Shown here one piece after another: positions 1 to 45,211 of a stretch of 45,211 nucleotides of DNA. How positions within the stretch are numbered: the stretch's first letter is position 1; each line of letters starts with the position of its first letter. The notes beneath the pieces were generated by a model. That model made no database searches and was not told where the DNA came from. It saw only the letters and a list, made by a program, of their open reading frames with translations. Source of the DNA: Alphaproteobacteria bacterium (GTDB lineage Bacteria > Pseudomonadota > Alphaproteobacteria > Paracaedibacterales > CAIULA01); the NCBI GenBank assembly GCA_019749935.1, contig JAIEPD010000046.1:1-45211 (forward strand), written 5' to 3'. The position numbers and the translations under genes were made by a program.

Positions 1-56
1 GCTCTTCCCTGAGTTATAAAGCTATATTTACTCCTTTATAACCCTATCTTCAACAT

Positions 57-135
57 ACCAGGTAGAGGCTGGGGTGGGCGATCGTTTTTGGGGTTCGAGG
101 TGGGCCCCGCAAAGGCTACAATAATATCTAGAGAG
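57..135 (-). repeat. Dispersed repeat copy A (degenerate)
   Basis: Read on the minus strand, this stretch aligns without gaps to 9170-9240 on the plus strand. Shared blocks are CTAGATAT, GGGGCC and CCCAAAAA at the same spacing, with about 60 percent identity by eye. Translated, both copies give a pattern L-D-x-I-x4-G-P-x3-P-K-N, but the second copy has a stop codon, so this is more likely a decayed dispersed element than a gene. The rest of 1-271 shows nothing recognisable. Confidence 0.35.
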
Positions 136-271
136 CTCAATACAAAAAATAACCTCTGTTTTAATCTTTCTCGCCCCTCTACCAATTTTCTTAAAACAGA
201 GAAATTCAAATAGCTAAAACAGTTAAAGAATTCTTGCATCCTTTGTAGAAATTGTTTATTTTGTGTCATCT

Positions 272-347
272 GTCCCCTTCGTCTAGAGGCCTAGGACATC
301 GCCCTCTCACGGCGGCAACACGGGTTCGAATCCCGTAGGGGACGCCA
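272..347 (+). tRNA. tRNA-Glu (anticodon CTC)
   Basis: Full cloverleaf. The 7-bp acceptor stem GTCCCCT (272-278) pairs with AGGGGAC (337-343). The anticodon stem TCGCC/GGCGG encloses the loop CTCTCAC, giving anticodon CTC. The T-arm contains GGTTCGAATCC. The CCA end is encoded at 345-347 after discriminator G344. The CTC anticodon reads GAG; the more common Glu tRNA has TTC. Confidence 0.95.
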
Positions 348-430
348 AATTTAATTATTCAGCAGTTTTCGCTACAATTCCTTGCCAAGGAAGGTTTAAG
401 GGCAGAAAAAAGACAAACTAAGATTATCAT

Positions 431-958
431 TTATCTGTGATACTCTGTATATCCCCGTTTCGTAATAAAAAAGCCAGTGATGCTTTTGCGACTGACGCTA
501 GGATCAGCTGCCTCAGCCCCTCCGTGAATAACAGCACCTTGATATAACAATATAGTGCCGGCTTTGGGAGAAAAATCTATTGTAATATTCTTCTTCAGTC
601 CCAATATAATCCTTGAATCTGGGAAATGTGCGTAAGCCCTCAAACCACAAATCCTTTTTCTCGCTCAATGGTTTTGCCCATTCAGCACTATACTCATTGA
701 AAAACGCTTTTATGGATTCCGGCGAAATTTTATTTTCCAGTATACAGTAGCCTTTTTGGGCTAAATCCAGAATATTCCTGCACTGAGAGTCGTTAAGTTT
801 ATGCTTGGCTATCTTCCGTGTGTAACGGAGGAAAGAGAGGGGCGCAATGCCCAGGGGAAATTCTTCTCCGGTAATTGATTATTAACATCAAGCAGATAAG
901 CCGCTTCATTTGTCTTATCATATTTTTGTAATATTTTCTTTAATAATTGCATTGCCAT
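431..958 (-). pseudogene. Phytanoyl-CoA dioxygenase (PhyH)-like pseudogene, frameshifted
   Basis: The C-terminal frame (643-431) resembles the end of PhyH-family Fe(II)/2-oxoglutarate dioxygenases: a stretch GTILLYQGAVIHGGA supplies the distal His, followed by SRKSITGFF. Upstream sequence continues in other frames. A start ATG at 958 opens a frame that runs to a CCCC run near 857-860, where adding one C would restore the next frame (FPLGIAPLSFLRYTRK). A second shift near 645 joins the last frame. The proximal HxD motif of the family is absent, so part of the middle is also deleted. About 175 codons remain, against roughly 250-300 in the family. I read it as a dead gene. Nothing recognisable follows in 959-1183. 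Confidence 0.6.
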
Positions 959-1183
959 CTCTTAGTATTCGCCTAATAATGTTCTTCCCTATAAGCGTTT
1001 TTGAACCATACAAATAATTTTTAGCTTTTGACAATTAAATATAGGGATTGGCAGCATCCATGCTTTCTTTAACCTAGCAATTTAGACGCACTGTTTTGAC
1101 ATCATACGAATTATAAAAAAACTCAAATAGTTTCTTTGAATGACTCTCTTTAAAATCAAAAACCTATAATGCCAAATTCTCAC

Positions 1184-2572
1184 CTACCCTCCCACCATCT
1201 TCTTAGGGTCAACTAGCTTATCAAACAGATCAGCATCAAGAAACCCAAGATCAACGGCCGCTTGCTTAAGGCTTATGTTTTCCATTAAAGCTTTTTTAGA
1301 AACTAAAGTAGCCTTATCATACCCAATAACTGGATTGAGGGCCGTTACCAACATCAAGGAATTTTCTATATTTTGTTTTAAGCGATCTTGGTTTGCCGTG
1401 ATGCCTTTTAAACAATTATCAGTAAAACTATGACAAGCATCAGCCAACAAACCAATTGATTGCAATACGTTATAAATAATGACGGGTTTAAAAACGTTTA
1501 GTTCAAAATGCCCCTGACTACCAGCAATACTAACCGTTACGTGATTCCCCATCACCTGACAACAAACCATTGTCATGGCTTCTGACTGAGTGGGATTCAC
1601 TTTGCCCGGCATAATTGATGAGCCTGGTTCATTTTCAGGCAGATAAATTTCCGACAAGCCGCATCTTGGCCCAGATCCTAGCCATCTGATATCGTTCGCA
1701 ATTTTCATGGCACTTACAGCCAAAACGTTCAACGCCCCTGACAGCTCTACCATCGCGTCATGACTCGCTAAGGCTTCAAATTTATTGGTTGCACTTTTAA
1801 ATTGAAAACCTGTTAACTGAGTAACTTTTTCTACAAAAATCTCTGCAAAACCAGCAGGACAGTTTAATCCGGTTCCAACAGCTGTCCCGCCTTGAGCCAA
1901 AGGATACAAACGGGGAAGACAGGCCTTTATTCTTTCCATACCAAGGTTAATTTGGTGCGCATACGCCCCAAATTCTTGTCCCAAGGTCATTGGGGTTGCA
2001 TCTTGTAAATGGGTTCGACCAACTTTAATAAAGTCTTTAAATTCTTTTGACTTACTCTCTAAGCTTTTAAAAAAATGTTCCAAGGCAGGAAGGAGTTTTT
2101 GATGAATTTCAACAACAGCTGCAATATGCATTGCGGTTGGAAAACAATCATTTGAAGATTGACCATAATTTACATGATCGTTGGGATGAACGGGCGTCTT
2201 AGATCCTAAATTATGCCCCAAAATCTGATTTGCGCGATTTGCAATTACCTCATTCACATTCATATTGGTTTGGGTACCAGAACCTGTTTGCCAGACAACA
2301 AGCGGAAAATGATCATCAAGGTGACCACTGACGATCTCCTCACAGCTTTTGATAATAGCATCACCCAGTTCAGGCCTAATCGTTCCAAGCTGAATATTTG
2401 TAAGCCCTGCCGCGTGTTTTAAAACCGCAAAAGCATGGATAAGCGGTATTGGCATTTTTTCAATACCGATTTTGAAATTCTGCCTTGAACGCTCGGTCTG
2501 AGCCCCCCAATATCTATCATTTTTGACTTGGACCTCGCCCATCGAATCAGTTTCAGTGCGGAAATTGGTCAT
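1184..2572 (-). CDS. fumC: Fumarate hydratase class II
   Basis: Catalyses reversible hydration of fumarate to L-malate in the TCA cycle, as an iron-independent cytosolic homotetramer. The 462-residue length matches the family. Visible motifs are the signature [13 protein letters not shown] at 317-329 with catalytic Ser318 in the mobile loop, GRTHLQDA with His188, and [14 protein letters not shown] near 96-109. The start is the ATG at 2572. It is monocistronic on the minus strand, with a short gap to the unrelated small gene upstream and PhyH debris downstream. Identification is secure; the aspartase/argininosuccinate lyase superfamily is the only alternative, and the motif details favour FumC. 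Confidence 0.97.
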
Positions 2573-2727
2573 TTTGCTCTCTCATTTAGGCTTTACCCAA
2601 TTTGAAATAGAAAGGGTATTTTCTAAACCAGGATACAAACATTTATTCGATATGACCAATAGGTTTTAAGGAATTTTAAGATGCGGACTGCAAAAGCAGC
2701 CCACATCTTTAGGAGAAAACAATGAAA

Positions 2728-2940
2728 CTATTTTTTATAAGGTTCAGAGGCAAAAGCTCTGGCAGCAGATGCTGTAGCTTGGTGACGAGCATTTGGAGAA
2801 TGGCCCTCTGCAGCTTTCTCGTGTCCTCTAGCCTTGTCTTGTTTAGCAGACTCACGATGCTGCGGCTGTGCTGTTTTTTCACGTTGTCCTGCAGCTTTTG
2901 AATGATTATCTTGATGATGCTCACTATTATGCTTTGCCAT
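2728..2940 (-). CDS. Small hydrophilic Ala/His/Lys/Gln-rich protein
   Basis: A predicted 70-residue protein starting MAKHNSEHHQDN, very rich in His, Lys, Gln, Ala, Glu and Ser, with almost no large hydrophobic residues until the end. The start at 2940 is chosen because GAGG sits about 7 bases upstream; the longer MRFRM start would overlap that ribosome site. Composition suggests an intrinsically disordered, stress-type (LEA/KGG-like) or nucleic-acid-binding polypeptide, but no defined family motif is visible. It stands alone between fumC and the DUF374 gene. An overlapping frame ending at 2709 lacks such a start and looks like a shadow. Confidence 0.6.
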   Translation of the reverse strand: MAKHNSEHHQDNHSKAAGQREKTAQPQHRESAKQDKARGHEKAAEGHSPNARHQATASAARAFASEPYKK

Positions 2941-3004
2941 TCTAAACCTCATACTAAAAAATATTGATTTACGATATATAAATATAAATTATTTTGTTTA
3001 ATAT

Positions 3005-3682
3005 TTAGTTAACGATAATTAATTCATCATCTGTTTTATTTGCAATATTATTTAACGATTCTTCGATTTGATCTTGGCATGACTTTAAATCTTCATCCGA
3101 TTTTGGATAAGGAATGGGATTAGAAACTGCAAAAATACCCCTTCCAAAAGGCAGCGGAAAATGAAAACGATCCCATGTTTTAAGGGTTTTATGGCGACTG
3201 ACGGAATAGCTGACAGGGATAATATCAGCCTGAACTAATTTTGAAATGGTTACAATACCAGGTGATACCTTATAAGCCGGACCTTTAGGACCATCTGGCG
3301 TGATTCCAATAATAGTCCCTGAACGTACCGCTTTCACAAGGGCCAGAGCTGCTTTTGCCCCTCCCCTTGTTGTCGAACCACTAATAACACCCATACCAAA
3401 ATGGCCCAGAACATTGGCAATTAACTGACCGTCACGATGAGAAGAAAGCAGCATTCGGAAAGGTTTTTTCCATCTCCAACCTGCCGGTAACATGGCAAGC
3501 CTTCCATGCCAAAAGCAAATTATAAAAGGTTTATCTTCAGCAATATAACGATCTATACACTCAAGATTAATTCGCTTCCATCTACAGGTTAGATAAACAA
3601 ATTTTATATAAAGGTACCCAATCCAGGCCAAAAACGCCTGAAAGCCGGAAGAAGCTAAGATTTTTTTTAAAACTCTTTTCAC
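3005..3682 (-). CDS. DUF374 lysophospholipid acyltransferase-like protein
   Basis: 225 residues matching the DUF374 branch of the LPLAT superfamily, thought to transfer acyl chains to lipid precursors at the inner membrane. Motifs in order are FWHGRL (57-62), SSHRDGQLIA (80-89), GSTTRGG (102-108) and TPDGPKGPAYKVSPG (128-142). The N-terminus (about residues 14-33) is hydrophobic and could anchor the protein. It follows xerC by 6 bp on the same strand, so the two are probably co-transcribed. In many alphaproteobacteria this family lies near kdtA/lpxK; here it does not. The specific lipid substrate cannot be read from the sequence. Confidence 0.85.
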   Translation of the reverse strand: MKRVLKKILASSGFQAFLAWIGYLYIKFVYLTCRWKRINLECIDRYIAEDKPFIICFWHGRLAMLPAGWRWKKPFRMLLSSHRDGQLIANVLGHFGMGVISGSTTRGGAKAALALVKAVRSGTIIGITPDGPKGPAYKVSPGIVTISKLVQADIIPVSYSVSRHKTLKTWDRFHFPLPFGRGIFAVSNPIPYPKSDEDLKSCQDQIEESLNNIANKTDDELIIVN

Positions 3683-3688
3683 TAAAAA

Positions 3689-4624
3689 CTATCTTCCTTT
3701 TGCCCTAGGATGTGCAGCTCCATATGCCTTCATTAAATAATCTTTGTCAACTTCTGTATAAATTTGTGTTGTTGAAAGAGAAGCATGACCCAAAAGTTCT
3801 TGAATCGCCCTTAGATCTCCTGTTGCATTCATAAGATGACTGGCACAGCTATGACGAAGTGCATGCGGCGTCGCTGAATCCGGAAGTCCATTTAAATGCC
3901 TGTATTGACGCATTTGCTTCTCTGCAACAGCTCGTTGAAGGCGTTTTCCTCGCATTCCGACAAAAAGCGGAGCTGTTTTTTCTTCTCCAAAAGGCATTTT
4001 TTCAAGATACACTTGAATTTGCTGCTTAACGTTTTCTAAATAAGGAACTTTTCTAAATTTGCCGCCCTTGCCTTTGATTGTTAGATAATTATCATTATGA
4101 CAATCTTGAATGTTTAAAGACAAGGCTTCGCTAATACGAAGGCCAGCACTATAAATAAGCATAAACAAAGCCTTATCTCGAAGGCCAATCCACGCATCAT
4201 CAGAGATTTGATCAATACCATCAATCAAATCAAGAGCCTGATCAACAGACAAAGGTCGCGGCAAAGTCCGTTTACGCTTTGGTGGCTGCATTTCGAAAAT
4301 AGGATGATCATCCATAACTTTTTGCGTTTGCAGAAAACGAAAAAAGCTTTTCACCGATGACATCGCCCTTGCTGTTGAGCGCATATGATAGGTTTGCAAA
4401 CGGCGGTTTGAAAGCCAAGATCTAAGTTCAGAACGTGTTAGTTTCGTTAATATTTCTAAACTTATGCTTTTTGAAAAATGTGTCTGGTAAAAAGTGATGA
4501 ATTGGATGAAGTCAGACTCATAGGCATCTAGGGTGTGCGATGACAGTGCCCTGCCTGCCTTTAAGTACAAAAGCCAACTTGAAAAAATTTCTTTTAATTC
4601 ACTGTCCAATAACTCATTGTCCAA
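3689..4624 (-). CDS. xerC: Tyrosine recombinase XerC
   Basis: 311 residues, the usual length for chromosomal Xer recombinases that resolve chromosome dimers at dif with XerD and FtsK. A SAM-like N-terminal core-binding domain (about 10-105) is followed by the catalytic domain. The catalytic set is complete: Arg163 in GLRISE, Lys186 in GKGGK, His254 and Arg257 in HALRH, His280 in LLGHAS and Tyr289 in STTQIYTEV. The intact set and typical length argue for the housekeeping enzyme and not a phage integrase. A toxin gene stops 16 bp upstream on the same strand, so xerC may receive read-through from the toxin-antitoxin promoter. Confidence 0.92.
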   Translation of the reverse strand: MDNELLDSELKEIFSSWLLYLKAGRALSSHTLDAYESDFIQFITFYQTHFSKSISLEILTKLTRSELRSWLSNRRLQTYHMRSTARAMSSVKSFFRFLQTQKVMDDHPIFEMQPPKRKRTLPRPLSVDQALDLIDGIDQISDDAWIGLRDKALFMLIYSAGLRISEALSLNIQDCHNDNYLTIKGKGGKFRKVPYLENVKQQIQVYLEKMPFGEEKTAPLFVGMRGKRLQRAVAEKQMRQYRHLNGLPDSATPHALRHSCASHLMNATGDLRAIQELLGHASLSTTQIYTEVDKDYLMKAYGAAHPRAKGR

Positions 4625-4639
4625 ATTTAAAAATTACCT

Positions 4640-4912
4640 TCAAATTTCATATACATCCTTGCGATGCATAATGGCAATAATAATGACCGTTTTTGATTCT
4701 ACCTCTATTCGATAGATGATGCGATAATCACTAACTCTTAGACGTCTGTGACCTTTTAGGCTGTAGCGCAACGGTTTCCCAAAACTAATAGGATCAATCA
4801 TCAAACGTTCTTCAATTGCACATTTTATAAGCATTCTAGCGCTAGGTGCTAGTGCGGGAATATGTTTTTGTATAACCTCTTCTAAATAACGGACTTGATA
4901 ATTTATTTCCAT
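4640..4912 (-). CDS. RelE/ParE-family toxin
   Basis: A 90-residue protein of the RelE/ParE fold: it contains LAPSARMLIKCAIEERL, then GKPLRYSLKGHRRLRVSDYRIIYRIE and a C-terminal AIMHRKDVYEI, the usual order for ribosome-dependent RelE mRNA interferases. Its start overlaps the end of the upstream antitoxin gene by 10 bp, the usual antitoxin-first coupling. The conserved HR(K)DVY tail with Arg and Tyr is present, so the toxin looks intact. Family and TA role are firm; RelE versus ParE target (ribosome or gyrase) is not, though the tail favours RelE. Confidence 0.88.
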   Translation of the reverse strand: MEINYQVRYLEEVIQKHIPALAPSARMLIKCAIEERLMIDPISFGKPLRYSLKGHRRLRVSDYRIIYRIEVESKTVIIIAIMHRKDVYEI

Positions 4913-5124
4913 GCGTCCTCATGGTCATAGGTTTTAACACTATTATTGTCAAGCTTTTCAGCCAATTTGGACAAATAAAAATCTTCACGCATTTCTAAGG
5001 CCTCAAGGACGAGTTCACGCACCAAACTTGCAACAGGCTTATGTTCTTGATGCGCAAAATGTGACAAAAGACCCGCGGTGGTTTCTTCAAAAGTAACATT
5101 GATTCGTGGATTTTTAGCTGCCAT
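4903..5124 (-). CDS. RHH/RelB-like antitoxin
   Basis: A 73-residue partner of the downstream RelE-like toxin. The N-terminus PRINVTFEETTAGLLSHFA followed by HKPVASLVRELVLEALE fits a ribbon-helix-helix (CopG/RelB-like) DNA-binding domain, and the acidic tail would wrap the toxin. The ATG at 5124 is chosen because AAGGTG lies about 7-8 bases upstream; a GTG start at 5133 would overlap that site. A perfect palindrome overlapping the -10 box upstream is the probable operator, implying autorepression by this protein. Confidence 0.85.
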   Translation of the reverse strand: MAAKNPRINVTFEETTAGLLSHFAHQEHKPVASLVRELVLEALEMREDFYLSKLAEKLDNNSVKTYDHEDAWK

Positions 5125-5158
5125 AATACGCACCTTTTTTAAAGCTCTTTAATTATCC

Positions 5159-5190
5159 AAAAGTGTAACACTTTTACATCACTTTGTCAA
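5159..5190 (-). promoter_or_regulatory. Promoter and operator of the RelE/RHH toxin-antitoxin operon
   Basis: On the minus strand, a consensus -35 TTGACA (5190-5185) is followed by a 17-bp spacer and a -10 TACACT (5167-5162). A perfect palindrome, AAAAGTGT-A-ACACTTTT (5159-5175), covers the -10 box. The layout suggests the RHH antitoxin binds here and blocks RNA polymerase. Boxes and symmetry are seen directly; binding is inferred. Confidence 0.7.
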
Positions 5191-5239
5191 GTTCTTGATA
5201 AAAGAGAAAAAGACGTGTAATCACCAAGATACCTAATAA

Positions 5240-5271
5240 TTTCATTAGGGTATCATAATACCCTAATGAAA
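5240..5271. promoter_or_regulatory. Perfect 14-bp inverted repeat in the divergent TA/rplM region
   Basis: TTTCATTAGGGTAT (5240-5253) and ATACCCTAATGAAA (5258-5271) are exact reverse complements around CATA. Both neighbouring genes transcribe away from it, so a terminator role would be odd. It could be an operator, an L13 leader element or a small palindromic insert. Confidence 0.45.
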
Positions 5272-5370
5272 AATCCTCTGAAATCAGCTAAAAACCTAGC
5301 GTTTTTTGTTGCATGTTTTTGTTTTTTCAATTACAAAAGGAAACAGGTTATTTTTTAATGAGTTTAAAGG

Positions 5371-5844
5371 ATGCGCACTACACTTTCAGTTCGCCAAGAA
5401 GACATCAAAAAGAAGTGGATTCTTATTGATGCCGAAAATTTGGTTCTAGGCCGTTTGGCTGTCGTTGTGGCAAATCGCCTACGCGGTAAACATTTGCCAA
5501 GCTACACGCCACACGTTGATTGCGGCGACAATGTCGTTGTTATTAATGCCGAGAAAATTCACCTTACTGGCAATAAATTGGCAGATAAAAAGTTTTACTG
5601 GCATACAGGATATGCTGGCGGAATCAAAGAACGCACAATAGGGCAAATTTTAACTGGCAAACATCCTGAGCGCGTTATTATGAAAGCTGTAGAAAGAATG
5701 GTTCCTCGTGGTCCATTAGGTCGCCGTATTATGAGCAACCTAAGAGTGTATCCAGGTTCCGAGCATCCACATGCTGCTCAACAATTAACTGTTTTAGACG
5801 TTGCTAGTCTTAATTCAAAGAATAAGCGGAGTATCAAAGAGTGA
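5371..5844 (+). CDS. rplM: 50S ribosomal protein L13
   Basis: An early-assembling large-subunit protein that binds 23S rRNA. The 157-residue sequence is a standard L13: [17 protein letters not shown] (15-31), [35 protein letters not shown] and [25 protein letters not shown]. The ATG at 5371 aligns with the usual start and no in-frame start exists upstream; its only purine-rich match, AAAGG, directly abuts the ATG, an unusually short spacing, with AAAAGGAAACAGG about 20-30 bases further up. The stop overlaps the GTG start of rpsI by four bases (GTGA), indicating translational coupling in the conserved rplM-rpsI operon. Confidence 0.97.
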
Positions 5845-6353
5845 CTGAAAAAATGGGTCTTGAAGATTTAAAAAACGCTGTAAAGTCAGCAAAAGCAGCT
5901 CCAAAGCAAGCTGCTGCTTCCGCTCCTGCAACAGAGTCAACACCTCGTGCACCAAAAATTGATGCGCAAGGACGTTCCTATGCAACAGGTAAACGTAAAA
6001 ATGCAATCGCCCGCGTTTGGATTAAACCAGGTTCGGGAAAAATTTTAGTCAATGGCAGAACTGGGCCAGAATACTTTGCTCGTCCTGTTTTACAGATGAT
6101 CGTTGGTCAGCCTTTTAAAGCTGCCAATCGTATTAGTCAATATGATGTTTGGTGTACAGTTGCTGGTGGTGGTTTATCCGGACAAGCGGGTGCTGTTCGT
6201 CATGGTATCAGCCAAGCTTTAACCTTCTTTGAACCAGACCTTAGAGGTGTTCTAAAGCAAGGTGGGTTCTTAACACGTGATAGCCGTGTTGTTGAGCGTA
6301 AGAAATACGGTCAAGCGAAAGCGCGTCGTCGTTTCCAATTCTCAAAACGTTAA
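5841..6353 (+). CDS. rpsI: 30S ribosomal protein S9
   Basis: A small-subunit protein whose C-terminal tail contacts P-site tRNA. Core motifs are [58 protein letters not shown] and the invariant tail RRRFQFSKR. At 170 residues it exceeds the 130-residue E. coli protein because of an Ala/Lys-rich N-terminal extension (about 1-40), common in alphaproteobacterial S9. It starts with GTG inside the rplM stop and is followed by a strong terminator. Confidence 0.97.
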
Positions 6354-6375
6354 TAATTTTATCGTTTTCCTCGGT

Positions 6376-6403
6376 AAAAAAGCTCGCTCTTGCGGGCTTT
6401 TTT
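6376..6403 (+). terminator. Intrinsic terminator of rplM-rpsI
   Basis: AAAAAAGCTCGC (6376-6387) pairs with GCGGGCTTTTTT (6392-6403) around TCTT, including one G-T pair. The A/T ends of the stem make it usable in both directions. Confidence 0.85.
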
Positions 6404-6445
6404 ATTATGTGGAGCTGAGCTAGATCAGAAAGGAATCTGCAGTCT

Positions 6446-7555
6446 ATGGTCTGGCAAAATAGTTTGATAAGGGGACGTAATGAAATAAAGTATAAGACTT
6501 TCTTAAATGCAAAGAGATTTATCTTTTTAGCCTTATTAGCAATTTTAATGGGAGGATATTTTTCATCTGTACTTGCTAGCTCAAATAATGGCTCTGAAAT
6601 TATTGAACTCAGGATATCGGTTCCCTCAACAGCTGGCAGCCCCAATGACCAGATGATTGATAGTTTTGGGCAAACCTTAGAAAGAATTGCACCTGGCGAA
6701 TTTAAGATTATAAAACTTATTGAGAATGAAGCATTGCCTCAAGGCACTGAGATTCAAGCCATGCATGAAGGTGGAATCGATATGGCACTTGTTTCACCAG
6801 CTGACATTGAAGGAGAAATTGGAAAACATCCAGAGGCACAACTTTTGAATGGCGTAAAAAGAGAGGAATTTTTAGCGAGCCTCCGAATCCAAATGATGCC
6901 TTTTGTCTTTCGTGATACACAGCATATAGAAAATGCTTTTCAGGTTTATCTTGACCCTATAATCATGCCAGCGAGCGAAGTACTTGACTTAAAAGTAATA
7001 GGCCATATTTATCACGGCACACGTGTTTTGGAAGTAGTTTATAATCACCCTATAACAAACCCTGGACAATTAGGAAGCCGTGCACTACGCGTTCCTGCGG
7101 GACAAGCATGGAGTAAGGTTGCTCAATGTTTAAGCGGCCCTGATTCATTCGTTACAATGGGGCACGCTGAAGTCAAAACCGCCGTACAAAATGGAGCAAT
7201 CCTAGCCCTAGAATTTCCACTTTCTAGCTTTAAGACTTTAGGCCTTGAACATAAATTTCAACAGATCATATTAACCAATCACCTTATCCACTATCTCTAT
7301 TGGGCTATAAGCAAAAACAGATGGGATGCACTGTCGGAACAGAAACAAAAAGCCATCAGTGAAGCTATCAATGAAGCCACCCAATTCAATAATAAAAACA
7401 GAATGGATGAAGAAGTACGCTTAATGGAAACCTATAAGCAAACCTTTCTCATCACTGAGCCAAATTTAAATGCCTTTACCCAGCAAACAAGCAACGTTTT
7501 TGCTGATGCGTCTCTTGAGCTTAAAGAATTGGTTGAAAAGGTAAAAAAGCTTTAG
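6446..7555 (+). CDS. TRAP-type (DctP-family) solute-binding protein
   Basis: 369 residues with an N-terminal hydrophobic segment (about 25-43) ending SSVLASS, a plausible signal peptide cleaved after VLA, so a periplasmic location. The mature part follows the DctP layout: LRISVPSTAGSPNDQMIDSFGQTLE, EALPQGTEIQAMHEGGIDMALVSPADI, LGSRALRVPAGQAWSK, VKTAVQNGAILALEFPL and a helical tail. TRAP receptors hand carboxylates or related solutes to DctQ/DctM membrane subunits; none is encoded nearby. The start is the ATG at 6446 with AGAAAGGA upstream. Substrate unknown; it may work with a distant permease or have another binding role. Confidence 0.75.
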   Translation: MVWQNSLIRGRNEIKYKTFLNAKRFIFLALLAILMGGYFSSVLASSNNGSEIIELRISVPSTAGSPNDQMIDSFGQTLERIAPGEFKIIKLIENEALPQGTEIQAMHEGGIDMALVSPADIEGEIGKHPEAQLLNGVKREEFLASLRIQMMPFVFRDTQHIENAFQVYLDPIIMPASEVLDLKVIGHIYHGTRVLEVVYNHPITNPGQLGSRALRVPAGQAWSKVAQCLSGPDSFVTMGHAEVKTAVQNGAILALEFPLSSFKTLGLEHKFQQIILTNHLIHYLYWAISKNRWDALSEQKQKAISEAINEATQFNNKNRMDEEVRLMETYKQTFLITEPNLNAFTQQTSNVFADASLELKELVEKVKKL

Positions 7556-7686
7556 CTTGAGATATGTAAAGCTAGATGATGAAAAATATCCTTAGGCTTT
7601 ACCAAACTTGAAACTGTCAAACTTATTCAAATTCCACCAAAGCCATGATAGAATGGATAACTTTTTGATTTTTGATCTGAGTAGTT

Positions 7687-9132
7687 ATGACAGGAATACA
7701 TTCTTTTAACTTTTCGAATACAACGGCTTTGTGTATTGGCGATGTGATGCTTGACAGGTTTGTCTATGGACAAGTTGAAAGAATTTCTCCTGAATCGCCG
7801 ATACCTATCTTAAAAATGAATCGGGATTTTACGGTTATTGGCGGTGCCGGTAACGTTGCTAGAAACATTTCCTCTTTAGGGGGTAAGGTTATATTTGTTG
7901 GCGTTACTGGCAAAGACTCAGCGGGTGAAATTTTAAAAAAGCATTTGGATGAATTGCCTAATACAAAAGCAACTCTTTTCTCAGAAGCTAATCGTCAAAC
8001 CATCCGAAAAACGCGCTTTATTGCCCAAGGACAACAGCTTCTTCGTGTGGATGAGGAAACGCCTAACCCATGCCTAGATTCAACCGAACAGCAAATCTTA
8101 GATTATTGCAAAAAAGTTTTGTCAGAATGCCAGGTCATTATTTTATCTGATTATAATAAGGGTATTTTCTCAAAAAATTTGTGCCAATCCATCATTAATC
8201 TTGCAAAAGGTAGGGTGCCGATTGTGGTTGATCCAAAGGGACGCCATTATCAGCATTACAAGGGCGCCACCATCTTAACGCCAAACCTTAAAGAAATGAG
8301 CGAGGTTACAGGCCATGCCCTTAAAACTCAAGCGCAAATTATAAAAGCCGGAGAAGCCTTAAAAAATGAATTAGGCGTTGAATCTCTTTTGATTACTCAA
8401 GGCTCACAAGGGATGACCCTATTAGAAAACAACAAAGAGGCGAAACAAATCCCAGCTGTGGCCCGCGAAGTTTACGATGTCTCAGGTGCTGGCGATACGG
8501 TTGTTGCAACGCTCGCAATCGCTTTGGCAAATGATATCTCCTTAAGTGATGCCTGCAGACTGGCGAACACAGCAGCTGGAATTGTAGTTGGTAAGGTTGG
8601 AACAGCAACGTTGACATCCGAAGAACTTGAATCTTCGTTTAATCACCACACAACTGTTCACACAGAACAAAAGGTCTTAACTTTGCCGCACGCTATTGAG
8701 TGCTTGAAAGAATGGCGTCGTCAAGGGCTAAAAGTTGGCTTTACCAATGGATGCTTTGATCTTCTTCATTTGGGGCACCTTCATATTTTGCAAGAATCAG
8801 CCGCAGCTTGCGATAAATTGATTATAGGTCTTAACAGTGACGCTTCTGTAAAACGCCTCAAAGGTGATTCAAGGCCTATTCAAAATGAGGAAACTCGAGC
8901 CCAAGTTTTAGCAGCCTTAGGCATGGTAGACGTCGTTATTATTTTTGATGAAGAAACCCCCTATAATCTTATCAGCAGCCTATTGCCTGATGTTTTGGTA
9001 AAAGGCGCTGATTATACAATTGACCGTGTAGTGGGCGCAGACATTGTACAAGCCAAAGGCGGTGAAGTTCTTTTAGTCAATCTTAAAGAAGGACATAGCA
9101 CAACGAAAACTGTTGGCAGAATGGTTGCGTAA
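7687..9132 (+). CDS. hldE: Bifunctional heptose-7-phosphate kinase / heptose-1-phosphate adenylyltransferase
   Basis: A two-domain enzyme making ADP-heptose for the LPS inner core. The N-terminal PfkB/ribokinase domain (about 1-318) shows IGGAGNVARNISSLGG (51-66) and the catalytic DVSGAGDT (264-271). The C-terminal nucleotidyltransferase domain (about 340-481) has GFTNGCFDLLHLGH (351-364) with the HxGH motif and LNSDASVKRLKG. 481 residues is normal for the fused form. It stands alone, without gmhA, gmhB or hldD beside it. Its presence implies a heptose-containing LPS core. Confidence 0.96.
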   Translation: MTGIHSFNFSNTTALCIGDVMLDRFVYGQVERISPESPIPILKMNRDFTVIGGAGNVARNISSLGGKVIFVGVTGKDSAGEILKKHLDELPNTKATLFSEANRQTIRKTRFIAQGQQLLRVDEETPNPCLDSTEQQILDYCKKVLSECQVIILSDYNKGIFSKNLCQSIINLAKGRVPIVVDPKGRHYQHYKGATILTPNLKEMSEVTGHALKTQAQIIKAGEALKNELGVESLLITQGSQGMTLLENNKEAKQIPAVAREVYDVSGAGDTVVATLAIALANDISLSDACRLANTAAGIVVGKVGTATLTSEELESSFNHHTTVHTEQKVLTLPHAIECLKEWRRQGLKVGFTNGCFDLLHLGHLHILQESAAACDKLIIGLNSDASVKRLKGDSRPIQNEETRAQVLAALGMVDVVIIFDEETPYNLISSLLPDVLVKGADYTIDRVVGADIVQAKGGEVLLVNLKEGHSTTKTVGRMVA

Positions 9133-9169
9133 AAAGTATCCAGAAAAACTGTTTTCTCTTTATATCTAC

Positions 9170-9240
9170 ACTAGATATGATTTTGGGTCTGATGGGGCCT
9201 CCGTAGGGTCCCAAAAATGTGCCTGGCCTCCGCCTCCTCC
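9170..9240 (+). repeat. Dispersed repeat copy B (degenerate)
   Basis: The plus-strand counterpart of the element at 57-135, sharing CTAGATAT, GGGGCC and CCCAAAAA at identical spacing. It lies just downstream of hldE in a 470-bp stretch without a gene (9133-9600). A short hairpin TCAACAC/GTGTTGA follows at 9306-9325. Confidence 0.35.
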
Positions 9241-9355
9241 ACCACGAGAGCAATACTCACCCAAGCCTTTGTGTTTTTGTTTAAAAAACAAGACAATAAA
9301 GGTTCTCAACACATGATTGTGTTGATATAATGAATATAAAGAGCTCGATCGCGCT

Positions 9356-9497
9356 TTTATATCCACCCAGGTCCTGAGGGGATAGAAGTTTTCTTCCTCT
9401 TTGTATAAAATAAATTACAAAGAGGAAGAGCCTGAGTATTGTCCACCAGCCACATTTAAGCCGATGCCCAACCATAATTGTGCCCTCAGGATATAAA
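9356..9497. mobile_element. MITE-like element with imperfect terminal inverted repeats
   Basis: The left end reads TTTATATCC (9356-9364), a 10-base insert, then TGAGGG (9375-9380). The right end (9483-9497) is the reverse complement of TTTATATCCTGAGGG. Inside lies a perfect 13-bp hairpin, CTTCCTCTTTGTA/TACAAAGAGGAAG (9393-9405/9416-9428). It encodes no protein. The structure suggests a small non-autonomous element or the relic of one; no target duplication is clear. Confidence 0.4.
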
Positions 9498-9600
9498 TTA
9501 TCAAAAAAAGATTAATATATCGTTTATATATCTAAGTAAATTTACTAGATAATATGTAGCTCTTCACAATAATTGCAACATGTAGAAATATTATAAGAGC

Positions 9601-10890
9601 TTATATCGACCTATCAGTCTTCTGTTCTACTTCTAATTTCTCAAAATGCCAAAGGCCCAGTATATAACCTGTAAACACGGGAACTGTAATAATCAATGTT
9701 CCCCAGCTCCCTAAATATTCTGTTAAGTAAACAAGCCCAAAAGAAGTAATAATATAGACCACAGCACGAGATAACGCGTAGGTGAAACTGATATACGTAA
9801 ATCGTTTTAGAACGGGGAAATATTTATAAAAGACCGACGTTGCCGGTGATGCATCTGCTGCAAAAAATATGATACAACATTGAAGAAGAAGGACTTGAAA
9901 CTCACTTTGCAAATTATCTAACCAATAAGGATAACTCATAATAATAATTGAAGAGATGAGCAGTTTAACTTTCAATATTTTTAGGGGATATATTTTATAA
10001 CTTAAAAATACAAACAATAGGTAGGTGCTTATTTGCACCATCGAAACGATAAAGTTTTGGTGAATAATTTGCTCGGGGCTATAGCTAAAAGAATTCTTCA
10101 AAATTATGCCACAATGCATATATGAAAAATAAAAGCACAACGGCCACATACAATCCATTAGAAACAAAGCCAACGACGTTCTATAATCAACTTTCTCTTG
10201 GACAAAAGAGCCAGACTCTTCCTCTGTGTCCATAGAAGTCACTTGTCGTTTTGCATCCGTAAAATCAGGAGTTTCTCTTAAAAATATTCTTCCAGCAGCT
10301 CCTACAAGAGCAATAACAGCTCCTACTCCAAAAATAACGCGCCAGTTAAATCCAAAATAAATTACAAAGGATGCAACAGCCAAAGAAGCTGCTCCTCCTA
10401 TAGCTGACGCGAATGCAAGTAGTGCAACTGCTGAATATCTAGCCGGGGGCTTTATAAACTCGCTCAAATAAAGCTGAGCGCCGGTAAGCTCTCCCATCGA
10501 CGACATTCCTTGGACAATACGGCATATCGTAACAATCCAAGAAGCCATAATACCAATCTGAGCATATGTCGGCAAGTTAGCCATAAGGACGCAAGATAAG
10601 GACATGAACATAATTGTTAGAATAACCGTGACTTTACGCCCAACGTAATCACCGATAAAACCAAAGATCAGCGCCCCAATGGGTCTAAATATATAAGTTG
10701 TACAAAATGCAAAAGCGGCAAGAAGACTGGCAGTATGAGGATCCGTTTTAGGGAAGAACAACTCATTTAACAGAACCGCCATATGGACATAGAGCATTAA
10801 ATCAAAGTATTCAAGAAAAGTCCCTATTGACAGCAAACCTACTGCCTGCTTTTGTTCTTTGTCTAATGATGTAAATATGCCGCCCATCAT
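9601..10890 (-). CDS. MFS transporter, ProP/MHS-like (copy 1)
   Basis: A 429-residue, 12-helix transporter of the metabolite:H+ symporter branch, resembling proline/betaine (ProP) carriers expanded in intracellular alphaproteobacteria. Visible are the opening SIGTFLEYFDLMLYVHMAVLL, the loop GFIGDYVGRKVTV (the MFS motif between helices 2 and 3), RIVQGMSSMGELTGAQLYLSE and RETPDFTDAKR before a charged central loop. It lies 42 bp downstream of a close paralog in the same orientation, suggesting tandem duplication and co-transcription. Substrate is not readable. The 7-bp inverted repeat AGCTCTT/AAGAGCT at 9556-9601 spans the stop but has a 32-base loop. Confidence 0.9.
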   Translation of the reverse strand: MMGGIFTSLDKEQKQAVGLLSIGTFLEYFDLMLYVHMAVLLNELFFPKTDPHTASLLAAFAFCTTYIFRPIGALIFGFIGDYVGRKVTVILTIMFMSLSCVLMANLPTYAQIGIMASWIVTICRIVQGMSSMGELTGAQLYLSEFIKPPARYSAVALLAFASAIGGAASLAVASFVIYFGFNWRVIFGVGAVIALVGAAGRIFLRETPDFTDAKRQVTSMDTEEESGSFVQEKVDYRTSLALFLMDCMWPLCFYFSYMHCGIILKNSFSYSPEQIIHQNFIVSMVQISTYLLFVFLSYKIYPLKILKVKLLISSIIIMSYPYWLDNLQSEFQVLLLQCCIIFFAADASPATSVFYKYFPVLKRFTYISFTYALSRAVVYIITSFGLVYLTEYLGSWGTLIITVPVFTGYILGLWHFEKLEVEQKTDRSI

Positions 10891-10932
10891 TTAATTACAC
10901 CAAAACTAACAAAGAAAAGAAAAAAGAACTTT

Positions 10933-12225
10933 TTAAATTTTATTTTGCTCATGGCTATCGATTCTATCTAAATTTTCAAAATGTCTTAACCCAATTGTGT
11001 ACCCCACACAGACAGGCACCATAATGATTAAAATTCCCCAATTACCAAAACTTTCCGTCAAATAAACAAGGCCAAAAGAAGTAATAACATATGTTAACGC
11101 GCGAGATAAAGCGTATGTGAAACTAATATAAGTAAAACGCTTAAAAACAGGGAAATGCTTATAAAAAATTGACGTGGCAGGCGCAGCATCAGCTGCAAAG
11201 AATATGACAGCTGACTGAAGGAAAAACAGGTAAAATGGGTCCGTTATATTATTAAGCCAGTACGGACAAGTTACGATAATGATTGCTGAGATAATGAGTT
11301 TAACTTTTAGAATGATCAACGGATAAACTTTGTAACTCAAAAAAACAAATAGCAAAAGGCTTGCTATCTGCACCAAAGAAACAATGAAATTTTGATGGAT
11401 GATCTGCTCAGGTGTAAGATCAAAAGAATGTTTGAGTATATTGCCGCAATAAACATAAGAAAAATAAAAACAAACAGGCCACATACAATCCATTAAAAAC
11501 AGAGCTAAGGATGTTTTCTGATTTACCTTTTCTTGCTGAATAGAATCGCTTTCAAATGGCTCAAACTTTCTTCGTTTTTTTGCATCTTTTATTCGTCTTT
11601 TCGCATCCGCAAAATCAGGCGTTTCTCGAAGCTTTGTTCTGGCAACTGCCCCAACAACTGCAATTGTTGCCCCTACCCAAAAGGCAAGACGCCAATCAAG
11701 ACCAAACGAAGTCACAAACGATGCCAAACCAAGGGCCGCAGATGTTCCAAGTGAAACAGCTAGAGCAAGCAGTGCAACAGCTGGATATCTAGCAGGCGGT
11801 TTTATCGTTTCGCTTAAGTAAAGCTGAGCCCCTGATATTTCACCCATCGAAGACATGCCCTGAACAATACGACACATCGTCACAATCCAAGAAGCAGCTA
11901 TGCCTATTTGTGCATATGTTGGTAGGTTTGCCATAGTCAAGCATGAAAAAGACATCATGGTCGTCGTGATAACAACTGTTACCTTTCTTCCCAAATTATC
12001 ACCAATATAACCAAACACAAGTGCGCCTATCGGCCTTAAAAGGTAAGTTGAGCAGAAAGCAAAAGCTGTAAGGAGTCCTGCCGTATGAGCATCTGTCTTC
12101 GGAAAAAACAGCTCATTTAACAAAACTGCCATGTGAATATATAGCATTAAGTCAAAATATTCTAGAAAAGTACCTATAGATAGTAAAGCTACAGCTTCAC
12201 CTTGTTCTTTATTTAATCTGGGCAT
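10933..12225 (-). CDS. MFS transporter, ProP/MHS-like (copy 2)
   Basis: A 430-residue paralog of the downstream gene; the first 80 residues are nearly colinear (SIGTFLEYFDLMLYIHMAVLL, GYIGDNLGRKVTV, RIVQGMSSMGEISGAQLYLSE). It differs most in the central cytoplasmic loop, which carries an extra KDAKKRRKFEPFES segment, and at the C-terminus. The pair points to duplication with retained membrane core, possibly split substrate preference. The start MPRLNKEQ aligns with SLDKEQ of copy 1. Probably the first gene of a two-gene operon; a dispersed repeat lies upstream. Confidence 0.9.
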   Translation of the reverse strand: MPRLNKEQGEAVALLSIGTFLEYFDLMLYIHMAVLLNELFFPKTDAHTAGLLTAFAFCSTYLLRPIGALVFGYIGDNLGRKVTVVITTTMMSFSCLTMANLPTYAQIGIAASWIVTMCRIVQGMSSMGEISGAQLYLSETIKPPARYPAVALLALAVSLGTSAALGLASFVTSFGLDWRLAFWVGATIAVVGAVARTKLRETPDFADAKRRIKDAKKRRKFEPFESDSIQQEKVNQKTSLALFLMDCMWPVCFYFSYVYCGNILKHSFDLTPEQIIHQNFIVSLVQIASLLLFVFLSYKVYPLIILKVKLIISAIIIVTCPYWLNNITDPFYLFFLQSAVIFFAADAAPATSIFYKHFPVFKRFTYISFTYALSRALTYVITSFGLVYLTESFGNWGILIIMVPVCVGYTIGLRHFENLDRIDSHEQNKI

Positions 12226-12312
12226 ATTTCTACCTATTTTTATCAGAAAAACTCTATCAGAAACTTACTTAAAAGCAGCGGAAACCAGCGTGGACCTTTT
12301 CCCAAAAGTACG

Positions 12313-12402
12313 GTACCCAAAATGTTTCAAAAAGCGGAGCAGGCGTTTAAAGATTGAGGAGCACCTCAGATCTTGAAAAACAGCGAACCCGCAACTTGAA
12401 AC
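12313..12402 (+). repeat. Dispersed repeat (copy 1 of inverted pair)
   Basis: It contains TTTCAAAAAGC, GCAGGCGTTT, GGAGC, GAAAAACAGCGAACCCG and TTGAAAC in the same order as the reverse complement of 15452-15565. The 5' part of this intergenic stretch (12226-12312) shows nothing else. Confidence 0.6.
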
Positions 12403-12498
12403 AGCAAGGGTATAAAGTTTTTTCTCACAATATCCTTATGTCATGTAGGAGAAATTTTTTGATTTTTTCTTATTTCTCTCTCAGAAAGATCAATAATA

Positions 12499-13152
12499 TC
12501 AACCCTTAAAACCCTCTTCTTCCCTTAGGTTGATTTCTATCCGTTCCTTAGATTTACCGATATTCTTTCTTTTTAAAGTGATATATCCAACTTCCTTTGC
12601 GGATTTAACATGCGTTCCTCCACAACGGACTTTGGAAAAACCTTCAATCTCCCAAAAGCGTTTTTGACTGTCTGTATCAGAAAACCCAGTCTTGATAGGT
12701 GCGTCTTTTTCGATGATGGTGTTATATTCAGATAAAATTTCATCAAAAAGAGTTGAGATGTTTTTATCTAATACAAAATCAATCCGGGATTTATCTTCGG
12801 CAATATGAGCCCCAATTTTCTCAAAATTCCATTTTCGTGTCACAATTTCCAGAACCAGCTCTGCTGCAAAATGAAGCCTCATTAATTTATACCGGCGCCC
12901 CCAATCAATTTCCATGATTATAGGATCGCCAGATTTAAGACCGTGTCCTTCAGCAATTGTGTAGTAAATAAGATTACCTTCTGTCTCTGAACTTATCACG
13001 GGCATTCCATTGATGAGGGTTCGATCGCTTTCTTGCCCGCCTGAAAACGAAAAAGCAATTGTTTCCTCTGGCACGATGCGATTATCTGAAACGGATGAAA
13101 CTTTCGTGACAAGGCTTGTTTGATAGGGGTTATCCCAGAAAATTTTCCTCAT
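12499..13152 (-). CDS. Alanyl-tRNA editing protein (AlaX-like)
   Basis: 217 residues resembling the free-standing editing domain of alanyl-tRNA synthetase, which hydrolyses Ser- or Gly-tRNA(Ala). The N-terminal FSFSGGQESDRTLING corresponds to the GGQ-containing strand, RRYKLMRLHFAAELVLE (86-102) to the helix with the first zinc motif, and RCGGTHVKSAKEVG (176-189) to the second, with Cys177 and His181. In the usual HxxxH motif the second His is Glu98 here (HFAAE), a variation worth noting. It lies divergent from rnr. Family call is good; activity with this zinc site is untested. Confidence 0.85.
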   Translation of the reverse strand: MRKIFWDNPYQTSLVTKVSSVSDNRIVPEETIAFSFSGGQESDRTLINGMPVISSETEGNLIYYTIAEGHGLKSGDPIIMEIDWGRRYKLMRLHFAAELVLEIVTRKWNFEKIGAHIAEDKSRIDFVLDKNISTLFDEILSEYNTIIEKDAPIKTGFSDTDSQKRFWEIEGFSKVRCGGTHVKSAKEVGYITLKRKNIGKSKERIEINLREEEGFKG

Positions 13153-13320
13153 TTTTGCCCTATATGTATAAAGAATAGCAATTTAAAAGATATTAAATAT
13201 TTTTTATTTTAAGTGCAATTTTTTCTATTCCTTGAATCTTACAACCCCATCTTAATTGTTGGTTAAGGGAATCTATGTTACTGTAAAATTCTTAAAAAAA
13301 CTAAAAACGATAAGGTTGGC

Positions 13321-15435
13321 ATGGGCCAAGATAAACCTGACACAGACCTCAGAGAAGCTGTTTTAAAGTTAATCGAAAACAGCCATCACCTAGTAACCAA
13401 AAAAGAAATTGCTAAGGTATTAGGGGTAAAAGGTGCGCGCCGCCGCGAATTAAAACATATTCTGGCGAATTTAAAAGCGGAAGGATATGGCGCCAAGATT
13501 GTTAAAAGAATCAGACCCCCTGAAGCGAATAACGCGGACTCCAAAAAACGTCTTCCAAGGCCCCATAACGAACTTCATCTTGGTCTTTTCAAGACGGGTC
13601 GATTTGGCGGGCAACTTGTTCCTTGCCACCGAAAAGACCCTTTCCCAGGAGTTTCCTGTAATCCTGAAATTGCTGCAAAGCTAAACGAAGGTGATGTCGT
13701 TTTATATCACGCCAACAGAGCAAGAGGTGTTGAGATTGAAAGGGTTTTAGGCTCAATAGACAATCCAAAAATTTTCAGCTTAATGGCTATTCATGCACAT
13801 CAATTGCCCTTCGAATTTGATCAAGATGCCATCGATTTAGCCAATAACGGTAAAATCCCACCCCTTGGCAACCGAACAGATTTTAGAGATTTACCCCTTG
13901 TGACCATTGACGGTGAAGACGCGCGCGATTTTGATGATGCTGTTTGGGCCACCCCTGATCCAGATCCACGCAATGAAGGGGGATGGCGGATCATTGTTGC
14001 CATTGCTGACGTTTCTTATTATGTAAGGCCATCCGATGCTTTAGATAAAGAGGCCTATGAGCGCGGAAATTCGGTCTATTTTCCAGACAGGGTTGTGCCC
14101 ATGTTACCCGAAGCCTTATCTAACGGCCTTTGTTCTTTAAGGCCTGATGAGGACAGGGGGTGCCTTGCTGTTGAAATGATCATCAGCTCAAACGGAAAGC
14201 TGAAATCACATCGCTTTAAACGTGGCCTTATGCGATCAAAAGCAAGATTGACCTATAACCAAGTCCAAAGGGCCATCGAAGGCGATTTTGATAATACGAC
14301 AGAACCCTTGTGGGAAGAAGTTTTAAGCCCTTTATACGGTGCTTACCAATCCTTGTTAAAGGCAAGAAAAAGCCGGGGAACATTAGATTTAAATATTCCT
14401 GAACATCAGGTTGTTTTTCACGAAGATGGTTCTGTTAAAAACATTGTTCTGCGTACTCATCAGGAAAGCCATCAGCTGATTGAAGAATTGATGATTGCAG
14501 CGAATGTTGCCGCTGCTAAGACCTTATTGGTTAAAAACTGGCCAACCCTTTTTAGGGTTCATGATACCCCTGACAGTGTCCGCGTTGACAACCTGAAAAT
14601 GTTTTTAAAAAGTTTTAAAATTGAGATTCCAAAAACGAAAACTTTCAACCCCCTTCATTTCAACCAAATTTTAAAAGCCACAACAGGGTCGCCCCATATG
14701 CGATTTATTCACGATTTGGTTTTACGTTCACAATCACAGGCAAAATATGCGCCTACGAATATTGGGCATTTTGGCCTCAGCCTTGCTCATTATTGCCATT
14801 TTACTTCGCCAATTCGAAGGTATGCTGACCTTGTTGTACATCGTTCTCTGATTGCCTCTTTAGGGCTTGGTGATGATGGGCAAGAGCCCCTACCACTTGA
14901 AGTATTAGAGATGATTGGTGATCATATTTCATCAACCGAACGTCTAGCCTCATCAGCAGAGCGCGAAGTGATGGATCGTTTCCATGCTGCTTATTTGGAA
15001 AACCAAGTCGGAAAAGATTTCCATGCAACAATCGTTGGCGTCAGCACTGCTGGTATTTTTGTAGGATTATCAGAAACAGGCGCGCAAGGATTTATTGCCA
15101 AAAGCCATCTTCCCGGCGATTATTTTATTTTTGATGAACATCAGCATCGCTACATTGGGTCCAGAACCAAAACGGTTTATCAATTAGGACAGCCCATAAA
15201 TGTTATCTTAACATCATCGGATCCCGTGACGTGTTCGATTACTTTTTCGTTGATTGAGGAGATGAAACCAAGAGGTTATCCAAAAAAATCCCTTGAACAT
15301 AATGAGAACAGACATCACCATCATTACCAAAAGTCAAAAAAAGAACGGAAAAGTCCAAGCCAGAAAGAAGAACCACATAAAGAGAAACACATTCGAAGAA
15401 AAAGAAGTAAAGACTTAAAACCATCACTGCTCTAA
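13321..15435 (+). CDS. rnr: Ribonuclease R
   Basis: A 704-residue RNase II-superfamily 3'-5' exoribonuclease that degrades structured RNA in the cytosol. An N-terminal winged helix (about 5-60), cold-shock-type domains, the RNB catalytic domain with TIDGEDARDFDDAV (195-208, the metal-binding Asp cluster), the HFTSPIRRYADLVVHR region near 495-510, a C-terminal S1 domain (about 560-645) and a basic tail rich in Lys, Arg and His (650-704) give the classic RNase R architecture. The tail favours RNase R over RNase II. It is divergent from alaX and flanked by inverted dispersed repeats. Confidence 0.96.
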   Translation: MGQDKPDTDLREAVLKLIENSHHLVTKKEIAKVLGVKGARRRELKHILANLKAEGYGAKIVKRIRPPEANNADSKKRLPRPHNELHLGLFKTGRFGGQLVPCHRKDPFPGVSCNPEIAAKLNEGDVVLYHANRARGVEIERVLGSIDNPKIFSLMAIHAHQLPFEFDQDAIDLANNGKIPPLGNRTDFRDLPLVTIDGEDARDFDDAVWATPDPDPRNEGGWRIIVAIADVSYYVRPSDALDKEAYERGNSVYFPDRVVPMLPEALSNGLCSLRPDEDRGCLAVEMIISSNGKLKSHRFKRGLMRSKARLTYNQVQRAIEGDFDNTTEPLWEEVLSPLYGAYQSLLKARKSRGTLDLNIPEHQVVFHEDGSVKNIVLRTHQESHQLIEELMIAANVAAAKTLLVKNWPTLFRVHDTPDSVRVDNLKMFLKSFKIEIPKTKTFNPLHFNQILKATTGSPHMRFIHDLVLRSQSQAKYAPTNIGHFGLSLAHYCHFTSPIRRYADLVVHRSLIASLGLGDDGQEPLPLEVLEMIGDHISSTERLASSAEREVMDRFHAAYLENQVGKDFHATIVGVSTAGIFVGLSETGAQGFIAKSHLPGDYFIFDEHQHRYIGSRTKTVYQLGQPINVILTSSDPVTCSITFSLIEEMKPRGYPKKSLEHNENRHHHHYQKSKKERKSPSQKEEPHKEKHIRRKRSKDLKPSLL

Positions 15436-15451
15436 CCATCTCTACTCTTCG

Positions 15452-15565
15452 GTTTCAAATTCCGGGTTCGTTGTTTTTTCGGGAGCTGCGGTGCTCATGT
15501 ATTTGTATACACTGCGCTCCTTGTCCCTCAAACGCCTGCGCGGCTTTTTGAAACTCTTTGAGTAT
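15452..15565 (-). repeat. Dispersed repeat (copy 2 of inverted pair)
   Basis: Reverse-complement homologue of 12313-12402, sharing TTTCAAAAAGC, GCAGGCGTTT, GGAGC, GAAAAA, CGAACCCG and TTTGAAAC. It is slightly longer, with an extra stretch around GTATACAAATACATGAGC. It begins 17 bp after the rnr stop. The minus-strand copy has an open frame (QKAAQAFEGQGAQ), hinting that the family may once have been coding. Confidence 0.6.
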
Positions 15566-15636
15566 CTAATCTGTTCGGTGCATTATGATTATAGACACAT
15601 GTTTGCAATTTTAGCGCTCTTTTCTGGTCAATTTAA

Positions 15637-16359
15637 TTAAATCTTGGGGATAATTCCCATAACGTTTAAAGCAGCTTTCATTTTAAAAACATCAGACATA
15701 TCTCCATGGTCGTTAGTGTCTGAGGTTCTATCTACATTTATTCCTTTTTCAAAAGGTCCAAAATACCCTTCTATTCCTAAATTCTCCGCACACCAATCAA
15801 AAACCTTCTTTGGAAATTCATTATCATTATTAGGTGTGTTCATTATAATAGTCTCTGGCATCCCTGCCTTTTGAATAATTACCGGAGCACTGCTAACAAT
15901 CAATGAATAAAAACGACTTTTGGTGTAGGGTAAACCATTATTTAGCTTTTTTGTAATATAATCCATAACTAAAGGTGCTATAATTCCCCCCATAGATTCT
16001 CCCATAAATATGACTTTCGAAGGAGAACGATGGTTCATTTGTTCGAGTACTTGATCACCAAGCTTCTGAACTTGAGCATTTCTTGTTAAATCAGATATTA
16101 TGCCTGTCACTTCTGGACTTGAAAAATTTAGCCCTCGCGGATGAGGAGACACCCCAGCTAAGCGCCCTCTAAATTGGTCAGGATCAAACCACCGATAACC
16201 ACCATTTTGTCCAGATATTGATCCATTTGGGCTAAATAAATCAAAGGACTTTCTTGTTATATCAGGCCTGCCCAGCGCCGGAGCATGCTGCAGAAATTGG
16301 TCGACGATACCATTCGCAGCATCCCCTCTCTGATCCATTGGCTCGTTTTTCATTTTCAT
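15637..16359 (-). CDS. Alpha/beta hydrolase (phospholipase/carboxylesterase-like), N-terminally short
   Basis: 240 residues. The nucleophile elbow VIFMGESMGGIIAP (117-130) has Ser122 in GxSxG. Before it, NGGYRWFD (52-59) matches the GxxWF signature of the Abhydrolase_2 family, and NDHGDMS near 214-220 could supply the catalytic His. RGDAANG near residues 11-17 aligns with the HGxGD loop that normally follows the first core strand, so that strand is missing; an in-frame stop 18 bases upstream rules out a longer start. No Shine-Dalgarno is evident. It may be a degraded or non-canonical esterase. It is divergent from gcvPA. Confidence 0.6.
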   Translation of the reverse strand: MKMKNEPMDQRGDAANGIVDQFLQHAPALGRPDITRKSFDLFSPNGSISGQNGGYRWFDPDQFRGRLAGVSPHPRGLNFSSPEVTGIISDLTRNAQVQKLGDQVLEQMNHRSPSKVIFMGESMGGIIAPLVMDYITKKLNNGLPYTKSRFYSLIVSSAPVIIQKAGMPETIIMNTPNNDNEFPKKVFDWCAENLGIEGYFGPFEKGINVDRTSDTNDHGDMSDVFKMKAALNVMGIIPKI

Positions 16360-16442
16360 TCTGATTTTGCGTTTCTAGCTTTTCAAAATTTGCATGCTAC
16401 GGTATCGTATTGATTAAGGTTTTCCAACAATCAAAAAGTTCC

Positions 16443-17768
16443 ATGCGTTATTTAGCTCATACATCCACTCGTCGCAAAAAGATTCTTGAAACTATCGGAG
16501 TTTCTAAAATTGACGACCTATTTAAAGATGTAGCGGCTAGTGTTTTAAACCCTTCTCTTGAAGGCTTGCCCGACCATCAAAGTGAATGGGCCGTTGAGCA
16601 GCACTTCAGAAAGCTTGCCAATCAAAACAGAAACGCAAGCGATGGCCCCTTTTTTATAGGCGGAGGGATTTATCGTCATCATATTCCAGCTGCTGTTGAT
16701 TACTTGATTCAAAGAGGGGAATTTTTAACATCGTACACCCCCTATCAACCAGAAATTTCCCAAGGAACCCTGCAGTACCTATTTGAATTTCAAACTCAGG
16801 TTTCTGAATTAACCGGAATGGATGTCGCGAATGCTTCGCTTTATGATGGAGCAACCTCTATGGTTGAAGCGATTATGATGGCACAGCGAGTTACAAACCG
16901 GAAAAAATCGATCATTTCTGGAGGTGTTCATCCGCATTATACAGAAACCGCCCAAACCTATGCAAAATTTGGGGGCTTTTCTTTGGAATGTCTAAAACAA
17001 AATACAAGGGACTTAACATTAACGCCGGACACAGCTTGTGTGGTCATTCAGTATCCAAACTTCTTTGGTGAAGTGAATGACTTTAGAGAACTTTCTAAAG
17101 CCTGCCATGACAATGGATCTTTATTGGTTGTCGTCGTTACTGAAATCATGAGCCTCGGTTTACTAGAAGCGCCTGGAAAATTAGGCGCTGACATCGTTGT
17201 TGGAGAAGGGCAATCCCTTGGCAATGGAATGAATTTTGGTGGCCCTACATTGGGTTTATTTGCATGCCAAGAAAAACACATCAGGCAAATGCCAGGCCGC
17301 ATTGTTGGAGAAACGGTCGACAAAGATGGAAAAAGAGGGTGGGTTCTAACCCTTTCAACACGCGAACAACACATCCGCCGCGAAAAAGCGACCAGCAATA
17401 TTTGCACGAATTCTGGATTATGTGTCTTAGGCTTTACAATTCACTTAAGTTTATTAGGGGCCGTTGGATTAGAACGGGTAGCTAAAGTAAACCACGCACA
17501 AGCCATAAAACTTAGAAGCGAGCTACTTAAAATTCCTGGAATAAAGATAATTACCAAAAATTTCTTTAACGAATTTACAATTGAATTGCCTGTTGCAGCG
17601 GAACCTTTAGTAGAAGCGCTAGCTAAAAACGGCATTTTAGCAGGCATTCCCTTATCACGGCTTTATCCAGGACAATTTTCCAATCAACTTCTTTTAAGTG
17701 CGACAGAGGTCACCAGCGATGAAGATATCGCTGCTCTCTCTTTGGCATTACGTTCATATTTAAGTTAA
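16443..17768 (+). CDS. gcvPA: Glycine dehydrogenase (decarboxylating) subunit 1
   Basis: The N-terminal half of the split P-protein of the glycine cleavage system, which decarboxylates glycine with PLP and passes the aminomethyl group to lipoyl-GcvH. The ATG at 16443 is chosen because MRYLAHTSTRRKKILETIGV matches the family start; the ATT-initiated extension to 16410 has no support. Features include FIGGGIYRHHIPAAVDYL, NASLYDGATSMVEA, NGMNFGGPTLGLFA and TREQHIRREKATSNICTNSGL. About 441 residues is normal. The partner gene follows 12 bp downstream. No gcvT or gcvH lies nearby. Confidence 0.95.
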   Translation: MRYLAHTSTRRKKILETIGVSKIDDLFKDVAASVLNPSLEGLPDHQSEWAVEQHFRKLANQNRNASDGPFFIGGGIYRHHIPAAVDYLIQRGEFLTSYTPYQPEISQGTLQYLFEFQTQVSELTGMDVANASLYDGATSMVEAIMMAQRVTNRKKSIISGGVHPHYTETAQTYAKFGGFSLECLKQNTRDLTLTPDTACVVIQYPNFFGEVNDFRELSKACHDNGSLLVVVVTEIMSLGLLEAPGKLGADIVVGEGQSLGNGMNFGGPTLGLFACQEKHIRQMPGRIVGETVDKDGKRGWVLTLSTREQHIRREKATSNICTNSGLCVLGFTIHLSLLGAVGLERVAKVNHAQAIKLRSELLKIPGIKIITKNFFNEFTIELPVAAEPLVEALAKNGILAGIPLSRLYPGQFSNQLLLSATEVTSDEDIAALSLALRSYLS

Positions 17769-17780
17769 GAGTTTTTAATT

Positions 17781-19319
17781 ATGTCTCACTCCAAGGCTAT
17801 TGCTCATTCAAACGATTACGTTTCTTCTAATGAAAGCACCGCTCAAACCTTTACAGGCAATCAAGGACTTTTCCTTGAAGAAGGTTTGATTTTTGAGCAA
17901 AACACAACTGGTCTTACAGGTGTCGATTGGCAAGATGTAGAGGTTTCAGATACTTACCTAGCAGGACTTCGTCGTCAGTCCATAGATCTGCCTGGCCTGT
18001 CAGAGCCACAAGTTGTAAGACACTACACTCGCCTTAGTCAAAAAAACTATAGCATTGATGCAGGCCTTTATCCTTTAGGGTCTTGCACTATGAAACACAA
18101 TCCACGCCTGAATGAAAAGGTGGCGCGAATGTTTTCAGATATTCACCCCCTTCAACCCATTTCTAGCGTTCAAGGTATATTAACTGTCATTCATCAGTTG
18201 TCCCATTGGTTAACAACCTTAACAGGAATGCCAGCTGTAGCCATGACACCTGCAGCAGGTGCCCATGGTGAATTGTGTGGATTAATGACAATAAAAGCTG
18301 CTTTAAAAGCACGCGGAGAGAATCTTCGCTCTCTTGTCCTCGTTCCTGAATCAGCGCACGGCACCAACCCAGCAACAGCGGCAGCTTGCGGATTTTCTGT
18401 TCAATCAATTCCAGCAAATAACAGAGGGCGCGTTGATGTGTCGGCCCTTAAAAATGCCCTCAATTCCAATGTTGCGGCCATTATGCTAACGAACCCGAAT
18501 ACTTGTGGTTTGTTTGAAACGGATATTATAGAAATTGCCAAAGCCGTACATGATGCAGGAGCATTTTTCTACTGTGACGGCGCAAATTTTAATGCAATTG
18601 TTGGTAAAGTTCGCCCGGGTGATCTGGGGATTGATTGCATGCATATTAACCTGCATAAAACTTTTTCTACTCCTCATGGAGGGGGCGGCCCAGGCGCAGG
18701 GCCCGTTGTCCTTTCAAAAGAATTGGCACCCTTTACGCCCCTCCCTTATGTTGTGACAACAGATAAAGGATTTCATCTAAAAGAACATGGCACGCCTGAT
18801 GACTTGAACATTGGGCGATTAAAAGGATTTCATGGGCAAATCGGCATGTTCACACGCGCCCTTTCCTATATGATGAGCCACGGCAAGGATGGCCTGAAAC
18901 AAGTTGCAGAAGACGCAGTTTTGAATGCTAATTACATATTAGCTTGTTTAAAAAATGACTTGTCGCCTTCGTTCGAAGGGCCATGCATGCATGAAGCTCT
19001 GTTCGATGATGAATTCTTAAAAGGGACTGAGGTTACAACCCTTGATTTTGCTAAGGCAATGATTGATGAAGGTTTTCATCCCATGACCATGTATTTTCCG
19101 CTTGTTGTTTCTGGCGCCCTGTTGATTGAACCAACAGAATGCGAAAGCAAAGATACCTTGGATCAATTCATAGAAACCTTGAAATATCTGGCAAATCAAG
19201 CAAAACAGGGGAATAGACAGCTCTTTCATGAGGCCCCTCGTTACACCCCCAGAAAACGCATGGATGAAACAAAAGCAGCCCGTCAACCTGAATTAAAATG
19301 GAAAAGAAAGATTCAATAA
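17781..19319 (+). CDS. gcvPB: Glycine dehydrogenase (decarboxylating) subunit 2
   Basis: The C-terminal half of the split P-protein, carrying the PLP lysine Lys293 in NLHKTFSTPHGGGGPG. Other conserved stretches are YPLGSCTMKHNPRLNE (97-112), TPAAGAHGELCGLM, ESAHGTNPATAAACGF and ANFNAIVG. 512 residues is typical. It forms an alpha2beta2 enzyme with the product of the gene immediately upstream and is co-transcribed with it. The retained P-protein implies a one-carbon route from glycine, provided the T, H and L proteins are encoded elsewhere. Confidence 0.96.
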   Translation: MSHSKAIAHSNDYVSSNESTAQTFTGNQGLFLEEGLIFEQNTTGLTGVDWQDVEVSDTYLAGLRRQSIDLPGLSEPQVVRHYTRLSQKNYSIDAGLYPLGSCTMKHNPRLNEKVARMFSDIHPLQPISSVQGILTVIHQLSHWLTTLTGMPAVAMTPAAGAHGELCGLMTIKAALKARGENLRSLVLVPESAHGTNPATAAACGFSVQSIPANNRGRVDVSALKNALNSNVAAIMLTNPNTCGLFETDIIEIAKAVHDAGAFFYCDGANFNAIVGKVRPGDLGIDCMHINLHKTFSTPHGGGGPGAGPVVLSKELAPFTPLPYVVTTDKGFHLKEHGTPDDLNIGRLKGFHGQIGMFTRALSYMMSHGKDGLKQVAEDAVLNANYILACLKNDLSPSFEGPCMHEALFDDEFLKGTEVTTLDFAKAMIDEGFHPMTMYFPLVVSGALLIEPTECESKDTLDQFIETLKYLANQAKQGNRQLFHEAPRYTPRKRMDETKAARQPELKWKRKIQ

Positions 19320-19422
19320 TTACTTACACCCAATATAAATGAAAATATATTAAGTTTCTTATTTCATAAATGAGATTTTCTCTATAAAATTCACTAAAAG
19401 TTGCTTTGGTGAGAGAAAGCTT

Positions 19423-20226
19423 ATGGGTTCTCCTTTATCAGCCTTCCAATTTAATCAAACGATTACCCCTCTTATTGAATCTATTGGCCTCCCGTTATTA
19501 AAGAATTTTGGAATAACGCACTTTGGTCACATCAAAGTGAATAATGATGGCCTTATGCTGCGCCTTGCAAATTACGAACCTTGGAACAAAATTTATTTCC
19601 AAGAAGAGTTTTATAACGACGAAAAACTATACAACATGAGCTGGGTGCCCCTTAATTGCAAAAAAAGGCAAATGTTAATTGGACAGCCGAACACACCACA
19701 TCAAAAAATCCTTTTTGAAAATGGTTTGTGGAATTTTCTACTTATTTACGAACGGACGGAAAATGAGGGAACTTTCACTTTTTTTGGCACAACACCAGAA
19801 AACGCAAGCGTCATTGACTATTATATAAATAACCCCGAAGCATTTGATCATTTTACACTTTATTTCAAAGAAAAAACTTTTCCGCATTTAGAAATGAAAA
19901 AGGATAGATGCATTCAATTAAACAGCTCTCCGTTTGAACCCCAAAAAAATGAAGAGGATACTCTTGAGAATTTTTACAAACAGACAGAGATTTCTAAATT
20001 TCATTTGGGAGAGTCTTTTGGAAATTTGACTTTATCGAAACGAGAAGCCCAATGCCTTTATTATCTTCTTAAAGGACAATCAGCAAAAGAAATTGCGAAA
20101 TGCCTTCGTTTATCCCCTCGAACTGTAGAATCATTTCTTGATATCATTAAACGGAAAACAGGCATTCACAGCAAAACAAAGCTTATTGAAAGGTTCTATA
20201 ACGCTATTCCTGTGTGTGTTGATTAA
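19423..20226 (+). CDS. LuxR-family transcriptional regulator with N-terminal sensor-like domain
   Basis: A 267-residue regulator. The C-terminal LuxR/FixJ-type HTH (about 200-260) is clear: LTLSKREAQCLYYLLKGQSAKEIAKCLRLSPRTVESFLDIIKRKTG. The N-terminal 180 residues look like a PAS/autoinducer-type alpha-beta sensor (WVPLNCKKR, FENGLWNFLLIYE) but lack residues that would prove acyl-homoserine lactone binding. A similar LuxR layout is common in amoeba-associated bacteria. It stands alone between gcvPB and the oligopeptidase. The cognate signal is unknown and no luxI is present in the window. Confidence 0.8.
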   Translation: MGSPLSAFQFNQTITPLIESIGLPLLKNFGITHFGHIKVNNDGLMLRLANYEPWNKIYFQEEFYNDEKLYNMSWVPLNCKKRQMLIGQPNTPHQKILFENGLWNFLLIYERTENEGTFTFFGTTPENASVIDYYINNPEAFDHFTLYFKEKTFPHLEMKKDRCIQLNSSPFEPQKNEEDTLENFYKQTEISKFHLGESFGNLTLSKREAQCLYYLLKGQSAKEIAKCLRLSPRTVESFLDIIKRKTGIHSKTKLIERFYNAIPVCVD

Positions 20227-20315
20227 TACCCTTATTCCCAGGAACTGCTTGCCTCTTGTTCGCCTTCTTCTCTATAAATAGTTTAAAGAAGAATTTTATT
20301 TAGAACTCTCCTTAA

Positions 20316-22505
20316 ATGATTCATAAAAAAATAATCCTTATCCCTTTGATGCTGATAATGGCAGTTGCTGCAATTATTATCTCAAAACGATCCCTCTTAG
20401 AAAAAAATGAGGATCCTTCTTCAAAAATTTTCTACAACCGAGCTGAAACGAAATTTTTAGAAAAAGCCACAGGACCAGAAGCCTTAGAATGGGCTAAATC
20501 TAGAACAGAAAAAACTCAAGAATATATTAGAAAACAGCCTCTTTATGCCGATATCAAAGCCAATATAGAAAAAATTTTCTATGACAAAAATAAATTGACC
20601 GTCGGTATGATTAGAAACAGTTACGTTTACAATTTTTGGTTAGATGACAAAAATCCTCAAGGACTTTGGCGAAGGACTCCGCTTTCTGAATATGCAAAAG
20701 ACTCCCCGACTTGGGAAACCCTGATAGATTTTGATGAGCTTTCAAAACAGATGGGTAAAAAAATTGTATTTCATGGGATACACATTCTAACCCATACATC
20801 TAGCAAATTTTTAATTGGCTTATCTTTTGGTGGAAATGATGAAACTAACTTTAAAGAGTGGAGTCTTGAAACCAAACAGTTTGTTGAAAACGGTTTTAGC
20901 TCAAAAAATACAAAAGGTGAATGGATCGGAGGAAAAATTACAGACGGCATATGGGTTACAGATGACACAATTCTTTGTAATCTGCCTTTAAATCCAAGCG
21001 ATGTAACTGAATCCCTTTATCCAGCTACCCTTTATCTTTGGAAAAGAGGGGAAGAAATTGAAAAAGCTAAACAAATCTTTTCAATACCTAAAGATTACAT
21101 CCATATTATCACTACACGCTTACTTTTAAAAGATATTCATCCCTCCCTTTTTTACATCGCTGCCTTAAAGGATTTTTATAATTCAGACAAATATCTTATG
21201 GATGGAAGTTTTAAGCCACAGCTTATTCAAATGCCGTCTGATGCCACTCTTCAAGGCTCTTTTAAAGAACAGGTTTTCTTTTTTCTGAATAGCGATTGGA
21301 ATGTAGGTAAAGATTATAAAAAAGGGTCTCTTGTCTCAATGCATTGGACAGATCTTTTAAAAGAAGACAAAGACAAAACCACCTTGCAGATTATTTACAC
21401 GCAGCAAAGTGATGAAAGTTTCGATTTCTTACAAATAACAAACAATACTGTCTTTTTATCCATCTTTAAAAATATCAATTCAAAATTGTATACCTTTACT
21501 CTCGAACAAGGAAAATGGACAAAGCTTCAGCCTGTTACCTTGGCAAATGAAAATGCTCTTATTGGTCTTGCCGCCGACCCTCAAGAACATGAAGCCTTAA
21601 TGACCTTTCAAAATATGCTAACACCGCCCAGCGTTTATATTTGGGGCCAAGAAAAGGAATTTAAACAAATTAGAAAACCAATTCACGAATTTGATAGCCA
21701 AAATTATGTAGCTGAACAACGATTTGCGAAAAGCTTTGATGGACAAAAAATCCCTTACTTCATAGCGTACAAAAAGGGCTTAAAACTAGATGGAAAAAAT
21801 CCAACTATATTAACTGCCTACGGTGGATTTCAGCAGATAAATTTCCCATATTACTCAAGGCTCATAAATGAAGTATGGCTGCAAAAAGGCGGAGTATATG
21901 TACTTGCAAATATCCGCGGTGGCGGTGAATTCGGCCCCGATTGGCATCAGGCCGCCATCAAAGAAAAACGTCAAACTGGTTTTAATGATTTCATAGCGGT
22001 TGCAAAAGATTTGATTCACGCCAAAATCACTTCTCCTGAGCATTTGGGTATCAAAGGAGATAGTAATGGTGGGCTTTTGGTTTCAGTTTCTATGACTCAG
22101 CATCCTGAGCTTTTAGGAGCCGTTGTTTGCGAAGCTCCCTTCGTTGATATGCTGCGATATACAGAATTTGGTGCAGGCCCATCATGGACAGCAGAGTATG
22201 GCGATCCCAAAGAAGCAGAAATGGAAAAATGTTTAAAAGGCTATTCCCCTATTGAAAATATATCAAAGGATAAAAAATACCCTCCTATGTTCGTGACAAA
22301 CGCAGAAAATGATCAAAGGGTTCATCCATGGCATGGTCGCATTTTGCATCATTTAATGGAACAACACCCGTCCTCAGAAAATTATTACATAGAAAGCAAA
22401 GATGCTGGGCATGGAGAAGGAGTTGACTTAAAAGACAGGGTCGATTATTACGCAAATATTTTCACCTTCTTAGCCACAACTTTAGGCCTTTCAAAAGGTT
22501 TATAA
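20316..22505 (+). CDS. Prolyl oligopeptidase family serine peptidase (S9)
   Basis: 729 residues in two parts: an N-terminal propeller-type region (about 70-440) and a C-terminal alpha/beta hydrolase domain. The catalytic triad is visible: Ser583 in KGDSNGGLL, Asp666 in NAENDQRVHPWHG and His699 in DAGHGEG. YGGFQ and ANIRGGGEFGPDWHQAA are typical of S9A enzymes. Residues about 4-23 form a hydrophobic segment, suggesting a signal anchor and a periplasmic or membrane-attached enzyme that cuts proline-containing peptides. The recG gene starts 22 bp later. Confidence 0.92.
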   Translation: MIHKKIILIPLMLIMAVAAIIISKRSLLEKNEDPSSKIFYNRAETKFLEKATGPEALEWAKSRTEKTQEYIRKQPLYADIKANIEKIFYDKNKLTVGMIRNSYVYNFWLDDKNPQGLWRRTPLSEYAKDSPTWETLIDFDELSKQMGKKIVFHGIHILTHTSSKFLIGLSFGGNDETNFKEWSLETKQFVENGFSSKNTKGEWIGGKITDGIWVTDDTILCNLPLNPSDVTESLYPATLYLWKRGEEIEKAKQIFSIPKDYIHIITTRLLLKDIHPSLFYIAALKDFYNSDKYLMDGSFKPQLIQMPSDATLQGSFKEQVFFFLNSDWNVGKDYKKGSLVSMHWTDLLKEDKDKTTLQIIYTQQSDESFDFLQITNNTVFLSIFKNINSKLYTFTLEQGKWTKLQPVTLANENALIGLAADPQEHEALMTFQNMLTPPSVYIWGQEKEFKQIRKPIHEFDSQNYVAEQRFAKSFDGQKIPYFIAYKKGLKLDGKNPTILTAYGGFQQINFPYYSRLINEVWLQKGGVYVLANIRGGGEFGPDWHQAAIKEKRQTGFNDFIAVAKDLIHAKITSPEHLGIKGDSNGGLLVSVSMTQHPELLGAVVCEAPFVDMLRYTEFGAGPSWTAEYGDPKEAEMEKCLKGYSPIENISKDKKYPPMFVTNAENDQRVHPWHGRILHHLMEQHPSSENYYIESKDAGHGEGVDLKDRVDYYANIFTFLATTLGLSKGL

Positions 22506-22527
22506 TTCGTAATGTGAGAATTAAGGA

Positions 22528-24642
22528 ATGCATCAAAACTTTGATCCTCTCTTCAATGATATCAGCACCCTTCGGGGGGCGTCTGGAAAAAGACGTGCAT
22601 TTTATCAAAAACTGATGGGGGATTGTATTCTAGATGCCTTATGGCACTTACCATCAGGCATTGAAATACGCGAGAAAATTGATCATCTACATGATAAACT
22701 TATCTCCAAAATAGTTACATTAATTGCTCGGGTTGATTATCATGAGCCCTCTACCCGCTTTGGCCGTCCTTATCGGATCATTTGCGATTTTAAAGGCGAG
22801 CGACTTGAAATTGTCTTTTTTAATTTCAGAAGGCACTATTTAAAAGAAAAAGCCATAATCGGCAGCGATATTATGATTTCAGGAAAACTGGAATATGATA
22901 CACGCTATAAACAAGGCGGATGGCGAATTACTCACCCCGATCATATCGGAACGCCAGCAGAATTACCTTATTGGGTTGGGGTTGAGGCGATTTACCCGCT
23001 TACGGCAGGCACCAACCGCTACACAGTGACAAGCGTTATCAAAGACGCATTGAAAATGCTGCCACAACTGTCCGAATGGCTAGATCCAGACCTGATTAAG
23101 GAAAAAGATTGGCCTTCTTGGGACAAAGCTATCCGTGATGCACATCAACCTCAATCTTATTTTGATATAACGGGCGAGCATTCTTCTCGTCAGCGGCTGG
23201 CTTATGATGAGATCTTAGCGCACCAGCTCAGCCTTCATTTAACAAAAAGGCAAAGTTTAAAACTCCCCTCGCCCGCGATGTTGGGTGATGGAGATTTGAG
23301 AAAAAAACTAACAGACAGTTTGCCGTTTACATTAACGTCCAGCCAGCTTGAAGCTATTGCAGAAATTAACGCAGATATGAGCAAATCCTTACAGATGCTG
23401 CGTTTATTGCAAGGGGACGTTGGCAGCGGCAAAACCCTAGTTGCCGTTATGGCAGCCTTGCAGGCGATTGAGGCTGGGGCCCAAAGTGCAATTTTAGCCC
23501 CAACGGATATATTGGCCCGTCAGCACTATAAAACGATGAAACAATTGCTCGATCCCATTGGGATACATGTGGAGATTTTAACAGCCCGTGAAAAGGGACT
23601 GGCTCGTAAAAAGATTTTAGAAAACCTTGAAAATGGGACGATTCAATTCCTTGTTGGAACGCATGCTGTTATTCAAGATACAGTTAGTTTTAAAAACTTA
23701 GGCCTTGCCATTGTTGACGAACAACACCGCTTTGGCGTGGAACAAAGAGCGACTTTGTGCGCAAAAGGCAATAATCCACACATCCTTAGCATGACAGCAA
23801 CCCCCATCCCTCGCACCTTGCAACTGGCCAATTACGGCGATATGGATGTTTCTATCTTGCGTGAAAAACCACCCGGCAGGCATACAATTGTAACGCGTTC
23901 GATGTCATTGAAACGGCTGGACGAGGTGGTTAATGCCTTAGGAAGGGCTATGGAAAACAAACAGCAAGTTTATTGGGTTTGCCCATTGGTAGAGGAATCT
24001 GAAAAGGTTGATCTTTCTGCTGTCACAGAAAGGTTTGATCATTTGTCTGCGGTGTTCCCTGGGAAAGTTGCCCTCATTCACGGCAAAATGAAATCGCAAG
24101 ACAAAGAAAAAGCGATGGAAACGTTTAGTAGCGGTGAAGCACAAATCTTGATTGCCACAACGGTGATTGAGGTTGGCGTTGATGTACCGAATGCAACCAT
24201 TATGGTGATTGAGCATGCCGAACGCTTTGGCCTTGCGCAATTACATCAATTAAGGGGACGTGTAGGAAGGGGCAGCGAGGCATCAAGTTGTTTGCTGTTG
24301 TATGATTCAGGCCTAACGCCGATTGCCCGTAAACGAATTGAAACGATGCGAGCAACCGATGACGGTTTTATTGTGGCCGAAGCTGATTTGAGACTGCGCG
24401 GATCAGGGGAGATTTTGGGAACCAAACAAAGCGGCCTGCCACGCTTTCGCTTTGTTGATTTTTCTGACAAGGAAAATGATCACTACGAAATGTATTCCGA
24501 TTTTTTGTCAATTGCCAACATCGATGCCAGGCAAATTGCTAAGGATGATCCATCATTGGAATCAGAACGCGGAAAAGCTTTACGGTTATTACTGCGGTTG
24601 TTTGGAAAAGATGATGTGCTGAGATATAAGCGGGCGGGGTGA
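22528..24642 (+). CDS. recG: ATP-dependent DNA helicase RecG
   Basis: A 704-residue superfamily 2 helicase that regresses stalled replication forks and branch-migrates Holliday junctions. An N-terminal wedge/OB domain (about 50-150) is followed by motor motifs: GDVGSGKT (Walker A, Lys302), APTDILARQHY, DEQHRFGVEQR (Asp397), SMTATPIPRTL, TTVIEVGVDVPNA and QLRGRVGRG, with the C-terminal TRG motif region. Length and order are typical. It is probably co-transcribed with the oligopeptidase. Confidence 0.96.
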   Translation: MHQNFDPLFNDISTLRGASGKRRAFYQKLMGDCILDALWHLPSGIEIREKIDHLHDKLISKIVTLIARVDYHEPSTRFGRPYRIICDFKGERLEIVFFNFRRHYLKEKAIIGSDIMISGKLEYDTRYKQGGWRITHPDHIGTPAELPYWVGVEAIYPLTAGTNRYTVTSVIKDALKMLPQLSEWLDPDLIKEKDWPSWDKAIRDAHQPQSYFDITGEHSSRQRLAYDEILAHQLSLHLTKRQSLKLPSPAMLGDGDLRKKLTDSLPFTLTSSQLEAIAEINADMSKSLQMLRLLQGDVGSGKTLVAVMAALQAIEAGAQSAILAPTDILARQHYKTMKQLLDPIGIHVEILTAREKGLARKKILENLENGTIQFLVGTHAVIQDTVSFKNLGLAIVDEQHRFGVEQRATLCAKGNNPHILSMTATPIPRTLQLANYGDMDVSILREKPPGRHTIVTRSMSLKRLDEVVNALGRAMENKQQVYWVCPLVEESEKVDLSAVTERFDHLSAVFPGKVALIHGKMKSQDKEKAMETFSSGEAQILIATTVIEVGVDVPNATIMVIEHAERFGLAQLHQLRGRVGRGSEASSCLLLYDSGLTPIARKRIETMRATDDGFIVAEADLRLRGSGEILGTKQSGLPRFRFVDFSDKENDHYEMYSDFLSIANIDARQIAKDDPSLESERGKALRLLLRLFGKDDVLRYKRAG

Positions 24643-24729
24643 TAGTGAAATCTGTGCATGAATAATTGAAAAGTATCTGTATTTATTTTATATTGCAGCT
24701 AGTAAATAGCTTAATTTCCCCAAAAATAA

Positions 24730-25443
24730 ATGAGTTCTGAAATTTTTCATCACCCTGAAACAAAGGTAACATTATCACTTAGAAAAAATAGTAATGAATG
24801 GTTGGCATTTATTTCCGTTTCACGTGATTTGGAGGATGAAACTGTTGATTGGAATGATTGCTGGACAGTAAAAAATGAAGAAGAAGGTAGAAATATAGCT
24901 TCAGAAATTGCATCTTCGTTGGGATTAAATAAATTTCATATTGCCGAACCTAAGAAAAATAATGTTCAAGTTCACGATTCTTCATTCATGCCTTTAAAGC
25001 CAGCCCCTTTTGTTTTTTTAGATGTAAATCCTTTACATGAAACAGAAGGAGCAATGATCCAAATTCTTGCTATGTATGAAGCAAAAGAAATTAGAATCCT
25101 TGTCCCTTATACAGTGCGTGAAGAAATGCTGAATTCAAATGCTCCTCCTCATGCTCAACATCTATTAGCTAGCCTTTTCTTCACTACCCCAGTTCCGCTA
25201 ACTTCGCATGAGCAAAACTGGAGAGAAGAGTTTATCAACGCTACAAGAGGAAATACTAAGCCAGATAATATCGATATGGATCTGTTTCATCTATTTGAAT
25301 CTGCAAAATATCAGGCAAGATATTTTATTACGCGCGATAGGAGATTAATGGGTGACGTACGGAAAAAGGAGATAAAAAAGAGATACCCTTATCTCTCTTT
25401 GATGACACCAGAAGAATTTGTGAAACACTTTTCAGCTAACTAA
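24730..25443 (+). CDS. Hypothetical protein with PIN-like C-terminal domain
   Basis: 237 residues. The C-terminal half fits a PIN-type nuclease pattern: FVFLDVN (first acidic residue), PYTVREEML (Glu), NIDMDLFHLFESAKYQARYFITRDRRLM (a central Asp, then TRD at the end of a strand) and SLMTPEEFV. The N-terminal about 80 residues (SLRKNSNEWLAFISVSRDLEDETVDWNDCW) are of unknown type. There is no antitoxin-like small gene next to it, so it is not an ordinary VapC. A start with no clear Shine-Dalgarno follows recG by 87 bp. The PIN reading is by pattern only. Confidence 0.5.
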   Translation: MSSEIFHHPETKVTLSLRKNSNEWLAFISVSRDLEDETVDWNDCWTVKNEEEGRNIASEIASSLGLNKFHIAEPKKNNVQVHDSSFMPLKPAPFVFLDVNPLHETEGAMIQILAMYEAKEIRILVPYTVREEMLNSNAPPHAQHLLASLFFTTPVPLTSHEQNWREEFINATRGNTKPDNIDMDLFHLFESAKYQARYFITRDRRLMGDVRKKEIKKRYPYLSLMTPEEFVKHFSAN

Positions 25444-25450
25444 AAGAAAT

Positions 25451-25627
25451 CACCTTTTCCTTTATTATGGAAGATATTTTACTTCCGTACACAAAACTTG
25501 GGAAAATGTACAGGCTTTCTTAATTAATGAAGCCTGGAATGTGATGCATCAAACAATTGAGGGCAACGAAGCTCTCTTTCAAGGCAGCACAATAGAGAAC
25601 TTAGCAACATTGGTAAAAGGTGAATAA
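25451..25627 (+). pseudogene. Startless open fragment, probable 3' remnant of an unknown gene
   Basis: This frame reads on without stops for 58 codons, including KTWENVQAFLINEAWN and a final TIENLATLVKGE, to a TAA at 25625-25627. The composition looks protein-like, but no start codon with a ribosome site precedes it. It probably represents the tail of a gene lost in the 318-bp gap between the PIN-like gene and the next secreted protein. No family recognised. Confidence 0.3.
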
Positions 25628-25696
25628 TAAATTTTTTAAAATATAAGGTTGTTTGCTTTCTAGAGTGGGGGCTGTGAATAAGATCGATATAATACT

Positions 25697-25725
25697 TTGT
25701 GTAAAATTTCAAATTAAGGTATAAT
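25697..25725 (+). promoter_or_regulatory. Sigma70-type promoter of the secreted orphan at 25762
   Basis: -35 TTGTGT (25697-25702), 17-bp spacer, consensus -10 TATAAT (25720-25725), 36 bp before the ATG. Confidence 0.55.
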
Positions 25726-25761
25726 TTATAAAATATATTTTTTATAGGCGGTATAAAAGCA

Positions 25762-26214
25762 ATGAAAATAATCACTATACTTGTCATGCTATTAAGCTTT
25801 GAAAACCTCGCACATGCCGTTGATGCCGGTTTATTGGAATCAACCATCGATGAACTATCCGGCATTCTTCGAACAACACCATCACCAAGTCAAACTGCGC
25901 AGCGTTCTCAGGTAGATAAATTAATCGAAGAATGTACCAGCGTAGAACCCATTACACCTGATTTACCTCTAACTATTACAGAAATGCAAACCGAACTTGT
26001 TGGTTTTTTCAAAGCAGAACACACACCCTCACAACATGAAAAAAACGTCAGAAATTTCTTAACAAATGCACATAATATTTTTTCTACTTACAAATCAGAA
26101 ATTACAAGCGCCGCGGACGATGAAGAAGCATTAAACAGAGTAGCAGGAAAGATGTATTGCCTTCATCGAATGGTAGAAGAAGTAAAGAGTAATTTCTTAA
26201 AAGATTCCGAATAA
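25762..26214 (+). CDS. Secreted hypothetical protein (150 aa)
   Basis: It begins MKIITILVMLLSF followed by ENLAHAVDAG, a signal peptide likely cleaved after AHA. The mature part is acidic and helical (STIDELSGILRTTPSPSQ, ITEMQTELVGFFKAEHTPSQ, DDEEALNRVAGKMYCLHRMVEEVKSNF), with two Cys residues. No known domain is visible. A good promoter lies just upstream and no partner gene is apparent. It is one of several orphan secreted proteins in the window and could be a host-interaction factor, though nothing shows this directly. Confidence 0.75.
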   Translation: MKIITILVMLLSFENLAHAVDAGLLESTIDELSGILRTTPSPSQTAQRSQVDKLIEECTSVEPITPDLPLTITEMQTELVGFFKAEHTPSQHEKNVRNFLTNAHNIFSTYKSEITSAADDEEALNRVAGKMYCLHRMVEEVKSNFLKDSE

Positions 26215-26379
26215 AATAAATTTTTTTATCCCAGTATCACACATCCTTAATTATCCTCTTTGATATTACAAACTGAAGTCAGCTATTACATCCCCCTCAT
26301 AAACTTAAAATTTTAGATAAATTGTTTGTTAACCTTTTCTGCCGTACCCTATGGAATAGCACAGAAAGGATATACCGCA

Positions 26380-26913
26380 GTGATTCATCTAAAATTTGGA
26401 GCGATTGTTTGTTTTCTTCTTGGTTTTTGTGGTACCGGACAAGCCACTACATTTTTTCAAGGAATATATGAAGGAGTCATAAATTTAGCTAAAACCTTTT
26501 CATCCTCACATCCAAGCCCTTCAAAAAGCATCTCATTCAGTGATGATGACGATGATTTGGTTGTGGAAAGCCGTTTGTCTTATAAAGGTATATTCTGCGC
26601 ATCTCCAGAACTAGAATCAGTGGCACCAGAAAGCGGTGTCGCTTTCTTTGAAGCTTGGCATCAACCGTTGTATGTTAGATACTATAATCCATTGACTATC
26701 GATGCTCTTCAACATCGACTGTTTTGCAACCTGTTAGAAACATCTCAACAACGATATCTCTACCCAGATATCTTTTATAACCCATTCGATGTGGTGGATC
26801 AAAACTATCCCTTAAGAATCGTTGAGCTTTATAGAGCGCCTCTTCCCAGCATGGCAGCAACCGTTGAATCTTTTTCCTTGCTGCCGCGCGAGGATCCAAA
26901 CTCAAAAGCATAG
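26380..26913 (+). CDS. Secreted hypothetical protein overlapping the phage holin gene
   Basis: The GTG at 26380 is chosen because AGAAAGGA lies 9 bases upstream and the result is a clean signal peptide (MIHLKFGAIVCFLLGFCGTGQA). The earlier TTG at 26326 has no such support. The mature protein (about 156 residues) has an acidic run DDDDD near residue 50 and aromatic-rich repeats such as WHQPLYVRYYNPLT and YPDIFYNPFDVVDQNY. The last 28 codons (26829-26913) are antisense to the conserved C-terminus of the convergent holin gene, so the original C-terminus may have been replaced when the phage block arrived. Function unknown. Confidence 0.6.
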   Translation: MIHLKFGAIVCFLLGFCGTGQATTFFQGIYEGVINLAKTFSSSHPSPSKSISFSDDDDDLVVESRLSYKGIFCASPELESVAPESGVAFFEAWHQPLYVRYYNPLTIDALQHRLFCNLLETSQQRYLYPDIFYNPFDVVDQNYPLRIVELYRAPLPSMAATVESFSLLPREDPNSKA

Positions 26914-27365
26914 GCATCTTTTAGACACGCACCAAAAATACCTGCAACCGTTGAAATGATGCCAACTGCTTCTCCAGGTAAATCTTCAGCATAAAAAGCC
27001 AAGGATGCCAAACACATAATCAAACCCATGGCAGCGGAAACCACCATGATATCAGCGCGAACATTTTTATGCCCCACTTGGGCAAGAGCGATGTCACGGT
27101 TTCTTGCATTCTGGCGGTCTTGTAAAGTAGCAACCTCCAGATCCTTATCCATTTCCAACACTGCTTTTTGAAATTCGATGACAGCACTGGGGTTTTCTTT
27201 TAAGGAACTGGTTAAATCGTTTGTATCATCACATCCCGTTATTTTCTTAGCGATATCAACAACTTGCGCCGCAACATCTTGTGCTTGGTTGCCGCTAAGC
27301 CACCTGGCGATCACAGGCGCAAATTGAGCCAAACCAAAAGCCGCTGCAATAAGAGGAAAAGCCAT
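26829..27365 (-). CDS. GTA-type 3TM holin
   Basis: 178 residues matching the GTA_holin_3TM type: an N-terminal hydrophobic segment (MAFPLIAAAFGLAQFAPVIA), a central charged helix (EFQKAVLEMDKDLEVATLQDRQNARNR), then two membrane helices (about 104-122 and 132-148) and the tail YAFEFGSSRGSKEKDS, which is typical of this family. It would permeabilise the inner membrane for lysis or particle release. It lies 3 bp downstream of the wall hydrolase gene, completing a two-gene lysis cassette at the end of the phage block. Confidence 0.8.
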   Translation of the reverse strand: MAFPLIAAAFGLAQFAPVIARWLSGNQAQDVAAQVVDIAKKITGCDDTNDLTSSLKENPSAVIEFQKAVLEMDKDLEVATLQDRQNARNRDIALAQVGHKNVRADIMVVSAAMGLIMCLASLAFYAEDLPGEAVGIISTVAGIFGACLKDAYAFEFGSSRGSKEKDSTVAAMLGRGAL

Positions 27366-27368
27366 AAT

Positions 27369-27800
27369 TTAAATTCCTAATTGATAAAATTGATGAAGGC
27401 CTAAGCAAAACTTAGGATAACGGCCTTGCGCCCATTTAGGTTCCTTTGCCAGAATACGGCTAAAATAATGATCACAGCCTTTCGTGATGTCCGGCCATTT
27501 ATAATTCGCAACTGCGATTGCAACCTGTCTGCAGATTTTAAAAATGGGATCATATTTGGATATGTTTTGAATTACCATAAGATTAGGATCGCCTTGATTC
27601 CAACAGGAAAATTGCCATGGTTTCTGGCAAACCTCAGCAATTGACCGCCCAAACCAGCCCCCCGTTTTAACCCTATTCATGATCACATTACCAATGGCAA
27701 TCAGGGCAGCTAATCCGCCATCGGGTTTATTATATTCCCCGCGCCCTTCTCCATAAAGGGTTCGGGCGAGGATATCTAGGTCATGTTCAATGATCGTCAT
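27369..27800 (-). CDS. SleB-like cell wall hydrolase (phage endolysin)
   Basis: 143 residues of the Hydrolase_2/SleB type: LARTLYGEGRGE (near 10-21) holds the catalytic Glu motif, followed by ALIAIGNVIMNRV, CQKPWQFSCWN and CDHYFS. The family cleaves peptidoglycan glycan strands. It has no signal peptide, so export would rely on the adjacent holin. It abuts the tail-side gene upstream (1-bp spacing) and the holin downstream, consistent with a lysis operon. Confidence 0.85.
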   Translation of the reverse strand: MTIIEHDLDILARTLYGEGRGEYNKPDGGLAALIAIGNVIMNRVKTGGWFGRSIAEVCQKPWQFSCWNQGDPNLMVIQNISKYDPIFKICRQVAIAVANYKWPDITKGCDHYFSRILAKEPKWAQGRYPKFCLGLHQFYQLGI

Positions 27801-28169
27801 TTATACCTCCCCCACCAGCACCTGCCAGCAATCAGATTGCGCCTCAAAATCAGAACTTACATGTGGTGATTTACAGAAATACAAAGCCTTTTTATGATTA
27901 ACCCAATCACCATAATTATAGCGAACACCAGCCGTCCATTCTCCTCGGACATTGGGTAAGTATTTCGGCAAAACAAAAGGACCAAAGACGCGCCCAAAGG
28001 TTCCTTCGATCATCAATTGATCCGCTTCCTGGCGAATTTCCTTGATACCTTCAGCCATAAGGGGACTGCTTTCTAAAGACGTTAGACGTTCATCAAGGTG
28101 TTTAAAATTTCCATCCATTTCTTGGATGCTTAAAGGCGCTCCTTTATGCTCGCGGTAGACGACAGGCAT
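27801..28169 (-). CDS. Phage structural protein with CBM5/12-like C-terminus
   Basis: 122 residues starting MPVVYREHKGAPLSIQEMDGNF; this ATG has GGAG six bases upstream, so the longer frame to 28292 is rejected. A coiled-coil-like segment (FKHLDERLTSLES) follows. Residues about 78-120 carry W-T-x-G-V-x-Y-x-x-G-D-x-V, then YFCKSPHVSSDFE and WQVL, the pattern of small chitin/carbohydrate-binding (CBM5/12-like) modules found on tail fibres. It could bind a surface glycan. It overlaps the upstream structural gene by 26 bp. No family is certain. Confidence 0.65.
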   Translation of the reverse strand: MPVVYREHKGAPLSIQEMDGNFKHLDERLTSLESSPLMAEGIKEIRQEADQLMIEGTFGRVFGPFVLPKYLPNVRGEWTAGVRYNYGDWVNHKKALYFCKSPHVSSDFEAQSDCWQVLVGEV

Positions 28170-28977
28170 GGCTTTCTCCTTTTTTAAAAATAATTTCGAC
28201 ATATTGTGTTGAAGTATCATTTTGCTTATAAGCAAGGGATGTGTACTTTTGAAAATGCCCATCGCCGTTTTCATCAACGCCAAGACTGACATTCAAAACA
28301 ACCTGTCCCGTTTCAATGTCACCACCTAGATTTGTGAAGCTAACTTCCTCCATCATTACAGCACTTGGATTGGGCGCGCCCTTTGTCCATGCAGAGGCTC
28401 TTGTTAAAAAGACCCCTGTTTTCATTCCATCAATAATTGGCGTAAAAAGGATTTGTTCAATCTGATTCAGACTGCAAGAATCTTTGTAATAACCGCCATA
28501 TCCCCAAATCGGCTGACCGTTTTCGGTTCCGGGCGGCGTTACGATCACCTTTTTATCGACCAAATCTTGATGAATGGTATGGGTGATATTTTCTTGGGTT
28601 ATAAAACGCTTTTCATACAGAACTGTGTTCTGAATCTCCATTTCTAAAGTCCCATTTATGATGGACTCAAAGACTAACTGTACGCCTTCATAATGGCCAT
28701 TTTCTGCCACATCACTTTTGCCGTTGTAAACCATACATGGCTCAAATCGCCGATCTTGCCTGAACATAACAATTTCAGTCCGTTTGTCAGATTCCTTAAT
28801 AGGCAGAATTCTAGCCTTTACCGTCAAAGTTTTTGGCAAATTCGCCTGCGGGGGCACAAAATTTGAGAAAGCCTCAAGATGTCCGATTTGAAAGTTTGAT
28901 GGATCGTAATTAATCCGCTCGGTACTCATAACTGTGTGGCCCTTTGGAAAGGGTCGTGGTGTGAAGTGGAATGTCAT
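28144..28977 (-). CDS. Phage structural protein, probable tail/fibre component
   Basis: 277 residues starting MTFHFTPRPFPKGHTV, with AAGGA 8 bases upstream of the ATG. The sequence is beta-rich with no membrane segment. Stretches such as YDPSNFQIGHLEAFSNFVPP, VTPPGTENGQPIWGYGGYYKD and VVLNVSLGVDENGDGHFQKY are reminiscent of tail tip or fibre proteins. Position between the large tail protein and the lysis genes supports a tail role. No named family recognised. It overlaps its downstream neighbour, indicating translational coupling. Confidence 0.6.
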   Translation of the reverse strand: MTFHFTPRPFPKGHTVMSTERINYDPSNFQIGHLEAFSNFVPPQANLPKTLTVKARILPIKESDKRTEIVMFRQDRRFEPCMVYNGKSDVAENGHYEGVQLVFESIINGTLEMEIQNTVLYEKRFITQENITHTIHQDLVDKKVIVTPPGTENGQPIWGYGGYYKDSCSLNQIEQILFTPIIDGMKTGVFLTRASAWTKGAPNPSAVMMEEVSFTNLGGDIETGQVVLNVSLGVDENGDGHFQKYTSLAYKQNDTSTQYVEIIFKKGESHACRLPRA

Positions 28978-28998
28978 GATTTGGGTCCTTTCGTAATC

Positions 28999-29067
28999 TG
29001 CCTGAGATTCCGGATATTAAGTCTCACATTGCGGCAAAGCCGCAGTTTGACTAAATTCCGGAATGAC
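28999..29067 (-). repeat. Palindromic intergenic repeat, copy A
   Basis: Read on the minus strand it begins GTCATTCCGGAATTTAG and ends TATCCGGAATCTCAGGCAG, with an internal hairpin GCGGC-TTT-GCCGC. It aligns over its full length with copy B at 29089-29160 in the opposite orientation. Confidence 0.75.
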
Positions 29068-29088
29068 AATTTTTCTTTTTTAAATTAA

Positions 29089-29160
29089 TGTCATCCCAGA
29101 ACCTAGACGAATCGCATCTTTAGATGCGTATGAGTCTTAGTATCCGGGATCTCATGACAT
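29089..29160 (+). repeat. Palindromic intergenic repeat, copy B
   Basis: It begins TGTCATCCCAGAACCTAG and ends TATCCGGGATCTCATGACAT, with an internal hairpin CGCATCT-TT-AGATGCG. It has the same framework as copy A, but the hairpin sequence differs while pairing is kept. Head-to-head with copy A around a 21-bp AT-rich centre. Confidence 0.75.
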
Positions 29161-29172
29161 TGATTAATTTAA

Positions 29173-30858
29173 CTAGAGGCAAATCTGCCTTGGCGCTGAC
29201 CAAGGCCCTAAAACATCAAGATGAATATGATGCTCCAACACATCTTTCGTCCTAAGGTCCAAAAGCTCAACGTCAATAACCGTTGGCATTTCGTTTAAGC
29301 AGCTAAGGGTGTTTTCCCTTACCGGATATTCGTTTTCAAAAAGATACTGGCATTGTTTTTCAGCGTCTCCTTTGACCTCGATTTTTTTGATGAAATCATA
29401 AATATTTAAACCATAAGGATTCAAAAGCCCTTCTTTTGGAGTTTGGTGATGATACGTTTTAAAACGAATTCCCGAGAGTGTTGTAAAATAAGGATGCTTG
29501 CTTTCAGCGCAATAGCCCTCTTCCAAATAATCATCATCAGCTGACAAATGATCAACAGCCTCTTCCCCAATTCCAGCCGCAACGTTTAAGCGAATCTTAG
29601 CAATTGATCCAGAAGGCGTTATGAGAAAGTTATATTCTGCAATCTTTCCTGTAACTTCGCCGCCAGGAATTTTATCGGATTTTATATAGACGGAATCATT
29701 CAAGGTCATATCAATGGCGCTTAACAAAGGCACTTCAAATTCAATTTCAATGCACCTGCAAGATCCAGCCAAATGAGCCTTAGCAATTTCTAAGGCATGC
29801 GTTATTGCAAGTCGCCCACGATCACTTATAAAAAAGCTAGATGCCCCAGGATTCACTAACGAATTTTCAACGGATTGCAGCTGCAGGCGCAAAGTTTTTT
29901 GCCTTGCCCGAATATGGCCTTTTAATTGAGAGGATTGATGCAATGTAAAATGCACAACTTCTCTTCGTTTTTGAAAATAATGCCAATAAAGCCATAATTC
30001 GCCTTTAAACCATGACCTTTTTAACCGAAACGATTCTGGTTTTCCGTCAACAAGCTTTGTAATCAATGGAGTTACGGTTGGGTAAATATCTAAAATGCCC
30101 GTTGTTGGAGGGATAAAAGGCTTTAATTTACTTTGAACAACCTGGTACCCAGATTGTTTCAAACTGGCAAAAGGACCGATTTTATCAAAAACCTTTGGCC
30201 ATTGTTTCATCAATTGATTTGGCGTTAACGTATTGACCATTCGTTTGGGGAATTTTTTAGCAATTTGCGGGAAAAGATTTATTTTTCCCTCTGCCTTTTG
30301 AATCCATTCTGCACTTATTTCTAACGTTACTGAGTCAAGAGGTGTGTCGGCTAAGCTTAGCTTTAAACTGTTCCTTAAAATGTTATTGGATAAATCAAAA
30401 ACCCTGGTTCCTGCAAATAAATTGCTTAAACGAATGCTTCCCAAACACCTGTCCCAAACAAAAAGATCACTTCGCGCTTCGAGAACGTTTGCTGGATTAT
30501 TATCGTTTGGTTCTATGAACAATTCATCATAAACCAACGGCTGCTTAAGAGATTCAGAGAGCTTTTTCAGCTGCTCGCCAGCATCATCCGGTTCACTTGT
30601 ATATTCGATTTCAGCAAGGTCTTCAGCCATCAGGCGAGGAAAGCCGACGCGCCTTCCTTTAAATAAAAGATGCTTTTCACCGTTTAACTCTTCGCAAACA
30701 ATGCTGCCATACACGGGGATTTTCGATACGGTATCATCATTTTTAACGACAAGCTTGGCAAAAGCCGTTTCATTTTCCCTTTGAGAAATAGTAAGGCTAA
30801 ATATCTTGATATCACTTAAACTTTCTGTATGGCCTGTTTCCAATAAATACGTTTTCAT
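29173..30858 (-). CDS. Large phage tail/baseplate-like protein
   Basis: 561 residues beginning MKTYLLETGHTESL. The N-terminal 170 residues (LTISQRENETAFAKLVVKND, HLLFKGRRVGFPRL, EIEYTSEPDDAGEQLKKL) look like a beta-rich hub domain of the type seen in gp27/late-control-D proteins: a rule for local coordinate change followed by a VLEARSDLFVWDR-type stretch. The C-terminal part is again beta-rich (LSAIDMTLNDSVYIKSDKIPGGEV). Position between head/tail genes and fibre-like genes supports a tail hub. The exact family is not certain. It has a 314-bp gap to the divergent EamA gene region, no tape measure precedes it, and two palindromic repeats follow. Confidence 0.55.
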   Translation of the reverse strand: MKTYLLETGHTESLSDIKIFSLTISQRENETAFAKLVVKNDDTVSKIPVYGSIVCEELNGEKHLLFKGRRVGFPRLMAEDLAEIEYTSEPDDAGEQLKKLSESLKQPLVYDELFIEPNDNNPANVLEARSDLFVWDRCLGSIRLSNLFAGTRVFDLSNNILRNSLKLSLADTPLDSVTLEISAEWIQKAEGKINLFPQIAKKFPKRMVNTLTPNQLMKQWPKVFDKIGPFASLKQSGYQVVQSKLKPFIPPTTGILDIYPTVTPLITKLVDGKPESFRLKRSWFKGELWLYWHYFQKRREVVHFTLHQSSQLKGHIRARQKTLRLQLQSVENSLVNPGASSFFISDRGRLAITHALEIAKAHLAGSCRCIEIEFEVPLLSAIDMTLNDSVYIKSDKIPGGEVTGKIAEYNFLITPSGSIAKIRLNVAAGIGEEAVDHLSADDDYLEEGYCAESKHPYFTTLSGIRFKTYHHQTPKEGLLNPYGLNIYDFIKKIEVKGDAEKQCQYLFENEYPVRENTLSCLNEMPTVIDVELLDLRTKDVLEHHIHLDVLGPWSAPRQICL

Positions 30859-30945
30859 TAATTTATCGTCCTTAAATTATCCCTCGACATCGCTTATGCG
30901 AGAAGTTAAAGTTGTCCAAAGTAAAAATAAATTCACTTGAAAATC

Positions 30946-31902
30946 ATGAGCACTAACACTATTTCAACAACAGGAACATCTTCTTCTGTGTTTAGAAAAA
31001 TGAATGACACCATACTCTCTTTGCCTCTTTTTAAATGGTTCGTTAGCAAAGGTTATGCTCAAGGTGTCTTTTGGGCTGTTATGATTTCCGTTGTCAGTGT
31101 CACCAATGACGTGCTGATGCGTTTTTTGGGCGAACGTTTACACCCTGTAGAAATTTCGTTCTTTCGCTTTTTCTTTAGTATGGTTTCGATACTGCCCCTG
31201 ATGGTTTCAAGTGGCGTGACTCTTTTCAAAACCAAACGCCCAATGATGCACGCTTTGCGTGCTGTCTTGGGAGCAATTGCGCTTGGGCTTTGCTGCTATT
31301 CAGTTAACATCATGCCGCTTTCAGAGAACACAACCATTATGTTCTGTGAACCGTTATTCCTCCTGCCGCTGGCATATATTCTTTTAAAAGAAAAAGTCGA
31401 TGCCCCCAGGTGGATTGCAACTATCGTAGGTTTTATTGGTTTGATGATTATTCTTCGCCCCGGAACCGACGCCTTTAGAGTTGTCGCCTTTGTTCCCATG
31501 ACAGCAGCCATTCTATTTGCTCTTTCGAATATCATGGTTAAAAAAATGACCGGTGAACATGCCTCAACGATGTTGTTTTATTTTGGTGTTGGCACAACTC
31601 TTTTTGGTCTTATTCCATTGCCTTTCTTTTGGGAAATGCCAACTTTAAGTGAATTAGGATTGTTAGTTCTGCTTGGAATTGGCGGAAATATGATTCAGGT
31701 GTGCTTGTTCAGAGCCTTTTCAGCAACAGAAGCCTCAGCCCTTGCCCCATTTAGATATGTAGAATTTATCATTTCAGCTATTGTTGGATATATCTTGTTT
31801 AGCCAAATTCCAACCGTGTGGATCTTTGGTGGAGCAGCGCTTATTACCATAAGCACTTTCTACATCACCATTATGGAAACAAGAAAAGAGAAAAGATCTT
31901 AG
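30946..31902 (+). CDS. EamA/DMT-family transporter (S-adenosylmethionine-uptake-like)
   Basis: The start is the ATG at 30946 (MSTNTISTTGTSSS); the TTG nine bases upstream adds little. About ten membrane helices in two EamA repeats are visible: FWAVMISVVSVTNDVLMRFLG, ISFFRFFFSMVSILPLMV, ALRAVLGAIALGLCCYSV, and PRWIATIVGFIGLMIILRPG closing the first repeat. The arrangement resembles the rickettsial carriers that import S-adenosylmethionine from the host, but the substrate is inferred only from resemblance. It lies on the plus strand inside the minus-strand phage block, so it is cargo, not part of the particle. A terminator overlaps its stop. Confidence 0.8.
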   Translation: MSTNTISTTGTSSSVFRKMNDTILSLPLFKWFVSKGYAQGVFWAVMISVVSVTNDVLMRFLGERLHPVEISFFRFFFSMVSILPLMVSSGVTLFKTKRPMMHALRAVLGAIALGLCCYSVNIMPLSENTTIMFCEPLFLLPLAYILLKEKVDAPRWIATIVGFIGLMIILRPGTDAFRVVAFVPMTAAILFALSNIMVKKMTGEHASTMLFYFGVGTTLFGLIPLPFFWEMPTLSELGLLVLLGIGGNMIQVCLFRAFSATEASALAPFRYVEFIISAIVGYILFSQIPTVWIFGGAALITISTFYITIMETRKEKRS

Positions 31903-31912
31903 GGTCTTTTTT
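31891..31912 (+). terminator. Intrinsic terminator after the EamA gene
   Basis: AAAAGATC (31891-31898) pairs with GGTCTTTT (31903-31910, one T-G pair) around TTAG, followed by two further T. The stem includes the last codons and the stop. Confidence 0.6.
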
Positions 31913-32007
31913 ATCCCTATAAATTAATTTTTTATCCTTACAACAAAGAACATTCTTTGTGCTGATTTGTTGTGTTTTGCCAAAATAGCTAAAATTTGTG
32001 ATACCTT

Positions 32008-32403
32008 ATGAAGAAAATTTATTATTTTATAACTCTTGCTCTTTTGTTTATAAATAACTTACCCACGCATGCTACGGATGATTTAATTGTGCCGCCTGCT
32101 GCTAAGAAAAGATTTTTTACAGTAGCGCCTAAAAATCAAAAAGAAGCTGAAGAGTTTATTTTTCCTATATTAAAGCCCACTAATGAAGTGAAAAAAGCCG
32201 CCGAAGACTTTTTTAGCTTCGCTTTTACTCCCGAGAATGCCCCTTTTACTGCATTTCTTACTCTTGGTGTATGGAATAATCTGATCGATCATACTTTTGG
32301 AAAAGGCGAAGATGATCAACTCACTGCCCTCAATGCTCTGCATATGAGAACTAACCATTATCTTAACAGAAAAAGAAGAGCAGAAACCCCGCCCTTAGAT
32401 TAG
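32008..32403 (+). CDS. Secreted hypothetical protein (131 aa)
   Basis: It begins MKKIYYFITLALLFINNLPTHA, a classic signal peptide cleaved after THA. The mature part of about 109 residues is charged, with AKKRFFTVAPKN, a helical EVKKAAEDFFSFAF, a hydrophobic FTAFLTLGVWNNLID and a basic tail LNRKRRAETPP. No family recognised. Orphan between the EamA gene and the phage tail-type gene, read in the same direction as EamA but separated from it by a terminator. Confidence 0.7.
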   Translation: MKKIYYFITLALLFINNLPTHATDDLIVPPAAKKRFFTVAPKNQKEAEEFIFPILKPTNEVKKAAEDFFSFAFTPENAPFTAFLTLGVWNNLIDHTFGKGEDDQLTALNALHMRTNHYLNRKRRAETPPLD

Positions 32404-32782
32404 TTTAAAAAAAATCTTACAGCGATGTAAAAGTCTATTGACATGTGCGTTGAACTGTTTTGAAATAATGAAACAGTTATTTTTTTGGTTTGCCATGACA
32501 AAGAGTTTATTATCACGATTTTTTATCATTTTATTGCCAAGAAGTGTTGCGCTTTTAAGGGCTTCTGGTCTCTTAATGCCTTTAAATCAAAGGCACAGCT
32601 TAACTGAAAGGGTTTTTAGGAACAGCGTCACAAGGAATTCTAAATTCTCGAAAATTTTGTTATGTCAAAAATCTTTATATTTTTTCTTTTATGTATAAAA
32701 AATATAGAGTAAATATGAAATGTATATTAACAACAAAGGAGATTGACCATGGTTCCTTGCATTAATTAATAAAAAAGCGTAC
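32404..32782 (+). other. Gene-free stretch with a tiny ORF bearing a strong ribosome site
   Basis: There is no convincing gene here. An 86-codon frame from 32438 (MTCALNCFEIMKQLFFW) has no ribosome site and a composition unlike the neighbours. A six-codon ORF, MVPCIN (32749-32769), has a perfect AAAGGAG at 32735-32741 with a 7-base spacer and sits just before a terminator hairpin. Confidence 0.4.
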
Positions 32783-32820
32783 AGGAAGGAGTAAGTTAAA
32801 TCATGCTCCTCCTATTTTTT
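32783..32820. terminator. Probable bidirectional terminator at the end of the head gene block
   Basis: AGGAAGGAG (32783-32791) pairs with CTCCTCCT (32806-32813) with one bulged A; ATTTTTT follows on the plus strand. On the minus strand, six T (32770s) lie a few bases beyond the stem. It would end transcription of the head block coming from 32849 and of any small plus-strand transcript. Confidence 0.55.
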
Positions 32821-32848
32821 GTCTTCTCTTCTTCATTCATCATATGTC

Positions 32849-33358
32849 CTAAATCTCTTCCATCTCTAAGCTCCAGCCGCCTTTTATTCCCCATTCATCT
32901 GTATTCAATGAATAGGTGACGGTTCGCATATTCAGCCACGGTCTGTAACTGATGTAGTAAGTTTGAGCTCTGTCCTCGAGTTGGATCTTTTTTCCATCCA
33001 TTTCACGAATAGCAATTTGCTTTTGGTTTTCATCCATAACGACAACAGATCCTTTAACCGGATAGCGTTCCAAAGTAATGGGTGTGTTCTCTGGAGCTTC
33101 TTTGACCTTTTGCCACAGACGCTGAACACACCCCAACATCACCTCGCAGCCAGGATATAAACCATCCGTTGCAAAAGCCGTTTTATCATCACATTTCACA
33201 GTAGATTTATATTTCAGATCTTGGCCGCCAACCATAACCAGCTCTCCATTGATTGTTCGCCTGAGGTTACCTTGTGGAACAGGGATTAACTCTTGCTTAC
33301 ATCCGCGCGCCGATAAAGGTGGAAATCCACCGACGCTTAAAATAAGTTCGGTTTCCAT
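32849..33358 (-). CDS. Phage tail-type protein
   Basis: 169 residues beginning METELILSVGGFPPLSARGCKQELIPV. The sequence is beta-rich with a conserved-looking CEVMLGCVQRLWQKV segment and a C-terminal YYISYRPWLNMRTVTYSLNTDEWGIKGGWSLEMEEI. Its position immediately after the tail terminator and small gene matches where a tail tube or tube-associated protein normally lies. No family could be named. It closes the head/neck module at a terminator, and no tape measure or chaperone pair follows. Confidence 0.6.
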   Translation of the reverse strand: METELILSVGGFPPLSARGCKQELIPVPQGNLRRTINGELVMVGGQDLKYKSTVKCDDKTAFATDGLYPGCEVMLGCVQRLWQKVKEAPENTPITLERYPVKGSVVVMDENQKQIAIREMDGKKIQLEDRAQTYYISYRPWLNMRTVTYSLNTDEWGIKGGWSLEMEEI

Positions 33359-33376
33359 TTTCTTTATTCCTTCTGT

Positions 33377-33556
33377 TTATTGTCTTTCGGCCCACCTAGG
33401 CTTGTCATGAACTTGTCCACGTGCAGATTCCAGCGCACGCTTTTTTAAAGCTTCTTCTATGACAAGGCTATCTTCAATATCAAAAGGGGTTTGATCGGGC
33501 TGCTTTTTAAATTTATCTAGGGTAGAAATATTGGAATCTTTTTCTTCATCATTCAT
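33377..33556 (-). CDS. Small phage-block protein (59 aa)
   Basis: A short gene reading MNDEEKDSNISTLDKFKKQ, then a helix DIEDSLVIEEALKKRALESARG and KPRWAERQ at the end. GAGG lies 5 bases before the ATG at 33556, and the gene starts one base after the tail-terminator stop. It is charged and probably helical. Placement between tail terminator and tail-type gene resembles that of small tail assembly factors, but no family match can be claimed. Confidence 0.65.
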   Translation of the reverse strand: MNDEEKDSNISTLDKFKKQPDQTPFDIEDSLVIEEALKKRALESARGQVHDKPRWAERQ

Positions 33557-33557
33557 C

Positions 33558-33962
33558 TCAACCTCTTATTAAAACTTCATAATATTGTTCAACCTTTCTG
33601 GGTTTCTTCGCACAAGGGAGATCAATAATACTATTAGCAAGTTTGAAAATTCCCTGCTTGCCATCCAACAAAGATAAGGTTTTTCCATCCATGACTTGTT
33701 TTATTTTATCAGCGATTGAAAGGGATTCTTTACCTGTTGGGTTTTGACTAACAATCGAAGCCTTTAGTTTTAGACGAGTATTGGCTGTGTCCGATCCCAA
33801 TTTCATAGAAGTCCAGACTTCCTCTAATTCTAAAAGAATCATCGGGAATTGCGCAGCGGGAGGTATAGCCAAATGGATATGCTCAGAAAATCCATTTTCT
33901 TGCACGCTTGCATTATCGGCTAAAAGTGCCCTCATTGCTTTTAAAACACCGAAGTCAGCCAT
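33558..33962 (-). CDS. Phage tail terminator (DUF3168-like)
   Basis: 134 residues beginning MADFGVLKAMRALLADNA, then IPPAAQFPMILLELEEVW, a strand set around LKASIVSQNPTG and ESLSIADKIKQVMDG. This matches the DUF3168 tail-completion type (HK97 gp10/GTA g8-like), which caps the tail tube and joins it to the head. It overlaps the upstream head closure gene by 8 bp. Its order after connector and closure genes is the canonical one. Confidence 0.75.
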   Translation of the reverse strand: MADFGVLKAMRALLADNASVQENGFSEHIHLAIPPAAQFPMILLELEEVWTSMKLGSDTANTRLKLKASIVSQNPTGKESLSIADKIKQVMDGKTLSLLDGKQGIFKLANSIIDLPCAKKPRKVEQYYEVLIRG

Positions 33963-34341
33963 TTTTGCTCTCCCTCCTGCACTCTACTGCTATTCCTTCT
34001 ATCCATTTTCCATTCTCATAGATCTGAAAAGGAATTAATATATCTAAAATTTTATGATTCCAGCGTATCGCGTTTAGATATGCGTGTCTAGCAATTCTGT
34101 TATCGCTATTTCGCATAGTAATTTTAAACATTCCGTCGATTTTTTCCGTTTTTAAGCTATGCCAATGATCTAGACTATCGCTCGTGAAACTAGACAGAGG
34201 CTCGATTTTAGCCCAAACAGAGCTGATTTCCTGATCTATTTCTTCGATCTCTTCATCGCAATTTACGATAATTTTTCGATGAATCAAAACAACCCTATGG
34301 CGAAAGTCACTTAGCGAGTGTGATCTTTTTATCACACTCAT
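33955..34341 (-). CDS. Phage head-tail joining/head closure protein
   Basis: 128 residues starting MSVIKRSHSLSDFRHRVVLIHR. The layout is that of Phage_H_T_join/SPP1 gp16-type closure proteins: an N-terminal DFRHRVVLI strand, a central ISSVWAKIEPL strand, MFKITMRNSDN and a final IRWNHKILDILI strand. It stabilises packaged DNA at the portal vertex and connects the tail. It overlaps the upstream connector by 4 bp and the downstream terminator gene by 8 bp, a sign of a tight, translationally coupled operon. Confidence 0.75.
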   Translation of the reverse strand: MSVIKRSHSLSDFRHRVVLIHRKIIVNCDEEIEEIDQEISSVWAKIEPLSSFTSDSLDHWHSLKTEKIDGMFKITMRNSDNRIARHAYLNAIRWNHKILDILIPFQIYENGKWIEGIAVECRRESKNG

Positions 34342-34649
34342 GGCAGCCTCACCGCACGATAAGGTGCTAATAATGACTGAAAAAGGGTCTGATTTTGAAT
34401 TATAGACGTTGTACGATTTTCATAAAACTCAGAAACCATTAATAAAATGGAATGCTTAATGCTGGCAGGAAGATATCTGGAGTGAAAATCACTAAGAGAT
34501 TTATCCAAATATTTCTCGACATAATCCGTTGCAGCAGCAATAAGTGACTTTAGATAATCATCCTCATGGGTAGAATCAAGACGCAAATGCGTCTTGACCT
34601 CTTTTAAACTAACGACTTCCATCTCAATAGGATTTGAAAGGCTACACAT
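34338..34649 (-). CDS. Phage head-tail connector (gp6-like)
   Basis: 103 residues. VSLKEVKTHLRLDSTHEDDYLKSLIAAATDYVEKYLDK is the signature of gp6/QLRG-type connector proteins, with helices that form a ring under the portal. The C-terminal half, PASIKHSILLMVSEFYENR, is also typical. It comes directly after the capsid gene, the usual place for this protein. Confidence 0.88.
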   Translation of the reverse strand: MCSLSNPIEMEVVSLKEVKTHLRLDSTHEDDYLKSLIAAATDYVEKYLDKSLSDFHSRYLPASIKHSILLMVSEFYENRTTSIIQNQTLFQSLLAPYRAVRLP

Positions 34650-34652
34650 CTA

Positions 34653-35765
34653 TTATTCTCCAGAAAAGTTTATAACTTTGATTGCATCGAAGCTAATGAC
34701 ATCGCCGCCAACACGCTTGGTCACGTAAAACTCAACGTATGGTTTTGCGCTATAAGGATCTCTTAAGACATGCAAAGAGGATCTATCGACAATTTGATAG
34801 GCTTCATAAAAGTTAGCAAAAACCATAGATTGACTACTTTTACCGTCAACCAAGGCTGGCATGTCATCGCTAATCACGATAGGGTACCCCAAAAGACTAT
34901 CAGGTGCGCCTGCAACAAGGCTTGGTTGCCAGAGGGAATATCCACCCATTTCATCTTTCAATTTGCGAAGGGCTGAAATGGCACTACGTGACATGAACCA
35001 AACTGCACCATTTAAATACTGGGGCTTCATGGCATTTAATGTATCTAATAAAATATCAGTATTTTTGAACTTGCCATCCGCGCCGGTATTTAGGCTTTCT
35101 AATTTGCCCCAAACACCTTCACCAACGGGAACAGTCTCATAGTTTAAAAAGCCAGTTGGTTTATTTTCTCCATCGCCATGAATGAATGCAGCGTTTTCTG
35201 AAGCCCCCATTTTCTCAGCGACTTTTCCAATCAACCAATTTTCGATATCAATGCTTGCATCATCCAGGATTTTTTGACTAGCTCTGGGCTTTGCGTAAAT
35301 TTGGTGCACGGGAATGCGAACCTTAGCAAGCTCAGGTGTTTCGGTTTCTTTTCTTTCCTCTATTTCGCTGACCCAACCCACATCAGCATTGCCTTTATCA
35401 AGCAACAACTCTAATGAATCCGTTGAAATATTAGTGATCCTTGCCAAAGACCTTAAAGGAGAAATGCGATTCAAGGCCTTTTCAATGCGTTCTGTAACAA
35501 CGGCTGGTATTAAAAAGCCACCCGTTGGTCCTTCAAGACTAGTTAAAGCTTTTTCCTGAAAACTACTTTGGCCTTGGGTGATATAATCCATAAAGGCCTG
35601 TTTTTGAGAGCAATTTTGATTCGAATCAGTTCCCAGCAACGGCCTTTGCCCTGCTGCATAAAGCTTTTGGAATCGCTTGTCTTGCTTTTCTTGAAACGCT
35701 TTAAAGCTTTCCTCTAAATTGTTGATTGCTTGGTCGACCTTTTCAAAAGTTTGTATTGTATCCAT
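34653..35765 (-). CDS. Phage major capsid protein, HK97 family
   Basis: 370 residues from the ATG at 35765, which has AAGGA 9 bases upstream; the longer frame to 35822 overlaps the protease and lacks a ribosome site. An N-terminal coiled-coil delta region (about 1-60, FEKVDQAINNLEESFKAFQEKQ) is followed by the HK97 fold: EGPTGGFLIPAVVTERIEKAL, NAAFIHGDGENKPTGFLNYE and KDEMGGYSLWQPSLVAGAP. The delta region would be removed by the adjacent protease. Confidence 0.93.
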   Translation of the reverse strand: MDTIQTFEKVDQAINNLEESFKAFQEKQDKRFQKLYAAGQRPLLGTDSNQNCSQKQAFMDYITQGQSSFQEKALTSLEGPTGGFLIPAVVTERIEKALNRISPLRSLARITNISTDSLELLLDKGNADVGWVSEIEERKETETPELAKVRIPVHQIYAKPRASQKILDDASIDIENWLIGKVAEKMGASENAAFIHGDGENKPTGFLNYETVPVGEGVWGKLESLNTGADGKFKNTDILLDTLNAMKPQYLNGAVWFMSRSAISALRKLKDEMGGYSLWQPSLVAGAPDSLLGYPIVISDDMPALVDGKSSQSMVFANFYEAYQIVDRSSLHVLRDPYSAKPYVEFYVTKRVGGDVISFDAIKVINFSGE

Positions 35766-35812
35766 GGTTTTTTCCTTTCTTTGGGAGGATGGGTGGTGGA
35801 CGAATTTTGTGG

Positions 35813-36367
35813 TTAACAACAATGCTGAAGCAATTCCTGCATACTCATCATGCCTTGCAAATCATTCAGCCTTTGTACTAATTTATTAACGCTCGCATAA
35901 GGACTTAGCCAATCTTTATAAGATGTGACCTTGGCTTTAGGGTTTGCTGCAAATGTCACGAGTGAAATCTCATGTAGATCAACTTCTTGCAGGACACGTC
36001 CTTTGTCCTGACGTAGCGCTTTGACAACCTGAAAACCAATCGATAATCCGTCTAGAATTCCAGCTTTAAGCAGCGCATAAGTTTCGCGGCCTTGGCGCAC
36101 ATCAAGCAGCAACTGACCTTTGACAAACAAACCGTGTTGATCCTCGGCAATATCCAACCACTTCCCAATCGGTGCCTTGGGATCATGTTGCCACAGCATT
36201 TTTGGCATTTTGCCTCGCTGACTCCAATTATAAAGGCTTTTGCTAAAGGCCCCTTTGGCAATCATTTCTTGTTGAAGATCTATATTATTGAAAACACTGG
36301 CATAGCCGGAAAAAGTGCCATCGTCCTCGCAGCTTTTTAGACGCAAAGCAGGGTATAGGTGATTCAT
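35813..36367 (-). CDS. Phage prohead protease, HK97 family
   Basis: 184 residues of the U35 prohead protease type. Catalytic residues are visible: His61 in LWQHDPKAPIGKW, Ser109 in LDGLSIGF and Glu133 in LHEISLVTFAANPKA. It trims the capsid delta domain during maturation. It lies between portal and capsid genes, the standard order. The C-terminal tail MSMQELLQHCC is unusual in ending with two Cys. Confidence 0.93.
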   Translation of the reverse strand: MNHLYPALRLKSCEDDGTFSGYASVFNNIDLQQEMIAKGAFSKSLYNWSQRGKMPKMLWQHDPKAPIGKWLDIAEDQHGLFVKGQLLLDVRQGRETYALLKAGILDGLSIGFQVVKALRQDKGRVLQEVDLHEISLVTFAANPKAKVTSYKDWLSPYASVNKLVQRLNDLQGMMSMQELLQHCC

Positions 36368-36415
36368 GAGTATCTCCTTTGGGGTTGTTTAAATTTTTTG
36401 TAATTGATCAAGGAC

Positions 36416-37633
36416 CTAAAATGAAAATCTATCCCCGCCATCAATCGGGCTATAGCCAACGGCATGGCGTTTTTCATTAAGCGTCAGAAAATCAGCATTG
36501 GCGATTTTGTTCCAGGCTGCTTCTCGGCGTGATGCCAAAGCGGGGATTGAATCGATGTCATACCCCAAAGATAAATTTTCACCAAAATACGGCAAAAGCC
36601 ATAAATTAAATTCGGCAACCAAAAACTCTAAGAGTGGCATGATGGTATCTTCCCACAAATGGAACCTGGCCTCTTTATAATTAGAAAATGTGGCATCTCC
36701 AGACACACCGACAAGCATAGGCGGCACGCCAAAGGCCTGTGCAATTTCACGAGCCGAAAGGTTTTTACCAGCGATAAAATCCAAATCTTTAGGAGATAAC
36801 CCCATTTCCCGCCAATCGCATTCACCTTCGAAAACCATAATTTTGCCGGCGTTTTTAGTGCCCGCATAAACGTCCTTTAGATCTTGCCTCAATGTTTCGC
36901 GTTGTTCTTGCGTTAAGGTATAACCATCAGAATTGGGCTTTACCAAAAGGGCCCCTGAAGGTCTACCGCCATTTTGCATCAAGGCCAAATTATGATTTCC
37001 AACTTCATTATGTTGATCGATTGAACATCCTGCTGCCTCAAGAGGGCTCATGCCATACCAATCATTTAAAGGGTGAAAGCTTTTTAAATGGAGAACATTC
37101 GATTTTCCCGACAGTGAATCAACACTGAGCTGCTTTCGATGGCCACCAACCGAATATTCAAAAGCTTCTATCATCCCACCTTTACCAGGAATGATTTGCA
37201 TTCGATCAGGCCTTAAGGCGTGAAGTTCTATTGGAGTTATATCTTCATTTAAAACAGCTTCGATGTAACTGTTTCCAGATAATAAAAGATACCCAACAAC
37301 AGATTCCATAAAAGCAGAACCGGCCTGACGTGGGCTTGGGCAATTTAACAAATCCAACACAGGGTGTTTTTCAACCTCATGCCTTTCTTGATTTTTTTGT
37401 TCATACAAAAGCCAGGCAACGCTAGCAACTCCGCGCGCAATCAGATTGACGCATCTGTAAACAATTGCGTTTCTTTGATAGCCTTCCTTCGTCAACGTAT
37501 CATAACGCTTAGGTGTCCAAAGGGGTCTTCCAACCTCATTATATGCAATCAACGGCGCTACACCACTTGCTTTCTTTGAGAATGAATTTGCATGCAATGA
37601 TTCAGGCATAAATGATCGAATCCATTTTTTCAT
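36416..37633 (-). CDS. Phage portal protein, HK97 family
   Basis: 405 residues of the HK97/lambda-type portal: ALRPDRMQIIPGKGG, LHLKSFHPLNDWYGMSPLEAA, GRPSGALLVKPN, LSAREIAQAFGVPPMLVG and SNYKEARFHLWEDTIMPLLEFL are all typical. It forms the dodecameric DNA entry channel. It is the first gene of the surviving head block; a terminase large subunit, which normally precedes it, is not present in the 312 bp upstream, where a palindromic repeat lies instead. Confidence 0.95.
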   Translation of the reverse strand: MKKWIRSFMPESLHANSFSKKASGVAPLIAYNEVGRPLWTPKRYDTLTKEGYQRNAIVYRCVNLIARGVASVAWLLYEQKNQERHEVEKHPVLDLLNCPSPRQAGSAFMESVVGYLLLSGNSYIEAVLNEDITPIELHALRPDRMQIIPGKGGMIEAFEYSVGGHRKQLSVDSLSGKSNVLHLKSFHPLNDWYGMSPLEAAGCSIDQHNEVGNHNLALMQNGGRPSGALLVKPNSDGYTLTQEQRETLRQDLKDVYAGTKNAGKIMVFEGECDWREMGLSPKDLDFIAGKNLSAREIAQAFGVPPMLVGVSGDATFSNYKEARFHLWEDTIMPLLEFLVAEFNLWLLPYFGENLSLGYDIDSIPALASRREAAWNKIANADFLTLNEKRHAVGYSPIDGGDRFSF

Positions 37634-37697
37634 GGGTTGTAATTCCTTTTATGTTTTAAAGAAAGGAGAGCCAATAAATAATAGCTCTACATATTAT

Positions 37698-37796
37698 CGT
37701 CATGGCAAGCAACGAAGTTGCGTGGCCATCCAGAATAGATCACATTAGCAAAACAACCTGGATCACCACATCGCCTGGCGGCGACTCGGGATGACG
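37698..37796. repeat. Palindromic repeat at the portal edge
   Basis: 99 bp bounded by CGTCAT (37698-37703) and ATGACG (37791-37796). The arms hold small hairpins, GCAAC-GAA-GTTGC (left) and CGCC-TGG-CGGCG (right), and shared ATCCAG/CTGGAT inner motifs. The style is like the dispersed palindromic elements of Rickettsiales and related genomes. The rest of 37634-37945 holds no gene. Confidence 0.7.
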
Positions 37797-37945
37797 GAAA
37801 CTGTTTTGGATTTGTGAAACAAATTTATATCGGCTGAAATCTATTTAATAGAAAATCTATTATATCTTTTTATAACTGGTTTTTTAGGAAATGATCAAAT
37901 TCTAAAAATGTCCATAAAATTTTATTAAAATTATTTACACAATCT

Positions 37946-38974
37946 TTATGAAGCAAGAAGAAGTTTTTCCTTACGCTTGCCCCCCGATGTGACGGGCCTT
38001 GTTAATGCCAGCCCCTGCTCAATAAGGGCAGCATGGCGACTATCGACAAGCGGTGTAAAGTCACCCTTTTTTATAGCATTCATAAACGTCTCTAACTGAA
38101 AATCATAACAAGTTTGATGAAAAACATTAGAAGGGAATTGATCTCTATTAAAAACATCTGAACGAATTTCAATCACATCAACAAAACGTTTATTTTTTGA
38201 ACTGACGGGATTAAAGATTGAACTGATCGTTAAACTGCCCTTTGTCCCTTGAATTTTAGCAAAAGAATTCAAATGCCTATCTTTAAAAGTTGTTTTGAAA
38301 AGAAATTCATCCAATCCTTTTGTGGATTTCAAATTGCCTATGGATAATACATCTGCACTTTGTTTATCTTTTTTCTCAACACAAACATTATCCAACCTTA
38401 ATGGTATATTTAAGATATTCTGGATAAAATGCAGGCAATAACATCCCAAATGCATAAAAGACCCGCCCATAAGGTTAATCTGATATCTAATATCTCCTTC
38501 GAAGGGAGTGGGAATACCTAACTGCGTAAAAACATTTTCAATTTCTCCCAGCTTTCCATCTTGCAATTCATTGATTATCTGACGAACTGTTGGATGATAA
38601 GCATAGTGCATAGCTTCCATCAGTAAAAGCCCTTTGCTTTTTGCTAACTTTATTAAATCCAGAGCCTCTGAATATGTAGGAGAAAATGGCTTTTCACAAA
38701 GAACATGTTTGTTTTTTAAAAGCGCCTCTCTAACCCAGGGAACATGGAATGAATTAGGCGTCGATATATAAACAGCATCAATTGCAGGATCTTCTAATAA
38801 CTCTGCATAACTGCCATAGAAAAAGGGTATATTTTTTACTTCCGCATAGCTCTTTGCCTTATGAAGACTTCTGGAAGCAACAGCCTTAATAAAAACATCA
38901 TCACGTTTGGAAACAGGCAAAAGCATAGCATCGTGATTAATTCTAGCGGTCGATATAATTCCAAAATTTAACAT
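37946..38974 (-). CDS. Gfo/Idh/MocA-family oxidoreductase
   Basis: 342 residues. The N-terminal Rossmann domain opens with LNFGIISTARINHDAML in place of a strict GxGxxG, and CEKPF (93-97) is the family's conserved catalytic-lysine motif. The C-terminal alpha/beta domain contains MGGSFMHLGCYCLHFI with the substrate-site acid/His region. These NAD(P)-dependent enzymes act on sugars or inositols or on related aldehydes; the substrate is not readable. It stands alone, reading toward the phage block. Confidence 0.85.
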   Translation of the reverse strand: MLNFGIISTARINHDAMLLPVSKRDDVFIKAVASRSLHKAKSYAEVKNIPFFYGSYAELLEDPAIDAVYISTPNSFHVPWVREALLKNKHVLCEKPFSPTYSEALDLIKLAKSKGLLLMEAMHYAYHPTVRQIINELQDGKLGEIENVFTQLGIPTPFEGDIRYQINLMGGSFMHLGCYCLHFIQNILNIPLRLDNVCVEKKDKQSADVLSIGNLKSTKGLDEFLFKTTFKDRHLNSFAKIQGTKGSLTISSIFNPVSSKNKRFVDVIEIRSDVFNRDQFPSNVFHQTCYDFQLETFMNAIKKGDFTPLVDSRHAALIEQGLALTRPVTSGGKRKEKLLLAS

Positions 38975-39289
38975 GATATTTTCTAACTATGCCAGTCATT
39001 ACGCAAGTCATATGATATGCGCAAATGGTAATGCAGCCAATCTTTAAATGCATAAATGCCTTAATATTTTTTTGATATAAATAAGAAATTCCAAAGATTT
39101 TTCTACTATTTCCAATCGATACCCTGGTCATCATGCTTTCAGAGATTGGTTCTAAAAAATTGCTGAAACCTTATGTTGTGTTCATACTCAAAATAAGATA
39201 GATTCCTTAAATTGTGAATAAATCCTATTGAATTTTTTCTTAATTTATGGAAAACTTTAAAAAAACATTATAATAAGGATATTAAAGTC
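38975..39289. other. Gene-free stretch with putative promoter for the next gene
   Basis: No supported gene. A minus-strand frame at 38943-39134 overlaps the oxidoreductase and looks like a shadow. A TATAAT box at 39269-39274 and AAGGA at 39275-39279 precede the ATG at 39290, but no good -35 is visible. Confidence 0.4.
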
Positions 39290-39859
39290 ATGCGTTTGTT
39301 TACCAAAATTCTTTTTGCTTACTGCCTCTTTATTCAAACTCACCCTGCGTCTGCAGAGGTTATGGATTCCATGACGCCACCTGATGCGGACGCTGAATCC
39401 AGTCAAGTTATGAAAAGAGTAAAAGAACTCTTCAAAGCTGGAGAATCCATAGCTATCCACAAAATTAATGGTTTGGAGGGTAAAAGAAATGATATGGCTG
39501 AGCTTGAAGTAGAAACTGCCGTTGGAAAAAACCCACTTATATGCGTAGAAAAAGACAAAGAAGGAAAACTTATTGTTCTTGCATCCCGCAGAGGGGCCAA
39601 GGAAATTGGTTCAGATATCTCGGACGATAAAACGCATCAAGCCATCGTTGCACAACTAGAAACAAAAAAGTCAGCCGCTGCATATTACACAGATAAGTCA
39701 GGCCGTCAATTTGAATTATTAGCCGTTAGTTTCAGCGCTTTAACAGAACAAGAAGGTGTTAAAAATGTTTCTGTAACAACCGCAGACAAAAGATGTGCTT
39801 ATTGTGCTACAGAAGCAGAAGTTACAAAAATTCCAGATGGCGCCGTCGTTATAAAATAA
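39290..39859 (+). CDS. Secreted hypothetical protein (189 aa)
   Basis: A signal peptide, MRLFTKILFAYCLFIQTHPASA, is cleaved before EVMDS. The mature part, about 167 residues, has a helical MKRVKELFKAGESIA, a beta-rich ELEVETAVGKNPLICVEKDKEGKLIVLA and a Cys pair in KRCAYCATEAEV. No family recognised. A strong terminator ends the transcript 22 bp after the stop, so it is a single-gene unit. Confidence 0.8.
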   Translation: MRLFTKILFAYCLFIQTHPASAEVMDSMTPPDADAESSQVMKRVKELFKAGESIAIHKINGLEGKRNDMAELEVETAVGKNPLICVEKDKEGKLIVLASRRGAKEIGSDISDDKTHQAIVAQLETKKSAAAYYTDKSGRQFELLAVSFSALTEQEGVKNVSVTTADKRCAYCATEAEVTKIPDGAVVIK

Positions 39860-39880
39860 ATAAAACAGTTTCCTCCTGAA

Positions 39881-39919
39881 AAAAAACTAGCCTGGGAAAT
39901 TTTCTCAGGCTATTTTTTT
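39881..39919 (+). terminator. Strong intrinsic terminator
   Basis: TAGCCTG (39888-39894) pairs with CAGGCTA (39906-39912) with extra inner pairing GGAAA/TTTTC, followed by seven T (39913-39919); a run of A (39881-39886) matches on the other side, so it can act in both directions. Confidence 0.85.
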
Positions 39920-39937
39920 GTCTTAAATAGTGACCTA

Positions 39938-40570
39938 TTGTACTCAAAGGATTTTTTACTTGATCCCAACATCACTCTTCATCCAAGTATCATAGAAAAA
40001 ACACTTCAAGCTTTTGAAGTGGATCAAGCCAAAGCTTATGCAAAGCATATTCAAGACACATCTTTCACCAAACGGGAAACCTACAATTTCGGTTATGATT
40101 ACTTTAATCTTGTTAAGGGTGACGACATTTTTACAAAAATCCCATCGTATCTAATGGATTTATGCAAGGCCAGCATTGATGCCTTTATCTCTCTTTATGA
40201 ACTTGGAAAAGCCGAAGATTACCAGAACGTCATTATTTCAGTTTATCGCAAAGATTATCAACTAGAATCTCATGTTGATGTCGACTTTTCAGATCGAATA
40301 ACCGACGGTCAGTATGTCGATTTTTGTTTTGGAGAAATGGTTATCGTTGTTGTTCTAACACCTGACAGTAAAGGAAAATTTTACATCACAAAATCTGACA
40401 CAAAAGACGGTCAGCAAGATATAAACGATGCCTTTAGGGTTGATGAAAAAGCGGGAACTGCATTCCTTTTAACAGGCCCTCTTCGCCGCAAACCTTATTA
40501 TCACGGCGTAAGTTGTGTCGAAAATCTGCGGATTTCAGCCACATTTCGAACAGTGCAGTTTTTTAAGTAG
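39938..40570 (+). CDS. 2OG-Fe(II) oxygenase-like protein
   Basis: 210 residues. The family's iron triad is visible: His112 and Asp114 in SHVDVDF, His189 in PYYHGV, then Arg198 or Arg204 in LRISATFR for 2-oxoglutarate. The spacing (about 75 residues between HxD and the distal His) suits AlkB-like or prolyl-hydroxylase-like enzymes. No ATG precedes the conserved region; the first usable codon is the TTG at 39938, 18 bases after the terminator T-run, without a clear ribosome site. It converges with the phosphomannomutase gene with only 2 bp between them. The substrate is unknown. Confidence 0.6.
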   Translation: MYSKDFLLDPNITLHPSIIEKTLQAFEVDQAKAYAKHIQDTSFTKRETYNFGYDYFNLVKGDDIFTKIPSYLMDLCKASIDAFISLYELGKAEDYQNVIISVYRKDYQLESHVDVDFSDRITDGQYVDFCFGEMVIVVVLTPDSKGKFYITKSDTKDGQQDINDAFRVDEKAGTAFLLTGPLRRKPYYHGVSCVENLRISATFRTVQFFK

Positions 40571-40572
40571 CT

Positions 40573-41946
40573 CTAGCTATGTATCGTCAAACCAAATGGC
40601 TTTAAATAAGAACCCAATTGCTCTTGCAACCTTATAAGCCCTGCCTCACTGTCCGATTCGCACCTCGCCACTAAAATCGCTTGGGTATTTGATGCCCTTA
40701 AAAGCCACCATCCATCAGTGCTATTAACACGAACACCATCCACATCGTTTAAAGGTGTTTTATTCTTCGTCAATTGATCGCGCACCTTTTCAACAATGAT
40801 AAATTTCTGCTCATCATCACATTCAATTCGAATTTCAGGCGTGTTCACACGCTTTGGAATTTGATCAAAAATCTCTTCCAAAGACTGATCACTATCATGC
40901 AAAATATTTAAAAGACGAATCATCGCATACAACGCGTCATCAAAACCATAATAGGTATCGGCGAAAAAGATATGTCCGCTCATCTCGCCCGCAAGCATAG
41001 CCTTTGTTTCTGCAATCTTTGATTTAATCAAAGAATGTCCCGTTTTAGCCATTAAAGCCTTACCGCCGTGCGCATTAATGTCATCAAACAACAATTGACT
41101 TGCCTTTACGTCAGCAATAATTGTAGCGCCAGGATGGCTTTTTAAAACGTCCCGTGACCACAAAATCATCAACTGATCGCCCCATAAAATCCGCCCCAGG
41201 CCATCAATCACACCAATCCGATCAGCATCCCCGTCAAAGGCAATTCCAAGATCACAGTTTTCTTTTTTAACCAATGCTGTCAGCTCTTTTAAATTCTCTG
41301 GCACGGTTGGATCGGGATGATGAGCTGGGAAATTTCCATCAATTGCTGTGTTCACAGCAAATACATCACCGTTCAGTTTCGCTGACTGCATCAACAATTC
41401 AACAATACGTCCAGCCGCTCCATTTCCTGGGTCAATCGCTATTTTCAAAGGATTTTTACCGGGGCGATAATCCTTTAAAAGGCGCTCTGTATAAAGAGCC
41501 TCAATATTAATCCCCTCAATAGTGCCAGGCGTTTTTGTAGCATCCCCTTTTAATTTGCTTAAACCTTGAATATCGGGACCAAAGAAAGGTCTTGTATATA
41601 GGGTCATTTTAAAGCCGTTATCCTCTGGTGGATTATGGGAACCTGTCACCATAATTCCCGCATCGGTTTTTAAATGCTTAACACCAAAATACACCATAGG
41701 CGTTGGACCAACACCGATGTCTTTTACATTGACGCCACCTTCGATAAGACCTTTCATAAGCGCCTCTGCTAAAACAGGAGAACTTAATCGCCCATCTCTT
41801 CCAACGCATACATTTTTAAAACCTTGATCGCCCATCATTTCAGCAAAGCGGCGCCCAAGAGCAGAGGCATCCTCTAGGGTTAAACTTTTGCCAAAGGTCC
41901 CACGAATATCGTATTCACGCAAAATTTTTGGATTGAGGGCGTACAA
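40573..41946 (-). CDS. Phosphomannomutase/phosphoglucomutase
   Basis: 457 residues of the alpha-D-phosphohexomutase superfamily, AlgC/PMM-PGM type, interconverting hexose 1- and 6-phosphates for LPS and polysaccharide precursors. Motifs: REYDIRG near the start, catalytic phosphoserine Ser103 in TGSHNP (101-106), metal loop DGDADR (238-243), GEMSGH for sugar recognition, and a C-terminal phosphate loop VRASNTQ-like (LLRASNTQAILV). Complete and typical in length. With hldE it supports active LPS sugar synthesis. Confidence 0.93.
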   Translation of the reverse strand: MYALNPKILREYDIRGTFGKSLTLEDASALGRRFAEMMGDQGFKNVCVGRDGRLSSPVLAEALMKGLIEGGVNVKDIGVGPTPMVYFGVKHLKTDAGIMVTGSHNPPEDNGFKMTLYTRPFFGPDIQGLSKLKGDATKTPGTIEGINIEALYTERLLKDYRPGKNPLKIAIDPGNGAAGRIVELLMQSAKLNGDVFAVNTAIDGNFPAHHPDPTVPENLKELTALVKKENCDLGIAFDGDADRIGVIDGLGRILWGDQLMILWSRDVLKSHPGATIIADVKASQLLFDDINAHGGKALMAKTGHSLIKSKIAETKAMLAGEMSGHIFFADTYYGFDDALYAMIRLLNILHDSDQSLEEIFDQIPKRVNTPEIRIECDDEQKFIIVEKVRDQLTKNKTPLNDVDGVRVNSTDGWWLLRASNTQAILVARCESDSEAGLIRLQEQLGSYLKPFGLTIHS

Positions 41947-42086
41947 CTTTTAATTCCTTTCATTGGGCCGTTTCTCTGTTTAGAGATATTTAACACTTAT
42001 TTGCCATTCTATAACTAAATTTTTTTACTTTTTTAAAAATCTCTTTACCATAAGCGATCAGGAAACAGTATGATGAGGGACAGAAA

Positions 42087-42848
42087 ATGCCCAAACCTGA
42101 AAGATATTTTATGAACAATAGAACACGCGTCAGTATCACCATTGTAACTTGCGGGCTTGCGATTGCCCTTGGACCAGGATTTGGCGGATATTTTATTGGA
42201 AAAGCCATCGAACGTTTTAAAACACACGACCGCACTGTTGTTGTAAAAGGCTTATCTGAACGCGAAGTCAAAGCTGATTTATCCACATGGGACATTCATT
42301 TTAAAACAAGCGGAGATGATCTTGCCTCTGTCGATCAAAAAATGGCGACAGACAAACAGACCATAATTGCGTTCTTAAAATCCCAAGGTTTCAAAGATGA
42401 GGAAATTAAACCAGGAACCACCCATGTTACGGATAAATTAGCGCGCGACTATGGCGAGGCCAAAGACGTTCAAAACCGTTATATCCTTGGTGATTTTGTA
42501 TCCATTCGCACAACAAATGTTGATTTGATCAAAAAGACAACTGGCGAATTGGGTGAATTAATCAAAAAAGGCATCGTTATTTCGGGCGATCCACAATTTT
42601 ATTACACAAAGTTTACTGAACTTCGCCCTCAAATGATTGCTGAAGCCACCAAAAGTGCCCGTCAAGCAGCCCTTCAGTTTGCGAATGACTCAGGCGCCAA
42701 GGTTGGACATATTCGCTCCGCAAATCAAGGAGCTTTTAGCATCAGTGGGCAAGATTCCTATAGCGATAACCATGATTACAGCGAAGCCAGAAGCATCGAC
42801 AAAAAAATCAGAGTTGTCAGCACTGTGACGTTTAGCTTGGAGCATTGA
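42087..42848 (+). CDS. SIMPL domain (DUF541) protein
   Basis: 253 residues. After a short basic start, a hydrophobic segment (about 15-37, VSITIVTCGLAIALGPGFGGYFIG) anchors or exports the protein. The SIMPL domain follows: VVVKGLSEREVKADLSTWDI, TTHVTDKLARDY, YILGDFVSIRTTNVD and ATKSARQAALQFANDSGAKVG. Family members are periplasmic or envelope proteins of poorly defined function. The last 43 bp of the gene recur after the HigBA pair downstream. Confidence 0.88.
   Translation: MPKPERYFMNNRTRVSITIVTCGLAIALGPGFGGYFIGKAIERFKTHDRTVVVKGLSEREVKADLSTWDIHFKTSGDDLASVDQKMATDKQTIIAFLKSQGFKDEEIKPGTTHVTDKLARDYGEAKDVQNRYILGDFVSIRTTNVDLIKKTTGELGELIKKGIVISGDPQFYYTKFTELRPQMIAEATKSARQAALQFANDSGAKVGHIRSANQGAFSISGQDSYSDNHDYSEARSIDKKIRVVSTVTFSLEH
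42806..42848 (+). repeat. 43-bp direct repeat, copy 1 (end of the SIMPL gene)
   Basis: From AATCAGAGTTGTCAGC through the TGA stop. It matches 43548-43590 at 40 of 43 positions. Confidence 0.9.
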
Positions 42849-42881
42849 TCTGCATTCGTTTTACTTTTTACAAAAAAATAC

Positions 42882-42910
42882 TTGATACGTACCATATATC
42901 ATGATAAGCT
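42882..42910 (+). promoter_or_regulatory. Putative higBA promoter and operator
   Basis: TTGATA (42882-42887), 17-bp spacer, TAAGCT (42905-42910) as a weak -10. The palindrome TATCATGATA (42897-42906) overlaps the -10, as expected for HigA autorepression. Confidence 0.45.
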
Positions 42911-42933
42911 GTTTACATTAAGGAAGTATATGT

Positions 42934-45211: not shown

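Follow-up and report, generated by a model that had tools for sequence, protein, structure and literature searches.

A GTA-like head, hub and lysis gene set of Holosporales with an antisense transporter in the tape-measure slot

Introduction

A full complement of head and tail genes is generally regarded as a requirement for GTAs, and GTA genes in endosymbionts are usually read as leftovers. What, then, is to be made of a set of phage-derived head, hub and lysis genes in a Holosporales-type alphaproteobacterium, where the place of the tape measure is taken by a transporter gene on the opposite strand? The window, i.e., the whole stretch of DNA that was analysed (45,211 nucleotides), corresponds to contig C90 in a genome assembly of 96 contigs and 1.89 Mb. 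The first-pass annotation, made from the sequence alone, had described there a compact particle cluster kept by selection, possibly GTA-like, tailocin-like or an empty capsid, and the gene content, the predicted folds, the conservation across the order and the selection on this cluster are considered below.

Layout of the cluster and identity of its genes

Every particle gene named in the first-pass annotation is an open frame where it had been placed (Table 1). Read from 37633 to 26829, the minus strand first encodes the portal, prohead protease, HK97 capsid, connector, closure, tail terminator and 169-aa proteins and, beyond a gap of ~2 kb, the 561-aa protein, two fibre-like proteins, the cell wall hydrolase and a membrane protein. 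The cluster does not form a single packed block, since two plus-strand genes, for an EamA transporter and for a small secreted-looking protein, separate its head/neck half from its hub/lysis half. The small secreted-looking protein is a host gene outside the particle set.

The identities of the portal, S78 protease, HK97 capsid, connector and Hydrolase_2 proteins are clear by profile (E 3e-34 for the protease, the others as in Table 1). Closure (PF05521) and tail terminator (PF11367) fall just below the Pfam cut-offs, with positions that are conserved in relatives. The connector has 103 aa in the window and in one genome of the same genus, as against ~180 aa in most other relatives. Judged from homologous sequences, the start codons suggested are ~35765 for the capsid, ~28929 for the 277-aa protein and ~28169 for the 163-aa protein. 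For the 178-aa membrane protein, which shares 62-68% identity with its homologues in most relatives of the order and displays one to two hydrophobic segments, Pfam offers no holin family and hence no support for its earlier naming as a GTA-type holin; it matches only phrog_1544, a function-unknown family. Within the cluster there is no integrase, replication gene, terminase or tape measure, nor any obvious effector gene, and promoter-like sites are as frequent as expected by chance.

Table 1. Genes of the cluster, from the portal end to the membrane protein end.
Feature	Position	Strand	Evidence
Portal protein, HK97 type, 405 aa	36416..37633	-	PF04860 E 1.5e-83; TIGR01537 E 9e-69; dN/dS 0.046
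Prohead protease, S78 type, 184 aa	35813..36367	-	PF04586 E 3.2e-34; phrog_80 E 2e-49; dN/dS 0.057
HK97-fold major capsid protein	34653..35822	-	PF05065 E 9e-79; dN/dS 0.037
Head-tail connector/adaptor, gp6 type, 103 aa	34338..34649	-	PF05135 E 4e-17; TIGR01560 E 9e-19
Head closure (HCP) protein	33955..34341	-	PF05521 24.6 bits, cut-off 25; kept in 28/34 related loci
Tail terminator-like (gp17/g8 type)	33558..33962	-	PF11367 24.0 bits, cut-off 24.5; 26/34 loci; dN/dS 0.073
Tail-tube-fold protein (tail tube or distal tail protein), 169 aa	32849..33358	-	AF2 pLDDT 85; dN/dS 0.074
Small secreted-looking protein	32008..32403	+	No Pfam family; 38% match in G001
EamA-family transporter, antisense	30937..31902	+	PF00892 E 1e-24
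Predicted baseplate hub, gp27 / Mu gp44 / VgrG type, 561 aa	29173..30858	-	AF2 pLDDT 88; Foldseek E 1.5e-10; VIA-align Z 17.5
Fibre-like / structural protein, 277 aa	28144..28977	-	No Pfam family; homologues in same place in 16/34 loci
Small fibre or tip protein, CBM5/12-like patch	27801..28292	-	PF02839 E 4e-4 (below cut-off); phrog_5073 tail fibre E 8e-4
Cell wall hydrolase, Hydrolase_2/SleB type (endolysin or tail lysin)	27369..27800	-	PF07486 E 8e-15; phrog_938 endolysin E 2e-13
Conserved membrane protein, holin candidate, 178 aa	26829..27365	-	phrog_1544 E 5e-23; hydrophobic segments

The tape-measure slot and the tail end

In clusters of the RcGTA type, the tape measure occupies the slot that is filled here by the antisense EamA transporter. 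The transporter is found between the tube-fold and hub genes in 26 of the 27 loci that hold both (25 by script and one, L096, by tblastn, an over-long hub frame overlapping EamA there), the sole exception being Ca. Odyssella L13, in which the tube-fold and hub genes are side by side. In 17/27 loci, the interval between tube-fold and hub genes has no sense-strand frame of at least 80 aa outside EamA, and the sense frames in the other intervals mostly start like secreted host proteins. A profile made from the tape measures of two canonical RcGTA-type clusters gave no hit in any of the 42 genomes of the order, but hits in four outgroup genomes, including the two that had supplied it; the PhageMin_Tail profile had no match in the order or in the genome of the window. 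The tape measure, described at first as missing, is thus found neither in the cluster nor, with the profiles used, in the genome, where a diverged one may lie elsewhere.

The two proteins on either side of this slot were modelled with AlphaFold2 on the order's own alignments, and the models are confident. By Foldseek, which matches it to phage major tail proteins, and by VIA-align (Z 7-8.7), in which tubes tie with distal tail proteins, the 169-aa protein has a tail-tube fold. In RcGTA, the stopper, terminator, tube and distal tail proteins have one fold in common (PMC7296036) and, because RcGTA proteins of both kinds share it, tube and distal tail protein are not separable here. The tube-fold protein may be the tube itself, with a length regulator still unseen.

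The 561-aa protein is predicted to be a hub of the gp27/Mu gp44/VgrG type, its model aligning with the PVC hub over 276 residues at 3.6 A (VIA-align Z 17.5), and structure prediction (Foldseek, VIA-align) agrees with the tail hub-like gene proposed from the sequence. The RcGTA hub is not among the top fold matches of this protein, which does not count against a likeness to it. Neither the hub nor the tube-fold protein has a match among 50,697 phage records. The sheath gene (PF04984) is missing from the genome of the window and present in 1/42 genomes of the order. A tailocin-like particle, one of the forms first suggested, finds no support: there is no tube-length gene and no sheath in the genome, and, as is foreign to tailocins and contractile injection systems, a capsid is present.

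The terminase and its consequences for DNA packaging

The earlier statement that terminase is lacking is right for the cluster but wrong for the genome, in which another contig carries an intact 424-aa TerL of the RcGTA type (C96:69657-70928). Of the missing parts that were supposed to be drawn from elsewhere, the terminase is therefore at hand in the same genome, whereas the tape measure was not found by the profiles tried. TerL homologues occur in 45/58 genomes searched (37/42 within the order), nearly always in single copy, and those of the order make up one clade (support 100/97.7) with no phage inside. Since the TerL neighbourhood is syntenic within the genus only, sequence comparison indicates that the gene was retained although its location changed. 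Four genomes (G003, G006, G018 and G031) retain TerL with no match to portal or capsid, so that TerL and head are not strictly coupled.

The unlinked TerL and the missing tape measure, together with a hub fold that is nearest to extracellular contractile injection systems and VgrG, could be taken to indicate a particle without DNA, either an empty capsid or a means of protein delivery by the VgrG-like hub onto the symbiont's host or rivals. This is improbable, given that TerL is retained order-wide with both its ATPase and nuclease domains, that selection acts on portal, connector and closure, all relevant to DNA, and that the sheath is missing in 41/42 genomes of the order and no obvious effector gene lies in the cluster.

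It is somewhat less doubtful, though still unlikely, that the cluster genuinely belongs to the RcGTA lineage, its tail genes having been lost or having diverged past recognition and the 561-aa hub being a diverged or fused g13/g15. The head gene order and the capsid match RcGTA, the best PDB match of the capsid being the RcGTA capsid (5e-75); the RcGTA hub and megatron jointly hold gp27 domains (PMC7296036); GTA remnants are known from Orientia (PMC10732058); and a tree test holding all GTA-like TerL together led to only borderline rejection of this grouping (p-AU 0.054). Yet the RcGTA hub N-domain PF09931 (g13) and the megatron PF13547 (g15) are each found in 0/42 genomes of the order, while they ring in outgroup clusters (five and three outgroup genomes, respectively). 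Moreover, phages intermingle with the canonical outgroup GTAs in both the capsid and the TerL trees, and the closest phage TerL (~49-50%) are as similar as are the outgroup GTA TerL (43-52%).

Conservation across Holosporales and selection

The named relatives of the cluster belong to Holosporales, an order of bacteria living in protists, and are Ca. Odyssella, Ca. Paracaedibacter, Ca. Finniella, Caedibacter and Ca. Hydrogenosomobacter. Synteny was assessed by tblastn and profile searches in loci from relatives and in 34 named contigs. All whole clusters share the same arrangement, i.e., portal, protease, capsid, connector, closure, terminator and tube-fold genes, then antisense EamA, then hub, fibre-like, hydrolase and holin-like genes. 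This arrangement is found in many families of the order, for the most part next to recG, which adjoins the cluster end in several families. The capsid and TerL trees, although the loci are now unlinked, each follow the families of the order for the most part. ComEC (DNA uptake) was found in nearly all genomes and does not discriminate between them.

Selection was estimated as pairwise dN/dS (Nei-Gojobori) between the window and G001, a genome of the same genus that is the nearest relative with the entire cluster on one contig. Besides the values given in Table 1, dN/dS is 0.107 for the hub and 0.056 for the holin-like gene, the remaining particle genes are at 0.07-0.15 and closure is highest, at 0.25. 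Most particle genes thus lie at 0.04-0.15, as against 0.05 for the neighbouring recG and pgm; with dS near 1 for this pair, absolute dN/dS is rough, and other pairs with lower dS are concordant. That selection has kept the set, as first surmised, is borne out by these low values, by which plain decay is ruled out; the cluster is under strong purifying selection and, on the sequence evidence, appears to be a maintained, domesticated element.

The frameshifts or relaxed selection in relatives that would speak for recent prophage decay are not the rule, relatives being colinear and mostly intact. In G001, the hub has a one-base frameshift at a T run, which may be an assembly error, and split hub or portal frames are found in a few other metagenome genomes. 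Such lesions, the loss of the head in four genomes and the missing tape measure and replication genes are what a decaying remnant of an ordinary prophage would leave, but this reading is very hard to reconcile with low dN/dS, synteny across the order and congruent trees, and with retention of the set in the complete 826,669-bp (0.83 Mb) genome of a Ca. Hydrogenosomobacter. Furthermore, a full prophage elsewhere, of which the set might be a partial copy, is not indicated: portal and capsid are each single copy in the genome, with no second portal.

Particle genes that do not move, pass down vertically and lack a tape measure can also be imagined to serve in defence, the neck and capsid parts that they donate disturbing invading phages. 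It is given as little credence as prophage decay, considering that the lysis and hub genes are retained with no evident role in such a superinfection or anti-phage device, and that no comparative support for it was found.

What the particle may be

Several general features of GTAs are found here, in agreement with the GTA-like look noted at first: phage-derived structural genes with a fixed chromosomal place and vertical inheritance, no genes for replication or integration in the cluster, structural genes under purifying selection and a terminase in the genome. The locus itself lacks the integrase, replication genes, terminase and tape measure of a complete prophage. Taken together, the cluster probably, although by no means certainly, encodes the head, neck, hub and lysis proteins of a GTA-like particle that has been domesticated, does not replicate and carries a very short tail, the genes being inherited vertically across Holosporales.

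In such a particle, TerL would fill the head with host DNA, and the connector, closure, terminator and one or a few tube-fold rings would dock the head directly onto a trimeric hub of the VgrG/gp44 type. Because neck and tube-fold rings would dock directly on the hub, no length regulator would be needed, the tail being too short to require a tape measure. The hydrolase and holin-like proteins could serve either particle release or the opening of the recipient wall, and DNA would be handed between symbionts within one shared host cell. Aberrant RcGTA particles without tape measure have been observed (PMC7296036), so that such particles can at least assemble in RcGTA.

More tentatively, and with somewhat less than even confidence, this short-tailed GTA-like particle can be placed in a history of its own. 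Holosporales would own a separately domesticated GTA-like element that combines an HK97-type head, an RcGTA-type TerL and a VgrG/gp44-type hub with no tape measure; its DNA-delivery tail would have been cut to neck rings and hub, the loss having been fixed by a transporter gene in the ancestor of the order, and the element would have persisted from then on, even in an endosymbiont with a genome of 0.83 Mb. A gene set that is under selection throughout the order, shows a single precise lesion, in which an antisense gene replaces the tape measure, and has a different hub constitutes a clear, testable case for a tape-measure-free particle, and gene exchange may continue inside eukaryotic host cells. 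Caution is warranted in that loci of this kind get labelled viral in contig collections; a scan of viral contigs yielded two fragments that carry the tube-fold protein as well as head genes but lack the hub.

Comparison with known systems

Endosymbionts with only part of the GTA genes are already on record: George et al. in 2022 reportedly described GTA gene remnants with incomplete tails in Rickettsiales/Holosporaceae endosymbionts. These have in common with the present set the retained head genes, the incomplete tail and the occurrence in intracellular Alphaproteobacteria. In Orientia, the DUF2163 and TIM-barrel tail genes are kept and the set is scattered (PMC10732058), whereas the Holosporales set has its head, hub and lysis genes in a colinear arrangement and is devoid of the RcGTA tail genes. 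With a GTA classifier, Paracaedibacterales, Caedibacterales and Rickettsiales were reported to be without RcGTA-like clusters. No description was found of a locus that is colinear throughout an order and combines lysis genes and a hub of non-RcGTA type with a transporter fixed in the slot of the tape measure.

Among HK97-type phages, Azospirillum phage Cd and others share a homologous capsid (45% identity) and portal with the cluster but, unlike it, have complete tails and replication genes. The hubs of Mu (gp44), T4 (gp27), VgrG and extracellular contractile injection systems exhibit the same hub fold (VIA-align Z 14-18); in contrast to these systems, the hub of the cluster, which has no detected sequence similarity to theirs, comes without a sheath gene in the genome of the window and is accompanied by an HK97-type head.

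With RcGTA itself, the set shares the TerL type, the order of genes from portal through protease, capsid, connector and closure to terminator, the capsid sequence, the single chromosomal copy and purifying selection. RcGTA has the g11 tape measure, g13 (PF09931) and g15 (PF13547), whereas each of the three is found in 0/42 genomes of the order. Unlike RcGTA, the Holosporales set has an unlinked TerL, an antisense transporter in mid-cluster, a SleB-type hydrolase and a holin-like gene inside the cluster, and what is predicted to be a complete hub of the gp27/VgrG type. By its sequences, the set is classed as GTA-like while lacking the tail features of the RcGTA family.

Genes within and around the cluster

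The gp6-type head-tail connector of the phage head, neck, hub and lysis gene cluster has only 103 aa in the window's genus, whereas most other relatives have a connector of about 180 aa, and its middle portion is missing in frame in both genomes of this genus that were compared.

Tube-fold genes (tail tube or distal tail protein, 169 aa in the window) can also be found on their own, distant from the remaining particle genes. In Caedibacter sp. 37-49 a lone copy is flanked by a penicillin-binding protein gene and recA; in a second genome such a gene adjoins dnaA. In genome G013, a run of short, related-looking secreted proteins separates the terminator from the tube-fold gene, and similar secreted host genes lie at such breaks in several Holosporales clusters. 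The head half of the Holosporales cluster is also present on L141 and L142, two contigs listed as viral in IMG/VR, which are probably Holosporales DNA.

Elsewhere in the window, two similar MFS transporter genes can be found. An orphan LuxR-type regulator is also present near the cluster; GTA production is under quorum regulation in other Alphaproteobacteria. Unlike in relatives, where ComEC is whole, the ComEC matches in the window's genome are split into two pieces on different contigs, which probably reflects an assembly break.

Coordinates of the features discussed
Feature	Location	Remark
Connector	window 34338-34649 (-)	
LuxR-type regulator	window 19423-20226	a few genes away from cluster
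MFS transporter genes	window 9601-12225	side by side; tandem duplication
Lone tube-fold genes (Caedibacter sp. 37-49 and second genome)	L102 10001-10522; L106 98-511	
Secreted-protein run (G013)	L030 5495-8874	
ComEC pieces	G000:C92:73060-73440; G000:C96:119929-120420	
Tube and distal-tail-like genes (G051)	L117 13661-14682	
EamA-like gene (G044)	L119 12464-13306	antisense

The tape-measure slot outside Holosporales

In the RcGTA-like cluster of G051, a host from another alphaproteobacterial order, the tube gene is directly followed by a distal-tail-like gene, leaving no space for a tape measure, and a search of this genome with the RcGTA tape-measure profile gave no match; this may be an independent loss of the tape measure. 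The canonical GTA cluster of genome G044, which has a tape measure, harbors an EamA-like transporter gene between portal and protease, a position different from that of the Holosporales EamA gene, which lies between the tube-fold and hub genes.
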